Shown here piece by piece: positions 1 to 64,000 of a stretch of 64,000 nucleotides of DNA (within the stretch, counting starts at the first letter, position 1; each line of letters opens with the position of its first letter). This DNA comes from Burkholderiales bacterium (GTDB lineage Bacteria > Pseudomonadota > Gammaproteobacteria > Burkholderiales > SG8-41). A program made the translations under genes and the position numbers. The notes below the pieces were generated by a model. That model made no database searches, was not told where the DNA came from, and saw only the letters and a program-made list of their open reading frames with translations. Where the stretch lies: contig JAIETP010000004.1 of assembly GCA_019744975.1 (NCBI GenBank), positions 1-64,000 of the forward strand. Reading direction: 5' to 3'.

Positions 1-78
1 ATGGCGCTCAACCTCGCTCCCTTCGGTCGCTGGACGCTGCGCGATAAAGCCGCGCAGCGCCGGTTAGCTCTACGTTAA
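1..78 (+). other. Short open frame at window edge, possible 3' end of a gene or dispersed repeat
   Basis: A 25-codon frame runs from base 1 to a TAA at 76-78 and encodes a peptide ending in RRLALR. No ribosome site can be judged because the window begins here. It may be the end of a gene entering from the left or a translated dispersed repeat. No function is assigned. Confidence 0.25.
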
Positions 79-124
79 GGCAGACATACGCACAACACCT
101 TCACGTCATCGCAATAAAACCACC

Positions 125-985
125 ATGCCCAAAACCCTGATCACCACACCCAACAGCAAAATCCGCCTCAAGGACATCTCCGCCGAGCCGCCCAAAGGCA
201 TGACCAAGGCCAAAGCGGAAAAACGTTTCGCCGTGCTGGGCAGGGAACTGTTCGACCTGCAGGATGCGATGTGGGGCGCGAAGGTCAACAGCGTGCTGGT
301 GGTGCTGCAGGGGCGCGACAGCGCGGGCAAGGACGGCACGATCAAACATGTCGCCGGCTGCCTGAATCCGCGCGGCGTCAGCGTCGCCTCCTTCGGTGTG
401 CCGACCGCTGAGGAACGCGAACATGATTTCCTCTGGCGCGTGCATAAACATGCGCCGCGGCGCGGCGAGTTCGCGCTGTTCAACCGCTCGCATTACGAGG
501 ACGTGCTGGTGGTGCGCGTGCACGATCTCGCGCCGAAACAACTCTGGCAGCAGCGTTACGGCCACATCCGCGATTTCGAGGAGCTGCTGGCCGAACACGG
601 CACCATCGTATTGAAGTATTTCCTGCACATCACGAAAGATGAACAGGAAGAACGGCTACTGGAACGCGAGAAGGAAGCGGAAACCGCGTGGAAGCTCAAT
701 CCCAACGACTGGAAGGAACGCGACCACTGGGACGAATATACCGAGGCCTACGAAGATGCGATCTCCAGAACCGCGGCCCCGCATGCGCCGTGGACCGTCG
801 TGCCGGCGAATTCAAAGTGGTACCGCAACCTGGTGGTGGCCGAATCCATTGTCGGCGCGCTGCGCGATCACCGTAAACACTGGAAAAAAACGCTGGAAGA
901 CATGGGCAAGGCCGGACGTGCCGGGCTTGCGGCCTATCGCGCAGAGATCAGTGGCAGGAAAAAAACCAAAAGCAGAAAACGCTGA
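125..985 (+). CDS. ppk2: Polyphosphate kinase 2 family protein (PPK2)
   Basis: A 286-residue PPK2-family kinase, which moves phosphate between inorganic polyphosphate and nucleotides in the cytoplasm. The Walker A motif GRDSAGKDG lies at residues 63-71. The Walker B/lid region with FNRSHYEDVLVVRV lies near residues 119-132. Length fits a single-domain PPK2 of the short class. The C-terminus is very basic (GRKKTKSRKR). The next gene, 994-1281, converges on it with an 8-base gap. Whether it favours AMP, ADP or GDP cannot be read from the sequence. Family call is firm. Confidence 0.93.
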   Translation: MPKTLITTPNSKIRLKDISAEPPKGMTKAKAEKRFAVLGRELFDLQDAMWGAKVNSVLVVLQGRDSAGKDGTIKHVAGCLNPRGVSVASFGVPTAEEREHDFLWRVHKHAPRRGEFALFNRSHYEDVLVVRVHDLAPKQLWQQRYGHIRDFEELLAEHGTIVLKYFLHITKDEQEERLLEREKEAETAWKLNPNDWKERDHWDEYTEAYEDAISRTAAPHAPWTVVPANSKWYRNLVVAESIVGALRDHRKHWKKTLEDMGKAGRAGLAAYRAEISGRKKTKSRKR

Positions 986-993
986 TAACGCAC

Positions 994-1281
994 TCAAGCC
1001 GGCTCAAGTTCCACGTGAACACGACGCCCGATCGCGGTGGCGATATTGACCAGTGCATCCAGTGAAAAACGCGAAATACGACCGCGCAGCAGATCATTGA
1101 TGCGAGGCTGGGTTACGCCACAGCGCGTGGCCGCTTCAGTCTGGGTCCAGCCGCTTTGTTTCACAATCGCAGCGATCTGCTGCATGAGTTCAGCCCTGGC
1201 ACGCAGGTTTGCCGCCTGCTCGGGTGTGTCGGCAATGGCGTCCCAAACGCTGGCGTAACTCTCGATTTTGGCTTTGCTCAT
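994..1281 (-). CDS. HigA-like XRE-family antitoxin/regulator, apparently orphan
   Basis: A 95-residue protein with a helix-turn-helix of the XRE type at about residues 40-85 (WTQTEAATRCGVTQPRINDLLRG). It resembles antitoxins that follow RelE/HigB-like toxins and bind their own promoter. A toxin would be expected just upstream on this strand, between 1282 and about 1600. That stretch is AT-rich and shows no intact toxin frame, so the gene looks orphaned. A second, unrelated antitoxin lies at 2033-2338. The regulator call is good; the antitoxin role is inferred. Confidence 0.75.
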   Translation of the reverse strand: MSKAKIESYASVWDAIADTPEQAANLRARAELMQQIAAIVKQSGWTQTEAATRCGVTQPRINDLLRGRISRFSLDALVNIATAIGRRVHVELEPA

Positions 1282-1455
1282 TTGGCGCTAAAGGAATCGA
1301 ACCGGGTCGATGGGCGAAATATACTGATTTGGATATATTTCAGCAATGCATAAATAAATGTTTATAAACATATACTTATTTAATTCCTACCCCCGTTTCA
1401 CCAATACAATTTAGCTTGGCTTGACCCACTGTAATCGTTCGATTACATTCAATCC

Positions 1456-2017
1456 GTGCTCTCGATAAGGCCCCTGCCCGGATTCACCGCATGGCTCGAC
1501 AGCCTGCCTGATGCAGCAGTGCGTGGTGTGGTGGTTGCGCGCATCCGGCGCCTGTCGCTCGGCCTGACGGGTGATGTTGCTCCCGTAGGCAAGGGCGTAT
1601 CGGAACTGCGAATTCATTAGGGCCTGTTAACTATCATTTCGTGAGATGCGTTGTGACCAAAATCGTCAGTGGCAAGGCACTTGCCGTGGCCCATATCGAG
1701 AATATGGGCGAGGCAAGTAACGCCGCCAGTGGCGATTTTGGGCACAACCCGCAGGGACGGGACGATTTGGCCCCAGTGCGTTGTCGCGCCTTCGCTTGTT
1801 TGCCAACGGGCAAACCGCGCTCGACGCTCCTAGCCCTGAGGCCAAATCGTCGCCGTCGCACTCATGAAATGATAGTTAACAGGCCCTAGGTGCCGGCTGG
1901 CGCGTTTATTTCGTGCGACACGGCCAGCTGGTCATCGTGCTGCTGGCGGGCGGATCAAAGCGCAGCCAGAAAACCGACATCAAGCGCGCCATATTGCTGG
2001 CATCGCAACTGGATTAA
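1456..2017 (+). pseudogene. RelE/HigB-type toxin gene interrupted by a repeat element
   Basis: Two pieces of one small toxin can be read. Bases 1456-1617 give an N-terminal part containing FTAWLDSLPD and PVGKGVSELRIH, which ends at a TAG formed by the left edge of the repeat. Bases 1889-2017 give the C-terminal part, [13 protein letters not shown] through [12 protein letters not shown] to the stop. Together they match the usual layout of the roughly 95-residue addiction-module killer family. The pieces are separated by the 267-bp repeat at 1620-1886 and are one base out of frame with each other. The start at GTG 1456 is tentative. The antitoxin follows 15 bases later and looks intact. Confidence 0.85.
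1618..1888. repeat. Structured MITE-like repeat, copy 1 (inside toxin gene)
   Basis: An element of 267 bp (1620-1886) bounded by perfect inverted ends GGGCCTGTTAAC/GTTAACAGGCCC; the inverted match extends to about 28 bp with few mismatches. TA flanks both ends, as in a TA target duplication, though TA could equally be part of the ends. The interior holds several inverted repeats, including GCCCATAT/ATATGGGC around a 5-base loop. It encodes no transposase. A second copy lies at 31509-31791 and carries about 12 bp more inside. Confidence 0.9.
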
Positions 2018-2032
2018 CGGAAAGAAAAGATC

Positions 2033-2338
2033 ATGACCAAACGCATCAAAGTTGCAGATCTACCGGAGTTTGACGCGGCCGCATACCTCGACAACGAAAC
2101 AGCCATCGCGGCTTATCTGACCAGCATCCTGGAAGCAAACAATCCGGCGCTGCTCGCCGCAGCTCTGGGCGACATTGCGCGGGCGCGCGGCATGGGTGAA
2201 ATCGCCAAGGCCTCAGGACTCACCCGCGAGGCCTTGTACAAGGCACTGCGCCCGGATGCACAGCCCCGTTTTGACACGATCAGCAGGGTTTGTGCAGCCC
2301 TGGGGGTGCGTCTGGTCGCACAAGCGGAAGAAGCCTGA
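2033..2338 (+). CDS. Addiction-module antitoxin (HigA-like, HTH), partner of the broken toxin
   Basis: A 101-residue DNA-binding antitoxin of the addiction-module antidote family. The N-terminus has the typical DAAAYLDNETAIAAYLTSIL stretch. The helix-turn-helix is at about 55-90 (MGEIAKASGLTREALYKAL). A purine-rich ribosome site (GGAAAG) precedes ATG 2033. It sits directly behind the interrupted toxin gene, the order usual for this family. With the toxin disrupted, the antitoxin is probably a harmless remnant or a stand-alone regulator. Confidence 0.88.
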   Translation: MTKRIKVADLPEFDAAAYLDNETAIAAYLTSILEANNPALLAAALGDIARARGMGEIAKASGLTREALYKALRPDAQPRFDTISRVCAALGVRLVAQAEEA

Positions 2339-2344
2339 TCTGAA

Positions 2345-3961
<1,617 letters not shown>

Positions 3962-4135
3962 GGGGGTCTATGCAGGAATTACAAACTAAGAGGCAGACAA
4001 AGAAGCTGGCGAAGAAACAAACGAAAAAGCACGAAGGGGCGCATTCTACGCAGGTTGCGCCAGCCCGTCACAAATGACTGCACCAGCCGGGGTAAAATCC
4101 GGAACCTATTTCCGCATCTGCAATCGGATGACATC

Positions 4136-4963
4136 ATGGCCCCCATCTATAAACTGATCGCCGTCGCGCTGACCGCCATCGCGGTCGGCAGCACGGCAAG
4201 CTGCGAATCCACCACTTCCGGCGGCGTCGTCGGCGCCGAACGCAAACAGCTGCTGCTGGTGTCCTCGGCCGAACTCGACCAGATGGCCGTCAAGGCCTAT
4301 GCCCAACTGCAGAACGAATCGAAGAAAAAAGGCACGCTGAATACCGACCCGGCGCTGACCAACCGCGTGCGCGCCATCGCCAACCGCATCACGCCGCAGA
4401 CCCGCGCCTTCCGCGCCGATGCACCGGGCTGGAAATGGGAAGTCAACGTCATCAACAGCAAGGAACTCAACGCCTTCTGCATGCCCAGCGGCAAGATCAT
4501 GTTCTACTCGGGCCTCATCCAGCAACTGAGCCTCAGCGACGACGAAATCGCCGTCATCATGGGCCACGAGATCGCCCATGCCCTGCGCGAACATTCGCGC
4601 GAGCAGGTGTCGCAGGCCGTTGCCGCCGAGACCGCGATCGGACTCGGCGCCGCGCTGCTCGGACTGGGCGACGGCGCGGCCAACCTGACCGGCGCGGCCT
4701 ATCAGGCGCTGGTCGCGACCCGCTTCAGCCGCAACCACGAAACGGAATCCGACCGCATCGGACTCGAACTCGCCGCCCGCGCCGGTTACGATCCGCGCGC
4801 CGGCATCACGCTGTGGAAAAAAATGTTGTCCGCCAACCAGGGTGGCAGGCCGCCGGAGTTCCTCAGCACCCACCCGGCGGAAACCAGCCGCATCCAGCAG
4901 ATCGAAGCCTTGCTGCCCGCGGTGATGCCTCTGTACCAGGCCACGCCTCAAGGCCGTAAATGA
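4136..4963 (+). CDS. M48-family metallopeptidase, probable lipoprotein
   Basis: A 275-residue zinc peptidase of the M48 type (COG0501), expected to work in quality control of envelope proteins. The zinc motif HEIAH is at residues 144-148 and the third ligand is in NHETESD near 204. The N-terminus is a signal peptide ending at Cys23 (STASC), which may be lipidated although the lipobox is not ideal. An open frame extends far upstream on this strand, but that part lies antisense to the ABC-F gene, so ATG 4136 was chosen. A tandem repeat follows directly after the stop. Confidence 0.88.
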   Translation: MAPIYKLIAVALTAIAVGSTASCESTTSGGVVGAERKQLLLVSSAELDQMAVKAYAQLQNESKKKGTLNTDPALTNRVRAIANRITPQTRAFRADAPGWKWEVNVINSKELNAFCMPSGKIMFYSGLIQQLSLSDDEIAVIMGHEIAHALREHSREQVSQAVAAETAIGLGAALLGLGDGAANLTGAAYQALVATRFSRNHETESDRIGLELAARAGYDPRAGITLWKKMLSANQGGRPPEFLSTHPAETSRIQQIEALLPAVMPLYQATPQGRK

Positions 4964-4965
4964 CC

Positions 4966-5111
4966 AATCCAGGTCGAGCTTCTGGGCCGTTGGCAATCAA
5001 GCCAGGCCAGGCCTCTGGGCCGTTAGTAATCAAGCCAGGCCAGGCCTCTGGGCCGTTAGTAATCAATCCAGGTCAGGCTTCTCGGCCGTTAGTAATAATC
5101 AAGCCCGGCAG
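4966..5111. repeat. 33-bp tandem repeat, about four and a half units
   Basis: Units at 4966-4994 (shortened), 4995-5027, 5028-5060, 5061-5093 and a partial one to about 5111. The two central units are identical over 33 bp. Each unit contains a short self-complementary core (CCAG-GCCT-CTGG). There are no unique spacers, so this is not a CRISPR array. It fills the gap between the peptidase and the histidine kinase genes. Confidence 0.92.
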
Positions 5112-5135
5112 CGCAGTGCTGCAAGTCTGCCTGCA

Positions 5136-6587
5136 ATGACCCCGCGGCACGGCAGGCTGGCCGTCTTGCTGACTGGCGTGGCAGTGGCCGCAATCGGCAG
5201 CTTCGTGCTGGCAAGACTGGAACTCGGTAACCTGCGCAGCGCGTTTGAAACCGACGCCCGTATCGTCCACCGGCTGCTCAGCCAGCGCACCGCGCAGCAC
5301 GAAGCGGTGATGGCCATGCTGACGCTGCTGCAATCCGGCAACCGCGCGCAAAAACCGGAGCAGCGCATCCCCTCGGTATACCCGCAGATCCTCGCTGTAC
5401 AACAGCGCAGCGATGATGAAACCTGGCCTGATGCCGCGCTGCGTACCGCGGAGGAAGAATCGAGCCGCAGTCGCCGGGCCGCAATGACCGGCGTGAATTT
5501 TGCGACGGGCCGTTATCAGCTGGTGCAGGCCGCCATACCCGCGAGTTACGCAGTACAGATCGATTTACGCAACATGGTGCCCTGGGAAGAATGGCCGATG
5601 TCACGGGAAACCAGCCCGGTGCGGGTCATGCTTGAATACAAGGGCGAGCAGTTTGTACTGCAGCCGGGACATGCGGGCAGCGGCTGGTGGCAATTCGATT
5701 TCCGCAAGCGCCTGGCCGCCGAAAGCCAGCCTTTCGATGTGGTCGCCATGCTCAAGGTGGGCTGGACTGACCTGCCCTGGATAAAAATGCTGGGCTGGAC
5801 CCTGCTGACCGCGGCAGCACTCGCCGCGCTGCTCGCACTCGAACGCCAGCGCGCTGAACGCCGCCGCGCCGAAGAACTGTTGCGCCTCGGTCAGGTCGCG
5901 CGCCTCAATACCCTGGGCGAGCTCGCTGCGGGTATTGCCCATGAACTCAACCAGCCGCTGACCGCCGTACTCGCCAACACCCAGGCCGCCGGCCGCCTGC
6001 TCGACGATGACCCGCCGGAGCTCGGCACCGCCCGCGCGGCAATGCAACGCGCAGCAGAACAGGCGCGCCGCGCATCCGATGTGGTCGGCCGCCTGCGCCG
6101 TGTCGTTGAACGGCCTGACATCGCCGGTCAATTGCAGCCCGTCAGCCTCGAAGCCGCCGTGCGTAATGCCCTGTACCTGCTTGAGCCGGAGCTGCGCAGG
6201 CTGGAGGTCAAACCGGAGCTCGGCAGCACAACAACCACCATACTTGCCGAGCCGGTGGCGCTGGAACAGATCATCCACAACCTGCTGAGCAATGCCCTGC
6301 AGGCGCTGGCGCAGGTGCCGGCCGGCACACGCACGCTGCAGATTGATGTACATGCCGGTGCCGGCAAGGGTGAGTTGACCGTGCGCGACAGCGGCCCAGG
6401 CATCGCCGCCGATGTGCTGCCGCGTCTTTTCGAACCGTTTTTCACGACCCGCGACGGTGGTCTCGGGCTGGGCCTGAGCCTCTGCGAATCGCTGGCGGTC
6501 GGCATGGGTGGCACACTCACAGCCGCCAACCATGCACCGCGCGGCGCGGCCTTTACCCTGCAATTGCCACTGGCGCCTGCAGCATGA
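5136..6587 (+). CDS. Sensor histidine kinase with extracytoplasmic domain
   Basis: A 483-residue membrane kinase. A first membrane helix spans about 8-29, a periplasmic region of about 185 residues follows, and a second helix spans about 216-236. The H-box GELAAGIAHELNQPL places the phospho-accepting His at 269. The N-box (HNLLSNALQAL) and G-boxes (DSGPGIAADV, GLGLGLSLCESL) are intact. The catalytic part is of the FixL/TtrS-like HWE-independent type. It overlaps the response regulator by four bases (ATGA), so the two form a cognate pair. No recognisable ligand-binding fold was seen in the periplasmic part, and the stimulus is unknown. Confidence 0.92.
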   Translation: MTPRHGRLAVLLTGVAVAAIGSFVLARLELGNLRSAFETDARIVHRLLSQRTAQHEAVMAMLTLLQSGNRAQKPEQRIPSVYPQILAVQQRSDDETWPDAALRTAEEESSRSRRAAMTGVNFATGRYQLVQAAIPASYAVQIDLRNMVPWEEWPMSRETSPVRVMLEYKGEQFVLQPGHAGSGWWQFDFRKRLAAESQPFDVVAMLKVGWTDLPWIKMLGWTLLTAAALAALLALERQRAERRRAEELLRLGQVARLNTLGELAAGIAHELNQPLTAVLANTQAAGRLLDDDPPELGTARAAMQRAAEQARRASDVVGRLRRVVERPDIAGQLQPVSLEAAVRNALYLLEPELRRLEVKPELGSTTTTILAEPVALEQIIHNLLSNALQALAQVPAGTRTLQIDVHAGAGKGELTVRDSGPGIAADVLPRLFEPFFTTRDGGLGLGLSLCESLAVGMGGTLTAANHAPRGAAFTLQLPLAPAA

Positions 6588-7207
6588 ACAGCCCGCTGTC
6601 GCCATTGATCCACCTGATCGACGACGATGCCGCGGTGCGCGAGAGCCTCACACTGCTGATCGGCACGGTGGGCCTGCGCGTGCAGGCCTGGGCCAGCCCG
6701 CAGGAATTCATGGCGCAATTTGACCGTGGCAGCATCGGCGCCATCGTGCTCGACGTGCGCATGCCCGGCACCAGCGGCCTGACGGTGCTGGAAAAACTGG
6801 CCGCCGAAGGTGTGGACCAGCCGGTGATCATGCTCACCGGCCACGGCACGGTGGAGATGTGCCGGCGTGCGTTCAAATCCGGCGCCGCGGAATTCCTCGA
6901 AAAACCGGTCGATGACCAGCAATTGCTCGATACGCTGCAGGCCGCCGTGCAAAAACATGTGCGCTCCCGCGAACGCAACCGTGACGACCGCGATGCCCGC
7001 GAACGCCACGCGCAACTCTCCGCGCGCGAACGCGAAGTGCTGGGCCTGATCGTGGCCGGGCTCACCAACAAGGAAATCGGACGCGCGCTTGGCGTCTCGC
7101 CACGCACCGTCGAAACTCATCGCGCCAGCCTGTTTGCCAAGCTCGGCGCCGAATCGCTGGCACAGCTGATCCGCCGCTACGCGGCGCTGGTCGAAGACCC
7201 GGACTGA
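6584..7207 (+). CDS. FixJ/NarL-type response regulator
   Basis: A 207-residue regulator with an N-terminal receiver domain (about 8-120) and a C-terminal LuxR-type helix-turn-helix (about 140-200). The acidic pocket DDD is at 13-15, the phospho-acceptor is Asp57 (VLDVRMPG), and the conserved Lys is at 107 (EKPVD). The DNA-binding part holds LSAREREVLGLIVAGLTNKEI and VSPRTVETHRA. Overlap with the kinase shows it is the cognate partner. A 7-bp hairpin (CTCCGTA/TACGGAG) lies just downstream at about 7216-7233 but has no T-run. Target genes are unknown; the nearest are the two secreted-protein genes that follow. Confidence 0.93.
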   Translation: MNSPLSPLIHLIDDDAAVRESLTLLIGTVGLRVQAWASPQEFMAQFDRGSIGAIVLDVRMPGTSGLTVLEKLAAEGVDQPVIMLTGHGTVEMCRRAFKSGAAEFLEKPVDDQQLLDTLQAAVQKHVRSRERNRDDRDARERHAQLSAREREVLGLIVAGLTNKEIGRALGVSPRTVETHRASLFAKLGAESLAQLIRRYAALVEDPD

Positions 7208-7333
7208 AAAACGCACTCCGTACTTCTACGGAGGCTCCGGCGTAATCCTGCGGATAGGCGCGCGGGCAGCGGGTTTTTATAGTTCTCCCACGGTTTCAGT
7301 AATCAACCGCGACCACCAAAACAGGAGAACATC

Positions 7334-7825
7334 ATGCGTAAAATCATCCACTTGTCCGCCCTCGCCCTTCTCGCCACCAGCACCCTGGCCCATGCCCAAA
7401 ACATCCGCACCGAGAAAAACATTTCGCTCGAACTCGCCAACCAGATCGCCGCCGCCAGCGTCGCCGCGTGCAGCGCCAAGGGCTATGCCGTGACCGCGAC
7501 CGTGGTTGACCGCGCCGGCGGCATCCGCGCCGTGCAGCGTGCCGACAATGCCGGTCCGCACACCCTCGCCGCCAGTCTGCAAAAAGCGTTCACTTCCGCT
7601 TCCGCCCGCAACAACACGCAGGCGATGATGGAAGCTGCACAGAAGAATCCCGCGGCCGCCAACCTGGTGCACATCCCCGGCTTCCTGCTGCTCGGCGGCG
7701 GCGTACCGGTGCGTGCCGGCAATGACGTGATCGGCGCAGTCGGCATCGGTGGTGCGCCCGGCGGTCATCTCGATGAACAATGTGCCGTCGCCGCGCTGGA
7801 ACAGGTCAAAGACCAGCTGAAGTAA
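7334..7825 (+). CDS. Secreted GlcG/HbpS-like heme-binding family protein (DUF336)
   Basis: A 163-residue protein with a clear signal peptide, cleaved after AHA near residue 21. The mature part is a GlcG/HbpS (DUF336) domain, recognised by VTATVVDRAGG, the AFTSASARNNT stretch, GGGVPVRAG and GAVGIGGAPGG. Family members bind heme or related cofactors, or have no known role. A good ribosome site (AGGAGAAC) precedes ATG 7334. The gene lies 36 bases before a secreted ankyrin-repeat gene, so the two may be co-transcribed. The biochemical role is unproven. Confidence 0.85.
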   Translation: MRKIIHLSALALLATSTLAHAQNIRTEKNISLELANQIAAASVAACSAKGYAVTATVVDRAGGIRAVQRADNAGPHTLAASLQKAFTSASARNNTQAMMEAAQKNPAAANLVHIPGFLLLGGGVPVRAGNDVIGAVGIGGAPGGHLDEQCAVAALEQVKDQLK

Positions 7826-7862
7826 TTCGTCAGCGTAACCCCATCCCTACAGGAGCCACGCC

Positions 7863-8591
7863 ATGAACCGGAACCGACAGTACCCGTTTTTTGCATGCAG
7901 TTTCACGCACGCAATGCGCGCCGCCGTTTGCGGCATCGCGCTGCTGACGCCGGCCATGGCGTCGGCGCAGGTGCCACCGTCCGCCGCGGAAGTCGCACGT
8001 TACAGCGGCCTGCATGCGGCAGCACACCGTGGCGACGTTGTTGAAATCGAACGCCTCATCGCAGCCAAAGCCGACATCAACGCCCGTGATCCCTACGGGC
8101 GCACACCGCTGCATGTCGCGACCTACGCCGGCAAGGTCGAAGCCATCCGTGCACTGGCCAAAGCCGGCGCTCACATGGGTTTATTGGAAAAAGACCGTTA
8201 CGACGCGGTGACCATTGCCGCGGTCGCCAACAACGAAGACGCCCTGCGTGCGCTGCTTGCCGCAGGCGCCAGCGCGAAACTGACGACCAGCCGCTACGAC
8301 GGCACCGCGCTGATCGCCGCCGCACACCTCGGCCATCACGGCGTGGTCAAGCAACTGATCGCCGCCGGCGCGCCGCTCGATCACGTCAACAATCTGCACT
8401 GGACCGCCTTGATCGAGTCCATCGTGCTCGGCGACGGCGGCCCGCGCCATGTCGAGACCCTGAAGGCACTGGTCGAGGCCGGCGCCAGCACCAGGCTCAC
8501 CGACCGCAACGGCAACACGCCGTTCAGGCTGGCGAAGGGACGCGGTTACCGGGCAATGGTGGAGATACTGGAAAAAGCCGGAGCGAAATAG
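7863..8591 (+). CDS. Secreted ankyrin-repeat protein
   Basis: A 242-residue protein with an N-terminal signal sequence ending near residue 37 (AMASAQ), followed by about five to six ankyrin repeats. Typical repeat cores are LHAAAHRGDVVEIERLI, GRTPLHVATYAGKVEAIRAL and GTALIAAAHLGHHGVVKQLI. Ankyrin repeats bind other proteins, and in bacteria exported forms often sit beside an enzyme they protect or help. Here the partner could be the upstream DUF336 protein. An AGGAGCC ribosome site precedes the ATG. The role is inferred only from the fold. Confidence 0.87.
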   Translation: MNRNRQYPFFACSFTHAMRAAVCGIALLTPAMASAQVPPSAAEVARYSGLHAAAHRGDVVEIERLIAAKADINARDPYGRTPLHVATYAGKVEAIRALAKAGAHMGLLEKDRYDAVTIAAVANNEDALRALLAAGASAKLTTSRYDGTALIAAAHLGHHGVVKQLIAAGAPLDHVNNLHWTALIESIVLGDGGPRHVETLKALVEAGASTRLTDRNGNTPFRLAKGRGYRAMVEILEKAGAK

Positions 8592-8666
8592 CAGGCCCCT
8601 CAGACCGGCAAATGGCTGCGCTTTCCCGGATTTCCGCCGGGAGGGTGTGGCCATGTTGCTTCAATC

Positions 8667-8700
8667 GTAAATTATTGTTTTTATTAGTTTATTTTTCAAA
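8667..8700. repeat. Recurring AT-rich motif, divergent copy
   Basis: The only marked feature of the 8592-8758 gap is this AT-rich stretch containing ATTGTTTTTATTAG. It resembles the motif seen better at 12741, 20784, 32374, 49355 and 55601. It lies about 60 bases before the BrnT-like toxin gene and may be part of its promoter. Confidence 0.4.
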
Positions 8701-8758
8701 TACCGGATTGGCAACATGCCATGATGACAAAAGGCACACATCCGGCTAGGATGCGGCC

Positions 8759-9052
8759 ATGAAACCGTTTCGGTGGAGTCCGGAGAAGAATGAAACCCTC
8801 TCGACCGCGCGGGGCCTGTCGTTCGAAACCATCGTTGTCGCCATTGAATCAGATGGTCTCCTGGACATCCTGGCCCATCCGAATCCGGCCAAATATCCGC
8901 GACAGCGAATTCTGGTGGTGGTCGCAGACAACTATGTGTACCTGGTGCCGTTTGTTGATGAGCAGGAATATTTTTTCCTGAAAACGATCATTCCGAGCCG
9001 TAAAGCTACCAGGAACTATTTGAATCAAGGTGAACCCGATGCCGAAAAATGA
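8759..9052 (+). CDS. BrnT-like toxin of a type II toxin-antitoxin pair
   Basis: A 97-residue protein with the layout of BrnT-like RelE-fold toxins: FRWSPEKNETL at the start, a central hydrophobic strand RILVVVADNYVYLVPFV, and the C-terminal IIPSRKATRNYL. Such toxins are ribonucleases held in check by a ribbon-helix-helix antitoxin encoded next. The stop overlaps the start of the antitoxin gene by 14 bases, so translation is coupled. The upstream gap is AT-rich, unlike the neighbouring genes. Catalytic residues were not assigned. Confidence 0.72.
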   Translation: MKPFRWSPEKNETLSTARGLSFETIVVAIESDGLLDILAHPNPAKYPRQRILVVVADNYVYLVPFVDEQEYFFLKTIIPSRKATRNYLNQGEPDAEK

Positions 9053-9350
9053 CGCTTACGAGAAGGAGATTCTCGGGGCCTATGAGAAAGGTCAGCTGAA
9101 ATCCGTCGTCACCAAAGCGGAGCTTGCAAAATTCAAGGCTGCCGCCCGTGCGACTGCAGTCAAGGATCGGCGGGTCAACATCAGGCTGTCATCAAGCGAC
9201 TTGCAGGACGTTCAGGTCAAGGCGATGCAGGAAGGTGTGCCCTACCAGACGCTGATTGCCAGCGTACTGCACAAATTTGTCACTGGCCGGCTTACGGAAC
9301 CGCAATCATCATCGGCCGAAAAAACGCCTGATGCCAAAGATCAAGAGTGA
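9039..9350 (+). CDS. Ribbon-helix-helix antitoxin (CopG-like), partner of BrnT-like toxin
   Basis: A 103-residue antitoxin with a basic ribbon-helix-helix at about residues 43-85 (DRRVNIRLSSSDLQDVQVKA, then YQTLIASVLHKFVTGRL). The N-terminal half, LGAYEKGQLKSV, is the usual toxin-binding region of these proteins. ATG 9039 is preferred because AAGG lies 8 bases before it; a GTG at 9030 is possible. The gene overlaps the end of the toxin gene. The antitoxin probably represses the shared promoter upstream of 8759. Confidence 0.78.
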   Translation: MPKNDAYEKEILGAYEKGQLKSVVTKAELAKFKAAARATAVKDRRVNIRLSSSDLQDVQVKAMQEGVPYQTLIASVLHKFVTGRLTEPQSSSAEKTPDAKDQE

Positions 9351-9351
9351 C

Positions 9352-9723
9352 ATGCACGTCACGCATCTGATTTTTGCTTTAATTCTTAGTGGCGGATGCT
9401 CGTCAACTTTTGCATCAGGTATTAAATGCCCAAAAGGAACGAAGCCCAATGGCGAGCAAACCCCAGAGGTTTCTGAAGCTTGGTGCGAAAAGCGGTCTAA
9501 CGGTCGCGTAGTCCAGCACGGCCCATATCGAGCATGGTGGCCAAACAATCGCCTTGGAACCTCTGGCCAATACATCAATGGCATACCGGCAGGAAAATGG
9601 TCAGGCTGGCATCAAAATGGAAAACAACAAGGTTACGAGTGGTTTGAAAACGGGAAGGTAATTAAAGGTCAGTATTGGGATGCCGCAGGAAACAAGCTTG
9701 ATGCAAAACCTACACCACCTTGA
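9352..9723 (+). CDS. Small secreted MORN-like repeat protein
   Basis: A 123-residue protein from ATG 9352, directly after the antitoxin stop. The N-terminus is a signal peptide with LSGGC, possibly a lipoprotein. The mature part has MORN-like repeats typical of YwqK-type proteins: HGPYRAWWPNNRLGTSGQYING, PAGKWSGWHQNGKQQG and YEWFENGKVIKGQYW. Base composition is clearly poorer in G+C than the neighbours, suggesting recent arrival with the toxin pair. An alternative start is ATG 9331. Function is unknown. Confidence 0.7.
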   Translation: MHVTHLIFALILSGGCSSTFASGIKCPKGTKPNGEQTPEVSEAWCEKRSNGRVVQHGPYRAWWPNNRLGTSGQYINGIPAGKWSGWHQNGKQQGYEWFENGKVIKGQYWDAAGNKLDAKPTPP

Positions 9724-9766
9724 ATCCACCGCAGCCTGCAAGTGCTCCTCACCTTGATTCAAATCG

Positions 9767-10978
9767 TCAGCGCAGCACCAGCCGCCACAAGGCCGTGATC
9801 TCCGCCGATCGCGCCGCATGCAGCGGATCGGTCGCGTCCTTGGCCTTGGGATGCATCGGCCGCGCCTCGCTGCGGCTTTTGACCTGCAATCCTGCCGCAT
9901 CGATCATGGCCAGCAGTTCCTCGCGCGTGCGCAGTCCCAGGTGTTCGGCGATGTCCGACATGATCAGCCAGCCCTCGCCTTCCGGCTCCAGATGTTCGGC
10001 CAATCCGGAAATGAAGGCGCGCAGCATCTTGCCGCCGGCGTCGTAGACCGCGCGTTCAATCGGTGCGCTGGGCGTGGAGGGTATCCACGGTGGATTGCAC
10101 ACGATCAGCGGCGCGCGACCGTCAGGAAACATGTCTTTTTCAACGACCTCGATCTGCGCATTCAGACCCAGTCGCGACACATTCTCGCGCGCGCAGGCCA
10201 GTGCGCGGGCATCGGTTTCGGTGGCGATGACCCTGGCCACGCCGCGTTTCGCCAGCACGGCGGCGAGCACACCCGTGCCGGTGCCGATGTCGAAGGCCAG
10301 CGTCATCGCGGGCAGGGTCGCCTGCGACACCAGCTTGACGTATTCACTGCGGATCGGCGCAAACACGCCGTAGTACGGATGAATGTGCGCCCCCAGCGCC
10401 GGCACATCGACGCCCTTTTTGCGCCATTCATGCGCGCCGATCAGGCCCAGCAGTTCACGCAGCGACACCACACTGGCCATGCCCTCGGGCGTGCCCCAGG
10501 CTTCGCGGCAGGCCAGCCGCACGTCGGGCGCACGGCTCAGCGGAATGCCGTAATCGGATTCCACCGGGATCAGCAGCATCGACAGGGTATGCGCGCGCTG
10601 CGCCTGCGCCTGGCGATGGCGGTGGAAGGCCGCGCCGGGAGTGGTGTCGGGCTCAGCCTGTTTGCGCCGGACCTTGCGCGGGCGGTCGATGCGGCGCATC
10701 AGCGCCTGCAGCATCTGGCGCGCGTTCTGGAAATCGCTGCGCCACAGCAACGCGGTGCCTTCGGCAGCCAGGCGATAGGCTGAATCGGCAGTCATGGTGT
10801 CATCGGCCACCACCACGCGTTTCGGCGGTGCTGCGCCGCTTTCGGAGCGCCAGCGCGCGGAACGGTCTTCAGTGCCGTCGTTGAAATGGATTTGTGGATA
10901 TTCGGTCAAGGCAAAACTTTCATCGGTCGCCTCATCGGTCGCCTCATCGGTCGCGACAAGCGCCGCAGGCCGGAGCAT
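9767..10978 (-). CDS. Class I SAM-dependent methyltransferase (HemK/PrmC-like)
   Basis: A 403-residue protein if started at ATG 10978; an in-frame TTG at 11026 would add 16 residues. The C-terminal half is a Rossmann methyltransferase with motif I DIGTGTGVLA and motif IV NPPWIPS. NPPW-type motifs are used by enzymes that methylate amide or amino nitrogens, such as PrmC. The N-terminal 150 residues are basic and unassigned. The start region contains a triple repeat encoding ATDEATDEATDE (10922-10960). Substrate is unknown. Confidence 0.8.
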   Translation of the reverse strand: MLRPAALVATDEATDEATDESFALTEYPQIHFNDGTEDRSARWRSESGAAPPKRVVVADDTMTADSAYRLAAEGTALLWRSDFQNARQMLQALMRRIDRPRKVRRKQAEPDTTPGAAFHRHRQAQAQRAHTLSMLLIPVESDYGIPLSRAPDVRLACREAWGTPEGMASVVSLRELLGLIGAHEWRKKGVDVPALGAHIHPYYGVFAPIRSEYVKLVSQATLPAMTLAFDIGTGTGVLAAVLAKRGVARVIATETDARALACARENVSRLGLNAQIEVVEKDMFPDGRAPLIVCNPPWIPSTPSAPIERAVYDAGGKMLRAFISGLAEHLEPEGEGWLIMSDIAEHLGLRTREELLAMIDAAGLQVKSRSEARPMHPKAKDATDPLHAARSAEITALWRLVLR

Positions 10979-11046
10979 AACAGGCTGCGGCGCCGATAAA
11001 AAAAGGGGTCGGACGGCCCCTTTCAATGGTTGATCTTTACAAAATA

Positions 11047-11109
11047 CATAACCCCGTTCGGGCTGAGCCTGTCGAAGCCCTGCCCTTCGACAAGCTCAGG
11101 GCGAACGGA
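11047..11109. repeat. REP-like inverted repeat
   Basis: Inverted copies of a sequence built on TTCGGGCTGAGCCTGTCGAA and CTTCGACAAGCTCAGGGCGAA flank a short centre. This is a common dispersed intergenic repeat in beta- and gammaproteobacteria. A related copy lies at 49251-49325. It may act as a transcript end for the gene at 11137-12123. Confidence 0.75.
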
Positions 11110-11136
11110 TTGGGTTTATAGAAAAATTCGACGATA

Positions 11137-12123
11137 TTATTTCGCCAGCCCAAGATCAACCAGCACGGCCTTCATCGATGCGTAATCCTGCTCGAGATCC
11201 TTGGTGAATTGCGCGCTGCCGGCGAACACATTGGACCAGATATTTTTTTCCAGCTCCTCCTTCCATTCCGGCGCTTCGGTGGATTTGCGCAGCACGCCTT
11301 CCCAGTACGCCACTTGCTGCGGCGTCAGGCCCTTGGGCGCGAATATCGAGCGCCACGCGCCAAAAGTGAAATCCGCGCCCTGCTCCTTCCAGGTCGGCAC
11401 CGCGGCAAACGCTCCGGGGAAACGTTGTGCCGAGGTGATGCCGATCACACGCAAACGGCCCGCGGCAACATGCGCCGCAACGTTGCCGGCAGCCGTGGTC
11501 ACCAGGTCGACATGGCCGCCGAGCAGGTTGGTCACCGCATCGGCAGAACCCTTGAAGGCCACCACCTTCAGGTCGCGCGCGCTGCCACCAATGGTTTTCA
11601 TCAGCACGCCGGCGGCGATATGGTTGTGGCTGCCGAGCAGCGGCGAAAAGGCAATGGTCACTGACTTCGGGTCCTTGCGCAGGCGGTCGATCAGATCCTT
11701 GCCGGTTTTGAGGCTGGAGTCAGCCGCGACCGCGAACACCGTGTAATCGTCAAACAGCGAAGCCACCGCCGTCAGATCGGAATGGCGCAATGCGCTGGAG
11801 CCGACGATGTGATTGGTCAGGATGGCAGGCCCGGCAACCACCAGATAATGCGGATCGGCGTTGCGTTGTTGTACATAGGTATAGGCAATGCTGCCGCCGC
11901 CACCCGACCGGTTGTTGATGCTCAGCGTCACCGGCAACAGCTTGTTGGCGAGGATGATGCGCTCAAGACTGCGCGCGGTTTTGTCATTGCTGCCGCCCGG
12001 TGGATTGGGCACGACGATTTCGACGTTTTTGCTGGGTGACCAGCCTTGGGCGCCGGCGATGGCGGCAACTCCTGCCAGTACGGCGGCGATACCGAATTGC
12101 ATGAATACACGTGCGTATTGCAT
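11137..12123 (-). CDS. Bug/TctC-family periplasmic substrate-binding protein
   Basis: A 328-residue extracytoplasmic binding protein of the tripartite tricarboxylate (TctC/Bug) type, with a signal peptide cleaved after IAGA near residue 25. Recognisable stretches are KNVEIVVPNPPGGSNDKTAR, LPVTLSINNRSGGGGSIAY and DLVTTAAGNVAAHVAAGRLR. ATG 12123 is preceded by GAGGAGG. No membrane components (TctA/TctB) lie nearby, as is usual for the many orphan Bug proteins of Burkholderiales. It follows the UGSC selenoprotein by 65 bases on the same strand and is probably in one operon with it and the gene at 12933-13970. Its ligand may be the substrate of that operon. Confidence 0.9.
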   Translation of the reverse strand: MQYARVFMQFGIAAVLAGVAAIAGAQGWSPSKNVEIVVPNPPGGSNDKTARSLERIILANKLLPVTLSINNRSGGGGSIAYTYVQQRNADPHYLVVAGPAILTNHIVGSSALRHSDLTAVASLFDDYTVFAVAADSSLKTGKDLIDRLRKDPKSVTIAFSPLLGSHNHIAAGVLMKTIGGSARDLKVVAFKGSADAVTNLLGGHVDLVTTAAGNVAAHVAAGRLRVIGITSAQRFPGAFAAVPTWKEQGADFTFGAWRSIFAPKGLTPQQVAYWEGVLRKSTEAPEWKEELEKNIWSNVFAGSAQFTKDLEQDYASMKAVLVDLGLAK

Positions 12124-12188
12124 GGCTTCCTCCTCAGGACCACACATCGGCGGGAGGGCCGGCGGCCCTCCCGTGCAAGAACCCGCTG

Positions 12189-12728
12189 TTATTTGCTGCC
12201 TTGCCCGTTCATCAGCAGATCCACCACCTGCGGCGTGATTTCCGCCGCGCGCTGGTCCATCTGTTCCGGCGTCAGATTGGCAATCGGATGCGGCAGCACC
12301 AGGAATTTGAAATCCGGCACGCCCCATGTCCTTGCCATCGCCTTGCCCGTCACCGTAAATACATGCGTCACGATCGACGCCGACGGTACACCCTGCTGTT
12401 CAAACATTATGCTGTCGAGCACACTGCCCGAGCTGCATGACCCTCAATCACCGACGCCTGCGACGACGATGTCGCAGTTGGCTTTGTAGTCTTCGATCAT
12501 CTCCGGACTGGGCGCCGAGCCGGAGCTTTTCTTTTTGCGGATCACATGCGTTTTCGCGCCGTGTTCACGCTCGAGGATGCCGGCGACACGCAGCAGGATC
12601 TGGTCGGAGTTGTGTTTGGTGTTGTCGACCAGGCCGATGCGCAGGCCCTTCAGCGATTTCGGCCGCGGCACAAAATTGATCGTGCGACCTTTCACTTCAG
12701 TGGTGGGATCATAGATCTGGATGCTCAT
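12189..12728 (-). CDS. UGSC-family selenoprotein (in-frame UGA at codon 95)
   Basis: A 179-residue protein if the TGA at complement 12444-12446 is read as selenocysteine. The reading frame continues unbroken through the TGA and gives GVGD-U-GSCSSGS, the U-G-S-C signature after which the family is named. The C-terminal half holds FEQQGVPSASIVTHVF, WGVPDF and LPHPIANLTPEQMDQRAAE. AAGGAGG precedes ATG 12728. A hairpin with a GU-containing loop follows the UGA. The active site is presumably redox, using Sec95 and Cys98. The gene sits between a Bug protein and a conserved unknown on the same strand. The alternative, two separate ORFs or a pseudogene, is unlikely because the motif spans the codon. 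Confidence 0.88.
12411..12433 (-). promoter_or_regulatory. Putative bacterial SECIS element of the UGSC gene
   Basis: Read on the minus strand, the mRNA behind the UGA folds as GCU/AGC outer pairs and GGGC/GCUC inner pairs around the loop AGUGU. The loop starts 19 bases after the UGA, and its second base is G. Known bacterial SECIS elements have an apical loop about 16-37 bases from the UGA with G in one of the first two positions. The stem is short and has a small bulge. Confidence 0.55.
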
Positions 12729-12740
12729 ATCGACCTCCTT

Positions 12741-12768
12741 AAAAATATAAATAAAAACAAATACTTAC
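12741..12768. repeat. Recurring AT-rich motif upstream of the UGSC gene
   Basis: On the minus strand it reads AAGTATTTGTTTTTATT and then runs into the AAGGAGG ribosome site of the gene at 12728. Near copies lie at 20784, 32374, 49355 and 55601, mostly within tens of bases of a start codon. Confidence 0.6.
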
Positions 12769-12775
12769 AACATTT

Positions 12776-12860
12776 GTCATTCCGGACGCGCAAGGCGCGA
12801 TCCGGAATCCAGTGGTCTCGCCAGCACCGTTGCTGGACTCCGGCTTGCGCCGGAGTGACG
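12776..12860. repeat. Dispersed palindromic repeat (GTCATTCCGG family)
   Basis: An imperfect inverted repeat: GTCATTCCGGACGCGCAAGG on the left and TCCGGCTTGCGCCGGAGTGA on the right, both pointing inward. A second member of the same family lies at 17130-17214. Weak traces of the CTCTGTGGC repeat follow at about 12879-12925. Confidence 0.8.
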
Positions 12861-12932
12861 AAACCCAGGATGGGTTTTCTCTGTGACCTCTGTGGCTAAT
12901 GTTTTTGGGTTATCTCTGTGGCAAAAAGATTT

Positions 12933-13970
12933 TCAGTATTTCTTGATTTCCCGCGTGACACTCTGCGAACCGTTTTTGCCGCCCCAGCCTGGAATATAGG
13001 CTGATTGCACACCGGCACGGCCGCCGGCGGCGATCACCAGCAAATCCTGCGGCGTCTCGACCAGCGGTATCAGTGTTTTTTCGGTTTCAGCGGTAATCGG
13101 GCCCGGATGGATGTTCGCGCGCTGCAGGTCGGCCAATTTCGATTGGGTGTTTTCGAACACGTATTTCTGCACGTCTTCGCGCGACCAGCCGGCCTTTTTC
13201 ATGATTTCCTGATGTTCACCGGCAAACACCATCGCGTACTGCGGCTGGCGGTTGGTGCCTGCCGAGATGCGCATCTGCGCGCAGGCGGTGGTCAGCACGC
13301 CTTCGGGGGTCGCACTGAGGCCGTTCGAATACTGGTGCGGCGCGAAGGCGGCAAACACCGTCACCGCGTTCTGGTCGGGGCGGAAACCGCGCGTGGTGTG
13401 AAACGCCGGCCAGGGACTGTCCTGCTCGTTCTCGGCGATGCAGAAGGTGTATTTGCCGGCATGGCCCAAGCTGCTGCGGTCCAGTACGCCGGGCGTGGTG
13501 CCAATCACGTTTTGCATCATCAGGCGGATGGCGCGGCCGATGGTGGCGTTGGCGCGCCAGCCCTGGCCGAACAGGTTGTCGCCGTTATTGATATTCAGCT
13601 GCTTCGCGATCGGGCCGTTGACCAGCATGAACACCGCAGCACCGCCGGTGCTGGTCGCCGGACCGTGGTAACCGTATTTGGCATCGGCCAGCGCTTCGAC
13701 CGCGGCCGCAATCACCGGCATGTATTCGGGTTTGCAGCCGGCCATCACGGCATTGATCGCAACTTTCTCGGCAGTCACCGAAACCTGGCGGTTTTCGATG
13801 AAGGCGAGCTGGTGTTCGGGCTTGAGGTTGGCGGCCTCGAGCATCGCGGTAATGCGCTCCGCCGTCGGCGGAATTACCGGCATGCCGTCGGTCCAGCCGT
13901 TGGCATAACAGAGCTCAATGGCACTGCCGAGGTCTTCGACGGTGTGCGTCCTTGATTTCAGTGCAAGCAT
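12933..13970 (-). CDS. Conserved protein of unknown function, first gene of the UGSC operon
   Basis: A 345-residue soluble protein with no signal peptide and no family I can name. Conserved-looking stretches are LCYANGWTDGMPVIPPT near the start, a glycine-rich GYHGPATSTGGAAVFMLVNG near residue 105, and VIAAGGRAGVQSAYIPGWGG near the end. Six cysteines are scattered, with no CxxC. It lies 204 bases upstream of the UGSC selenoprotein on the same strand; the gap holds a dispersed repeat and the AT-rich motif, so the downstream genes may also have their own promoter. A metabolic enzyme working with the selenoprotein is plausible but unproven. Confidence 0.7.
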   Translation of the reverse strand: MLALKSRTHTVEDLGSAIELCYANGWTDGMPVIPPTAERITAMLEAANLKPEHQLAFIENRQVSVTAEKVAINAVMAGCKPEYMPVIAAAVEALADAKYGYHGPATSTGGAAVFMLVNGPIAKQLNINNGDNLFGQGWRANATIGRAIRLMMQNVIGTTPGVLDRSSLGHAGKYTFCIAENEQDSPWPAFHTTRGFRPDQNAVTVFAAFAPHQYSNGLSATPEGVLTTACAQMRISAGTNRQPQYAMVFAGEHQEIMKKAGWSREDVQKYVFENTQSKLADLQRANIHPGPITAETEKTLIPLVETPQDLLVIAAGGRAGVQSAYIPGWGGKNGSQSVTREIKKY

Positions 13971-14152
13971 GCAGCTCCTCCGGGTGATTCCGGTCTGGCG
14001 CCGGAAATGACAGCAGCCAGTCTAACCCAATCCCGGGGTGCCGCTTTTGCACGTTCCAGATGGTGATGCACCCCGCCCCGTCGCAGCGGAGTGACTGGCC
14101 GGGAGGGCAACTCTGGTAACGTGGCAGCCGCCAATCACCTTCAGACCCGCCC

Positions 14153-14479
14153 ATGACCGAAATTTTTTTCCTGATCCTGTTCGCCGCGCTCGGCTGGCTG
14201 TGGTGGGACAGCATGCAGGCGCGTGAAACCGCGGTCGCCGCGGCGCGTGCCGCCTGTGAAGCCGAGGGTCTGCTGTTCCTTGATGACACCGTCGGCATTG
14301 CCGGGATCAAACCGGCACGCAACGCCGATGGCCGTCTGCTGCTGCAGCGGGCCTATGATTTCGAGTTCAGCGATACCGGCGACAACCGGATCAAAGGCAG
14401 CGTGGTCATGCTCGGGCGTCGAGTCTTGCTGCTCAACCTGAAACCACGGCCTCTGGCCACGGTCACTACCTTGCACTAG
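14153..14479 (+). CDS. DUF3301 membrane-anchored protein
   Basis: A 108-residue protein starting with one membrane helix (TEIFFLILFAALGWLWWDSM) followed by a cytoplasmic part with ARAACEAEGLLFLDDTV and LQRAYDFEFSDTGDNR. This is the pattern of DUF3301, common in beta- and gammaproteobacteria and without known function. It is divergent from the gene at 12933-13970, sharing a 182-base gap. Confidence 0.85.
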   Translation: MTEIFFLILFAALGWLWWDSMQARETAVAAARAACEAEGLLFLDDTVGIAGIKPARNADGRLLLQRAYDFEFSDTGDNRIKGSVVMLGRRVLLLNLKPRPLATVTTLH

Positions 14480-14578
14480 TACCGCCCTCTCATGGTGCGC
14501 CCGCACCAGCGCCGTGCGTCACCCCTCTGGAACAACTTATGCTTGAATCAGGACAACCATTTCGACAGGAGGCTGACC

Positions 14579-15001
14579 ATGCTCGACCGAACCGTCACCA
14601 AGTTTTCACACGTCAAACCCGGGGATACCGATTTCCGGTCTGATGGACTGCGGGATTTCTTCATTTACCGCGACCTTGGCATCGCCGATGCCACCGCCGG
14701 CAAGGTCATCGCCCAACTGGTACGCGCCAACAAGGCTCCGGAAAAGGGCACCGGATGGCATCGTCATGAGGCGCAATTCCACATCGTCATCATGCTGAAA
14801 GGCTGGGCCAAATTCATGTACGAGGACAAGGAAACCCTGGTCAGCGCCGGCGACTGCGTACACCAGCGCCCGGGCATCGTGCATTACCTGTTCGATTATT
14901 CACCGGACATGGAATACCTGGAAATCGTCGGTCCTGCGGATTTCACCTCCATCGACATGCCCGCGCCAGCCGCGGTGCCCGCACCCAAACCTTGGAAATA
15001 A
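14579..15001 (+). CDS. Single-domain cupin
   Basis: A 140-residue protein with one cupin barrel. Motif 1 contains GTGWHRHEAQFHIVIMLKGWAKF with the metal-binding His pair, and motif 2 contains AGDCVHQRPGIVHYLFDYSPD. It ends in a proline/alanine tail. ATG 14579 is preceded by AGGAGG; an upstream in-frame start at 14492 lacks such a site. Small cupins of this type often bind a transition metal and may be sensors or minor dioxygenases. The substrate cannot be told. Confidence 0.83.
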   Translation: MLDRTVTKFSHVKPGDTDFRSDGLRDFFIYRDLGIADATAGKVIAQLVRANKAPEKGTGWHRHEAQFHIVIMLKGWAKFMYEDKETLVSAGDCVHQRPGIVHYLFDYSPDMEYLEIVGPADFTSIDMPAPAAVPAPKPWK

Positions 15002-15052
15002 TGCGGCCGTAGATGAGACGCCTGGAAGTAAGGATTTGAGGGATCGCTCTCC

Positions 15053-15709
15053 TCAGAACTCCATGTCGAGTTCTTCGATGTCATCGTGTTCGAGTTTGGC
15101 GGCGTCTATCCACTCGACCATTTCCGGCATGGCCATGATGGTATCGCAGTACGCCGCGCACTCCTTGTCCAGGGCGACATGGTAGGTACGGAAACGGGTG
15201 GCCACCGGTGCATACATCGCATCGGCCAGGCAACGCTTTTTGCCGAACAGGAAAGGGCCGCCGTATTCATCCAGGCATTCGTGCCAGATCGCGGTGATGC
15301 GCTCGATGTCGCCGCGGGCCTTGGACCAGATCTTGTAATTCGGGAAATCCCCCTTCAGGTTCATCGGCAGCGCCGAGCGCAGGCTGCTGAAGCCGGAATG
15401 CATCTCCCCGGACACCGCGCGGCAATGCGCTCGCGCCGCGCGGGTCGCCGGCAGCAAACCGCTTTTGGGTTTGATTTCATTGAGGTATTCGGCGATCGCC
15501 AGGGTATCCCAGACCTTGATGCCGGCGTGGTTCAGGCAGGGTACGAGAATCGACGGCGAGATCAGCAGCAGTTCACGGCGGGCATCGGCATCGTCCGGCG
15601 ACACCACGACCTCCTTGAATTCCAGACCGGCAAAACGCGCCAGCAGCCAGCCGCGCAGCGACCACGATGAATAATTTTTGCTGCTGATGCTCAGTGTGGC
15701 TTGCGCCAT
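15053..15709 (-). CDS. Glutathione S-transferase family protein
   Basis: A 218-residue protein with an N-terminal thioredoxin-like domain (about 1-80) and an all-helical C-terminal domain. The start, LSISSKNYSSWSLRGWLLARFAG, carries the serines used as catalytic residues by many bacterial GSTs. PSILVPCLNHAG supplies the cis-proline of the glutathione site, and DTLAIAEYLNE follows. GGAGG lies 9 bases before ATG 15709, so this start was chosen over one 14 codons upstream. It converges with the cupin gene. Confidence 0.87.
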   Translation of the reverse strand: MAQATLSISSKNYSSWSLRGWLLARFAGLEFKEVVVSPDDADARRELLLISPSILVPCLNHAGIKVWDTLAIAEYLNEIKPKSGLLPATRAARAHCRAVSGEMHSGFSSLRSALPMNLKGDFPNYKIWSKARGDIERITAIWHECLDEYGGPFLFGKKRCLADAMYAPVATRFRTYHVALDKECAAYCDTIMAMPEMVEWIDAAKLEHDDIEELDMEF

Positions 15710-15886
15710 GATGCCCAACCTCCATGCAAAGACACGCCCGGATGCACCCATAGGGTGCCTTCCAGCGCGTATCAGCGCAATTCTTTAGCAGGAGTCATGC
15801 CATGCAAAATTTCCCGCTGGCGCAGATATTGCGTAAGAATACGGGCAAGCCCGGAAGGCAGCCGAATAAAAGAATCGAATGACCCC

Positions 15887-17104
15887 ATGATCTACAGTGC
15901 CTACCAGACGCAGGAATACGTACTCAACCCGATGCGGGAAGCCGCAATGATGGCGGCACCAATGTTCCTCGGTTACGGGGCCGGCGCCGGGTGCTTTCAT
16001 CCGCTGCGCCGCATCGCGGCCGCCTGCGAAGTCTTCACCCTGGCCCGCCTGACCCACAAACGTCCGGACTTCGGCATTGCATCCGTGGTCTCCGGCAAGC
16101 GTGAACTGGCAGTCACCGAAGAAATCGTCCACAGCACCCCGTTCGCTACGCTGCTGCGCTTTCGCAAGGACACGCCGTCGCCGCAGCCGCGGGTGCTGAT
16201 TGTCGCCCCGATGTCGGGGCACTTTGCGACACTGCTGCGCGAAACCGCGCGCACCATGTTGCGTGACCACGACGTCTACATCACCGACTGGCACAACGCG
16301 CGCGACGTGCCGGTGGAAGCTGGCCGTTTCGGCATTGACGAATACATCGATCACATCATCGAGTTCCTCAATGTGATGGGACCGGGATCGCATCTGGTCT
16401 CGATCTGCCAGCCCTGCGTTGAAGCGCTGGCAGCGGTGGCGGTGATGTCCGAGGACAAACATCCGGCGACGCCGGCCAGCCTGACACTGATGGCAGGACC
16501 AATCGACTGTCGCGTCAATCCGACCGGGGTCAACGAACTGGCGGTCAGCAAACCGATCCACTGGTTCGAGCACAATCTGATTGAACATGTGCCGGTGCAG
16601 TTTGCCGGCGGACGACGGCGGGTCTACCCCGGCTTCGTGCAGCTTTCCGCCTTCCTCAACATGAATTTGCAGCGGCATATCAAGTCGTTCAAGGACTATT
16701 ACCAGCAGATCGTCGACGGCGACCATGAAAAGGCGGCTGCGACGCGGCGTTTTTACGAGGAATATTTCGCGGTATCGGACCTGCACGCCGAGTTCTACTT
16801 GGAGACCGTAAAACTGGTGTTCCAGGAACACGCGCTGGCGCTGGGCAAACTGACGTACCGCGAACGCGTCATCAACCCGAAGGCGATCCGCCGCACCGCG
16901 CTGCTGACAGTCGAAGGCGAACGCGACGACATCTGCGCGCTGGGCCAGACGCTGGCGGCGCAGGACCTGTGCTCACGCCTGCCGCAGTACCTGCGCACCC
17001 ACTACGTGCAGGCGGGGGTCGGCCACTATGGGGTATTCAGCGGCAAACGCTGGGAGCGTCAGGTGTATCCGACGGTGCGGGATGTGATCTACTCATCAGA
17101 ATAG
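15887..17104 (+). CDS. phaZ: Intracellular polyhydroxyalkanoate depolymerase
   Basis: A 405-residue cytoplasmic esterase of the intracellular PHB depolymerase family, which breaks stored polyhydroxybutyrate into hydroxybutyrate units. The catalytic cysteine is in HLVSICQPCVEA, replacing the serine of ordinary lipase boxes, as in the Ralstonia enzymes. A downstream acid (EGERDDICALGQ) and His (GVGHYGVFSGKRW) complete the triad. Length and ends match the family. ATG 15887 fits these lengths; the longer upstream frame runs into the GST promoter. The 3-hydroxybutyrate dehydrogenase lies convergently just downstream. Confidence 0.93.
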   Translation: MIYSAYQTQEYVLNPMREAAMMAAPMFLGYGAGAGCFHPLRRIAAACEVFTLARLTHKRPDFGIASVVSGKRELAVTEEIVHSTPFATLLRFRKDTPSPQPRVLIVAPMSGHFATLLRETARTMLRDHDVYITDWHNARDVPVEAGRFGIDEYIDHIIEFLNVMGPGSHLVSICQPCVEALAAVAVMSEDKHPATPASLTLMAGPIDCRVNPTGVNELAVSKPIHWFEHNLIEHVPVQFAGGRRRVYPGFVQLSAFLNMNLQRHIKSFKDYYQQIVDGDHEKAAATRRFYEEYFAVSDLHAEFYLETVKLVFQEHALALGKLTYRERVINPKAIRRTALLTVEGERDDICALGQTLAAQDLCSRLPQYLRTHYVQAGVGHYGVFSGKRWERQVYPTVRDVIYSSE

Positions 17105-17129
17105 CCAGCGGCTCTTTATCCGAAGAGCC

Positions 17130-17214
17130 GTCACCCCGGCGAAAGCCGGGGTCCAGCAAACAACCTCATATTGAGTGATTACCGTTCTGGATTCCGGCTT
17201 TCGCCGGAATGACG
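17130..17214. repeat. Dispersed palindromic repeat (GTCATTCCGG family), second copy
   Basis: Inverted arms GTCACCCCGGCGAAAGCCGG and TTCCGGCTTTCGCCGGAATG, same family as 12776-12860. It fills the gap between the convergent phaZ and dehydrogenase genes and may end both transcripts. Confidence 0.8.
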
Positions 17215-17229
17215 AACCTTTTTTGGTGA

Positions 17230-18012
17230 CTACTGCGCGGTCCAGCCCCCGTCAATCGCCTGCAGCGTCCCGGTAATCGACGTCGCATCGTCGCTCGCCA
17301 GGAAACACGCCAGCGCCGCCACCTGCTCCACCGTCACGAACTGCTTGGTCGGCTGCGCGGCCAGCAGCACGTCGCTGACCACCTGCGCTTCGGTGATACC
17401 GCGCGCCCTGGCGGTATCCGGGATCTGCTTTTCCACCAGCGGTGTCAGCACATAACCCGGGCAGATCGCATTGCAGGTGATGCCGAAGGTCGCGGTTTCC
17501 AGCGCGACGGTTTTGGTCAGTCCCGCGACGCCGTGTTTTGCCGCGACATAGGCCGACTTGAAGGGAGAGGCCACCAGCGCATGGGCGGATGCGATGTTGA
17601 TGATGCGCCCCCATTTTTTCTGTTTCATGCCGGGTACCGCATGGCGGATGGTGTGGAACAGCGCCACCAGATTGATGGCGATGATGGCGTCCCATTTTTC
17701 CGGCGGAAACTCCTCGACCGGCGACACGAACTGGATGCCGGCGTTGTTGACCAGGATGTCCACGCCGCCGAACGCGGCCGCCGCTTTTTCCATCATCGCC
17801 GCGATGGACGCGGGTTGGCTCATGTCGGCGCCGTTGTAGAGCACCGTGACGCCATGCTCGCGCGCGATGCGGCTGCGCAGAGCTTCAATGTCGGCGCCGT
17901 TACCGAGACCGTTCAGCATGATGTTGACGCCGCGCGCGGCCAGAGCCTCGGCCACACCCAGCCCGATACCGCTGGTGGATCCGGTGACGACGGCACCTCT
18001 ACCTTTCAGCAT
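17230..18012 (-). CDS. bdhA: 3-hydroxybutyrate dehydrogenase
   Basis: A 260-residue short-chain dehydrogenase that oxidises (R)-3-hydroxybutyrate to acetoacetate with NAD. The cofactor motif is TGSTSGIGLG near residue 10, followed by NNAGIQFVSPVEEFP. The catalytic residues are in INIASAHALVASPFKSAYVAAKHG (Ser, Tyr, Lys). The C-terminal substrate lid QPTKQFVTVEQVAALACFL is typical of the enzyme. The location next to phaZ supports a role in PHB use. Confidence 0.92.
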   Translation of the reverse strand: MLKGRGAVVTGSTSGIGLGVAEALAARGVNIMLNGLGNGADIEALRSRIAREHGVTVLYNGADMSQPASIAAMMEKAAAAFGGVDILVNNAGIQFVSPVEEFPPEKWDAIIAINLVALFHTIRHAVPGMKQKKWGRIINIASAHALVASPFKSAYVAAKHGVAGLTKTVALETATFGITCNAICPGYVLTPLVEKQIPDTARARGITEAQVVSDVLLAAQPTKQFVTVEQVAALACFLASDDATSITGTLQAIDGGWTAQ

Positions 18013-18110
18013 GACGATCTCTCCGATTTACGCGAATGAAGGATGCGAATCAGTGTAAAGCTACGCAAAATACGGGCCAGCCGCCAGAGTCTGTAAGCAT
18101 TGCGCCCGAA

Positions 18111-18158
18111 AATGAAAAGGCCGACAGGCCGCCCCATTGCGGGAACCGCCTGCCGACC
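18111..18158 (-). terminator. Rho-independent terminator of the peroxiredoxin gene
   Basis: On the minus strand an 11-bp stem GGTCGGCAGGC/GCCTGTCGGCC (18119-18158, with two G-U pairs in RNA) is followed by TTTTCATT (18111-18118). It lies about 20 bases after the stop of the selenoprotein peroxiredoxin. Confidence 0.75.
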
Positions 18159-18176
18159 CGGACCTGCCATCTTCGC

Positions 18177-18638
18177 TCAGAGTTTGCGCAATTCGGCCAG
18201 CAACTCGTCGCTGGTCGGTATCGTGCCCTGCGGATAGACCTTGGCGTAACGCACCACACCCTTGGCGTCGATCACGTAGGCCGCGCGTTTGTCCATGCCG
18301 CGCTCCTCGTTGAAAATGCCGAAAGCTTTGCCGACCGCGCCATGCGGCCAGTAATCGGATAACAGCGGGAAAGGTACGCCGCCCAGATGGTCCGACCATG
18401 CCTTGAGGGAAGGCAGCGGATCGGCGCTGAGTTGCAGGATTTCACAGTTCAGCTTCTTGAATTCTTCGTAGTTCGCACGGAACCCGTTGACCTGGTTCGT
18501 TCATCCGCCGGTAAAGGCAAAAGGCATGAACGCGACCACGACCGGCCGCCCCTTGAAACCGGCCAGGGATACTTTCTGGTCGGAATTGTGCGCGGCCAGG
18601 GCAAAGTCCGGCGCGGCGCTGCCTGCTTGAATTTCCAT
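18177..18638 (-). CDS. Selenocysteine peroxiredoxin (in-frame UGA at codon 46)
   Basis: A 153-residue AhpC/TSA-family peroxiredoxin if the TGA at complement 18501-18503 is read as selenocysteine. The frame upstream gives PDFALAAHNSDQKVSLAGFK and FMPFAFTGG; downstream it continues TNQVNGFRANYEEFKKLNC and later PHGAVGKAFGIF and DELLAELRKL. The UGA sits exactly where the peroxidatic Cys is found (FAFTG-x-C-T in homologues), so Sec46 would reduce peroxides. Cys61-region NCEI is the only other nearby thiol. AGGAGA precedes ATG 18638, a hairpin follows the UGA, and a terminator follows the stop. A sequencing error or pseudogene is unlikely given the intact second half. Confidence 0.9.
18471..18483 (-). 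promoter_or_regulatory. Putative SECIS element of the peroxiredoxin gene
   Basis: Downstream of the UGA the mRNA can pair GUUC with GAAC around the loop CGUGC. The loop G and U fall at bases 23 and 24 after the UGA, the positions of the key G and U in the E. coli fdhF element. The strict stem is only 4-5 bp. Confidence 0.5.
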
Positions 18639-18728
18639 GGATATTCTCCTGATGGTTGTTGAACTGCAATGTTGAACTGCAAGAATACCGGAACAGCATA
18701 ACATCCGCCCCGCTGTCCGCAACCATCC

Positions 18729-19583
18729 TCAACCGCGACGGCGTTCGGCGCGAATCATGTACAGGCTGCTGCCGACCATGACTGTGGCACCCGCCCACAG
18801 CCAGATTTCGGGCAATTCGCCCCAGACGATGAAACCGAGCAGCGCTGCCCACAGCAGGGCCGTATAACGAATGGGCGCCACAACGGAGGCTTCGCCGGTG
18901 CGCAGCGCCTCGATGATGCAGAAATGCGCACTACCGTTGACGATCCCGGCCACAATAAACCAGAAAGCAGCATTGGAAGTCACTGGAACCCAGCCGAGCG
19001 GCAGTGTTGCGAATCCACCGGCCATCAAAATGATGTTCGACCAGAACAGGATGGCGATCGAAGTCTCGGTGCGTGCCAGCCGCCGCGTCAGCACGTCACG
19101 CAATGCATTGACCAGTGCGGCCAGCAGCGGCAGCAGCAGCGCCCACTGGAAGGATTCTGCACCGGGCCGCAGGATGATCAACACCCCGGCGAAACCACCA
19201 ATAACAGCGACCCAGCGGTGCCGTCCGATACGCTCACCCAGCAGCGGCGCCGACAGAACCACCATGAAAATCGGGCTGGCAAACAACATCGTGATCGCCG
19301 TGGCCAGCGGCAATACGCCCAGGCTCCAGACGATGAACACCGAGCCGATCAGGAACAACACTCCACGTGAAATCTGGCCCGGCCAGTCAACCACGCGCAG
19401 CGCGCTCCATCGGCTGAACAGCATCATGTAGGGAATCAGCACCAGCAATGTTGCCGCCTGACGCAGGCCGATGACCTGACCGATGGGATGCGACTGCACC
19501 AGGTATTTGCTCGCGGCATCGTTCGCTGTCAGCAGCGCAATGCCCAGCGACATCAGCAGCAGGCTGCGGATCACGGGCGACAT
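18729..19583 (-). CDS. EamA/DMT-family transporter
   Basis: A 284-residue membrane protein with ten predicted helices in two EamA repeats. The first repeat has LMSLGIALLTANDAASKYLVQ and the second has IAILFWSNIILMAGGFATLP. Members export metabolites or amino acids. It starts three bases after the end of the MFS gene, so the two form an operon. Substrate is unknown. Confidence 0.88.
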   Translation of the reverse strand: MSPVIRSLLLMSLGIALLTANDAASKYLVQSHPIGQVIGLRQAATLLVLIPYMMLFSRWSALRVVDWPGQISRGVLFLIGSVFIVWSLGVLPLATAITMLFASPIFMVVLSAPLLGERIGRHRWVAVIGGFAGVLIILRPGAESFQWALLLPLLAALVNALRDVLTRRLARTETSIAILFWSNIILMAGGFATLPLGWVPVTSNAAFWFIVAGIVNGSAHFCIIEALRTGEASVVAPIRYTALLWAALLGFIVWGELPEIWLWAGATVMVGSSLYMIRAERRRG

Positions 19584-19586
19584 CGC

Positions 19587-20744
19587 CTAGGCCGCCACGC
19601 GCGGCGATGCGCGCCACAACAGCGCGGCGGAAATCACCAGCAGCGCGCCCGCTGCCAGCAAGCCGCCGGAGAATCCCAGCCCGGCGTCGAGCAGCACGCT
19701 GGCCGCCACCGGCCCGAGGATCTGCCCCAGTGCAAAAGCGCCGGTCATCGCCGCGGTCAGTTGCACCACCTGCGCGCCGGCAACCGCGCGCACTTCCTGG
19801 ATGCTCAGCATGGTGATCACCATGAAGGTGCCGCCCACGCACAAAGCCGCCACCACGATGGCCAGCATGCCGACTGAGAACACCGGCAGCACCACGCCGC
19901 AGGCCATCACCAGATGGCAGACCATCCATACCCGGCGCGGCGCAAAACCGCGCAACAGCGCGGCGGCGAACAGCGTGGACGCCATCGCCGCGAAACCGAA
20001 CACCGGCCACGCCCAGCCAAACACCGCGGGATCATGGATGATGGCGCGCGCCATCGCCGGCAAAAAAGTCGCGGGAATGATGTAACCGAAACCGGACGCA
20101 CCGAAACAAAACACCAGCAGCACGGCTTCGCGGCTCCACGGCACGCCGCGCGAACGCGGGCGCTCAGCAGCGTGGTGCGCCGTCGCACCACCGGTGTAGG
20201 TGGTCCACACCGCTGCCGTGGCCGTCAGCGCCAGCACGCCGAATACAATCCACGCCTGCGCCGACGACGCACCGGCCTGCATCAGCACCAGGCAGACGAT
20301 CCCCACCACCACGATGCCGGTGCCGACACCGGTGAAAATGAGGCTGTTCAGGACCGGCCGCTGCAACGCGGCCAGCCGGTCGAGACACCACGAGAATGCA
20401 AAAATCGCGATCCACGCATTGGCAATGCCGGCGACCAGCCGCAGCAGCAGCCATGACGGATAGTGATCAACAAAACCCATGGTCAGCGTGACAGCGGCAA
20501 TCAGCAGCATGCTGCCAAGCACCGCCACTTCGTCACGCACATGGAGGCGCGTGGCGATCAGTGAACCCAGAAGGTAACCGAGGTAATTGGCCGAGGCGAG
20601 ATAACCGCCCGAGACCACGCTCAGTCCGGCGTCGTCCTGCATCATCGGCAGGATGGGCGTGAAGGCAAAACGGCCGATGCCCATGGCCACGGCCAGCGCG
20701 GCCATGCCGGCCAGTGCAATGCGAAGAGCCGAAGCCTGAGACAT
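19587..20744 (-). CDS. YbfB/YjiJ-like major facilitator transporter
   Basis: A 385-residue integral membrane protein with about twelve helices. MAVAMGIGRFAFTPILPMMQ near the N-terminus is the hallmark of the YbfB/YjiJ group. A central charged loop (HHAAERPRSRGVPWSRE) separates the two six-helix halves. ATG 20744 was preferred over the in-frame start at 20780 because the family begins here. It leads an operon with the EamA gene. Substrate is unknown. Confidence 0.87.
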   Translation of the reverse strand: MSQASALRIALAGMAALAVAMGIGRFAFTPILPMMQDDAGLSVVSGGYLASANYLGYLLGSLIATRLHVRDEVAVLGSMLLIAAVTLTMGFVDHYPSWLLLRLVAGIANAWIAIFAFSWCLDRLAALQRPVLNSLIFTGVGTGIVVVGIVCLVLMQAGASSAQAWIVFGVLALTATAAVWTTYTGGATAHHAAERPRSRGVPWSREAVLLVFCFGASGFGYIIPATFLPAMARAIIHDPAVFGWAWPVFGFAAMASTLFAAALLRGFAPRRVWMVCHLVMACGVVLPVFSVGMLAIVVAALCVGGTFMVITMLSIQEVRAVAGAQVVQLTAAMTGAFALGQILGPVAASVLLDAGLGFSGGLLAAGALLVISAALLWRASPRVAA

Positions 20745-20783
20745 GGAGCCCGGAATATAACCGATCCGGCGCAATGCCAATTA

Positions 20784-20806
20784 ATTCAATAAAAACAAAT
20801 AGTTAT
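20784..20806. repeat. Recurring AT-rich motif between divergent genes
   Basis: TTCAATAAAAACAAATAGTT, the reverse of the motif seen at 55601. It lies in the 119-base gap between the MFS gene (minus) and the Phd-like gene (plus). Confidence 0.55.
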
Positions 20807-20863
20807 GAATAAGCGCCCGCTGATTACTTGCTGTTTTAGCTAATTTAGCATAATCTTTGCGGC

Positions 20864-21328
20864 ATGCAAACCGTCCATGCCACCGCTCTGAAAAACCGCC
20901 TCGGCGAGGTGCTGGCTCGCGCCGCGCTCGGCCCCGTGGCCATCCAGCGTCACGGCCGCGTCGTCGCATGGCTGGTACCGCCGCCCGCGGAAAAAACGCG
21001 CAAGTCCGCCGCCAACGCATCCGCCCCCCCGCGCTGGAACCGGCGTACCGAGGAGCGCGTGGTGGAACTGTGCGCACAACAGGATTTCCGGCCGTCGCGC
21101 TGGCTGCGCGCAGGCGACGCGCAAACGCTGGCTGGCGTTGCCACCATGCTCGCTTCGGAAAACGGATTTGACCGCACGCGCATGCTGGCACTGGCCGAAC
21201 GCCTGCACCCGGGCATGACCACTCCCGCTGCGTTCAACCGCTGGCTCGCGCACACACCGGTGCACGCCGCGCGTTTCCTGCCGCAGCTGGCGGCGCGCCG
21301 CAACGAATCCGCGCGCCTCGTAAAATGA
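20864..21328 (+). CDS. Phd/YefM-like antitoxin domain protein
   Basis: A 154-residue protein. The first 45 residues, VHATALKNRLGEVLARAA then VAIQRHGRVVAWLVPP, match the DNA-binding half of Phd/YefM antitoxins. The rest (RTEERVVELCAQQDFRPSRWL and onward) is an unassigned helical domain. Its stop overlaps the next gene, a nucleotidyltransferase-like protein, by four bases (ATGA). Together they have the layout of a two-gene toxin-antitoxin or abortive-infection module. The antitoxin role is inferred. Confidence 0.72.
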   Translation: MQTVHATALKNRLGEVLARAALGPVAIQRHGRVVAWLVPPPAEKTRKSAANASAPPRWNRRTEERVVELCAQQDFRPSRWLRAGDAQTLAGVATMLASENGFDRTRMLALAERLHPGMTTPAAFNRWLAHTPVHAARFLPQLAARRNESARLVK

Positions 21329-21939
21329 GCGCCGGAAATCCGCCGCTGCAACCCGATCCGGCCTGGCTGCAGGCTTTCGCCACGCTGATGTCACGCATCG
21401 ATGCGGCACTCGGTCCGGCCAAACCGAAAAAACCGGTGGTCATCTGCATCGCCGGTGGCGCCGCCATGCATTTTTATACGGGTGAACGTTACTCCCGTGA
21501 CGTCGATGCCAAAATTTTTGCGCGGGTGATGATTGATCCGCAGGAACTCCAGGTGGCGTACCAGGGCCATGACGGCCGCGCGCGCCTGCTCTATTTCGAC
21601 ACCCAGTACAACGACAGCTTCGCGTTGCTGCATCATGCCGCTTACGATGACGCACGACCCGTCAGCATCGATGGCATCGCCGCAAGCCGGCTCAATGTGC
21701 GCTTGCTGCAACCGGTCGATCTGGCGGTATCGAAACTGTCGCGGTTCAGCGAGCAGGACCAGGACGATATCCGCGCCCTCGCCCGCCACGGCCTGATCAC
21801 GGCCGCGGCATTGCGCAAACGCGCGGAGACTTCGCTGCACGATTACGTGGGCAACCTGGAGCGCATCCGCAACTCCATCACCATCGCCTCCAGACAGGTG
21901 GATGAAATCACTCGCGGAAAAGCCGGCAATGGCCTATAA
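21325..21939 (+). CDS. Nucleotidyltransferase-like protein (DUF6036/AbiEii-like)
   Basis: A 204-residue protein with ICIAGGAAMHFYTGERYSRD, the GG...S/R-D pattern of minimal nucleotidyltransferases, near residue 40. DVDAKIF supplies the acidic residues. A middle part, VRLLQPVDLAVSKLSRFSEQDQDDI, is also typical of AbiEii/DUF6036-like enzymes. Such proteins transfer nucleotides to RNA or tRNA and are often toxins paired with a DNA-binding partner. Here the partner is the overlapping Phd-like gene. Activity and target are unknown. Confidence 0.75.
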   Translation: MSAGNPPLQPDPAWLQAFATLMSRIDAALGPAKPKKPVVICIAGGAAMHFYTGERYSRDVDAKIFARVMIDPQELQVAYQGHDGRARLLYFDTQYNDSFALLHHAAYDDARPVSIDGIAASRLNVRLLQPVDLAVSKLSRFSEQDQDDIRALARHGLITAAALRKRAETSLHDYVGNLERIRNSITIASRQVDEITRGKAGNGL

Positions 21940-22150
21940 CCCCGTAATGATCGAACCCGGCCGTTACCGCCATTACAAAGGCAATGAATACGAAGTGATC
22001 GGCATCGCCAAACATTCGGAAACCCTGGAAGCGATGGTGGTCTACCGTCCGCTGTACGGTGAAGGCGGCATGTGGGTACGCCCGGCTGCAATGTTCGCCG
22101 AAGACGTCGTCATCGACGGCAAAACCCAGCCACGTTTCGAGCGTCTCTGA
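21929..22150 (+). CDS. DUF1653 protein
   Basis: A 73-residue protein containing EPGRYRHYKGNEYEVIGIA and LEAMVVYRPLYGEGGMWVRP, the whole of a DUF1653 domain, a small beta-rich fold without known function. It overlaps the end of the nucleotidyltransferase gene by 11 bases. ATG 21929 has a GGAAAAG site; ATG 21902 and 21947 are alternatives. The GTPase gene follows two bases later. Confidence 0.85.
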   Translation: MAYNPVMIEPGRYRHYKGNEYEVIGIAKHSETLEAMVVYRPLYGEGGMWVRPAAMFAEDVVIDGKTQPRFERL

Positions 22151-22151
22151 C

Positions 22152-23060
22152 ATGTCCATCAACTGGTTCCCCGGCCACATGGCCGTCGCGGTCAAAAAAA
22201 TCCAGGACGCGATGGCGGATCACGACGTGGTGATCGAGATCCTCGACGCGCGCTGCCCGATGGCGAGTTCAAACCCGCTGGTCGAATCCCTGCGTGTCCA
22301 CCGCCAGCGGCCCTGCCTGAAAGTGCTGAACAAAATGGATCTCGCCGATCCCGCGGTGACGCCGGCGTGGCTGGCGTTTTTCAACGCGCAGAAAAATGTC
22401 CATGCCATCACGCTCTCCGCCAAAAAGCCGGGGGATGCGGTAAAAATCGTCGCTGCCGCAAAAAAACTGGCGCCGCACCGCAATGACAATTTCAAACCGC
22501 TGCGCATGCTGGTAATGGGTGTGCCCAACGTCGGCAAATCGACATTGATCAACGCGCTGCTCAAACAGCGCAAGGCCAAGGTGGGTGATGAGCCGGCAGT
22601 GACCAAGGCGCTGGCGCGTTACGATTTATCGCCCACCATCAGCCTCACCGACAGCCCGGGACTGATGTGGCCCAGGATCGACCACCCCGACGACGGCCTG
22701 ATGCTCGCCGCCAGCCACATCATTGGCACCAAGGCCTATATCGAATCCGAAGTGGCTATTCGCCTCGCGGAAATCCTGCTCGAACGTTACCCCAAAGCAC
22801 TCGCGCTGCGTTACGGCTTCGCTGACAGCGCAAACTCACTGGATGGCGTTGGCGTGATCGAAGGCGTTGCTGCCAAACGCGGTTTCAAGCTCAAGGGCGG
22901 GGATTTTGATTTCGACAAGGCGGCGCTGGCGCTGCTGGGCGATTATCGCAGCGGCGCGCTGGGCAAAGTGAGCCTGGAAACGCCGGCGACGCGGGCCGCC
23001 AGGCCACCGGCCGCTGGCAGGAACAAGGATGCGATCGAGGATGCGGCCGACGCGGAATAA
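22152..23060 (+). CDS. ylqF: Circularly permuted ribosome-assembly GTPase (YlqF/RbgA family)
   Basis: A 302-residue GTPase whose motifs come in permuted order: INWFPGHMA at the start, G4 NKMD near residue 60, then G1 GVPNVGKST near 125 and G3 DSPG near 170. This is the YlqF/RbgA pattern of factors that help build the large ribosomal subunit. The C-terminal part (FKLKGGDFDFDKAALALL) is the RNA-contacting helical domain. A basic, alanine-rich tail follows. The DUF1653 gene is just upstream, probably in the same transcript. Confidence 0.92.
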   Translation: MSINWFPGHMAVAVKKIQDAMADHDVVIEILDARCPMASSNPLVESLRVHRQRPCLKVLNKMDLADPAVTPAWLAFFNAQKNVHAITLSAKKPGDAVKIVAAAKKLAPHRNDNFKPLRMLVMGVPNVGKSTLINALLKQRKAKVGDEPAVTKALARYDLSPTISLTDSPGLMWPRIDHPDDGLMLAASHIIGTKAYIESEVAIRLAEILLERYPKALALRYGFADSANSLDGVGVIEGVAAKRGFKLKGGDFDFDKAALALLGDYRSGALGKVSLETPATRAARPPAAGRNKDAIEDAADAE

Positions 23061-23139
23061 ACCGCAGGCCAGACCGCCCGCTACAGAGTGAAGCGCGTAT
23101 AGTGGTCTGACACGCAAAATACGCGTCCAAGGACCCCTC

Positions 23140-23295
23140 ATGACCGACCAGGACTACATCGCCGCCTATCAGAAAATCGCCGGCAAATACGAGAACAACC
23201 AGTCCAGCATGGAAGACTATCTGGAAGCGATGAAAAAGCTGAAAGAGCAATTTTTCAAGGACAATGCCGCCGGTGTACTGCCGGCCGTGCCGTAA
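23140..23295 (+). CDS. Small 51-residue hypothetical protein
   Basis: An open frame from ATG 23140 to TAA 23295 encodes a hydrophilic, mostly helical peptide, starting MTDQDYIAAYQKIAGKYEN. AAGGA lies 6 bases before the start. A strong hairpin follows the stop by six bases. The size, ribosome site and terminator argue for a real gene. No family is recognised. Confidence 0.65.
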   Translation: MTDQDYIAAYQKIAGKYENNQSSMEDYLEAMKKLKEQFFKDNAAGVLPAVP

Positions 23296-23301
23296 AAACA
23301 A

Positions 23302-23323
23302 GGGCGACGCCGTAGCGTCGCCC
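23302..23323. terminator. Bidirectional terminator hairpin
   Basis: A perfect 9-bp stem GGGCGACGC/GCGTCGCCC with a 4-base loop lies between the small gene (plus) and the dioxygenase gene (minus). An A-run lies on its left side, which serves as the T-run for the minus strand. Confidence 0.75.
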
Positions 23324-23345
23324 CGTCATCCATCGCAGTGAGTGA

Positions 23346-24251
23346 TCAGGCCGCCTGTGGTCGCACACCCTTGATCTGCGTGCGGTAGAGCAGCCGGCGC
23401 TCGTTCTCATCAAACGCAGTGCGTTTGTGCATCACGCAGCGGTTGTCCCAGATCAGCAGGTCGCCGACTTTCCATTTCTGGAACCAGGCCAGATCCTCCT
23501 GTGAAGCATGGGCCCACAGGCGGTTGAGCAGTGCTTCGCTGTCTTCGAGGCTCATGCCCATCACATAACCGAAGGGCCGGCGGCCGAGGAACAGCGCCTT
23601 GCGGCCGGTCACCGGATGACGCACGACCACCGGATGCACTGCTCCCGGCGCCTCACGCGGATCGGTCACGGCCTTGAATCCCGCGCGCAGATCACCGGCA
23701 CTGTTGCGACTGGCATCGTGTTTGATGGTTTTGCCCTCGATCGCGGCCTTCAAGTCGGCCGGCAGGGTTTCATAAGCGTGGTACATGTTGAGAAAACCGG
23801 TTTCACCCCCCGACTTTGTCACCTCGACACCGTAGAGCAAGGCGCCTGACGGCGTGATGTCGTTGTAAGACATGTCGGTATGCCAGACTGCTTCGCCGTA
23901 GCCGAGGCCACCGATGGCGCGGCCGTCGACCTTGATGTTGGACATCACGGTCATGTCGGGGAAACCTTCGACCCAGGGCTTGCCGCTGGTGTTGATCGGC
24001 GCCTTGTCGAGTTCACCGAAGCGGCGACTGAAACCCTGCAGTTGCTCCTTGGTCATGTTCTGGCCGCGGAAACGCAGCACCAGGTGCTGCATCCACGCGT
24101 CATGAATCTGCGCGAACTGCGCATCGGAAATCGGCTGGGTCAGATCGATGCCGATGATGTCGGCACCGATATGTTTGGTGATCGGCACCACGGTGATGCC
24201 GGTGGATTGGTCGGCGGGTTTTGCGGCATGGGCAGCGGCGGTTGCGGACAT
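23346..24251 (-). CDS. TauD/TfdA-family 2-oxoglutarate dioxygenase
   Basis: A 301-residue Fe(II)/2-oxoglutarate dioxygenase. The iron ligands are His124 and Asp126 in WHTDMSY and a C-terminal His near 275 in WDNRCVMHKR. An arginine of ENERRLLYR binds 2-oxoglutarate. The family includes taurine, 2,4-D and alkylsulfate dioxygenases, so the true substrate is open. It is transcribed away from a GntR-type regulator that probably controls it. The terminator at 23302-23323 lies just beyond its stop. Confidence 0.9.
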   Translation of the reverse strand: MSATAAAHAAKPADQSTGITVVPITKHIGADIIGIDLTQPISDAQFAQIHDAWMQHLVLRFRGQNMTKEQLQGFSRRFGELDKAPINTSGKPWVEGFPDMTVMSNIKVDGRAIGGLGYGEAVWHTDMSYNDITPSGALLYGVEVTKSGGETGFLNMYHAYETLPADLKAAIEGKTIKHDASRNSAGDLRAGFKAVTDPREAPGAVHPVVVRHPVTGRKALFLGRRPFGYVMGMSLEDSEALLNRLWAHASQEDLAWFQKWKVGDLLIWDNRCVMHKRTAFDENERRLLYRTQIKGVRPQAA

Positions 24252-24340
24252 CAGGTAATTCTCCTCTTTGAGTCTGTCTCGACCGGACTGTCCAGTCGAA
24301 ATCGTCGTAATCGTGTGTGTGCCGGGATTATACGCGCAGA

Positions 24341-24362
24341 TTATTAATAATCAATAATTATT
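24341..24362. promoter_or_regulatory. Paired AT palindromes, putative operator
   Basis: Two perfect 10-bp palindromes, TTATTAATAA (24341-24350) and AATAATTATT (24353-24362), sit in the 186-base gap between the divergent dioxygenase and GntR genes. They are the best candidates for GntR binding. Function is inferred. Confidence 0.45.
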
Positions 24363-24437
24363 CCATTTCCACCATCAGACCGGTATACTGCCCGCCGTCA
24401 TCCTGCGCCGTTATGCCATTGAATACACAAACAAAAC

Positions 24438-25175
24438 ATGCCATCACCCGCCATCGATCTGACCCAGACCCTGCCGGAAAAAGTCGCTGCGACGCTGGCC
24501 CAGCGCATCGTTGACGGCACATATCCGCCGGGTTCGCGGCTGATTGAAGCCTTGCTGTCCAGTGAGTTCGGCCTGAGCCACGGTCCGATCCGCGACGCGC
24601 TGCGTTCGCTGCAACACGCGGGACTGGTCACCATCCTGCCCTACCGCGGCGCGGTGGTGACCGATGTGACAGTGCGCGAAATCCGCGAACTCTACCAGGT
24701 GCGTGCCGCTCTGGTCGGACTGCGCGCACGCTGGATTGCCGAAGACCCGCAACGCGGTGAGCTGGTGGCGCGGGTCCGGGAACCGATTGCGCGCATGCAG
24801 CGGCTTGCCGGAAAAGATCGTGCCGAATACACGCGCACGGCGCTGCTGGTCAACCGCAGCTTCACCGAAAGCCTGTCGAACCACTGGCTGCGTTCGACAC
24901 TGTCCTCGCTGATGTTGCAGACCAGCCGTTACACGCGACTCGCACTGGCCTCGGTTGCGCACCAGAAATATTCGGCCAGACAATGGCAGGCCTTGCTGGA
25001 TGCCATTGAGGTCGGCGACGGAGAAGCCGCGGAAAAAATCGCATCCACGCTGTCGCAGGCGACGCGGGATGAAGCGACAAAATTTCTGGAACAAACTGCG
25101 CTGGAACAGGCCGCGCCGTCACCTGCCAAACCTTCGCCCGTCAAACCAGGCAAAAAGAAAAAAATGGCGGCCTGA
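24438..25175 (+). CDS. GntR-family regulator with FCD domain
   Basis: A 245-residue regulator. The winged helix-turn-helix is at about 8-75 (IVDGTYPPGSRLIEALLSSEFGLSHGPIRDALRSLQ). A helical FCD ligand-binding domain follows at about 85-215. The tail is rich in Pro and Lys. It is divergent from the dioxygenase gene, so it likely senses that enzyme's substrate or product. Its stop directly abuts the stop of the NrsF gene on the other strand. Confidence 0.9.
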   Translation: MPSPAIDLTQTLPEKVAATLAQRIVDGTYPPGSRLIEALLSSEFGLSHGPIRDALRSLQHAGLVTILPYRGAVVTDVTVREIRELYQVRAALVGLRARWIAEDPQRGELVARVREPIARMQRLAGKDRAEYTRTALLVNRSFTESLSNHWLRSTLSSLMLQTSRYTRLALASVAHQKYSARQWQALLDAIEVGDGEAAEKIASTLSQATRDEATKFLEQTALEQAAPSPAKPSPVKPGKKKKMAA

Positions 25176-25820
25176 CTACCAGCGCAACAAACGCTGCCCA
25201 ATCAGTGCCCCCAGCGCTGCCGGAATCAGCATACCCAGCAGATACCAAAGGCCGATGAACGGCGCTGCCAGTTCCGGGCAGTGCAGTGCATAGGCCACTG
25301 CACTCACTGCACCGGCCAGCAGCCCCGCCGCCGCGCCGGCCACCGCAGGTCGCACTGGCGCCAGAGATTTCATCACCCAGAACACGGCGACAAACGCCGG
25401 CACTGACAGCATCGGAATATTGACCAGGCAGGCCGCCCAGGTCTCGCCCCAGATCAGCATCGCGCGGTCTTCCGGCGCACCCAGCAGAGCCAGGACTGCC
25501 AGCACCCAGATCGCCAGCACCGGCGCCGCCAGCATGGCGCCGGCGCGCCCGATGGCCACGCCGGGACGCGACAGGCGCACCGCGGCGAGCAGCGCCCCTG
25601 CGGCCAGCGCCGCAGGAAAAGCCAGCTTCACCCAGAACATCGGCAAACGTACGGCATCGGCGATGTCCGGACGCACACCGAGCAGCAATATCATCAGCAG
25701 CATCGCGCCAAACAGGCCGGCAACCAGCGCCAGCGCATAACGCTGCTGCCAGACCCGCGGCGCAACGGCGCCTGCGTCGCCCGCCAGCATCGCAATCAGC
25801 TCATCTGTTTTCATCCTCAT
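25176..25820 (-). CDS. nrsF: NrsF-type anti-sigma factor (DUF1109)
   Basis: A 214-residue membrane protein with about six helices and a short cytoplasmic N-terminus ([18 protein letters not shown]) that should hold the sigma factor. It belongs to DUF1109/NrsF, which releases SigF under metal stress in Caulobacter. Two cysteines in the membrane part (WAACLVNI and ALHCPE) are candidates for metal or redox sensing. It overlaps the sigma gene by four bases, so both come from one transcript. Confidence 0.88.
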
Positions 25821-26368
25821 TCCTCACACTTATTCCTTATCAACGCTGCCAGCGCCTTCAACCCGCGATGCACACCCACCTTGACCGCCGCCTCCGACAT
25901 GCCGGTGGCGCGCGCGGCTTCGGTCACCGACAGCCCTTCCAGCTTCATGTGCACAATCGGCAGACGCTGCCGGTCGGGCAGTTGTTCCAGCAGTTTGCCG
26001 AGGTCGCGCCGGGCATCGGCTGCGTCGTTGTCGGAAACCGCAAACACTTCCAGTTCTTCATCCAGCGGGTCATTCAGCACCTCGCGCCCCGCGCGCCGCC
26101 GCAAGAGATCCACTAACTTGTACCGCGCAATGGCATGGATCCACGCCGTCAGCGGCTGCCCCGGATCGTAAGTGTGGCGCTGGTTGTGCACCGCCAGTAA
26201 AGTTTCCTGCACCAAATCTTCCACGTCATCCGGCAACCGGGCCAGGCGCACCCGGAGAAATCCCCGCAAATGCGCACTCAGCAGCTTCAGGCACTCATGG
26301 TAAGCCGCTTCATCGCCGGCAAGCCCGCGAACCAGCAACTCCCGCAGTCTTTCTTCGTTCGCGCTCAA
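25817..26368 (-). CDS. sigF: ECF RNA polymerase sigma factor, SigF type
   Basis: A 183-residue ECF sigma factor. Region 2 includes [20 protein letters not shown] and [18 protein letters not shown]. Region 4 includes [23 protein letters not shown] and [17 protein letters not shown]. It is followed by its NrsF anti-sigma partner and stands divergent from a secreted-protein gene and a bufferin operon. Its own upstream region has a match to the same promoter as those genes, so it should activate itself. The regulon is likely one of copper or other metal stress. Confidence 0.92.
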
Positions 26369-26384
26369 GTGTCCTTGTCTTTCT

Positions 26385-26412
26385 ATTCGTTGATCAGACG
26401 GGCTTGGTTACA
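26385..26412 (-). promoter_or_regulatory. SigF-type promoter of sigF-nrsF
   Basis: On the minus strand: TGTAACC (26406-26412), 16 bases, CGAAT (26385-26389). The -10 ends 16 bases before the sigF start. Sequence and spacing equal those of the two promoters at 26453 and 26866. Confidence 0.8.
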
Positions 26413-26452
26413 GGCCTGCGGAAAAATATTCCCGGCGGATTTTGCCTGATTC

Positions 26453-26484
26453 TGTAACCGTTGGTCGACCGGCCACGAATTAAC
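26453..26484 (+). promoter_or_regulatory. SigF-type promoter of the FPSA-repeat gene
   Basis: TGTAACC (26453-26459), 16 bases, CGAATTAAC (26476-26484). It faces away from the sigF promoter, with 40 bases between the two -35 boxes. Confidence 0.82.
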
Positions 26485-26542
26485 TTGCACACCGGCCAAC
26501 ATCGGTAGACCGGTCAACCAAACTAACACAGGAGATTCAAAA

Positions 26543-26842
26543 ATGTTCAAGCGCAACCTTGCAGTCATCATTACCTCTGTCCTGCTGTCCGCCGCCGGCG
26601 CCGTCCAGGCCGCAAACCCCACGTTCCCCTCCGCCGCAGAAGAAGGCCCGGAATCCTCGGTCAACGCCATGCTGCCCGCGATTGTCAGCGGCCTGACCGG
26701 CGCCGACTCGGTATTCCCGTCGGCAGGTAAAGAAGGTAGCGAAGACGATATGCAAAATGCACGCTTCGGCAGCCCGCGCAATCTGGAGCGTAGTTATGCC
26801 GGTGGACACGGCAACGTGTTTCCGAGCGCTGCAATCGAATAA
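26543..26842 (+). CDS. Small secreted protein with FPSA repeats
   Basis: A 99-residue protein with a signal peptide cleaved after VQA near residue 23. The mature part has three FPSA motifs: PTFPSAAEEG just after cleavage, SVFPSAGKEG in the middle and NVFPSAAIE at the very end. It has no cysteine and is rich in Glu, Ser and Gly. GGAGA precedes the ATG. It is read from a SigF-type promoter next to the bufferin operon, which points to a metal-stress role. No family is recognised. Confidence 0.78.
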   Translation: MFKRNLAVIITSVLLSAAGAVQAANPTFPSAAEEGPESSVNAMLPAIVSGLTGADSVFPSAGKEGSEDDMQNARFGSPRNLERSYAGGHGNVFPSAAIE

Positions 26843-26865
26843 ACCCGGATATTTTTTCAACCGGC

Positions 26866-26897
26866 TGTAACCAACGGCAATCCCCTGCCGAATTAAC
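26866..26897 (+). promoter_or_regulatory. SigF-type promoter of the bufferin operon
   Basis: TGTAACC (26866-26872), 16 bases, CGAATTAAC (26889-26897). It lies just after the FPSA gene and about 117 bases before bufA, giving a leader of roughly 110 bases. Confidence 0.82.
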
Positions 26898-27014
26898 CTG
26901 CAGACCACCCGTGTCCGGCCGATCCAGGCCGGTACGGGCGGCTGATTCGCCAGGCACTGACTTTTTCTCCATTGTTTTTTCACCCTTATTTCTCACCATC
27001 AAGGAGCTTTCAAC

Positions 27015-27293
27015 ATGAATTCAAAATCCTTCGCCATCACCGCCGTCACCCTCGCCGCCCTGGTTTCCGGCGCCGCCATTGCCCAGGACAAGGGCGCATC
27101 GATCAAAGGCGAAAAAGAACGCTGCTACGGCATCTCGCTGGCCGGCAAGAACGACTGCGCCGCGGGCCCGGGCACCAGCTGCGCCGGCACCAACAAAACC
27201 GACTACCAGGGCAATGCATGGAAATATGTCGCCAAGGGCACCTGCACCGGCATCAAGACGCCGACCGGCAGCGGCTCGCTGAAGCCCATCTGA
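27015..27293 (+). CDS. bufA: Bufferin-type metallophore precursor (BufA1, DUF2282)
   Basis: A 92-residue precursor peptide with a Sec signal peptide ending near AIAQ (residue 24). The mature part has four cysteines, at 37, 48, 56 and 77, in [21 protein letters not shown] and KGTCTG, the DUF2282/BufA1 spacing. In described bufferins an MNIO enzyme modifies such cysteines and the product binds copper in the periplasm. AAGGAGC precedes the ATG. The modifying enzyme is the next gene but one frame on (27327), and the operon has a SigF-type promoter. Confidence 0.92.
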
Positions 27294-27326
27294 TCGCGGG
27301 CTTTACGCAAAAGCGCACCTCCAGCC

Positions 27327-28166
27327 ATGACCCACTTCCCCGACGCCGGACTCGGACTCAAACCGCGGCATTACGACGCGGCACTGGCCTGCAGCACGGC
27401 GGGGTTATGGTTTGAGGTGCACCCCGAGAATTACATGGTGGCGGGCGGCCCGCGACTGGCGTGGCTGGAAGCGATCCGCGGCAGACACCCGGTTTCATTG
27501 CACGGCGTGGCACTGTCCCTCGCCGCCGATGCAGAACCTGACGCTGCACATCTAAAGAGACTGGTCGAACTCGCGCGGCGCGTGGAGCCCGTACTCATCT
27601 CAGAACACCTCGCCTGGTCAACCTGGCGCGGCGCTTACCACCCCGACCTGCTGCCCTTCCCGCGCACTACGCAGGCCTTGGTGCGAATTTCTGACAATGT
27701 ATCCAGAACCCAGGATGCACTGCAACGGCGCATCGCCGTCGAAAACCCCTCGCATTACCTGAAGCTCGACGGCCATGAATGGAGCGAAACCGAATTCCTG
27801 CAGGAGCTCGCGCACCGTACCGGCTGCGGGCTGCTGCTCGACGTCAACAATGTTTATGTCAGCGCCTGCAATATGGGTTACTCCGCCGAGGATTACCTCG
27901 ATGCCTTCCCCGCAGAACCGGTGATGGAAATCCATCTCGCAGGCCACGCGCCGGACCCCAATCTCGGCGAAGCGCTGCTGGTCGATTCGCACGATGCCCC
28001 GGTCGCAGCGGAAGTCTGGGTGCTGTATGAACGTCTGATCCGCCGCATCGGCGCACGGCCGACACTGATTGAACGCGACGACAATTTGCCCGAGTTTGGC
28101 GTGCTGCTCGCCGAACGTGACCGCGCTGCGAACATACTGCGCGACCCGCTGGCGGAGGCTGCCTGA
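27327..28166 (+). CDS. bufB: MNIO-family bufferin maturase (DUF692)
   Basis: A 279-residue TIM-barrel enzyme of the DUF692/MNIO family, multinuclear iron oxidases that modify cysteines of peptide precursors. Metal-ligand stretches are visible in order: VHPENYM, SLHGVALSL, SEHLAWS, VENPSHYL, LLLDVNNVYVS, EIHLAGH and LIERDDNLPEF. The position after bufA and before bufC is the standard bufferin order. The stop and the bufC start share one base (TGATG). Confidence 0.93.
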   Translation: MTHFPDAGLGLKPRHYDAALACSTAGLWFEVHPENYMVAGGPRLAWLEAIRGRHPVSLHGVALSLAADAEPDAAHLKRLVELARRVEPVLISEHLAWSTWRGAYHPDLLPFPRTTQALVRISDNVSRTQDALQRRIAVENPSHYLKLDGHEWSETEFLQELAHRTGCGLLLDVNNVYVSACNMGYSAEDYLDAFPAEPVMEIHLAGHAPDPNLGEALLVDSHDAPVAAEVWVLYERLIRRIGARPTLIERDDNLPEFGVLLAERDRAANILRDPLAEAA

Positions 28167-28939
28167 TGATTGCCTCAGGCACTCTCGCCCGCTTTCAGGA
28201 CGATTTCGCGCAGGCGCTGCTGGCGACGGATGCCGCCGCATCGCCCGCGCTGGCGGCAGTAAAGGCACAACCGGCATTCGCGATCTACCGCAATACCGTG
28301 ATGAAAGGCTGCATCGACGCCTTGCAGGCCAATTACCCGGCCGTCACCCGCCTCGTTGGCGACGAGTGGCTGCGTGCCGCTGCGGCGGTTTATGCCCGCG
28401 ATGCCCTGCCCGCCCGGCCGATGCTGCTCGAATACGGCGCGGACTTCGCCGATTTCCTCGCGCAATTCAATCCCGCCGCAGAGCTGCCGTACCTGCCCGG
28501 CGTCGCGCGGCTCGATCGTTTCTGGACCGAAGCGCATGCCGCGGCATCCGAAGACACGCTGGCGCCGGCTGCGGTGACGCCACTGGCCTCGGGCAATTTT
28601 TTCCGTGCTCGGCTTCAACCGCACGCAGCGACGCGTTGGGCGTGGTTCGCTGATGCCCCGATTTACACCATCTGGTCACGCAACCGCAGTGATGCCGTGT
28701 TTGACGGTGATATCGAATGGCAGCCCGAAGGCGCCCTGTTGACGCGCCCCGGGGACAGCGTGCAGTGGTGCGCGCTGGACCGCGCCGGTTGCGTATTTCT
28801 GGATACCTGCGCCGCCGGCGGAACACTGGCCGATGCCGCGCAGGCCGCGCTTGCCGTGCAACCCGACGCCGACCTCGGCCGCCTGATGGCCAGACTGCTC
28901 GAAGCCGGCGTGTTCAGCCGGCTTGATCCCAACACCTGA
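28166..28939 (+). CDS. bufC: Bufferin maturation partner (DUF2063)
   Basis: A 257-residue protein whose N-terminal part (LARFQDDFAQALLA to YPAVTRLVGDEWLRAAAAVYA) is a DUF2063 domain, annotated in databases as DNA-binding but acting as precursor-recognition partner of MNIO enzymes. The C-terminal part is an unassigned beta-rich domain. It is translationally coupled to bufB. It probably presents the BufA precursor to BufB. Confidence 0.9.
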   Translation: MIASGTLARFQDDFAQALLATDAAASPALAAVKAQPAFAIYRNTVMKGCIDALQANYPAVTRLVGDEWLRAAAAVYARDALPARPMLLEYGADFADFLAQFNPAAELPYLPGVARLDRFWTEAHAAASEDTLAPAAVTPLASGNFFRARLQPHAATRWAWFADAPIYTIWSRNRSDAVFDGDIEWQPEGALLTRPGDSVQWCALDRAGCVFLDTCAAGGTLADAAQAALAVQPDADLGRLMARLLEAGVFSRLDPNT

Positions 28940-28969
28940 TCTGAATGCCCGATTAAACGGAGATAAACA

Positions 28970-29446
28970 ATGATGAACCCTGCCACCGCCTTCACTGACG
29001 CCTCCGCCACCGGAATCATCGGCCTGTGGAACCGCATTGCCGGTCAACTGGATGGCTGGATCAGCCATAACCTGATCGCGCTGGCCTCGCGCATCGCCGT
29101 TGCCGCGATTTTCTTTTATTCGGCACGCACCAAGGTCGACGGCCTGCTGACCATCAAGGACACCACCTTCGTGCTGTTCGAGGAGGATTACAAGGTGCCG
29201 CTGCTGCCACCGGAATTCGCGGCACACATGGCGACTTATGCCGAACACCTGTTCCCGATACTGCTGGTGCTCGGCCTTTGCACGCGACTGTCTGCCGCCG
29301 CGCTGCTCGGAATGACCGCGGTCATCCAGATTTTCGTCTACCCCGATGCCTGGCCCACGCACCTGACCTGGGCTGTGCCGATGCTGTATCTGATCGGTCG
29401 CGGCGGCGGCACATGGACCATCGATTACCGCCTCGGCATCAAGTAA
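28970..29446 (+). CDS. DoxX-family membrane protein of the bufferin operon
   Basis: A 158-residue membrane protein with four predicted helices, including [19 protein letters not shown] and [21 protein letters not shown]. This is the DoxX pattern. DoxX proteins are frequent fourth members of bufferin operons. It lies 30 bases after bufC with GGAG before the ATG. The exact role, perhaps quinone or redox linked, is not known. Confidence 0.88.
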
Positions 29447-29461
29447 AAAAACAAACAAAAA

Positions 29462-30457
29462 TTACCGGTTGATGATGTCCAGCACCGGTTTTCCGACCAT
29501 GCGGCGCTCCTCAAAAGCCGCATGCGCTTCCTCGACATTGTCCAGCGTATAACGCCCGGCGATGCTGATCTTCAACGATCCGTCGAGCAGCGCGCCAAAA
29601 ATATCGTCGGCACGGCGCCGGATTTCCGCGGCATCACGCAAATGATCGGCGAGCCGCGGCCGGGTCAGGAACAGGGAACCGGATTCGCCGAGTTCCAGCG
29701 GATCAAGATCTTTCACCGAACCCGACACGTTGCCGTAATTGACGATCAGGCCGCGGCTGCGTGCCGCACGAAAACTGTCGCGCAGCGAAGTTTTTCCGAT
29801 CGAGTCGTAGACTACATCGACACCCTGCCCGCCGGTGGCCTCGCGTACCGCTTCGACAAAACGTCCCTGGTCATAAAGCACCACCAGGTCCGCGCCGCGT
29901 TCACGCGCGACGGCAGCCTTGTCCGCCGAACTGGTGGTGGCGAACACGCGCGCGCCACTGCGTTTCGCCAGCTGGATCAGCACCTGGCCGATACCGCCGG
30001 ATGCGGCATGCACCAGGCAGCTTTTGCCCGGTCCGAGCTGCCCGACGTCGTGCGCCAGGTAATGCGCGGTGTAACCCTGGAATACCGAGACTGCCGCGAG
30101 ATCCAGCGGCAGCGCATCCGGCACCTTCACCGCCTGCCACGCCGGCACCACGGCGTATTCGGCATAACTGCCCCAGACGATGCACCAGGCGACGCGGTCA
30201 CCCGGCTGATGCGTGGTGACGCCTTTGCCGACAGCCGCCACCACGCCCGCGCCCTCCATGCCCAGCGTGCACGGCAGCCGCACCGGATAGGTCCGCGATG
30301 TTTCATACTTGCCCTGCCGCGTATGGATGTCCATGAAGTTGATGCCGGCATGATGCACACGCACCAGCAGCGTGCCGGGCGCGGCCACCGGCACCGGCGC
30401 ATCGATGCGTTGCAGGACTTCGGGACCGCCGTAGCGGTGGATCTGGATGGTTTTCAT
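29462..30457 (-). CDS. NADPH:quinone oxidoreductase family protein
   Basis: A 331-residue medium-chain dehydrogenase of the zinc-free quinone reductase type. The N-terminal catalytic domain has HHAGINFMDIHTRQGKY and PCTLGMEGAGVVAAVG. The nucleotide-binding domain has VHAASGGIGQVLIQLAKRSGA and VVYDSIGKTS. The zinc-binding cysteines of alcohol dehydrogenases are absent. It converges on the bufferin operon with a 15-base gap. Physiological substrate is unknown. Confidence 0.9.
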   Translation of the reverse strand: MKTIQIHRYGGPEVLQRIDAPVPVAAPGTLLVRVHHAGINFMDIHTRQGKYETSRTYPVRLPCTLGMEGAGVVAAVGKGVTTHQPGDRVAWCIVWGSYAEYAVVPAWQAVKVPDALPLDLAAVSVFQGYTAHYLAHDVGQLGPGKSCLVHAASGGIGQVLIQLAKRSGARVFATTSSADKAAVARERGADLVVLYDQGRFVEAVREATGGQGVDVVYDSIGKTSLRDSFRAARSRGLIVNYGNVSGSVKDLDPLELGESGSLFLTRPRLADHLRDAAEIRRRADDIFGALLDGSLKISIAGRYTLDNVEEAHAAFEERRMVGKPVLDIINR

Positions 30458-30626
30458 GATGAATTCTTCAGCAGAAGCCGGAATTATCGCGCATCCGGCA
30501 TGTGCCTATCAGCATCCTGTAAGGACTGCTAGAGTGCCGCGACTGACCGTCCAGTGCTGCCGCGCAATCAACCCGGCGGAATTTTCCGCCGGCCGCGCGG
30601 TCTGAATGCCATCAAGGAGAATTGAC

Positions 30627-31184
30627 ATGCAACGACGCGGATTTTTGCAGGGACTGGCGCTGGCGATGCTGGGACCATCACTGTTCAATACGGCACAGGC
30701 CGCCACGGCCAGCACGATGAAAGACATCGAAACCATGCAGAAAAACTGGCGCATGCTGCTCGCCGCCGGTTTCAAGGCGCCGGCACCCACCGAGCCGCTG
30801 AAGCTGTCCAATGACGAATGGCGCAAACGCCTCGATAAAGTCCAGTACAAGATACTTCGAGAAGAGGGAACCGAACGCGCCGGCACCAGCCCGCTGAATG
30901 CCGAAAAACGTCCGGGTGTGTTTGCCTGCGCCGGCTGCGACCTGCCGCTGTTCACCTCCGAGATGAAATACGAGTCAGGCACCGGCTGGCCGAGTTTTTT
31001 CACCACCATCCCCGGCGTGTTCGGCACCAAAAAGGATTACCTGCTGTTCGCGCCGCGCACTGAATACCACTGCGTGCGCTGCGGCGGGCATCACGGCCAC
31101 GTGTTCGAGGACGGCCCGGTGCCGACACGGCAGCGCTGGTGCAACAACGGCGTGGCACTCAAATTCATCCCCAAAAGCGTCTGA
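30627..31184 (+). CDS. msrB: Exported methionine sulfoxide reductase B
   Basis: A 185-residue protein with a twin-arginine-like signal (QRRGFLQGLALAML) cut near AQA at residue 26, then a full MsrB domain. The zinc site is two CxxC pairs, CAGC and CVRC. The substrate region is SGTGWPSFF and the catalytic Cys is in RWCNNGVAL. It repairs methionine-R-sulfoxide, here in the periplasm. CAAGGAG precedes ATG 30627. Given the selenoproteins nearby, note that the catalytic residue here is an ordinary Cys. Confidence 0.92.
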   Translation: MQRRGFLQGLALAMLGPSLFNTAQAATASTMKDIETMQKNWRMLLAAGFKAPAPTEPLKLSNDEWRKRLDKVQYKILREEGTERAGTSPLNAEKRPGVFACAGCDLPLFTSEMKYESGTGWPSFFTTIPGVFGTKKDYLLFAPRTEYHCVRCGGHHGHVFEDGPVPTRQRWCNNGVALKFIPKSV

Positions 31185-31205
31185 CCGACGTAAACTGCCG
31201 GCATT

Positions 31206-31511
31206 GTGTCCGGCGCCGCATCCCAAAAAATCACCACCACCTGCGAGGCCATCGCCGGCGAACTTGAGGCGCGAAAATTGCGGCTGTGCGCTGAAATCGA
31301 TGCTTATGCACCGGCCGCCGCCCGGGATACGCGCCTCAACAGCCTGATCGAACAACGCGCGGAATTGTTTGCCGAAATCGGGCGTTTTGCCGCGCTGCGG
31401 GCGGAATATCCGCAGGCGGTGACGCTGCGCACTTTCGTGCTCAATTCGCGCAGCCTTGACGCCGAAGTCCGGCAGCAACTGCTCGCCGCGCTCCACGACG
31501 TGAACACCTAG
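31206..31511 (+). CDS. Small helical protein of unknown function, ending at a repeat
   Basis: A 101-residue, mostly helical, charged protein starting at GTG 31206, 21 bases after msrB. It contains two modest cysteines (TTCEAI and LRLCAEI) and looks like a coiled coil. The TAG stop is formed by the left edge (TA|G) of the repeat element at 31509-31791, so the original gene may have been longer. No family is recognised. Confidence 0.55.
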   Translation: MSGAASQKITTTCEAIAGELEARKLRLCAEIDAYAPAAARDTRLNSLIEQRAELFAEIGRFAALRAEYPQAVTLRTFVLNSRSLDAEVRQQLLAALHDVNT

Positions 31512-31791
31512 GGCCTGTTAACAATTACTTCGTGAGATGCGTTGTGGCCAAAATCGTCAGTGGCAAGGCGTTTGCCGCGGCCCATATCGAGAATATGGGC
31601 AACTCATTTGCCAAATGCGACAACGCCGCCAGTGGCGATTTTGGCCACAACCCTTCGGGACGGGACGATTTGGCCCCAGTGCGTTGTCGCGCCTTCGCTC
31701 ATTTGCCTACGGGCAAACCGCGCTCGACGCTCCTAGCCCTGAGGCCAAATCGTCGCCGTCGCACTCATGAAGTAATTGTTAACAGGCCCTA
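31509..31791. repeat. Structured MITE-like repeat, copy 2
   Basis: Element of 279 bp (31511-31789) with the same ends as copy 1, GGGCCTGTTAAC/GTTAACAGGCCC, and TA on both sides. A 24-base arm at 31541-31564 (GTTGTGGCCAAAATCG...) pairs with 31628-31651. A second pair, GACGATTTGG and CCAAATCGTC, forms a right-hand hairpin. The interior is 12 bp longer than in copy 1 and no transposase is encoded. Confidence 0.9.
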
Positions 31792-31862
31792 GGGATGCCA
31801 GCCGTTGCAGTATGCGGCGGCCATGGTTAACACACCGGCGATTGCGCTACACTGCAAACACA

Positions 31863-32378
31863 GTGTCTTTGACCCCTTATCGATTACGACCGGCCGAGGG
31901 CGGCGATATCCACGAAATCGCCGTGATGTCGCGCTGCCTGATCGAAGTCGGGCTGCGTGGCTGGACCTGGCACCCGACCCGCGTAGCGCGCGCGCTGCGC
32001 GCACGCGAAACCTGCGTACTCGTTGCGCAAACCGAGATCGCCGATGTCCGGGGAGCTGTAGCCGGATTCGCCATCGCTGAATTCGGTGATACCAAGATGC
32101 ATCTGTCGCTGCTCGCCGTCCAGCCGACCCATCAGCGCTGCGGTATCGGTCTGGCGATGATCGACTGGCTGATCGAATCGGCGCTGACCGCGGGCATCGA
32201 CCACATCACCGTGGAAATGCGCGCCAACAATTTTGCCGCGCGCAGTTTTTACGAGGCACTGGGTTTCAGGCACCAGCAATACATCGGCGGTTATTACCAG
32301 AACATCGAAGCAGCAATCCGCATGCGCCGCGATCTGCTGCAAACGGCCACGCTCAGCGAATACAGAAAAACTGTTTAA
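31863..32378 (+). CDS. GNAT-family acetyltransferase
   Basis: A 171-residue RimI-like N-acetyltransferase. YRLRPAEGGDIHEIAVMS opens the domain, and the acetyl-CoA loop is LAVQPTHQRCGIGLAMIDW. ITVEMRANNFAARSFYEALGFR is the usual last helix-strand. An upstream frame reaches into the repeat element, so GTG 31863 is the likely start. Substrate is unknown. Confidence 0.87.
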   Translation: MSLTPYRLRPAEGGDIHEIAVMSRCLIEVGLRGWTWHPTRVARALRARETCVLVAQTEIADVRGAVAGFAIAEFGDTKMHLSLLAVQPTHQRCGIGLAMIDWLIESALTAGIDHITVEMRANNFAARSFYEALGFRHQQYIGGYYQNIEAAIRMRRDLLQTATLSEYRKTV

Positions 32379-32394
32379 AAACAAATACTTATAA
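32374..32394. repeat. Recurring AT-rich motif abutting a start codon
   Basis: TTTAAAAACAAATACTTATA runs directly into ATG 32395 of the dehalogenase-like gene. There is no purine-rich ribosome site between them. Confidence 0.6.
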
Positions 32395-33105
32395 ATGATC
32401 CCCGGCATCAAGGCGCTGACCTTCGACACCTTTGGCACTGTCGTCGACTGGCGCAGCAGCATCATCAACGATCTCTCTGCTTTCGGTCGCACGCGCGGAC
32501 TCAGCACCGATTGGAGCGCCTTCGTCGATGAATGGAAAAACGCCTACAAGCCGGGCATGGACAAAGTGCGCAAGGGCGAGTGGCCGTGGACCACCATCGA
32601 CGGCATCTACCGCAAGGCGCTCGACGAAATGGCGCCGCGTTACGGTCTGGCCAAACTCGACGAAGCCTCGCTGCACCATGTCAACCGCGTCTGGCACCGC
32701 TTGCTGCCGTGGCCGGACGTCGTGCCCGGCCTCGCGCGGCTGAAGAAAAAATTCCTGATCTCCACGCTGTCCAACGGCGATGTCGACATGCTGGCCAATA
32801 TGGCCAAACTGGGAGGCCTGCCCTGGGACGTCATTCTCTGCGGCCAGGTGTTCCGTCACTTCAAACCGGATCCCGAAATCTATCTCGGCGCCATCGAAAT
32901 GCTCGGCTGCAAACCGCATGAAGTGATGATGGTCGCCGCGCATAACGACGACCTGAAACACGCGCGCAGCCACGGCATGCGCACCGGCTTCGTGCTGCGC
33001 CCGACCGAATACGGCCCGGCACAAAAAACCAATCTCAAGGCCAGCGAACAGTGGGATGTCATCGCCAACAATTTTGGCGAACTGGCGGACGCGCTGGGTG
33101 CTTAG
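32395..33105 (+). CDS. Haloacid dehalogenase type II-like hydrolase
   Basis: A 236-residue HAD-superfamily enzyme. Motif I is LTFDTFGTVVDW with the nucleophilic Asp near residue 10. Motif II is STLSNGD, motif III includes HFKPDPEIY, and motif IV is MVAAHNDDLKHAR. This set and the cap layout fit (S)-2-haloacid dehalogenases, although the natural substrate may differ. The start codon abuts the AT-rich motif and has no clear ribosome site. It converges with queG, overlapping its stop by four bases. Confidence 0.87.
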   Translation: MIPGIKALTFDTFGTVVDWRSSIINDLSAFGRTRGLSTDWSAFVDEWKNAYKPGMDKVRKGEWPWTTIDGIYRKALDEMAPRYGLAKLDEASLHHVNRVWHRLLPWPDVVPGLARLKKKFLISTLSNGDVDMLANMAKLGGLPWDVILCGQVFRHFKPDPEIYLGAIEMLGCKPHEVMMVAAHNDDLKHARSHGMRTGFVLRPTEYGPAQKTNLKASEQWDVIANNFGELADALGA

Positions 33106-34169
33106 GCTTTAACGCCATGGCGCCCCAGCGCCCAGGCCACATGTTCCCGCACCAGCGCCGATGGATGGTCGGCGCGCGCCTGTAAAGCGGCAACGATTTC
33201 CGGTGAACCGCGCGCCGCATTTTTAATATTACCAAGACCCACCGCCAGATTGCGTAACCATCGTTCGTACCCGATACGGTGGATCGCACTGCCGGCCAGC
33301 CGCGTCGCAAAAGTCACTTCATCCCAGGCAAACAACTCAACCAGCGCCACATCGTCCAAGCCGTTGCGTACGACGAAATCAACTTCGTCACTCCTCTGCG
33401 CAAAACGGTTCCATGGGCACACCAGCTGGCAGTCGTCACAGCCATAGACCCGGTTGCCGATCAGCGGCCGCAGCGCTTCGGGAATGCTGCCCTTCAGCTC
33501 GATGGTCAGGTAGGAAATGCAGCGCCGCGCATCGAGCTGGTACGGCGCAACAATCGCCTGGGTCGGACAGACATCAATACATTTACTGCAGGTGCCGCAA
33601 TGTTCCTGCTGTGCATCATCCACCGGCAGCGGCAGGTCGGTGTAAATCTCGCCGAGAAAAAACGCCGAACCGCCCTCGCGGTTCAGCAGCAGCGTGTGTT
33701 TGCCGCGCCAGCCCAGACCGGCTTTTTCGGCGAGCGCCACTTCCATCACCGGCGCGCTGTCGGTGAACACCCGATAACGATGCGGCCCGGCTGCGGCTTC
33801 GATGCGTGTTGCCAGTTGCTGCAGCTTGCCGCGCAGCACCTTGTGATAATCGCGCCCGGTCGCATAACGCGAAACAAAGGCACGACTACTGTCGTTGATC
33901 ACCGCCCAGCTGTCGCGCGCGACGGGCGGCGTGTAATTGAGCCGCGCCAGGATCACGCGCAGCGTGCCCGGCACCAGCTCGGCGGGACGGCTGCGTTTCA
34001 CGCCATGGCGTGCCATATAATCCATGTCGCCGTGCCAGCCGCGCGCCAGCCATTCCGCGAGGTGGGGTTCGGCCTGTGTCAGGTCGCAGTCGGCGACCGC
34101 CAGCTGCTGGAAACCGAGCTCTGCGCCCCAGCGGCGAATATCGGCGAGTAAAGTGGTGTAGTTCGTCAT
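33102..34169 (-). CDS. queG: Epoxyqueuosine reductase
   Basis: A 355-residue enzyme for the last step of queuosine synthesis in tRNA, using cobalamin and two [4Fe-4S] clusters. The cluster motifs are CGTCSKCIDVCP and CDDCQLVCPWN. The substrate region includes GHTLLLNREGGSAFFLGEIYTD. The C-terminus has HEAT-like repeats (ALVREHVAWALGRHGV). Length fits the family. A divergent gap with an inverted repeat separates it from tsaE. Confidence 0.95.
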   Translation of the reverse strand: MTNYTTLLADIRRWGAELGFQQLAVADCDLTQAEPHLAEWLARGWHGDMDYMARHGVKRSRPAELVPGTLRVILARLNYTPPVARDSWAVINDSSRAFVSRYATGRDYHKVLRGKLQQLATRIEAAAGPHRYRVFTDSAPVMEVALAEKAGLGWRGKHTLLLNREGGSAFFLGEIYTDLPLPVDDAQQEHCGTCSKCIDVCPTQAIVAPYQLDARRCISYLTIELKGSIPEALRPLIGNRVYGCDDCQLVCPWNRFAQRSDEVDFVVRNGLDDVALVELFAWDEVTFATRLAGSAIHRIGYERWLRNLAVGLGNIKNAARGSPEIVAALQARADHPSALVREHVAWALGRHGVKA

Positions 34170-34194
34170 TACGAATCAAATCAAATTCAAAACC

Positions 34195-34317
34195 TTGCCA
34201 CAGAGGGCACAGAGTTCACAGAGAAAAGCTACTGCCGGACGATGCCCAAGCCGGCACAATGTGTCGAGTACCTGCGATTTTGATTTCCTCTGTGTTCTCT
34301 GTGCCCTCTGTGGCCAA
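34195..34317. repeat. Inverted-repeat element of the CCACAGAGGG family
   Basis: Arms TTGCCACAGAGGGCACAGAG (34195 on) and CTCTGTGCCCTCTGTGGCCA (to 34317) enclose about 65 bases, so the unit is 123 bp. Fragments of the same sequence lie near 12879-12925. It sits between queG and tsaE. Confidence 0.8.
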
Positions 34318-34339
34318 AGCTTTTCGCCTTTAAACATCC

Positions 34340-34798
34340 ATGACCAAGACTACCCGCTTTCTCGCAACGGAAGACGACACCCTGGCGCTGGGCCGCGCAC
34401 TGGCGCCCTTGCTCGCGCCGGGCATGGTCATCCACCTCTGCGGTGACCTCGGGGCCGGCAAAACCACGCTGGCCCGCGGCATCCTGCGCGGCCTGGGTTA
34501 CGAGGGCCGGGTCAAAAGCCCGACTTTTACCCTGCTTGAACCTTACAAGTTTTCTAAGTTATACTTGTATCACTTTGATTTTTATCGGTTCCTTGATCCG
34601 AGGGAACTGGAGGAAACGGGCTTCCGGGAATACTTCAATGCGGAGTCCGTATGCCTGGTCGAGTGGCCGGAAAAAGCGCCCGACCTGCCCACCGCGGATC
34701 TGCAAATCGATATGCGTGCCGAAGCGCAGGGCCGCACCACTGCAATCACTGCGCACACGGAGGTTGGCCGGCGTTGTCTCGACAAGCTGACATACTGA
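34340..34798 (+). CDS. tsaE: tRNA threonylcarbamoyladenosine ATPase TsaE
   Basis: A 152-residue P-loop protein needed with TsaB and TsaD for the t6A base of tRNA. The Walker A motif is GDLGAGKTT near residue 37, followed by KSPTFTLLEPYKF and HFDFYRFLDPRELEETG. The catalytic Glu region LVEWPEKAPDLP comes near residue 108. The amidase gene amiC follows closely, the common order in this class. Confidence 0.95.
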   Translation: MTKTTRFLATEDDTLALGRALAPLLAPGMVIHLCGDLGAGKTTLARGILRGLGYEGRVKSPTFTLLEPYKFSKLYLYHFDFYRFLDPRELEETGFREYFNAESVCLVEWPEKAPDLPTADLQIDMRAEAQGRTTAITAHTEVGRRCLDKLTY

Positions 34799-34845
34799 GA
34801 CCCGTCAGATGCCCGAGGGCAAGCCGTCCTTCCATACCCTGCGTT

Positions 34846-36186
34846 TTGCGTTCCTTCTCCCGTAACTTGCAATGCCTGCTGCAAGGCCTGGCCGCAATGC
34901 TGGCGTTCTGCCTGCCTGCGCTTTATTTACCCGTTTTTGCCGCCGACATCCTGGTGACATCGACCCGGGTCTGGCCCGCGCCCGACTACACCCGCGTCAC
35001 CATCGAATCGCAGCAGCCGGTCAAACACGCGCTGCTCAGCCTCGACAACCCGGACCGGCTGGTGCTCGACCTCGACAATGTCGCACTGAGTGCGGTGCTC
35101 AATGAACTCGCCGGCAAGATCAGCGCCGACGACCCGTATATCAAGGGGGTGCGTGTCGCCCGCTTCAAGCCGGGCACTGTTCGCCTCGTTTTCGATCTGA
35201 AAACCCGCGTCAAACCCGAGGCGTTCGCGCTGAAACCCATCGGTGAATACGGCCACCGGCTGGTATTGGACATCTATCCGCTGGAGCCGCCCGATCCACT
35301 GCTGGCTTTTCTGAAAAATCGCGAGACGCAGGCCGCATCCGCCCCCCCGGCAGCCGCGCCTGCTCCTGTGCCGCCCGCAACGGAAACCGGACCGCCGCCG
35401 GTCATTGCCAAAAGTGAGCCGCCTGCCGCCGCCAAGTCCACCCCGCGCACGGCGCGGCCGCCCTCGGAACGGCTGATCACCATCGCCATCGACGCCGGTC
35501 ACGGCGGCGAAGATCCGGGCGCACGCGGCCGCGGCGGCACCCTGGAAAAACACGTGACGCTGGCGATTGCGCAAAAACTCAAGGAACGCATCGACAACGA
35601 GCCCAACATGCGCGCGGTACTGACGCGCGACGGCGACTTTTTCATTCCCCTGCACATGCGCGTGGCCAAGGCGCGGCGGGTGCGTGCCGACCTGTTCGTG
35701 TCCATCCATGCCGACGCCTTCGTCAAACCCTCGGCCAACGGCTCGTCGGTATTCGCATTGTCGGAAAGCGGCGCAACTTCCGCCGCGGCGCGCTGGCTGG
35801 CCAAGCAGGAAAACGACGCCGACCTGATCGGCGGCGTCAACCTCGGCATCAAGGATCCCTACCTGAAACAGACCCTGCTTGACCTGTCACAGACCGCGTC
35901 GATCAATGACAGCCTGAAACTCGGCAAGGCGGTATTGCAGGAAATGGGCGGCATCAACCGGCTGCACAAAAACTACGTCGAGCAGGCCGGTTTTGCGGTG
36001 CTGAAAGCCCCCGACATCCCGTCGATCCTGATCGAGACCGCCTTTATCAGCAATCCCGACGAGGAAAAAAAGCTGAAAAATCCGGCTTATCAGAATAAGA
36101 TGGCGGACGCGATTTTCACCGGCATCAAACGTTATTTTTCGAAAAATCCGCCACTGGCGCCGGCACAGATCGCAGTTAATCCCTGA
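34846..36186 (+). CDS. amiC: N-acetylmuramoyl-L-alanine amidase
   Basis: A periplasmic zinc amidase that splits septal peptidoglycan. Order of parts: a signal segment (LAAMLAFCLPALYLPVFAA), an AMIN domain (VTSTRVWPAPDYTRVTIES to LVLDIYPLEPP), a proline-alanine linker, and an Amidase_3 domain with IAIDAGHGGEDPGA, SIHADAF and LIETAFISNPDEE. TTG 34846 was chosen because the only upstream ATG in frame (34651) overlaps tsaE deeply; ATG 34897 would cut the signal short. The start is thus uncertain, the function is not. Confidence 0.9.
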   Translation: MRSFSRNLQCLLQGLAAMLAFCLPALYLPVFAADILVTSTRVWPAPDYTRVTIESQQPVKHALLSLDNPDRLVLDLDNVALSAVLNELAGKISADDPYIKGVRVARFKPGTVRLVFDLKTRVKPEAFALKPIGEYGHRLVLDIYPLEPPDPLLAFLKNRETQAASAPPAAAPAPVPPATETGPPPVIAKSEPPAAAKSTPRTARPPSERLITIAIDAGHGGEDPGARGRGGTLEKHVTLAIAQKLKERIDNEPNMRAVLTRDGDFFIPLHMRVAKARRVRADLFVSIHADAFVKPSANGSSVFALSESGATSAAARWLAKQENDADLIGGVNLGIKDPYLKQTLLDLSQTASINDSLKLGKAVLQEMGGINRLHKNYVEQAGFAVLKAPDIPSILIETAFISNPDEEKKLKNPAYQNKMADAIFTGIKRYFSKNPPLAPAQIAVNP

Positions 36187-36236
36187 CCAACCCCGCCCCG
36201 GCGGGATGAAAAGTTGCGCAGGGAATGAGGAGATTC

Positions 36237-37031
36237 ATGAGTCACATCAGGGGCAAAGTGTGGGCCGTGATTCTGTTCTCGGCGCTGGCCGCGGGGTGCG
36301 CGACCGCGCCGACAGATCAGGTACGGACACCGGACACGGTGGCGCTGCCCCTGGTCGGCAGTTTCTCCGGCCATCCGCCGGGTGAAGCCCTGCCGTCGGG
36401 CTGGCAGCCGTGGATACTCTCGCCCTTCAAACGCCCGACCTCGTACCAGCTGGTCAGCCGCGAGGGCAAAACCGTGGCGCGCGCTGACGCCCGCTCATCG
36501 GCCTCGGGCCTGATGCATCCGCTGGCGCTGAATCCCGGCAGCTACCCGCTGCTGCAGTGGCGCTGGAAAGTGGACGAGTTGATCAGCAAAGCCGACAACT
36601 CACAAAAACACCTTGAAGACGCACCGGCGCGGCTGGTGCTCAGCTTCGACGGCGACATGGAAAAATTGACGCCGCAGGATCGCATGCTGTTCGACAGCGT
36701 CCGCCTGCTCACCGGGCAGCAGATGCCCTACGCCACGCTGATGTACATCTGGGGCAACCGTGCGCCGCGGGAAACGGTGATCCCCAACAAACACACTTCG
36801 CGGGTGCGCATGATCGTGGTGGAGTCGGGCCGCGACAAACTCGGCAGCTGGCAGGATGTCACGCGCAACGTAGTCGAAGATTACCGGCGCGCCTTCGGCG
36901 AGGAGCCGGGCCGCATCAGCGCGGTGGGCATCATGACCGACACCGACAATACCGGTGGCAACGCTCATGCGTATTACGGCGACATCGGATTCCATCGCAG
37001 CCCGCCGGTGCTGGCAACGCAGCGGGACTAG
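36237..37031 (+). CDS. DUF3047 lipoprotein
   Basis: A 264-residue protein with a lipoprotein signal (LFSALAAGC) and a DUF3047 domain, seen in LQWRWKVDELISKADN, ARLVLSFDG and VGIMTDTDNTGG. AGGAG lies 7 bases before ATG 36237, so this is preferred over ATG 36225. The family is common in betaproteobacteria but has no known role. Its stop overlaps that of the convergent aminotransferase gene by three bases. Confidence 0.88.
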   Translation: MSHIRGKVWAVILFSALAAGCATAPTDQVRTPDTVALPLVGSFSGHPPGEALPSGWQPWILSPFKRPTSYQLVSREGKTVARADARSSASGLMHPLALNPGSYPLLQWRWKVDELISKADNSQKHLEDAPARLVLSFDGDMEKLTPQDRMLFDSVRLLTGQQMPYATLMYIWGNRAPRETVIPNKHTSRVRMIVVESGRDKLGSWQDVTRNVVEDYRRAFGEEPGRISAVGIMTDTDNTGGNAHAYYGDIGFHRSPPVLATQRD

Positions 37032-38176
37032 CGGCCGAGCTCGCTGCGAATCGCGGCAATCGCCCGCTCGAGATCGTCTTCGCTGTTCGAAAAACCCAGC
37101 GAAATACGGATCGCGTCATCCTTGACGTTGACAATCACCCGGTGCTTTTCGCGCAGCCGGTTCATCAGATCGCCGGCATTGGCCACCGGCACACTGACGA
37201 TCTGCGCGCGCTCGGACCATTCAGCCGGCGTGGTGGTTGTGAGCCCGGCTTTCGCCACCAGTCCGAGCAGATGGCTGGTCAGCGCCTGGACCCGCGCCTC
37301 GATGTTCTGCACGCCGATACCCGAAATCATTGCCGCGCTGCGGCGCAGGACCCGCAAGCCGAGAAAATTAGGATTGCCACCTTCGAAGCGGTGCGCGGTG
37401 CGGAAATAGTCGAACTGGCTGTTCAGATGCGCGCTTGCCGCCGCTGAACCCGCGGCCACCGGCGCTTTCAGGAAGGGCGTGCGCAACTGATCGATGAGTT
37501 CCTCGCGGCAGTAGAGCAGGCCCGCGCCGGTCAGGCCGAACAGGCTCTTGTGGCCGCCGATCGCCACCAGGTCGGCATTGAGGCTCGACAGCGGCGCCGC
37601 GAGCACGCCGGCGGCCTGCACGCCATCGACCACCAGGCGAATGTCGCGCTCGCGGCAGGCCGTGCCCAGTGCCGGCAGATCGACGCGATAACCGTTGCCA
37701 TAGGTGACGTAGGCGGTTGATACCACCCGGGTGCGGGCATCAATCTGCTCCAAAAAGGCATCGAGCGGCAGCCGGCCGCCGCGATTTTTCGCCTTGCGGA
37801 TCTCGACCCCCTTGTCCACCCAGTGCTGCCACACCCAGAGGTTGGCGGTATGCTCCATGTCGGTGAGCACGATGTTGTCGCCAGGCCGCAGATCGAAGGC
37901 ATGCGCCGCGATCAGCAGGCCCTCGGTGGTGTTCTTGGTAAAGGCGATTTCGGCGGGTTTGGCCCCCAGCAGCTCCGCCATGGCTTTGCGGGTTTCGGCG
38001 ACATTGAGCGCCGACCAAGCGTCGGCGCCGGCGGTTTCGACAATGTCATCGCAATATTCCTCGATCACCTCGCGCTGGCAGCGCGGCGGCAGCGTCTTGC
38101 GCGCCCAATCGAGGTAAGTCCACTTTGCCAGAGCCGGAAATTCCCCGCGGAGTTTGCTCCAGTTCACTGCGCTCAT
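37028..38176 (-). CDS. Class V aminotransferase
   Basis: A 382-residue PLP enzyme of the cysteine desulfurase/isopenicillin epimerase-like group. The PLP lysine is in AIGGHKSLFGLTG; other cofactor stretches are FTKNTTEGLLIAAHAF, LTDMEHTANLWVW and LVVDGVQAAGV. AAGGAAGAG precedes ATG 38176. There is no conserved Cys loop that would mark a sulfur donor for iron-sulfur clusters. The true substrate is unknown. Confidence 0.88.
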   Translation of the reverse strand: MSAVNWSKLRGEFPALAKWTYLDWARKTLPPRCQREVIEEYCDDIVETAGADAWSALNVAETRKAMAELLGAKPAEIAFTKNTTEGLLIAAHAFDLRPGDNIVLTDMEHTANLWVWQHWVDKGVEIRKAKNRGGRLPLDAFLEQIDARTRVVSTAYVTYGNGYRVDLPALGTACRERDIRLVVDGVQAAGVLAAPLSSLNADLVAIGGHKSLFGLTGAGLLYCREELIDQLRTPFLKAPVAAGSAAASAHLNSQFDYFRTAHRFEGGNPNFLGLRVLRRSAAMISGIGVQNIEARVQALTSHLLGLVAKAGLTTTTPAEWSERAQIVSVPVANAGDLMNRLREKHRVIVNVKDDAIRISLGFSNSEDDLERAIAAIRSELGR

Positions 38177-38347
38177 GCTCTTCCTTGTGCTGATTAATGC
38201 CGGATCAGGCCGGCCAAACACGATGGTAGTCGAATCCCGGCCCGTTTCAGCCCATTTTTCACGATCCGGCGCCACTGCTTTTGTCAGGCGCCGCTTGCTG
38301 ATAATCAGCCCCATTAATAGCAGTAACAATTTCCACGGAGTATCGCC

Positions 38348-38525
38348 ATGCGCCACCTGCTGGCCGCAGTCGCCGCCCTGATCGCCTTTGCGCCGGCGCA
38401 CACGCTGCTGGCGGCACACAGCGCTTACCCGCTGCGCCAATGCCTTTGCAGCCCAAGGGTAGCCACTGATGGACGTTGAGATAAAGGTTATAGATGCGAC
38501 GAACGGTTACGGCTTCCACCTGATC
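38348..38525 (+). pseudogene. Remnant of a secreted-protein gene at the island edge
   Basis: ATG 38348, preceded by GGAG, opens a signal peptide (HLLAAVAALIAFAPAHTLLAA) but the frame ends at 38479 after 43 codons. A different frame then gives EIKVIDATNGYGFHLI up to a TAG at 38523-38525. This looks like the two ends of a broken gene. It marks the left side of the AT-richer block that follows. Confidence 0.5.
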
Positions 38526-38537
38526 TAGTATCCGTAG

Positions 38538-38562
38538 GCCCCCGTGTTACTCAGACGGGGGC
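38538..38562. terminator. Strong hairpin downstream of the TerC gene
   Basis: An 8-bp stem GCCCCCGT/ACGGGGGC with a 9-base loop. It lies about 40 bases beyond the TerC stop on the minus strand. No T-run follows, so it may be a weak terminator or part of the junction. Confidence 0.5.
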
Positions 38563-38600
38563 GATAGATAAGCCAAGCAGAATTTGCGGCGGTTTGGAAA

Positions 38601-39296
38601 TTAAGTGGGCGTCTTCGTAGAAACTTGTGAGGCGCGGCAGGCCCTGCTAAGGGTAACAACAATAAGGGCTCCTATTCCTGAAGCAGCATAGTGAAACCAT
38701 GCGGGCATATCCTGTAACCAGGGCTTCACTGCGACGTCATCGACCATCAGTCCACCTGCGATCCACCCTATTAGGGCAGCGCCAAAAAGTATTACGGACG
38801 GGAATCGGTCCATGATCTTGAGAACCAGCTTGCTTCCCCAGACGATAATCGGGATGCTCACCAGAATTCCCAGGATTGCCTGCCCCCAACTGTCTTTGGC
38901 GGCTGCCGCAACGGCAACCACATTATCAAGGCTCATCACAGCATCGGCCAGAACCACCGTGCGTATTGCGCTCAACAGCGTTGTGCCTCCATCAATCCCG
39001 CCTTCACCAGACGTCTCGCCATCAGGAAGGGCCATTTTTATCGCAATCCAGAATAGCAGCATTCCGCTGACGATTTTCAGGTAGGACAGCTCCATTAGAT
39101 TGACTGCGAAAATCAGAAATACAGCGCGCAGGACTACGGCCCCGAATACCCCCCAGAAAATCCCCTTTCTTCTCTGCGCCTCCGGCAGCCGGCGACAGGC
39201 CAGTGCGATCACCACTGCATTATCGCCACCGAGCAGGATGTCGATGAGTATGATTTGCCCGACCGTTATCCAGAATTGCGGATTGCTGAAGTCCAT
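38601..39296 (-). CDS. TerC-family integral membrane protein (YjbE type)
   Basis: A 231-residue membrane protein with about seven helices. The TerC hallmarks are ILIDILLGGDNAVVIALACR and VVLADAVMSLDNVVAVAAAA, where the acidic residues probably bind a metal ion. Such proteins export manganese or other metals. It ends the minus-strand group SulP, DUF2970, TerC. Codons are less GC-rich than in the core genes, which suggests transfer. Confidence 0.9.
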   Translation of the reverse strand: MDFSNPQFWITVGQIILIDILLGGDNAVVIALACRRLPEAQRRKGIFWGVFGAVVLRAVFLIFAVNLMELSYLKIVSGMLLFWIAIKMALPDGETSGEGGIDGGTTLLSAIRTVVLADAVMSLDNVVAVAAAAKDSWGQAILGILVSIPIIVWGSKLVLKIMDRFPSVILFGAALIGWIAGGLMVDDVAVKPWLQDMPAWFHYAASGIGALIVVTLSRACRASQVSTKTPT

Positions 39297-39353
39297 TGGT
39301 TTCCTCCTGTTCCCGCAAAAAGCCCGACCGTTACACCTGTCCTGTGCAGCGGG

Positions 39354-39593
39354 TCAGTGAGTGACCAACTTTACGATTGCGACTAATCCCAGCACCAATA
39401 CGATCAAGGTAATCGCGGCAGCGATAATGACTTGAGTGATCGTAATTGTCGCCCCGTCTTTTTGCCAGGTTCCTTTAGCTCCGATTGCGAATATTCCACA
39501 AAACATCGTCGCGAAAACCTGAAAAATGCTTGCCCTGCGAGTCGATGGCAGTGACGTAGACTCCTCTTTCAGGCTTTTAGGTTCAGTCTTCAA
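39354..39593 (-). CDS. DUF2970 small membrane protein
   Basis: A 79-residue protein with a hydrophilic N-terminus and the DUF2970 core FQVFATMFCGIFAIGAKG, then one strong membrane helix (ITQVIIAAAITLIVLVLGLVA). The start is probably TTG 39593, with AAGG before it. It sits 9 bases after SulP and before TerC on the same strand. Function is unknown. Confidence 0.8.
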   Translation of the reverse strand: MKTEPKSLKEESTSLPSTRRASIFQVFATMFCGIFAIGAKGTWQKDGATITITQVIIAAAITLIVLVLGLVAIVKLVTH

Positions 39594-39602
39594 AATTTAC
39601 CT

Positions 39603-41345
39603 TCATTTCTGGGCGCCGTTATCTTGGTTAAAGTGCCCCTTGCTGGTCTTTATAAATCGGGCAGCAATATCACTGAGGTGACCATTGCGATGCGCCTCTG
39701 TGTTGTTGTCTTCGATTGCCCCATGGATCGCATCGATGAACTTTCCTACGTGACAATCTGACGGACCTTTCCCCACCACACCGGCCTTACTTAATTTTGC
39801 AAGAACGCGTGGGTTCGCCTCACATAACACGACTTTCACACCGCGCATGCGCAGTTTGCCTGTAACCTCCTCCAGCATCTGAATGCCGGTAATGTCTATG
39901 AACGGGACTCGCCTTAGTCGAATAATCAGGATCTTCGGATCGGTATGGGTTTGCAGTAGCGCCCGCTCGAAGTTTTCCACCGCACCGAAGAACATCGGAC
40001 CGTCAATTTCATAAACTATCGTGCTCGGAGGTAAGTGATCGACGCCATGTTGAGCAAGTTCGACTTGTAGCACTTGGGTGCCTACTTGTTGTGTTTCGAC
40101 GGCCTCGGACATGCGGCGAAGAAACTGAAGGATTGCAAGAATTACGCCGACATTGACCGCCACCACGAGATCCGCGAACACTGTCAGCAAAAACGTAGTG
40201 ACAAGAATGACACGATCGGCTGTGGGTGCTTTGCTCAGGATATGGGCAAAGTGCCTCACTTCGCTCATGTTCCATGCCACTACAAATAAAATTGCTGCGA
40301 GCGCAGCGAGTGGAATGCTGGACGCCAAAGGCGCAAGAAAAAGCAGGACTCCAACAAGCATGGCAGCGTGCACGATTCCAGCCAACGGACTGGTAGCACC
40401 GTTGCGTATATTGGTTGCTGTTCGCGCGATGGCGCCAGTGGCCGCGAAACCACCAAACAGCGGTGTAACGATATTGGCGATACCTTGGCCTATCAATTCC
40501 TGATTGGAGTTGTGCCGTGTGCCTGACATACCGTCTGCGACTACTGCTGAAAGCAGCGATTCGATAGCGCCCAACATTGCGATTGTAAAAGCTGGACCTA
40601 TTAGCAGGAGTAATTGTCCTATCGTAAGGTCCGGGAGAGTGAGTGAAGGCAAGCCAGTAGGGATGCCACCAAACTCGCTGCCAATTGTCGCCACACCGGG
40701 CGTTTGCATCACGGCTTGCAGCATCGTAGCCACAACCATCGCCACAAGAGGCCCTGGCACGCGCCTTAGTCTTTTGATACGGGGTATGAACAGAATGAGC
40801 CCAATGCTCGCGAGTGCCAGGCCAGCGGTTGGCAAGTGAATTTGAGGCAATACCTGTATCAGGTGCCAGAGTTTTTCGTGGAAGTGCTCCCCGACCACTT
40901 TAGGCAGACCCAAGAAATCACGCCATTGACCCACGAAGATAATCACGCCAATTCCTGACGTGAAGCCCACGATCACGGGCGCAGGGATGAACTTGATTAC
41001 ACCGCCCATACGTGCCATCCCCATCAGTAACAGGATGACCCCGGCCATGAGGGTGGCTACCTGCAAGCCAGCAATGCCGTACTTTGCGGTGACACCAGCC
41101 AAGATGGCGATAAAAGCCCCGGTCGGCCCGGCAATCTGTAATCGACTACCACCGAAAATCGTCACCAGCCCGCCGCCAATAATCGCGGTGTAGAGCCCGT
41201 GCTCTGGGCGAGCACCGCTGGCTATGGCAAATGCCATCGCCAAGGGAAGCGCCACCACAGCAACAATAATCCCGGCCACGACATTGGGCAGCCAATGTGC
41301 GCGGGCATAGAGGCCGGCTCTGTGAGCTTCGAGCAAGGCGATCAT
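39603..41345 (-). CDS. SulP-family anion transporter with STAS domain
   Basis: A 580-residue transporter of the SLC26/SulP family, moving sulfate, bicarbonate or similar anions. Residues about 1-400 form the membrane core, with NVVAGIIVAVVALPLAMAFAI and GGSRLQIAGPTGAFIAILAG. A cytoplasmic STAS domain follows (residues about 430-540, IDGPMFFGAVENFER and FIDITGIQMLEEV). It leads the SulP-DUF2970-TerC operon. A palindrome and a ribbon-helix-helix gene lie just upstream. Confidence 0.93.
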   Translation of the reverse strand: MIALLEAHRAGLYARAHWLPNVVAGIIVAVVALPLAMAFAIASGARPEHGLYTAIIGGGLVTIFGGSRLQIAGPTGAFIAILAGVTAKYGIAGLQVATLMAGVILLLMGMARMGGVIKFIPAPVIVGFTSGIGVIIFVGQWRDFLGLPKVVGEHFHEKLWHLIQVLPQIHLPTAGLALASIGLILFIPRIKRLRRVPGPLVAMVVATMLQAVMQTPGVATIGSEFGGIPTGLPSLTLPDLTIGQLLLLIGPAFTIAMLGAIESLLSAVVADGMSGTRHNSNQELIGQGIANIVTPLFGGFAATGAIARTATNIRNGATSPLAGIVHAAMLVGVLLFLAPLASSIPLAALAAILFVVAWNMSEVRHFAHILSKAPTADRVILVTTFLLTVFADLVVAVNVGVILAILQFLRRMSEAVETQQVGTQVLQVELAQHGVDHLPPSTIVYEIDGPMFFGAVENFERALLQTHTDPKILIIRLRRVPFIDITGIQMLEEVTGKLRMRGVKVVLCEANPRVLAKLSKAGVVGKGPSDCHVGKFIDAIHGAIEDNNTEAHRNGHLSDIAARFIKTSKGHFNQDNGAQK

Positions 41346-41375
41346 CGAGCCAACTCCTAATTTTGTTACAATTTT

Positions 41376-41394
41376 ATGTTAATTATATTAACAT
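41376..41394. promoter_or_regulatory. Perfect palindrome, putative operator
   Basis: ATGTTAAT-TAT-ATTAACAT lies in the 80-base AT-rich gap between SulP (minus) and the ribbon-helix-helix gene (plus). Ribbon-helix-helix dimers bind such sites, so it may control both genes. Confidence 0.6.
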
Positions 41395-41425
41395 ATGATT
41401 ATAATAAAAAAAAGGAGAAAGTCCC

Positions 41426-41605
41426 ATGGAACAGAAAACCGCTCGACTCACCGTACTTATAGACCCGGGGAAGAAAAAGGCGTTTGAGCAATTGTGTGCG
41501 CAGCAAGATGTCACCCCATCGCAGATCGTGCGCCAACTCATCCGCGACTACTTGAAGCAACATGGGGTCGAATGGCTACCGGGTGTACAGGACGGTGATG
41601 TTTAG
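41426..41605 (+). CDS. Small ribbon-helix-helix regulator
   Basis: A 59-residue protein from ATG 41426, with AAAGGAG before it. The short strand ARLTVLIDPGKKKAFEQLC and helices in TPSQIVRQLIRDYLKQHG have the CopG/Arc pattern. It is divergent from SulP with a perfect palindrome between them. It probably represses its own gene and the SulP operon. No toxin gene follows, so a plain regulator is more likely than an antitoxin. Confidence 0.72.
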   Translation: MEQKTARLTVLIDPGKKKAFEQLCAQQDVTPSQIVRQLIRDYLKQHGVEWLPGVQDGDV

Positions 41606-41700
41606 ATGGCATCAAAAAAAGCAATTTCTTAATCCCAAACCACACTCAGAAACAAAGGGAAGGCCATCTCCGAAAACCAAAGGCCATTTGCTCGACGCCG

Positions 41701-42429
41701 TCAAAAACCATCGACATCATGACGATTCCCTTCCGATCCACGCCGTATCTGCACACGCCAGATCAAAAAACTCATCAAGCTACAAAACCAGGCAATCCAG
41801 AGACTCCACAAGTTGTGCGACAGAAAATGGGCACCACGGGCAATCTGCACGAAGGACATCAGCGCCCCCAAGCCCAGTGCAAGCACGAACGCAATGCCTG
41901 CGAGCAGGCGGTGACTGCGACGGAATGCAAAATATCCGGCAATCAGGGAAAACCCGCCGGCTGCGTGCCCACTGGGCCAGCAATGTCCCGGCCCAGTCGT
42001 GGCTACCGGCAAATCGAACAGGGGAAACCAGTCGGCCGCTCCTCCCAGGCCCTTGAGGTCCCAGGGGCAGGAGTGCGCGCTGGCCATTTTTAACAGCGTA
42101 GCCACCAATGTCGTCAAAACCACGGCAACACAAAAAAACACCAGTGGCGACCGCCACCGACGAAGTAAAATCACGCGCGCGCTGGTTGCCGCGGCTAGCG
42201 CGCCTGACAGCCAGATGAACAGTGCCAGCCATTTGAGACCCGTATGTCCACCGACTGCAAAAAGCGGTACATCCTTGAGGGGAAAAATGCCGGCAACCGG
42301 ATCAAAAAAGAAACGGGAAACCGCAAAATCAACCGTGCCATCCCGCGACAACCAAACCAACAAAATTCCTGAGACCGCCAGAAAAAACAGGCTTGTCGCC
42401 GCAAATCGCGCGTCTTTTTGATCAATCAC
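41701..42429 (-). CDS. PAP2-family phosphatase
   Basis: A 242-residue membrane phosphatase with about six helices. The acid-phosphatase motifs are KMASAHSCPWDL, CWPSGHAAGG and ARGAHFLSHNLWS, the last two holding the catalytic His residues. The group includes lipid A 1-phosphatases and undecaprenyl pyrophosphate phosphatases. The start is GTG 42429. Its neighbour is a phosphoethanolamine transferase read the other way, which suggests a job on lipid A or on a lipid carrier. Confidence 0.87.
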   Translation of the reverse strand: MIDQKDARFAATSLFFLAVSGILLVWLSRDGTVDFAVSRFFFDPVAGIFPLKDVPLFAVGGHTGLKWLALFIWLSGALAAATSARVILLRRWRSPLVFFCVAVVLTTLVATLLKMASAHSCPWDLKGLGGAADWFPLFDLPVATTGPGHCWPSGHAAGGFSLIAGYFAFRRSHRLLAGIAFVLALGLGALMSFVQIARGAHFLSHNLWSLWIAWFCSLMSFLIWRVQIRRGSEGNRHDVDGF

Positions 42430-42486
42430 TTCAGATAGCCTTATAGTCGCAACCTGATATCTCAGAGCATTATTTCAAGACCCGCA

Positions 42487-44133
42487 ATGCCAGCATACAA
42501 AAAAGCAGACCCCTCTTTTATGGCCAGGCTCAGCCTGTCCACAACCAACCTGATCCTTGTTGTCACCGCGTTTCTGCTCATTTTCGGCAACACCACCCTC
42601 GCCTCGAACATTCTCAAGGCATACCCGGTAAATGGCGACAACATTTTTTCCCTGCTTTCGCTGATCATCGTATTCGGCGGGGCCACCATCCTGCTGCTTG
42701 CACTGATGTGTTTCAGGCATTCAACAAAGCCGGTCCTGATTATCGTCCTGCTGCTGTCCTCCATGGCCACTTACTTCATGGACAGTTACGGCGTGGTCAT
42801 CAGTGACGACATGATGCGGAATATCGCATATACCAGCACTGCCGAAACACTCGAATTACTGAATATAAAACTGCTGGCTTACCTGACTGCCCTGGGCGTC
42901 GTGCCGGCAATCCTGGTCGGAATGGTTCCACTGCAATGGCGCGGCCTGCGCCGGGAAATTATTGCCCGCCTGAAACTGCTTGGCATCACGACCTTTCTCG
43001 TCGTTGCCACGACTCTGGCTTTCGGCAGCTTTTATGCCTCGTTTTTCAGGGAACACAAAGAGCTGCGCCAGCATGCGAATCCGACTTATTATTTTTACTC
43101 GGCAATCAAATATGCCACCCAGTTGCTGAAGCCGGCTTCAAATGCGCCCATCGTCACGGTTGGCGCTGACGCGGTGATCCCGGCCTCGGACGTGGACCGT
43201 GAACTGACCATCATGGTGGTCGGCGAAACGGCCCGGGCCGACCGTTTTTCGCTCAATGGTTATCAGCGCGACACCAATCCGCAGCTGCAGAAATTGAATG
43301 TGGTCAATTTCACAAATTTCCGGGCCTGTGGCACTTCCACCGCGGTTTCGGTTCCTTGCATGTTTTTACTGGATGGGCAGGCGAATGCCGCTTCATCCAA
43401 AATCGCAACTGATGAAAACCTGCTGGATGTACTGAAACGCAGCGGCGTCGCCGTGTTATGGCGCGACAATAACTCCGACTCCAAGGGGGTCGCTGAACGC
43501 GTGACTTTCCAGGACTACAAATCCCCGAAAACCAATACGATCTGCGATATTGAGTGCAGGGATGAGGGCATGCTGGTCGGGCTGCAGGAATTCATCGATT
43601 CACATCCCACAGGCGATGTGTTCATCGTACTGCACCAGATGGGGAACCACGGGCCAGCCTATTTTCGCCGTTATCCTCCGGAGTTTGAAAGGTTCAAACC
43701 TGCCTGCAAGGACAGTGATCTCAGCCGCTGCAGCCGGGAGGAAATCGGCAATGCCTACGACAATGCCATTCTTTACACGGACCACTTTCTGGCAAAGATC
43801 ATCGGGCTGCTCAGGAAAAACGACAATAAGTTCGAGACCGCGCTGTTTTATGTCAGCGATCACGGGGAGTCGCTGGGCGAAAACGGGCTGTACCTGCATG
43901 GCCTGCCCAAAGCCATCGCACCTGACACCCAACTCCACATCCCTGCGCTGATGTGGTTCGGCGCAAATTTCAGGGACGCCAACATACCCGCGCTGCGTGC
44001 AAAAACCGGGGAGCGGTTCACACACAGCAATGTTTTCCATACCCTGCTCGGCATTTTCGAGGTCGAAACCTCGGTCTACCGCCCCAGGATGGACATGCTG
44101 GACAGTGCAAGGCCGTCCGGACAAAAGAAATAA
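42487..44133 (+). CDS. eptA: Lipid A phosphoethanolamine transferase
   Basis: A 548-residue inner-membrane enzyme of the EptA/MCR family that puts phosphoethanolamine on lipid A, which lowers binding of cationic peptides. Five membrane helices fill residues about 20-185. The periplasmic domain has Glu247 in VVGETARADR, catalytic Thr285 in CGTSTAVSVPCM, and zinc ligands in YVSDHGESLGENGLYLHG. Cysteines in pairs (CDIEC, CKDSDLSRC) fit the usual disulfides. It is a chromosomal-type family member, not an mcr mobile cassette. Confidence 0.93.
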   Translation: MPAYKKADPSFMARLSLSTTNLILVVTAFLLIFGNTTLASNILKAYPVNGDNIFSLLSLIIVFGGATILLLALMCFRHSTKPVLIIVLLLSSMATYFMDSYGVVISDDMMRNIAYTSTAETLELLNIKLLAYLTALGVVPAILVGMVPLQWRGLRREIIARLKLLGITTFLVVATTLAFGSFYASFFREHKELRQHANPTYYFYSAIKYATQLLKPASNAPIVTVGADAVIPASDVDRELTIMVVGETARADRFSLNGYQRDTNPQLQKLNVVNFTNFRACGTSTAVSVPCMFLLDGQANAASSKIATDENLLDVLKRSGVAVLWRDNNSDSKGVAERVTFQDYKSPKTNTICDIECRDEGMLVGLQEFIDSHPTGDVFIVLHQMGNHGPAYFRRYPPEFERFKPACKDSDLSRCSREEIGNAYDNAILYTDHFLAKIIGLLRKNDNKFETALFYVSDHGESLGENGLYLHGLPKAIAPDTQLHIPALMWFGANFRDANIPALRAKTGERFTHSNVFHTLLGIFEVETSVYRPRMDMLDSARPSGQKK

Positions 44134-44170
44134 ACAATCCGCACCATGCCGCCCCGCTACCGGCAACAAA

Positions 44171-44199
44171 AAGGCCGCGCCCTTGCGGGCCGCGGCCTT
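44171..44199. terminator. Bidirectional terminator between eptA and pntB
   Basis: A 9-bp perfect outer stem, AAGGCCGCG/CGCGGCCTT, plus inner CC/GG pairs around TTGC. An A-run precedes it and a T/C-run follows. It lies between two convergent genes. Confidence 0.75.
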
Positions 44200-44218
44200 C
44201 CCCTTCCTGCATTTGTAA

Positions 44219-45637
44219 TCAGGTTTTCAGCGCAACCATCACCTCGTCCAGCATTTTTTTCGCATCACCGAACAACATGCGATTATTTTCCTTATAAAAC
44301 AATGGGTTATCAACTCCCGCATACCCGGAGGCCATGCTGCGTTTCATCACAATCGACGTTTTCGCCTTCCACACTTCGAGCACCGGCATGCCGGCGATCG
44401 GGCTGCCCGGATCTTCCTGCGCCGCCGGGTTGACGATGTCGTTGGCGCCGATGACCATGGTGACGTCGGTATCCGGAAAATCCTCGTTCAGTTCATCCAT
44501 CTCCAGCACGATGTCGTAAGGCACTTTTGCCTCGGCCAGCAACACGTTCATGTGTCCGGGCATGCGGCCCGCCACCGGATGGATGCCGAAACGCACATTA
44601 ACGCCCTTCTCGCGCAGCAGCTTGGTGATTTCAAACACGGTGTGTTGCGCCTGCGCCACTGCCATACCGTAACCGGGGACGATGATCACGTTCTTCGCAT
44701 CGCGCAGCAGTTCAGCAGTCTCGGCGGCGCTGATCGAAATAACCTCACCTACAGGTTCCGCATCACCTTTGGCCTTTGCCGGTGCACCACCACCGGTGCC
44801 GAAGCCGCCGGCGATAACACTGATGAAATTGCGGTTCATCGCGCGGCACATGATGTAAGAGAGGATCGCGCCGCTCGAACCGACCAACGCACCGGTGACG
44901 ATCAGCAGGTCATTCGACAACATGAAGCCGGTGGCCGCAGCCGCCCAGCCGGAATAACTGTTCAGCATTGACACCACCACCGGCATATCGGCGCCGCCGA
45001 TGGCCATGACCATATGGATGCCGAACAGCAGCGACACCACGGTCATGATGATCAGCGGCTTCATGCCCGCCTCCACCGATTCGGCGTGGATGAACTCGTA
45101 GCCGAAATAAAGAACGGTCAGCAGGCCGATCAGGTTCAACCAGTGCCGTCCCGGCAACAGCAGCGGTTTGCCGCCGATCTTGCCCGAGAGTTTGCCAAAC
45201 GCGATGACCGACCCGGAGAAGGTCACCAGCCCGATCAGGATGCCGATATAAATCTCGACCTCGTGGATGACTTTTTCAGCACCCTGCAGCTTGCCTGATG
45301 CGGACGGATCGATGTAGGTCGCAAAACCGACCATCGCTGCCGCCAGGCCGACCAGGCTGTGCATCAGCGCGACCAGTTCCGGCATCTGGGTCATTTTGAC
45401 GGTGCGCGCGGCGTAGAGGCCGATGGATCCGCCGATCACCATGGCGCCGATGATCCAGGCATAACCCTGCGAGGTGACCTGGGGCCCGAACACCGTCGCC
45501 AGCACGGCGATGGTCATGCCCAGCATGCCGTAGAGATTGCCGCGCCGTGATGACTCCGGATGCGAGAGTCCGCCTAGGCTGAGGATGAAAAGAATGATTG
45601 CTCCGATGTAGGAGACTGTGACCAGGCTTGAAGACAT
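44219..45637 (-). CDS. pntB: NAD(P) transhydrogenase subunit beta
   Basis: A 472-residue subunit of the proton-driven transhydrogenase, which makes NADPH from NADH. The N-terminal half is membrane-embedded (about eight helices). The C-terminal NADP-binding domain has [16 protein letters not shown] and [18 protein letters not shown], with [24 protein letters not shown] near the end. It follows pntA with a 12-base gap. Length is normal. Confidence 0.96.
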
Positions 45638-45649
45638 TGTCGGTCTCTC

Positions 45650-47233
45650 CTATTTCCTGAACATTTCGAGCATGCGGCGGGTGACCGCGAATCCGCCAAG
45701 CATGTTGATCGCCGTCAAGGCAATACTCAGCACCGCGAGTCCGAGTATCCACGTCTCCGGACGATCAGTGCCGCCCGCCAGCGGCGGCGCCACCTGTACC
45801 AGCGCGCCGATGCAGATGATGCTGCTGATCGCATTGGTCACGCTCATCAGCGGTGTATGCAGCGCCGGCGTGACGTTCCACACCACCATGTAACCGACAA
45901 AACAGGCCAGCACAAACACCGTGAAGTGGCCGAGGAAGGCTGCCGGCGCATAGGCGCCGACAAACCAGAACAACAACGCACCGACGAGGAAGGTAATCGC
46001 GGTCGCCTTGCCCGATGCCGGCGCAGCACTCGCGCCATGACCATGCGACTTCGGCAGCGCCGCGACTGCCGGTTTGGCGGCAGGAGGTGCCGCCGCCGGC
46101 TTGGGCGCGGGTGGCGGCCAGGTGATGCTGCCTTCCTTGACGACCGTCAGGCCGCGGATGGCGTCATCTTCCATATTGACGTTGATGACACCGTCCTTGG
46201 TCTTGCACAGTTCCTCGGCAAGGCGGAACAGGTTGGTGGCATACAAGGTTGACGACTGCTTGGCCAGACGCGAATTCAGGTCGGTATAACCGATGAGGGT
46301 CACACCGTGTTTCACCACGGCCTGGCCGGGTTCGGTCAGTTCGCAGTTGCCGCCGCGCTCCGCCGCCATGTCGACGATGACGCTGCCCGGCTTCATGCTC
46401 TTCACCATCTCGGCGGTGATCAGCCGAGGCGCGGGTTTGCCGGGAATCAGTGCGGTGGTGATGATGATGTCGACTTCCCGGGCCTGTTTGGCGTACATCT
46501 CGCGCTGCGCCTGCTGGAAACCTTCGCTCATCACCTTGGCATAGCCGCCGCCGCCGGAGCCTTCTTCTTCGTAATCGACCTTGACGAATTCGCCGCCCAG
46601 CGAAACCACCTGGTCAGCCACTTCAGCACGCGTATCGTTGGCGCGCACGATGGCGCCCAAGCCCGCAGCGGTGCCAATCGCCGCGAGACCGGCAACACCG
46701 GCACCGGCGATGAACACCTTGGCCGGCGGCACTTTGCCCGCGGCGGTGATCTGGCCGTTGAAAAAGCGGCCGAAAGCATTGGCCGCCTCAATGACGGCGC
46801 GGTAACCGGCGACACCGGCCTGGGAAGTCAGCGCATCCATTTTCTGCGCGCGGGATAGTGTGCGTGGCAGGGCATCAATGGCCAGCACAGTGGCTTTTTT
46901 CGCCGCCAGTTGCTGCATCAATTCCGGGTTTTGCGCCGGCCAGATGAAACCGATCAGGGCGCCGCCTTCACGCAGCAAACCCACTTCCTCAGCCGTCGGA
47001 ACGCCGACCTTGAACACGATGTCGGAACCTGACCACAACCGGGCCGCATCAGCCGCAATCTCCGCCCCTGCAGCACGATAAGTGTCGTCACTGCAATTCG
47101 CCGCGTCACCGGCGCCCGACTGCACCATGACCTTGAAGCCCAGCTTGATCAGTTTTTCAACAACTTCCGGAACGGTGGCGACACGTTTTTCACCTGCCGC
47201 CGTCTCTTTGGGCACTCCGATGGTCTGAGGCAT
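45650..47233 (-). CDS. pntA: NAD(P) transhydrogenase subunit alpha (single-chain)
   Basis: A 527-residue subunit with the NAD-binding part at about 1-380 ([33 protein letters not shown]) and membrane helices at the C-terminus ([18 protein letters not shown]). Both parts are fused in one chain, as in enterobacteria; many other bacteria split them as pntAA and pntAB. A Pro/Ala-rich linker (about 390-430) joins the two. GGGAG precedes ATG 47233. Confidence 0.96.
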
Positions 47234-47442
47234 GAACTCCCCTTCTGGGCACTGGATATTGAGGGTCGATTGAATCCGGACGGAAACGAGTTTGCTGCAC
47301 ACAATGTTGCCGCACACAATGTGGCTTGATTATAAGACAAAAAAACTGCGTTACCCCGACCAGGGTGAGGTGATTGCCCGATTCCGTTTATACCGTTATG
47401 CAGGCGTCTTATAACCATGCGTGCACCGCTTATAATTCCCGC

Positions 47443-49230
47443 ATGCCCGCGATCCCATCAATCCGTCCGCTGCCTGAACTCCTGATCAACCAGATCGCCG
47501 CGGGCGAAGTCATCGAACGTCCGGCGTCCGCGCTGAAGGAACTGCTGGAGAACAGCCTCGATGCCGGTGCGCAGGCGATCAGCGTTGAACTCGCTGCCGG
47601 CGGCGTGAAGCAGGTTACCGTGATCGACGATGGCAGCGGCATCGGCCGCGATGAACTCAAACTAGCACTCGCCCGCCACGCCACCAGCAAAATCACTTCA
47701 CTGGATGACCTTGAACATGTCGCCAGCCTCGGTTTCCGCGGCGAAGCCTTGGCCAGCATCGCCTCGGTATCACGCATGGAACTGACCAGCCGCCGCGCTG
47801 AAGAGCGCCACGCATACAAGGTGACCGCGGAAGGCCCGACACTGGGCGCGCCGGAACCGGCAACACTAGCGCGCGGCACCCGCATCGATGTGCGCGAGCT
47901 GTATTACAACACCCCGGCGCGGCGTAAATTCCTCAAGTCCGAACAGACCGAATTCGCGCATTGCGAGGAAGCCTTCCGCCGCATCGCGTTGTCACGCCCC
48001 GACGTTGCGTTTGCACTGACCCACAACGGTCGTGTCCGGCTGCAGGTCAAACCGCAGCCGTTGGCCGCTCGTGTGGCCGCGGTGCTCGGTGAAGAATTTG
48101 CCGACGGCGCTCTGCCGGTCGAGGAGTCCGGCGGCCAGATCGCCATCCGCGGCGCGATCAGTTCACCCTCGCATGCCAAGGGCACGCGCGACGCGCAGTA
48201 TTTTTTCGTCAACGGCCGCTGCATCCGCGACAAGCTGGTCGCCCACGCCATCCGCCAGGCCTATGCCGATGTGCTGCACCATGATCGTCATCCGGTCTTT
48301 GTGTTGTTCCTCGACATCGATCCGCAACTGGTCGACGTCAATGTGCACCCGGCCAAGGCCGAGGTGCGCTTTCGCGATTCGCGCGCCGTGCACCAGTTCA
48401 TTTTTCATGCGCTGCATAAAACACTGTCGCGGTCGGCCGGTGATGCCGCACCTGCGCCTTCGCCCTCATCTTCCCTTTCGGCTACACCCGCAGCACCCAT
48501 TTACCGTAATCAGGGTGCGATGACGCTGGGCATCGCGCAACCCGTGGGTGCTTACGCCACACTGTTCGCGCAACGACCTGCGGCAGACAACATCGCCACC
48601 TTGCCGCAAACCGCGCCGGTTCCGGCACTGCCACCCTCCGGTGACGAACATCCGCTGGGTTTTGCGCTGGCGCAGCTCGCCGGCATTTATATCCTTGCCG
48701 AAAACCGCAACGGCCTGATCATCATCGACATGCATGCCGCGCACGAACGCATCATGTACGAAAAACTCAAAACCGCACTCGACGGCCGCGCGATCCCGAT
48801 GCAGCCGCTGCTGGTCCCCGTACATTTCGCCGCCGAGGCACTGGACGTCGCCACCACCGAAGATGAGCGTGAAGGATTGCAGGCCCTCGGCTTTGACATC
48901 GCACCCGCCGGACCCGGTGCCTTGATCGTACGTGGCGTGCCTGCCTTGCTCGCCGACGCTGATGTTCAAGCGCTGGCGCTGGATGTCTTGCACGAAGTGC
49001 GCGAGTACGGCGCCAGCCGCATTGCCACCGAACGCGGCAATGAACTGCTCGGCACCATGGCCTGCCATGCCGCGGTGCGCGCCAACCGCAAACTGACCGT
49101 GCCCGAGATGAATGCGCTGCTGCGCGACATGGAAGCCACCGAACGCTCCGGCCAGTGCAATCACGGCCGTCCGACCTGGCATCAGTTTTCGGTCACCGAT
49201 CTCGACCGGCTGTTCCGCCGTGGCGAATGA
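47443..49230 (+). CDS. mutL: DNA mismatch repair protein MutL
   Basis: A 595-residue GHKL ATPase. LPELLINQIAAGEVIERPAS opens the ATPase domain, with the catalytic Glu in ELLENSLDAGA, then DDGSGI and GFRGEALASIASV. The C-terminal dimer domain ends with TCHAAVRAN-like CHAAVRANR and NHGRPTWHQFS. There is no DQHAAHER endonuclease motif in exact form; the related DMHAAHERIMYE is present. TATAAT lies at 47431-47436, close enough to the ATG that the mRNA may be leaderless. Confidence 0.95.
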   Translation: MPAIPSIRPLPELLINQIAAGEVIERPASALKELLENSLDAGAQAISVELAAGGVKQVTVIDDGSGIGRDELKLALARHATSKITSLDDLEHVASLGFRGEALASIASVSRMELTSRRAEERHAYKVTAEGPTLGAPEPATLARGTRIDVRELYYNTPARRKFLKSEQTEFAHCEEAFRRIALSRPDVAFALTHNGRVRLQVKPQPLAARVAAVLGEEFADGALPVEESGGQIAIRGAISSPSHAKGTRDAQYFFVNGRCIRDKLVAHAIRQAYADVLHHDRHPVFVLFLDIDPQLVDVNVHPAKAEVRFRDSRAVHQFIFHALHKTLSRSAGDAAPAPSPSSSLSATPAAPIYRNQGAMTLGIAQPVGAYATLFAQRPAADNIATLPQTAPVPALPPSGDEHPLGFALAQLAGIYILAENRNGLIIIDMHAAHERIMYEKLKTALDGRAIPMQPLLVPVHFAAEALDVATTEDEREGLQALGFDIAPAGPGALIVRGVPALLADADVQALALDVLHEVREYGASRIATERGNELLGTMACHAAVRANRKLTVPEMNALLRDMEATERSGQCNHGRPTWHQFSVTDLDRLFRRGE

Positions 49231-49250
49231 GATCGCCTGACTCAATGCCC

Positions 49251-49325
49251 CCTTCGACAAGCTCAGGGCGAACAGTCATTCTAGGAGCCGTTCGTGGTGA
49301 TGCTGAGCTCGACAAAGCGTCGAAC
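49251..49325. repeat. REP-like inverted repeat, second copy
   Basis: CCTTCGACAAGCTCAGGGCG on the left and a degenerate reverse arm on the right (TGAGCTCGACAAAGCGTCGAA). Same family as 11047-11109. It separates mutL from miaA. Confidence 0.7.
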
Positions 49326-49354
49326 CACATGAATAGCGATATAGTATATTTTAC

Positions 49355-49382
49355 TTAAGTATTTGATTTTATTGATAATTTT
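49355..49382. repeat. Recurring AT-rich motif abutting the miaA start
   Basis: TTAAGTATTTGATTTTATTG and a few more A/T bases run directly to ATG 49383, with no purine-rich ribosome site. Confidence 0.6.
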
Positions 49383-50348
49383 ATGACCGCCACCGCACCA
49401 CCACCCGCCATCCTGCTGATGGGCCCCACGGCCAGCGGCAAGACCGCGGTCGCGGTACAACTGGCGACGACACTCCCCTGCGAAATCATCAGCGTCGATT
49501 CGGCGATGGTCTACAAGGACATGGACATCGGCACCGCCAAGCCCGATGCCGAAACACTCAAACGCGCACCGCACCACCTGATCAATGTCATCGAACCACA
49601 CGAAAGTTATTCCGCGGCGCGTTTTCGCGACGACGCGCTGACGCTGATGCGCGAAATCACCGAACGCGGCAACATCCCGCTGCTGGTCGGCGGCACCATG
49701 CTCTACTTCAAGGCGCTGGTCGAAGGCCTCAACGACCTGCCGGAAGCGGACTCGACGATTCGCCTGATCATCGAAACCATGGCCGACGAAGACGGCTGGC
49801 CGGCGGTGCACGACAAACTGCGCAAGGTCGATCCGGAAACCGCAGCACGGCTGGAGCCCAACGATTCACAACGCGTGCAGCGCGCGCTGGAAATTTATTA
49901 CATCACCGGCAAGTCGATGACCGACCTGCTGAAAAAACCCAAATACGTTTATTTTCCCTACACTCCCATCCGCATCGCACTGCTGCCCGGCGACCGCGCG
50001 GTGCTGCATGAACGCATTGCGCAACGTTTCGATACCATGTTGAAGGCCGGACTGGTCGATGAACTGCGCCGGCTGCAGGAAGAATACGCGCTGGATCCCG
50101 AAACTCCCTCCATGCGCTGCGTCGGTTACCGCCAGGCCTGGGACCACCTCACCGGCAAGATCAGCCTGGATGAACTGCGCGAACAGGGCATCGCCGCGAC
50201 ACGCCAGCTTGCCAAGCGGCAGCTGACCTGGCTGCGTTCCGCGGAGGAATTCACTGAATTTGATTGTCTGGCCGACAATGTCGGGGATATGGTGCTGGAA
50301 TATATCCGCCAGGAGCTGGAGGCAATGGTGATCGCCGGCGAATCCTGA
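49383..50348 (+). CDS. miaA: tRNA dimethylallyltransferase
   Basis: A 321-residue enzyme that adds the dimethylallyl group to A37 of tRNAs reading codons that begin with U. The P-loop is GPTASGKT (residues 14-21), followed by ISVDSAMVYKDMDIGTAKP and the tRNA-binding GGTMLYFKALVEGL. Length is normal. It follows mutL, the usual order. The start codon directly follows the AT-rich motif. Confidence 0.96.
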   Translation: MTATAPPPAILLMGPTASGKTAVAVQLATTLPCEIISVDSAMVYKDMDIGTAKPDAETLKRAPHHLINVIEPHESYSAARFRDDALTLMREITERGNIPLLVGGTMLYFKALVEGLNDLPEADSTIRLIIETMADEDGWPAVHDKLRKVDPETAARLEPNDSQRVQRALEIYYITGKSMTDLLKKPKYVYFPYTPIRIALLPGDRAVLHERIAQRFDTMLKAGLVDELRRLQEEYALDPETPSMRCVGYRQAWDHLTGKISLDELREQGIAATRQLAKRQLTWLRSAEEFTEFDCLADNVGDMVLEYIRQELEAMVIAGES

Positions 50349-50369
50349 CAGGAGAGCAGAACAACAGAT

Positions 50370-51200
50370 CTATTTTCGTCCGGTATTCCGCAAACGGGTC
50401 GCCAGCGCCCGCAGCAGTGAATTGCCGAAGGCCGGATTGGTCTTGATCAGCTTCAGGAAGTCATTGCGGTTGATCGACAGCAGGTTGGAGTCCGCGGCGG
50501 CCGATGCGGTGGCTGCGCGTTTGGACTGGTCGACCAGCGCCATTTCGCCGAACACGCCGCCGGGCCGGATCAGCTCGACGACATTGTCCTTGACGCTGAT
50601 GCGCACCGAGCCGTCCATCACCACGTACATGAAAATCCCCGCCTCGCCTTCGCGCATGATCACGCCGTTTTTCGGGTAATACACCGGGGGTTTGCCGGGA
50701 AAATTGGACGTCAGCTGGGCAAGCAGATCCTGGTCGAAGACTTCGCCCGACACCGGGATGGTTTCCGGCGCCTGGTTCTGGTTTTTCGACAGCATCTGCA
50801 TCGCCAGCGCCAGGCGCAGGCGTTTGATCAGGATCGCCAGCAGCATCAGCGCGAACTCCGGGGTTTTCTGGATCGCCCCGGCGAAAGTGCTGCCGTCCAT
50901 TTCGATCACTTCGCAGGCTGCGCGCGCCGTGGCGGTCGCGCTGCGCGGCTCGCCGCTCAGCACCGACATCTCGCCCAGCACTTCGCCGGCCTTGATCACG
51001 TCCAGCGGCTTGCCGGCGCGCGTCAGCGCGACTTCGCCGGCGGCGATGAAATACATGGTCTTGCCGGCAGTGTTCTCGGCAAACAGCGGGCTGCCGGCGG
51101 CGACATTGCGTGCCTTGCCGTTGGCATGAAAAAACAGCCGGGCCACATTGGCGTTATAGACGTCGCTTTGCCCCGGTCGGGTGAAATCAAGTTCGCTCAT
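50370..51200 (-). CDS. Protein with two cyclic-nucleotide-binding domains
   Basis: A 276-residue protein with two cNMP-binding (CAP-like) beta rolls. The first holds GEVLGEMSVLSGEPRSATATA and the second GGVFGEMALVDQSKRAATASA, each with the phosphate-binding G-E-x-x-x-x-R/K-A pattern. There is no helix-turn-helix and no membrane helix, so it is not a transcription factor or a channel. It may be a regulatory subunit. It converges with miaA. Confidence 0.87.
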   Translation of the reverse strand: MSELDFTRPGQSDVYNANVARLFFHANGKARNVAAGSPLFAENTAGKTMYFIAAGEVALTRAGKPLDVIKAGEVLGEMSVLSGEPRSATATARAACEVIEMDGSTFAGAIQKTPEFALMLLAILIKRLRLALAMQMLSKNQNQAPETIPVSGEVFDQDLLAQLTSNFPGKPPVYYPKNGVIMREGEAGIFMYVVMDGSVRISVKDNVVELIRPGGVFGEMALVDQSKRAATASAAADSNLLSINRNDFLKLIKTNPAFGNSLLRALATRLRNTGRK

Positions 51201-51409
51201 GGCATGAAACCCTGAAATGTATTAACAAAATGCATTGACAAAATTTTTTGTGGTCGCGCCTGGAGCGCCGCCGGTAGTGTTGTTTAAATTCGGCTGCCCG
51301 GTTCGCGCTGCTGTCCACAAAAAGGTTATAGGCAGGCTCCGCCCCGACGTCAAGCCAAGCCCGTCACATCCGCCGCATTTTGCAGCCATTTTATGGACGC
51401 AGGAACTGC

Positions 51410-52750
51410 TCAGCCGGTGCGTTTGACGCGAACCCCTGCCCAACCCCTGGCCAGCGTGACCTTGAGTTCCTGCTCCTCGCTCAATTGCGCGCTGTCGCGG
51501 ATGATCGCGCCATCCGCCGTTTCGGTGATGCTGTAGCCGCGTTCCAGCACACGCTGCGGATTCAGATGCAGCAGGTGCGAACGCACAGCCGTGACCCGCT
51601 CCGCCGCGGCCGTCATGTGTTCCCGCACTGCACCGCGCAGGCGGCGCGCCAGTTCCTGCTGTTGCTGCACCAGCATCGCCATATCCGGGGCAGCAGCGCG
51701 CAAGCGTTGTGCTGCATCGCGCAATGCCCAGGATTGTTCGTCCGCGCCGCGCCGCCATTCGCCGCGCAGCCGGCTGGCGAGGTGCTGCAAATGAATCGCC
51801 TGGTTGCGGATACGTTCGCCCGGGTGGGTCAGACGCCGCGACAGGTAATCCAGACGCTGCATGCGATCCTCGATGCCGCGCGCGAACACCCGTGCCAGTT
51901 GCTGGCCTGACAGCAGCACATCGCGTTTGAGTTTCACACCATCGGGACTGACCAGTTCCGCCGCCGCGGTCGGCGTCGGCGCGCGCATGTCGGCGGCAAA
52001 ATCGGCGATGGTGAAATCAGTTTCGTGCCCTACGCCCGACACCACCGGCAAGGGGCAGGCACGGATCGCCCGCGCCACGACTTCCTCGTTGAACGCCCAC
52101 AGGTCTTCGATGCTGCCGCCACCGCGACAGACGATCAGCACATCGCACTCGGCACGCGCACCCGCCAGCGCAATCGCTTCGGCAATTTTGGCGCCCGCAC
52201 CCTCGCCCTGCACGGGCGCCGGATAGATGATCACATTGATGCCCGGCATGCGCCGGCGCAAGGCGGTGATCACATCGCGCAGCGCAGCAGCCTGCGGCGA
52301 AGTCACCACGCCGACCGTGCGCGGAAACGGCGGCAGTTCGCGTTTCAGCGCCAGATCAAACAGGCCTTCCTGCTCCAGCCTGGCCTTGAGTTTTTCAAAG
52401 GCCGCATACAGCGCCCCCAGCCCGGCGCGACGCATCGCATCCACCGCCAGCTGGAACTTGCCGCGCGCCTCGTACAGCGTCGCCGTTGCGCGCACCTCGA
52501 CCTGCATGCCGTTCTCCGGCGCCCAGTCCAGGTGCTGCGCCTTGTGGCGGAACATCACCGCATCAACCTGTGCCGCCTCGTCCTTCAGCGTGAAATAACA
52601 ATGGCCGCTGTCGTAACGTTTGAAATTGGAGATTTCACCGGCGACCCAGACCAGCGGCACACCGCGCTCGATGGCCGTGCGCGCGAGCCGGTTCAGCTCG
52701 GCGACGGAGATCACGGTTTGCCGGGTGGTTTGGTCGAGTAAATCAGGCAT
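51410..52750 (-). CDS. xseA: Exodeoxyribonuclease VII large subunit
   Basis: A 446-residue subunit of the single-strand nuclease ExoVII. An N-terminal OB fold (VAGEISNFKRYDSGHCYFTLKD) is followed by the catalytic part (VGVVTSPQAAALRDVI, VCRGGGSIEDLWAFNEE, SGVGHETDFTIADFAADMRAPTP). A coiled-coil stretch near the C-terminus is present. The small subunit is not in the window. The 209-base gap to its right shows no gene. Confidence 0.96.
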   Translation of the reverse strand: MPDLLDQTTRQTVISVAELNRLARTAIERGVPLVWVAGEISNFKRYDSGHCYFTLKDEAAQVDAVMFRHKAQHLDWAPENGMQVEVRATATLYEARGKFQLAVDAMRRAGLGALYAAFEKLKARLEQEGLFDLALKRELPPFPRTVGVVTSPQAAALRDVITALRRRMPGINVIIYPAPVQGEGAGAKIAEAIALAGARAECDVLIVCRGGGSIEDLWAFNEEVVARAIRACPLPVVSGVGHETDFTIADFAADMRAPTPTAAAELVSPDGVKLKRDVLLSGQQLARVFARGIEDRMQRLDYLSRRLTHPGERIRNQAIHLQHLASRLRGEWRRGADEQSWALRDAAQRLRAAAPDMAMLVQQQQELARRLRGAVREHMTAAAERVTAVRSHLLHLNPQRVLERGYSITETADGAIIRDSAQLSEEQELKVTLARGWAGVRVKRTG

Positions 52751-52848
52751 GGCCGCATTGTACGCTCAGCAGCAACACGGGAGAACAAGGCAACCATCGT
52801 TTCGTTATGATGTCCAAACCGCGTCGAAACCCGAAACAGGGAACCATC

Positions 52849-53604
52849 ATGTCCAGCGACAGAATTTCCGCCTTGATCCTTGCCGCAGGCATCGGCATCG
52901 GCCTGATCGCTGGCGGCGCCCTGCTCGCCCGCGCCGTCGAGAACGCGAAGAACAGCGATCGTTATGTGACCGTGCGCGGCCTCGCCGAAAAGGATGTCAC
53001 CGCCGACCTCGCGATCTGGCCGATCAAGGTGCGCGCCGCCGGCAACAGCCTGAACGAGGTCAACCGTTCCGCCGACGAGGCACGCGGCAAGGTACTGGAA
53101 TTCCTCGCCAAAAACGGCATTCCTGCGGATGCAGTGGCCAGCCAGAATGTCCGCGTCCAGGACCGGCAGGCCAATGATTACAACCAGAACAACAATGCGC
53201 TGCGCTACATCGTCGAATACACCATCCTGATCCGCAGCCAGGATGTTGAAAAAGTGCAGAAGGTCAGCCAGATGACGGACCAGCTGGTGGCCGCCGGCAT
53301 CGTGCTCTCGTCGCAGGGCAACTGGGACGGCAACAGCCCGCAGTTCCTGTTCACGCAGCTCAATGCCGTCAAACCCGCGATGATGGCCGACGCCACCAAA
53401 GCAGCGCGCGAAGCCGCCCGGCAGTTTGCCGCGGACAGCGACAGCACCGTCGGCAACATCCGCCGCGCCAGCCAGGGACTGTTCACCATCGCGGATCGTG
53501 ATCAGTCGGTGGGCGGCAGTGAAGGCAACGGCGGTCAGCCCGCAGGATCCAGCCCGAACAAACGCATCCGGGTGGTGGTAACCGTTGATTATTTCCTGAA
53601 CTGA
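52849..53604 (+). CDS. SIMPL-domain envelope protein (DUF541)
   Basis: A 251-residue protein with an N-terminal membrane anchor or signal (LILAAGIGIGLIAGGALLARA) and one SIMPL domain, seen in RYVTVRGLAEKDVTADLAIW and LRYIVEYTILIRSQDVEKV. ATG 52849 follows CAGGGAA. The family is periplasmic, with members linked to stress or signalling; no enzyme activity is known. It is divergent from xseA. Confidence 0.87.
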   Translation: MSSDRISALILAAGIGIGLIAGGALLARAVENAKNSDRYVTVRGLAEKDVTADLAIWPIKVRAAGNSLNEVNRSADEARGKVLEFLAKNGIPADAVASQNVRVQDRQANDYNQNNNALRYIVEYTILIRSQDVEKVQKVSQMTDQLVAAGIVLSSQGNWDGNSPQFLFTQLNAVKPAMMADATKAAREAARQFAADSDSTVGNIRRASQGLFTIADRDQSVGGSEGNGGQPAGSSPNKRIRVVVTVDYFLN

Positions 53605-53636
53605 AGCGAAAAGCGGCGCGCTGCAGACACACGCGA

Positions 53637-55445
53637 TTAACTGACTGCCTGCCCCATCCGCTGATCCAGTTCTTCCCAGCGCTGAAACTTGGTTGCCAGC
53701 AGTTTTTCAATCGCCGCAGCACGTTCACGGTCGGCCTTCAGTTGCGCGGCGCCCTGCTTGTGGTAATCCACACCACTCATCCGCAAAGCCAGATCTGCCT
53801 GTTCTTTTTCCAGTAATTCCAGCTCACCCGGCAACAGATCCAGTTCGCGCTGCTCCTTGAATGTGAGTTTTTTCAATGGCGCAGCACGTGTGGTATTTTT
53901 TACCGGCGAAGCCACTTTCACCTCAGGGACAACAACGACCGCGCGCTGTGCCAGCCAGTCGCTGTAACCACCGACATACTCCTTCCACCGCCCATCGCCT
54001 TCTGCGACCAGGGTCTGCGTCACCACGTTGTCGAGGAAGGCTCGGTCATGGCTGACCAGCAGCAGAGTGCCTTTATAGCCCTGCAGCGTGTCTTCGAGCA
54101 GTTCCAGCGACTCGATATCCAGATCATTCGTCGGTTCGTCCAGCACCAGCACATTGGCCGGTTGTGCAAACAGCCGCGCCAGCAGCAGCCGGTTGCGTTC
54201 GCCGCCGGACAGCATGCTGACCTTGGCCTGGGCACGCTGCGGCGGAAACAGGAAGTCCGACAGATAACTCATCACGTGTTTGCGGCCGTCCGCGGTTTCC
54301 ACCCATTCCGAACCGGGACTGATGGTTTCGACCAGGTTTTTTTCCGGATCCAACTGTTCGCGCAACTGGTCGAAATAGGCAATCTCCTGTTTCGTGCCCA
54401 GCCGCACGTCACCGGCATCGGGCGCGAGTTCGCCGAGGATGATCCTGATCAGCGTCGATTTGCCGGCGCCGTTGCTGCCGATCAGGCCGATACGGTCACC
54501 GCGCAGGATGCGCAGATCAAGGTCCTGGATCAGTATTTTGTCGCCATAAGCCTTGCTGACCTGGGTCAATTCAGCCACCAGCTTGCCCGAACGCTCACCG
54601 GCATCCAGCGCCAGTTTGACCTTGCCGATGCGATCACGGCGCTCGGCGCGTTCGACACGCAGCGACTCCAGCCGCCGCACCCGGCCTTCATTGCGGGTAC
54701 GCCGCGCCTTGATGCCCTGGCGGATCCACACTTCCTCCTGCGCCCAGAATTTGTCGAAGCGACGGTTGGCTTTTTCCTCTTCGGCCAGCTGGTCGGCCTT
54801 GCGTGCCTCATATGCGGCAAAATTACCCGGGTACGAACGCAGCAAGCCGCGGTCGAGTTCGACGATGCGCGTCGCCACGCGGTCGAGGAAGGCACGATCA
54901 TGGGTGATGATGATCATGGATTTGATCTGCCCCTTGATCAGCAGGTCTTCAAGCAGCGTGATGCCGCCGATGTCGAGATGGTTGGTCGGCTCATCGAGCA
55001 GCAACAAGTCGGGCTGCATCGCCAGCGCCAACGCCAGTGCGGCGCGTTTGCGTTCACCGCCGGAGGCGGTCTGCGGCGGGCGCGATTCATCCAGACCGAA
55101 ACGGTGCAGGTATTCAAAGAGGCGCGCATCAGCGCGCCAGCGCTCGCGTTCATCATGCATGTCCTCCAGCCCGCCGCGCGCGGTCAGGCTGGCATGCAGG
55201 CTGTCCGCGTCAGGCAGCACGGGTTCCTGTTCGACGGTGACCACGCGCAAGCCGTCCTGGCGGCGGATTTCGCCGTCGTCGAGCGCGCCGTGGCCGGCAA
55301 TGATGCCGAGCAGCGAGGATTTGCCGGTGCCGTTGCGGCCGATGAAACCGATACGTTCGCCGTCATGGACGGTCAGGCTGGCGCGATCGAGCAGCGGATG
55401 CAGGCCGAATGCGAGTTCGGCGTTGTCTATAGTCAGTAAGGCCAT
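53637..55445 (-). CDS. uup: ABC-F ATPase Uup
   Basis: A 602-residue ABC-F protein with two cassettes. Walker A motifs are GRNGTGKSS near residue 36 and GSNGAGKST near 340. Both signature (ASGGERKR, LSGGERNR) and Walker B (LLLDEPTNHLDI, LVLDEPTNDLDI) sequences are intact. The C-terminal coiled coil (TFKEQRELDLLPGELELLEKEQ to the end) is the Uup DNA/ribosome-binding tail. ATG 55445 is used. It is the second ABC-F gene here and, unlike the YheS-like one, has its tail. Confidence 0.94.
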   Translation of the reverse strand: MALLTIDNAELAFGLHPLLDRASLTVHDGERIGFIGRNGTGKSSLLGIIAGHGALDDGEIRRQDGLRVVTVEQEPVLPDADSLHASLTARGGLEDMHDERERWRADARLFEYLHRFGLDESRPPQTASGGERKRAALALALAMQPDLLLLDEPTNHLDIGGITLLEDLLIKGQIKSMIIITHDRAFLDRVATRIVELDRGLLRSYPGNFAAYEARKADQLAEEEKANRRFDKFWAQEEVWIRQGIKARRTRNEGRVRRLESLRVERAERRDRIGKVKLALDAGERSGKLVAELTQVSKAYGDKILIQDLDLRILRGDRIGLIGSNGAGKSTLIRIILGELAPDAGDVRLGTKQEIAYFDQLREQLDPEKNLVETISPGSEWVETADGRKHVMSYLSDFLFPPQRAQAKVSMLSGGERNRLLLARLFAQPANVLVLDEPTNDLDIESLELLEDTLQGYKGTLLLVSHDRAFLDNVVTQTLVAEGDGRWKEYVGGYSDWLAQRAVVVVPEVKVASPVKNTTRAAPLKKLTFKEQRELDLLPGELELLEKEQADLALRMSGVDYHKQGAAQLKADRERAAAIEKLLATKFQRWEELDQRMGQAVS

Positions 55446-55600
55446 CGCCCGAGTATAGCCGTTCATTTTTTCAGACTGTGTCCATCAATCTACGCAACTC
55501 ACGGGCGCGTAACGGTTTTTTCCGGCATCCCCCATCCACAGCCTGGGGCAGTGCCGGCGGCTGATGGCATTCCCCCCTCTGTCACCATGGGGAAAAATAC

Positions 55601-55630
55601 ATAAGTATTTGTTTTTATTGATATTTTTAA
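55601..55630. repeat. Recurring AT-rich motif (best copy)
   Basis: AAGTATTTGTTTTTATTG and the next 12 A/T bases give the fullest form of the motif. Here it does not abut a start codon. Confidence 0.6.
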
Positions 55631-55710
55631 TGCGTTTAACAAATAGGCAATAAGCAAAAAACCCAGGCAGGTGTACCACTTACCGGCTCCGTTTACAGGC
55701 TGTGCACAGG

Positions 55711-55735
55711 CTTATCCACAGCAATTGTGGACAAG
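55711..55735. promoter_or_regulatory. Inverted DnaA-box pair
   Basis: CTTATCCACA, 5 bases, then TGTGGACAAG. The left arm contains the perfect DnaA box TTATCCACA; the right arm, read in reverse, is TTGTCCACA. It lies about 135 bases upstream of exbB. Confidence 0.5.
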
Positions 55736-55868
55736 CGGAAAAATGCGTTGTGGCTCAATAGCTTTGCGTGACACATCGAGCCATCGCGCTTGCCGATTCA
55801 ACGCATGGCGGCTACAGTTACGCCACTTTTTTACGACTTGCTTCATAACCTTTTCCGGAAAATCCCGC

Positions 55869-56483
55869 GTGTTATCCATCATTGAAGCCGCCGGCTGGCC
55901 GATCTGGCCCCTGCTCCTGTGTTCCGTCATCGCACTGGCCATCATCTGCGAACGCCTGTGGTCGCTGCGCCAGAACGTGGTGTTGCCGAAAAACATGCTG
56001 ATACATGCGGTGCAGGCCTACCGCCAGAACGGCGTCACGCCGCAACTGCTGACACAACTCGCCGCGAGCGCGCCGCTGGGCCAGATCCTCGCCGCCGGCC
56101 TGCGCAACGAAAAACACACACCCGCAGTGATGAAGGAATCCATCGAGGAAGCCGGCCATTTGGCCGCCATCGACCTCGAACGTTTCCTGACCACGCTGGG
56201 CACCATTGCCGCGATTTCGCCGCTGCTGGGCCTGTTCGGCACGGTGATCGGCATGATTGAAATCTTCGGTTCACAGTCGCCTACGGGCGGCGGCGGCAAT
56301 CCGCTGGTGCTGGCGCACGGCATCTCGATCGCCTTGTATAACACCGCCTTTGGCCTGGTGGTCGCCGTGCCGAGCATGGCGTTCTACCGCTACTTCCGCA
56401 CCAGGGTCGATGCACTGCTGGTGGAAATGCAGATGCAGGCGATCAAGCTGGTCGAAATCATCCACGGCGAACGGGACGAGTAA
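55869..56483 (+). CDS. exbB: ExbB/TolQ-type proton channel subunit
   Basis: A 204-residue inner-membrane protein of the MotA/TolQ/ExbB family with three helices (IWPLLLCSVIALAIICERL, FLTTLGTIAAISPLLGLFGTVIGMI, GISIALYNTAFGLVVAVPSMAFYR). GTVIGMIEIF and NTAFGL are signature stretches. The likely start is GTG 55869. With ExbD it uses the proton gradient to drive a TonB-like system. No tonB gene lies here; the position before lpxK is common in this class. Confidence 0.9.
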   Translation: MLSIIEAAGWPIWPLLLCSVIALAIICERLWSLRQNVVLPKNMLIHAVQAYRQNGVTPQLLTQLAASAPLGQILAAGLRNEKHTPAVMKESIEEAGHLAAIDLERFLTTLGTIAAISPLLGLFGTVIGMIEIFGSQSPTGGGGNPLVLAHGISIALYNTAFGLVVAVPSMAFYRYFRTRVDALLVEMQMQAIKLVEIIHGERDE

Positions 56484-56500
56484 GGCGGGAGCCGATACAC

Positions 56501-56920
56501 ATGCGATTTCGCCACCGTGCCTTCCGCGAGGAACCGGAGATCAACTTCATTCCGTTGATCGACGTGTTGCTGGTAATCCTGATTTTCCTGATGGTCACCA
56601 CCACCTACTCGCGTTTCGCCGAACTGCAGATCAACCTGCCGACTGCGGAGTCCGGCAAACCGCCGGAACATCCGGCGCAGGTCGACGTCGCGGTCGACGC
56701 CAAGGGCAATTACACCATCAACAAAGCCGCGGTACCGGGCAACAACCCGGCAGCGCTGAGTAATGCACTCAAAACTGCCGCCGGCGCGATGAAAGATCCC
56801 GTGGTGGTGATCAATGCCGACGCCAACGCCGCCCACCAGTCGGTGGTGCGCGTGATGGAAGCCGCGCAACAAGCCGGCCTCGCCAAGATCACCTTCACCA
56901 CGCAGGCCCCGCGCAAGTAG
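56501..56920 (+). CDS. exbD: ExbD/TolR biopolymer transport protein
   Basis: A 139-residue protein with a short cytoplasmic N-terminus, one helix (NFIPLIDVLLVILIFLMVTT) containing the essential Asp, and a periplasmic domain ending in TFTTQAPRK. It is 17 bases after exbB and forms the proton-channel complex with it. lpxK follows 39 bases later. Confidence 0.92.
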   Translation: MRFRHRAFREEPEINFIPLIDVLLVILIFLMVTTTYSRFAELQINLPTAESGKPPEHPAQVDVAVDAKGNYTINKAAVPGNNPAALSNALKTAAGAMKDPVVVINADANAAHQSVVRVMEAAQQAGLAKITFTTQAPRK

Positions 56921-56959
56921 CTTCTCGACTGGCCGGGGCAAACGGGCTAGGCTTCAACC

Positions 56960-58033
56960 GTGAGCTCTCCCCATACATCTTCGTCCCCCGCTTCAACGGC
57001 CCCCGCATCTTTGTCCCCCGCATCAACGTTCCCCGCATCAACGTCCCCTAGGCATTGGCAAACCCGCGGCCCTTTGGCCGTATTGCTGCTCCCCGTCGCG
57101 GCGCTGTTCGCAGCGATCGCCGCACTGCGACGTCTGGCCTACCGCTGCAAACTGCTGCACATTGAACGAATTGATGTGCCGGTCATCATCATCGGCAACA
57201 TCACCGCCGGCGGCACCGGCAAAACGCCGCTGGTGTTGTGGCTGGCGCAGTTCCTCGCCGCAAGCGGCAAACGACCCGGCATCATCAGCCGCGGTTACGG
57301 CGCCACACGCACTGATGCCCGCGTCGTGCCGGTCAACGGCAGTGCCGCGGACTACGGCGATGAACCCTGCCTGCTGGCTCGGCGCGCAGGCTGCCCGGTG
57401 TGGGTGGGCACCGACCGTGCCGCCACCGCGCGTGGTCTGCGTGCCGCGCATCCTGAGGTCGATGTGATCATCAGCGACGACGGCCTGCAGCATTACCGGC
57501 TGGCGCGCGATATCGAAATCGCGGTCATCGATGGTGCGCGCGGTCTCGGCAATGGCTGGCTTTTGCCGGCCGGTCCGTTACGCGAACCGGCATCACGGCT
57601 GACCGCAGTTGATGCCTTAGTCATCAACGGTGGTGATACAACAGGCACCTTCCCGCATTCAGTTGGAATGCAATTACAAGGCGATACCTTCCGCAACCTG
57701 CATGATGTGCGGCAACCCGTCACGGCGGCGCACTTCCAAGGTCAGAAGGTCCATGCCATCGCCGGCATCGGCAACCCGTCGCGGTTTTTTGCGCACCTGC
57801 AGCGCCTGGGACTCGACTGCATCACCCGCGCTTTTCCCGACCATCACGCCTACACCGCGCAGGACCTGCGGTTCGCCGGCGACCATCCGGTCGTGATGAC
57901 CGAAAAGGATGCGGTAAAATGCACGGCATTCGCCACCACGCGCCACTGGGCGCTGGTCGTCGACGCCGTACCCGATGAATCACTGGGCGCCACCATCATC
58001 GCCCGACTCGCACAGGCCCGCCGCCATGGATGA
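56960..58033 (+). CDS. lpxK: Tetraacyldisaccharide 4'-kinase
   Basis: A 357-residue kinase that phosphorylates the lipid A precursor at the 4' position. The P-loop is [11 protein letters not shown] near residue 80, and later stretches are [19 protein letters not shown] and MTEKDAVKC. From GTG 56960 the first 30 residues are an odd Ser/Pro/Ala-rich repeat ([19 protein letters not shown]) made of a 15-base DNA repeat, absent from typical LpxK. One membrane helix follows ([18 protein letters not shown]). Confidence 0.93.
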
Positions 58034-58205
58034 CAAACTGCTCGACATACTGGTCTGCCCGCTCTGCAAGGGCCCGCTGCTCTATCGCAAGGCGGCCAAT
58101 GAGCTGCTGTGCAAACCCTGCCGCCTCGGTTATCCGATACAGGACGGCATTCCGGTGATGCTGGAAGAAGATGCGCGCAAGGTTCCTGCGGAAGAAGAGC
58201 TTTAA
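58026..58205 (+). CDS. Trm112/YcaR-family zinc protein
   Basis: A 59-residue protein, [14 protein letters not shown] and [20 protein letters not shown], with two CxxC zinc pairs. It overlaps the end of lpxK by eight bases. The order lpxK, this gene, kdsB is widely conserved. It probably helps a methyltransferase or another partner, but its function is open. Confidence 0.92.
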
Positions 58206-58214
58206 ATGGCAAAG

Positions 58215-58366
58215 GCGTGAACGGGTGAAAAGTGAACGGGTGAGCCCCCTCTCCCCAACCCTCTCCCCCGGTAACGGGGGAGAGGGAGAGGCTTGGGTTT
58301 TACCCGTTCACCCGTTCTGCTTCGCTTCAAGTGTTCCCTTGACTCATTCACCCGTTCACGTTTTCG
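58215..58366. repeat. Nested inverted repeats between trm112 and kdsB
   Basis: The core is a hairpin, CCCTCTCCCCCGG-TAAC... paired with GGGGGAGAGGGAGAGG (about 58248-58291). Outside it, GTGAACGGGTGA repeats on the left (two copies) face TCACCCGTTC repeats on the right (two copies). No open frame is present. Confidence 0.75.
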
Positions 58367-58367
58367 C

Positions 58368-59141
58368 ATGAAATTCACCGTAGTAATCCCCGCCCGCTAC
58401 GCGTCCTCGCGTTTCCCCGGCAAACCGCTGGCTGATATCGGCGGCAAGCCGATGGTGGTGAGGGTCGCCGAGCGCGCGGCGAAAAGCGGCGCGGCGCGGG
58501 TCATCGTCGCCACCGACGACGCACGCATCGCCGCCGCGGTTGATGCCCACGGTTATCAGGCCTTGATGACGCGCCGCGACCACGCCTCCGGCACCGACCG
58601 GCTGGCCGAAGTCGCGGCAAAACTCGGACTGGCCGCGAGCGCGATTGTTGTCAATGTGCAGGGGGACGAACCGCTGATCGCGCCGGCGCTGATCCGCCGC
58701 GTCGCTGAAAATCTGGCCGCACACCGTGCCGCGGCCATTGCCACCGCCGCCTGCCGCATCCGCGATGCGCGCGACATGGCCAATCCGAACGTGGTCAAGG
58801 TGGTGCTCGACGATCAGGGTTATGCGCTGTATTTCAGTCGCGCGCCGATTCCGTACGCACGAGATGAGTTTTCCCCCGCAATACTGGCTAAAGGCTTACG
58901 CAAGCTGCCCGCAACCCTGCCCGCATTGCGCCATCTCGGCATTTACGCTTACCGCTGCAGCTTCCTGCGCGCCTACGCCAGACTCAAACCGGCGGCCATT
59001 GAACGCGCGGAAGCGCTGGAGCAGTTGCGGGCGCTGGCCCACGGTTACCGCATCAGTGTCACGATCAGTGCCGCAGCCCCGCATCCCGGCGTCGATACAC
59101 CCGCAGATTTACGCAAAGTGCAACAGTTGTTGCGCCGCTGA
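58368..59141 (+). CDS. kdsB: 3-deoxy-manno-octulosonate cytidylyltransferase
   Basis: A 257-residue enzyme that makes CMP-Kdo for [30 protein letters not shown] is the nucleotide-binding start, followed by [21 protein letters not shown] and [12 protein letters not shown]. The last part, [17 protein letters not shown], is also typical. ATG 58368 was chosen because the frame upstream is repeat DNA. It precedes adk. Confidence 0.95.
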
Positions 59142-59204
59142 TTTTGCGGGATTCGGCAGCGCAGCTATACTTCCACCCCCTCCAACCGAATCCAGCATCA
59201 TTCC

Positions 59205-59873
59205 ATGCGCATCCTGCTACTCGGCCTGCCCGGCGCCGGCAAAGGAACCCAGGCCCAATTCCTGGTCCAGCGCTTCAAGATTCCGCAGATTTCCACCGGC
59301 GACATGCTGCGTGCTGCGATGAAAAGGAATTCGGAACTGGGCAACGAAGCGCGCTCGTACATGGAACGCGGCGTGCTGGTGCCGGATCCGCTGGTCATCG
59401 CCCTGGTCAAGGAACGCATCAAGGCAGCGGACTGCGCCTCCGGTTTCATCATGGACGGTTTTCCGCGTACATTGCCGCAGGCCGAAGCGTTGCGTGAAGC
59501 CAGCATCGGCATCGACTTCGTGGTCAACATAGAAGTCGCCGATGCGGAAATCCTCAAACGCATGAGCGGACGCCGTGTGCATCCGGGATCGGGCCGCAGT
59601 TATCACGTTGACCTCAATCCGCCGCGCGTCGCCGGCAGGGATGACATCACCGGCGAGCCGCTGGTGCAGCGCCCCGACGACAATGAAGCCACGGTCAGGG
59701 AGCGCATCGCCACCTATCACGCCCAGACCAAACCGCTGATCAATTATTACCTCGGCTGGGGTGCCAGCGGCGAGCCGGGCGCGCCGCAGTACGTGCTGAT
59801 CCCGGGGGTGGGATCGGTCGAACACATCCGCGACGCGATTTTTGCCGCCGTCGAAGTGCGCAAGCCGCGGTAA
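59205..59873 (+). CDS. adk: Adenylate kinase
   Basis: A 222-residue long-form adenylate kinase. The P-loop is GLPGAGKGT (the second base position is Leu rather than the usual Ala), then [20 protein letters not shown] and [12 protein letters not shown]. The LID lacks the four-Cys zinc site. It interconverts AMP, ADP and ATP, and its product AMP links to the PPK2 and pyrophosphate genes nearby. Confidence 0.96.
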
Positions 59874-59895
59874 TCACCGGAACGCGGCGACCAGC

Positions 59896-61164
59896 GTGCC
59901 CGCAACCAACGTCCTATACGCTCAATCCGGCGGCGTCACCGCCACCATCAACGCGACGGCCTGCGGCGTCATCGAAACCGCGCGACACGCGCGGCGCAGC
60001 GGCCGTCTCATTGGCGACATCTATGCGGCGCGCAACGGCATCCTCGGTGTACTGGCCGAAGACCTGATCGACACCGGCGCCGAATCCGCCGCGGCCATTC
60101 GTGCCTTGATGCATACCCCCGGCGGCGCCTTTGGTTCCTGCCGTTTCGACCTGTCGCCGCTGCCGCAGGGCAGTGCGCAATACCAACGCCTGGTAGAAGT
60201 GTTCCGCGCGCATGACATCGGCTATTTTTTCTACAACGGCGGCAACGGCTCGGCAGAAACCGCACACCAGATCGCAACAATCCTGCCGCGGCTGGGTTAT
60301 CCGGTGGTATCGATCGCGGTGCCAAAAACCATAGACAACGACATCCTGGGTTCCGACTCCAGCCCCGGTTTCGGTTCAGCCGCGAAGTTCGCCGCGACCA
60401 GCCTGCGCGAGGCGATGGCCGACCTTGCATCGATGGCTCATAGCTCAACAAAAGTATTCGTCATGGAAGTAATGGGCCGCTACACCGGCTGGATCGCCGC
60501 AGCCTGCGGCCTGGCACTGCCTGCCGGCAAAGACGGTCCGCTGCTGTTGCTGGTTCCTGAAATCCATTTCGACCGCCAACGTTTTCTCGCCGCGGTGCGT
60601 GTGCGGATTGCAAAACACGGCTGGTGCGCAATCGCGGTTGCCGAAGGTGTCTGCCTCAGCGACGGCCGCCGCCTGACTCAAGCCGGCGGCGACGGCATCC
60701 CCGGCCACGAACAACTGGGTGGTGTCGCCCCGTTGATCGCAGCGATGGTGCGCAATTCATTAAAAGTAAAGGTGCACTGGAGTGTGCTCGATTATGTGCA
60801 GCGCGCGGCCCGCCACCTCGCTTCGAAAACGGACGTGACGCAGGCGTACGCCGTGGGCCGCGCCGCAGTAACTTATGCGCTGCAGGGCAAAAACAATGTA
60901 ATGCCGGTCATCGAACGCGGCAGCGACCAGCCCTATCGCTGGCGCATCAAGCCCGCGGCACTCGCCGGCATCATGAACCGCGAAAAACGCCTGCCGCGCG
61001 GATTCCTGACCGATGGTTACCGGTTGACAGCCCGCGCCCGCGCCTATTTCACGCCGTTGATCCGCGGCGAGGCCTGGCCGCCGTTTGCCGACGGTTTGCC
61101 GGTGCATGCACAACTGAAACTGAAGTCGGTGCCCAGGCGCCTGAAGTCCGCATTCCGGGCATGA
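59896..61164 (+). CDS. Phosphofructokinase, pyrophosphate-type
   Basis: A 422-residue PFK. The start is probably GTG 59896. The nucleotide/PPi-site motif is YNGGNGSAET, and the substrate motif is PKTIDNDILGSDSSPGFGS. PKTIDND, with Lys instead of Gly, is the mark of enzymes that use pyrophosphate rather than ATP. GGNGS differs from the GGDGS of ATP enzymes and from the GGDDS or GGNDS of most PPi enzymes. Its gene is followed by a proton-pumping pyrophosphatase, in keeping with PPi use. Confidence 0.88.
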   Translation: MPATNVLYAQSGGVTATINATACGVIETARHARRSGRLIGDIYAARNGILGVLAEDLIDTGAESAAAIRALMHTPGGAFGSCRFDLSPLPQGSAQYQRLVEVFRAHDIGYFFYNGGNGSAETAHQIATILPRLGYPVVSIAVPKTIDNDILGSDSSPGFGSAAKFAATSLREAMADLASMAHSSTKVFVMEVMGRYTGWIAAACGLALPAGKDGPLLLLVPEIHFDRQRFLAAVRVRIAKHGWCAIAVAEGVCLSDGRRLTQAGGDGIPGHEQLGGVAPLIAAMVRNSLKVKVHWSVLDYVQRAARHLASKTDVTQAYAVGRAAVTYALQGKNNVMPVIERGSDQPYRWRIKPAALAGIMNREKRLPRGFLTDGYRLTARARAYFTPLIRGEAWPPFADGLPVHAQLKLKSVPRRLKSAFRA

Positions 61165-61465
61165 CACAATATTCCGGTCGGGAAATCCGATCGGATGCGG
61201 CGGGTTTTGCTGATTTTCCTTTTATAATGCGCGTTCCGTGAAATCGGGACGTTAAAAAAGAGGTCTTGCAGTCATGCGTGCCAGCCGCTGTCCGGCCGCA
61301 GATGCACAGCCCGCCACCCCTGGTTTGCCGCGGATATTCGGGTTCATGCCAGACGCGTGATGCAGCACAGGTATTGCGCTGAGCCCGAAATAAAGGCACC
61401 CTAGCGCGGCCCCGGCTCTGCGCCGGCAAAATTTATTCAATTAAAACAATAGTTTAGGAGCAATC
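61165..61465. other. Leader region upstream of hppA
   Basis: No gene is seen in this 301-base gap. A good -10 box, TATAAT, lies at 61223-61228, giving a leader of about 230 bases. A small hairpin (CGTTCC/GGGACG, about 61230-61249) follows at once, and CCGGC/GCCGG forms another near 61412-61426. The AT-rich motif (61431-61456) precedes the AGGAG ribosome site. No known riboswitch could be identified. Confidence 0.6.
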
Positions 61466-63535
61466 ATGACGGAAGGTTTGATCTTTGCGCTGGTCTGCGC
61501 CATCGCCGCGTTGATCTACGGCGTCGTGTCGATCCGCTGGATCGTCGCGCAGCCCGACGGCAATGACCGCATGCGCGAAATCGCAGCGGCAATTCAATCG
61601 GGCGCGCAGGCCTATTTGAACCGCCAGTACACCACCATCGCCATTGTCGGCGCCGTGCTGTTCGTGCTGATCTGGATTCTGCTCGGCGGCCCCACGGCTG
61701 CGGCGTTTTTTGTCGGCGCCTTCCTGTCGGGCCTCGCCGGTTACATCGGCATGAACGTGTCGGTGCGCGCCAACGTGCGCACGGCAGAGGCTGCGCGCAA
61801 CGGCATCAACCCGGCTCTCGACATCGCCTTCCGCGGCGGCGCCATCACCGGCATGCTGGTGGTCGGCCTGGGACTCCTCGGCACGGTGTTGTTCTTCTGG
61901 TACCTGACCGGCAGCGCCGGCGCCGGCGCCAAGATGAGCGACGTGATCAAGCCGCTGATCGGCCTCGCTTTCGGCTCCTCGCTGATTTCGATTTTTGCGC
62001 GTCTGGGCGGCGGCATCTTCACCAAGGGCGCCGACGTCGGCGCCGACCTGGTGGGCAAGGTCGAAGCCGGCATTCCCGAAGATGATCCGCGCAACCCGGC
62101 GGTGATCGCCGACAACGTCGGTGACAACGTCGGCGACTGCGCCGGCATGGCCGCCGACCTGTTCGAGACCTACGCTGTAACCATCATCGCCACCATGGTG
62201 CTCGCCGCGCTGATGCTGCCCAAGCCCGAAGTCGTGCAGGGCGCGGTGATGTACCCGCTGGTGCTCGGCGGTTTCGCCATCATCGCCTCCATCGTCGGCG
62301 CGTTTTTCGTCAAGACCTCCGACGGCAAGAACATCATGGGCGCCTTGTACCGCGGCCTGATCGTCGCCGGCGTGCTGGCATTGATCGCCTTCTACCCGAT
62401 CACCAGCTGGATGCTCGGCAACATCAGTGAGCACTATCCCCAGTTATCGGTGATGAAGCTCTACGGCACCGCCGTTGTCGGCCTTGTGTTGACCGCGTTC
62501 CTGGTGTGGATCACCGAGTACTACACCGGCACCGAATATGCACCGGTGCAGCACGTCGCCGCGGCTTCGACCACCGGCCACGGCACCAACATCATCGCCG
62601 GTCTCGGCGTGTCGATGCGCTCCACCGCCTGGCCGGTGCTTGCCGTATGCGTCGCGATCTACATCTCGTACACGCTGGGCGGCCTCTACGGCATCGCCAT
62701 CGCCGCGACCTCGATGCTGTCGATGGCCGGCATCATCGTGGCGCTCGACGCCTACGGCCCGATCACCGACAACGCCGGCGGCATCGCCGAAATGTCGGAA
62801 ATGCCGAAGTCGGTGCGCGACGTGACCGATCCGCTGGACGCCGTGGGCAACACCACCAAGGCGGTGACCAAGGGTTATGCCATCGGCTCCGCCGGCTTGG
62901 CCGCCCTGGTGCTGTTCGCCGACTACACCCACAAGATCGAGGAGACCGGCCGCGTCGTCAGCTTCGACCTGTCGAACCCCGCGGTCATCATCGGCCTCTT
63001 CGCCGGCGGCATGATCCCCTACCTGTTCGGCGCCATGGCAATGGAAGCCGTCGGTCGCGCCGCGGGTTCGGTGGTGGTCGAAGTGCGCCGCCAATTCAAG
63101 GAAATCAGCGGCATCATGGAAGGCACCGCCAAGCCCGATTATTCGCGCGCGGTGGACATGCTGACCCGTGCCGCGATCAAGGAAATGATCGTGCCCTCAC
63201 TGCTGCCGGTGCTCGCACCGGTCGCGGTGGCGTTAATCGTCGGCGCGCTGATGGGCAGGGACGCCGGCATCCAGGCCCTGGGCGGCATGCTGATGGGCAC
63301 CATCGTCACCGGACTCTTCGTCGCCATCTCCATGTGCACCGGCGGCGGCGCCTGGGACAATGCCAAGAAGTACATCGAGGATGGCAACCACGGCGGCAAG
63401 GGTTCCGAGGCGCACAAGGCTGCGGTCACCGGCGACACCGTGGGCGACCCCTACAAGGACACCGCCGGCCCGGCGATCAACCCGCTGATCAAGATCATCA
63501 ACATCGTGGCGCTGCTGATCGTGCCGCTGCTGTAA
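61466..63535 (+). CDS. hppA: K+-independent proton-pumping pyrophosphatase
   Basis: A 689-residue integral membrane enzyme with about 16 helices that couples pyrophosphate hydrolysis to proton export. The catalytic sequences are [22 protein letters not shown] and [40 protein letters not shown] has Lys where K+-dependent enzymes have Ala, so it should not need potassium. TTTAGGAG precedes the ATG. A strong terminator follows. Confidence 0.96.
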
Positions 63536-63553
63536 ACCGCAAGCGTTTCAATA

Positions 63554-63583
63554 AAAACGGCCGGGTTATCCCGGCCGTTTTTT
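63554..63583 (+). terminator. Rho-independent terminator of hppA
   Basis: A stem ACGGCCGGG/CCCGGCCGT extended by A-T pairs, loop TTAT, then a T-run. It lies about 20 bases after the hppA stop and also faces the convergent EAL gene. Confidence 0.9.
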
Positions 63584-63641
63584 ATTCAGATGCTGCACCT
63601 CTCTCATGGTCAGAACACAAACGGCATTATGTTTCAGCCGT

Positions 63642-64000
63642 TTATTCATGTTGTTCCCGCGCAATTGCGAGTTTCCCGGACGATTCCCGCAATGCCAGCC
63701 ATTCCTCAAAACTCTGCACCGATAGCGGCTTGCTCATGAAATAACCTTGAGCATGATCACAACCCAGTTCCTTCAGCAACGCCAGACTGGCCTGGTCTTC
63801 AACACCTTCCGCCACAACTGTAAATCCCATGTTATGACCAAGATCGATGGTCGATTTGACGATGACAGCGTCACTTTTGTCCAAGACCATGTTCTTGACA
63901 AAAGATTGATCTATCTTCAATTCCCGCACAGGCAGCCGCTTTATATAAGAAAGGGACGAATAACCCGTACCATAATCGTCGATCGATAATCGCACTCCAA
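63642..64000 (-). CDS. EAL-domain c-di-GMP phosphodiesterase, C-terminal part
   Basis: The last 119 or so residues of an EAL-domain protein whose start lies beyond the right edge of the window. Visible stretches are RLSIDDYGTGYSSLSYIKRLP, ELKIDQSFVKNM, VVAEGVEDQASLALL and GCDHAQGYFMSKPLS, all in the conserved order of active EAL domains, with the Asp-Asp metal pair and the catalytic Glu. It should hydrolyse c-di-GMP; any GGDEF or sensor part is outside the window. Confidence 0.93.
   Translation of the reverse strand, partial: GVRLSIDDYGTGYSSLSYIKRLPVRELKIDQSFVKNMVLDKSDAVIVKSTIDLGHNMGFTVVAEGVEDQASLALLKELGCDHAQGYFMSKPLSVQSFEEWLALRESSGKLAIAREQHE

Follow-up and report, generated by a model that had tools for sequence, protein, structure and literature searches.

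The locus examined here raises the question of whether a reading frame interrupted by a stop codon encodes a single protein and, if so, what that protein does. The frame lies at 12728..12189 on the minus strand of the window, the stretch of 64,000 nucleotides from a Burkholderiales bacterium (contig JAIETP010000004.1) that was analysed. It comprises 179 residues and contains a single TGA at 12446-12444 (minus strand), at residue 95, flanked by GVGD and GSCSS. The Shine-Dalgarno sequence AAGGAGG (12734..12740, minus strand) is located 5 nt before the ATG. The original prediction, made from the sequence letters, had described a frame open save for this one TGA, read GVGD-U-GSC-SS across it and assigned the product to the UGSC family of selenoproteins. 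Both the frame and the assignment were borne out. The whole frame matched PF24696 at 195.6 bits (cut-off 25) over nearly the full profile length and NF041046, 'UGSC family (seleno)protein', at 150.9 bits (cut-off 125), placing it above both curated cut-offs, and the [U/C]GSC motif was present as GVGDUGSC. The gene at 12189..12728 is a further member of an already known family.

The two halves of the frame matched PF24696 separately (cut-off 25), the part before the TGA at 77.1 bits over profile positions 1-92 and the part after it at 97.4 bits over positions 94-171. A codon-by-codon comparison was performed with the 33 of 38 relatives that aligned without gaps; five were dropped, and at most four of the 33 represent the same gene twice. 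The Sec column was TGA in 33/33. Before the TGA, 810 synonymous and 711 replacement differences were counted in 3102 codons, and beyond the hairpin described below the corresponding values were 723 and 557 in 2376 codons. As judged from these counts, the coding pattern is kept in both halves. In the 396 codons compared over the 12 positions immediately after the TGA, there were 22 synonymous differences and no replacement, and therefore the nucleotides there are themselves constrained. TGA is not reassigned genome-wide, since the neighbouring gene at 13970-12933 terminates in TGA.

The expectation that standard gene callers would split such a gene also proved correct, as the six-frame caller listed a 94-aa ORF stopping at the TGA. 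The 3' half is partly overlapped, in another frame, by the upstream extension of the next gene, which encodes a TctC protein. Without a stop, that frame extends upstream as far as an ATG at 12327, within the UGSC 3' half (window 12123-12327, minus strand), and this false start may be chosen by a gene caller, hiding the end of the selenoprotein.

Insertion of selenocysteine depends on dedicated machinery, and the original prediction had proposed looking for selA, selB, selC and selD in the same genome. All were present. In the genome of the window (G000, 99.28% complete), selA, selB and tRNA-Sec share a stretch of about 7 kb of a single contig, while selD was found elsewhere and itself carries an in-frame TGA inside the motif GGGUGCK, as in Sec-type selD. 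Each of the four gave one match above its curated cut-off. Homologues with Cys in place of U, the other expectation raised from the sequence, were identified at the exact column. The partner profile (the partner gene is described below) was run against the named genomes and yielded 80 loci, the best 80 of 577 confirmed, with 75 UGSC matches. Of these matches, 63 were aligned with the UGSC gene of the window to give 64 rows; another 12, judged by eye to be redundant or incomplete, were set aside, and each of them carries TGA at the motif. The Sec column held 55 TGA and 9 TGC codons, so that Sec or Cys was invariant in 64/64 rows. The Cys forms came from Natrialba, Cupriavidus, three Mycobacterium, an Alcaligenaceae bacterium and Parapusillimonas (L120 and L133), Candidimonas and Luminiphilus. 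Four of eight Cys-form genomes had selA above the cut-off and four did not, Natrialba giving a weak match below it; the ninth, L114, was left out of this count. Both Sec-form isolates examined have selA. A paralogue in the genome of the window (L056, G000:C27:40985-41326) reads U-G-S-S, with the second Cys missing, and is cut by a contig end.

Bacterial selenoproteins are expected to carry a SECIS element at a set distance from the UGA, with G and U in its loop. The SECIS-like hairpin in the window, located at 12414..12432 (minus strand), fits both, with a loop around GUG (12424-12422), 18-19 nt after the UGA. Numbered from the U of UGA, its stem runs from pair 21-27 down to pair 15-33. Comparative pairing was assessed in 48 distinct Sec forms, namely the window and those of the named genomes, the other copies of its own genome lying outside this test. 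G23 was present in 48/48 and U24 in 47/48 of these forms. At least five contiguous pairs were formed in 44/48 Sec forms versus 1/9 Cys forms; the hairpin is kept in the Sec forms and mostly lost in the Cys forms. Over eight pairs, 89% of the cells paired, compared with a mean of 79% in shuffles (0/1000 reaching the observed value) and 17-55% with slid partners, and the mean stem was 5.85 bp versus 1.86 bp with synonymously randomised codons. The fold energy of the window hairpin as a single sequence was not unusual (z -0.94), and the SECIS claim therefore rests on comparison and not on stability. An Rfam scan of the region gave no match reaching the gathering score; those obtained were at chance level. 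A 28-base pattern built from the hairpin occurred 517 times in 74 related genomes versus once for the reversed control; the pattern is not exhaustive, as it recovers 5/9 copies in the window's own genome and misses one of the 74 genomes altogether. With the machinery, the TGA/TGC exchange and the hairpin all in support of the decoding originally predicted, we regard insertion of selenocysteine at the window UGA (12444..12446) as practically certain.

UGSC genes were detected in 74/74 genomes searched of one bacterial family, with at least 1081 matches (at most 40 candidates per genome being scored). The genome of the window has nine copies. The draft genome G049 (98% complete, 2% contamination, 330 contigs, 5.7 Mb), searched in full, gave 58 matches. 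A TGA lies inside 54 of them, and 51 of those 54 are free of any other stop. The 55 stretches fetched from it (L188-L242) cover all 54 TGA-bearing matches and 2 of the 4 others; the exceptions were L242, which lacks Sec, and L241, in which a frame change breaks the copy. No copy was more than 73.1% identical to another, and the median identity to the nearest copy was 63%. The copies differ too much for strain mixing to be the cause, although wrongly binned contigs may contribute to the count. In a lenient test run without a control, a hairpin whose loop contains or adjoins GU was found in 49/54 copies and none in 5/54, and at least two loop classes were observed, AGUGU-like and CGUGUU-like. 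UGSC is massively expanded in this bacterial family, probably an uncultured one of the Burkholderiales. That the TGA is a real stop, arising from a pseudogene, a sequencing error or a boundary between two genes, is extremely improbable: the codon itself and an in-frame ATG (M108) after it would suit such a reading, but this ATG is without a Shine-Dalgarno sequence in the window and is Val in the close relatives compared, the TGA is kept in all 33 relatives and at the Sec column in 54/54 TGA-bearing G049 copies, Cys occupies the column elsewhere, and the hairpin is mostly lost in those Cys forms.

The original prediction, which stood with regard to the decoding, the family and the splitting of the gene, had not noticed this expansion, nor the neighbouring partner gene or the GrdB-like domain described below. 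The partner gene is located at 12933..13970 (minus strand) and encodes 345 aa of a family without a Pfam or NCBIfam model; a scan of 62 members gave chance-level matches only. The intergenic stretch between the partner and UGSC genes (12745..12930, minus strand) contains dispersed repeats; with 40 of 184 candidates scored, segments of it matched the genome at no fewer than 34 further places. In the genome of the window, the partner was adjacent to UGSC or fused to it in frame at 8/9 loci, the ninth being cut by a contig end. For 69 of the 86 partner matches of at least 100 bits in the named genomes, a same-strand UGSC gene lay no more than 700 bp away, and for a further 5 one was found within 2 kb. 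The remaining 12 comprised four at contig ends, six from Poribacteria, L143 and L141. No UGSC was detected near the partner at the six Poribacteria loci and L143, where a search for the motif [stop/C]G[SAGT]C gave no convincing hit, and at L141 it was present on the opposite strand only. Since the partner profile served as the query, this figure describes how often the partner has a UGSC gene; the opposite direction was examined in the window's own genome and in G049, where a partner was found in 35/35 stretches 1100 bases or longer and in 11/20 shorter ones that barely reach the neighbouring gene. We consider it very probable that UGSC and the partner constitute a two-part unit, in both the genomic and the evolutionary sense. 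Two variants of the partner were also seen. In the Poribacteria loci (L088, L090-L093, L099) it is missing model positions about 279-315, so that the C-terminal part is shortened, and at L058 (649-2732) one UGSC gene is preceded by two tandem partner genes.

On its other side, 65 bp after its end, the UGSC gene is followed by a gene for a TctC/Bug solute-binding protein of the tripartite tricarboxylate transporter type (11137..12123, minus strand; PF03401, 106 bits). A same-strand TctC gene was found within 300 bp of 4/9 UGSC loci in this genome. Four or more of nine would occur by chance with a binomial P of 0.0011 at 150 TctC genes per genome, a capped count, the 300-bp limit having been set after looking. 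In 88 stretches, the most frequent neighbour clusters, the pair itself aside, were TctC-type (23), short-chain dehydrogenases (16), unannotated (10) and LysR (10); the unannotated cluster may be a spurious frame, and the others were named from one example each. These TctC neighbours point to organic-acid uptake and breakdown. Their presence at only 4/9 own loci and in 23/88 stretches counts against a link with uptake. TctC/Bug genes are abundant in this 3.7-Mb genome, which has at least 150 (150 of 167 candidates were scored and all matched). In the same bacterial family, some GrdE-like genes also occur near TctC-like genes (L178, L181; judged by sequence start only).

The three-dimensional fold offers a further view of the UGSC product. 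Its AlphaFold model (mean pLDDT 90.1) comprises five strand-helix units in a row, with the Sec at the start of a helix; a strand at 87-93 and a helix at 96-111 are predicted around the UGSC motif. Fold matches in the PDB were weak and mixed (TM-score ≤0.53); flavodoxin, FMN reductase and further proteins of Rossmann-like fold are among the 50 of 1480 matches listed. Sequence searches of the PDB with the UGSC and partner profiles gave nothing under E 0.3. The fold is predicted to be Rossmann-like and not thioredoxin-like. This bears on the proposal that UGSC is a thioredoxin-like thiol reductase, which draws on the UxxC motif, on the 2008 opinion that the family has a thioredoxin-like fold, given in a passage of PMC2398784, and on the grouping of UGSC in a passage of PMC13188914. 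The confident row of five strand-helix units does not suit it, thioredoxin was absent among the 50 of 1480 matches listed, and a general thiol reductase would not be expected to be linked so closely to a single partner and to solute receptors. We therefore consider a thioredoxin-like reductase quite unlikely.

A more plausible relative is GrdB, the selenoprotein B of glycine, sarcosine and betaine reductase (PF07355). Full-length GrdB genes were present in 4/74 genomes of the same bacterial family, with a Sec codon in 8/8 of those whose full frames were read. When the UGSC profile with Sec masked was compared with eight GrdB sequences using hhalign, a probability of 92.8%, a P of 3.8e-7 (for one comparison) and a score of 48.7 were obtained. 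The alignment extends over 92 columns to near the C-terminus and places the Sec column on the Sec column; for example, U-G-T-S-T-R-C...E-R-A-G-I-P in a GrdB Sec domain corresponds to U-G-S-C-S-S-G...E-Q-Q-G-V-P in the window. Against this score of 48.7, reversed profiles reached at most 13.5, 60 column shuffles at most 20.7 and 43 decoy neighbour families at most 34.2. The best decoy (34.2, P 2.7e-4) was a cluster of 2-hydroxyacid dehydrogenases with a Rossmann fold, and since Rossmann decoys score this high, part of the GrdB score may reflect the common fold. PrdB-like sequences alone, with Sec masked, scored 18.6, which was not significant, and pooling them with GrdB lowered the score to 38.8. 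On these masked scores we consider the UGSC domain a likely homologue of the GrdB Sec domain; they give no significant evidence of homology with PrdB. An unmasked match to PrdB-like proteins (0.018) was discarded, as it leaned on the Sec itself and was gone once this was masked. Membership in the glycine, betaine, sarcosine and proline reductases was likewise rejected: PF07355 was absent among the 25 of 32 families listed for the 64 UGSC rows, and the partner is unlike GrdE. One UGSC row matched PF09338 (GrdE) at E 0.055, which is chance level.

Several related loci were recorded during these comparisons. GrdB genes with a Sec codon lie beside GrdE-like genes in related genomes (L178, L179, L180, L183, L184), some of which have several GrdB copies. 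The genome of the window contains a PrdB-like frame with an in-frame TGA and a U-PNCT motif (L165, G000:C3:211584-211799), and an in-frame TGA was present in 26/26 PrdB-like loci fetched (L152-L177), with 191 to 269 residues following the Sec.

The best overall explanation, which we consider reasonably probable, is that the locus encodes the Sec subunit and the partner of a two-part enzyme. There is strong support for decoding of the UGA with selenocysteine through the downstream hairpin together with SelA, SelB, tRNA-Sec and SelD. The UGSC product would then be the selenol-bearing subunit, and the other part would be the protein encoded just upstream, which is fused to it in some paralogues. 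The UGSC domain is, with moderate support, a distant relative of the GrdB Sec domain. Its fold would be Rossmann- or flavodoxin-like, U standing where a helix starts and a Cys following at the third position after it. The chemistry of GrdB, partly as given in a review passage, provides the analogy for partner and substrate. By this analogy, the partner would bind and activate a small organic substrate, the selenolate would attack it so that a carbon-heteroatom bond is cleaved, and the UxxC pair would close to a Se-S bridge that is subsequently reduced by a thiol system. With units beside TctC importers and with nine to more than 50 paralogues, each unit might serve a different imported organic acid. 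We propose the role of a selenol subunit in a two-part catabolic reductase, its chemistry and substrate being drawn from the analogy, and the reductive cleavage itself we put forward tentatively.

The division of labour between the two proteins could also be the reverse: the partner, perhaps a hydrolase or lyase, would carry out the catalysis, and the role of UGSC would be confined to delivering electrons or accepting a leaving group. Polar residues that never or hardly ever vary are numerous in the partner: across 62 rows, D28, R146 and E180 are invariant and R149 is nearly so. The invariant positions further include G29, P31, T36, G119 and P120. Its model is confident (pLDDT 94.8), and its best PDB matches are class I fumarases and cyclic amide hydrolases, which would suit such a catalyst; these matches have TM-scores <0.3, and the invariance of Sec or Cys in 64/64 UGSC rows argues for a catalytic role on the UGSC side. 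Catalysis by the partner is therefore unlikely. The partner showed no sequence similarity to GrdE, PrdB-like proteins or full GrdB. Together with the masked PrdB-like score of 18.6 and the weak partner folds, its difference from GrdE, the usual partner of GrdB, counts against a GrdB-type reading. Returning to the two-part selenoenzyme, UGSC and its partner might represent a previously unrecognised GrdB-related two-component class acting in the reductive cleavage of imported substrates, with dozens of substrate-specific paralogues per cell in one family, and one protein family would then equal a selenoproteome near the largest reported. We offer this wider reading with some reserve. The question of UGSC function becomes testable through its strict partner, its predicted fold and its plausible ancestor.

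The UGSC family has been known from sequence surveys. In passages of the GOS survey, 255 UGSC proteins were reported, among the commonest selenoproteins in natural waters (PMC2398784), and a passage of a 2016 survey of more than 5200 organisms gives 33 UGSC selenoproteins in 26 organisms (PMC5029168), versus the 54 Sec-codon UGSC genes in one 5.7-Mb genome reported here. According to a passage of PMC13188914, the largest whole selenoproteomes recorded in recent work number 57 and 63 genes. The passages of PMC2398784, PMC13188914 and PMC5029168 gave no function for UGSC, and these together with those of PMC9312934 contained no link between UGSC and glycine reductase; nothing to the point on UGSC paralogues or Burkholderiales was found in the literature, both searches lying mostly outside subscription journals. 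The family itself is known; the unit with the partner, the relation to GrdB and the expansion in one lineage go beyond the original prediction. The more interesting result is the combination of a Sec-carrying subunit, whose relation to GrdB is probable, with a nameless partner and an extraordinary multiplication within one lineage.

Compared with the family as defined by PF24696, NF041046 and the GOS 'UGSC-containing protein', the window gene shows nothing essentially different. The passages of the UGSC papers do not describe the linkage to a partner, beyond fusion to 'Unknown_1', or the expansion. The UGSC/Unknown_1 proteins of GOS 2008, known by their description in a passage of PMC2398784, consist of UGSC fused to a conserved domain that is possibly the partner family of the window. 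The PrdB-like selenoproteins (PF07355 positions about 222-345, e.g., L165) occur in the same genomes as UGSC and appear by sequence to share the strand-U-xx-C arrangement, but lack a significant profile match to it once Sec is masked. GrdB differs in that UGSC is without its N-terminal two thirds and in that its usual partner is GrdE, which the UGSC partner is not by sequence. The likeness to GrdB lies around the selenocysteine, where G+1, E+15, G+18 and P+20, counted from U, are in register with UGSC.
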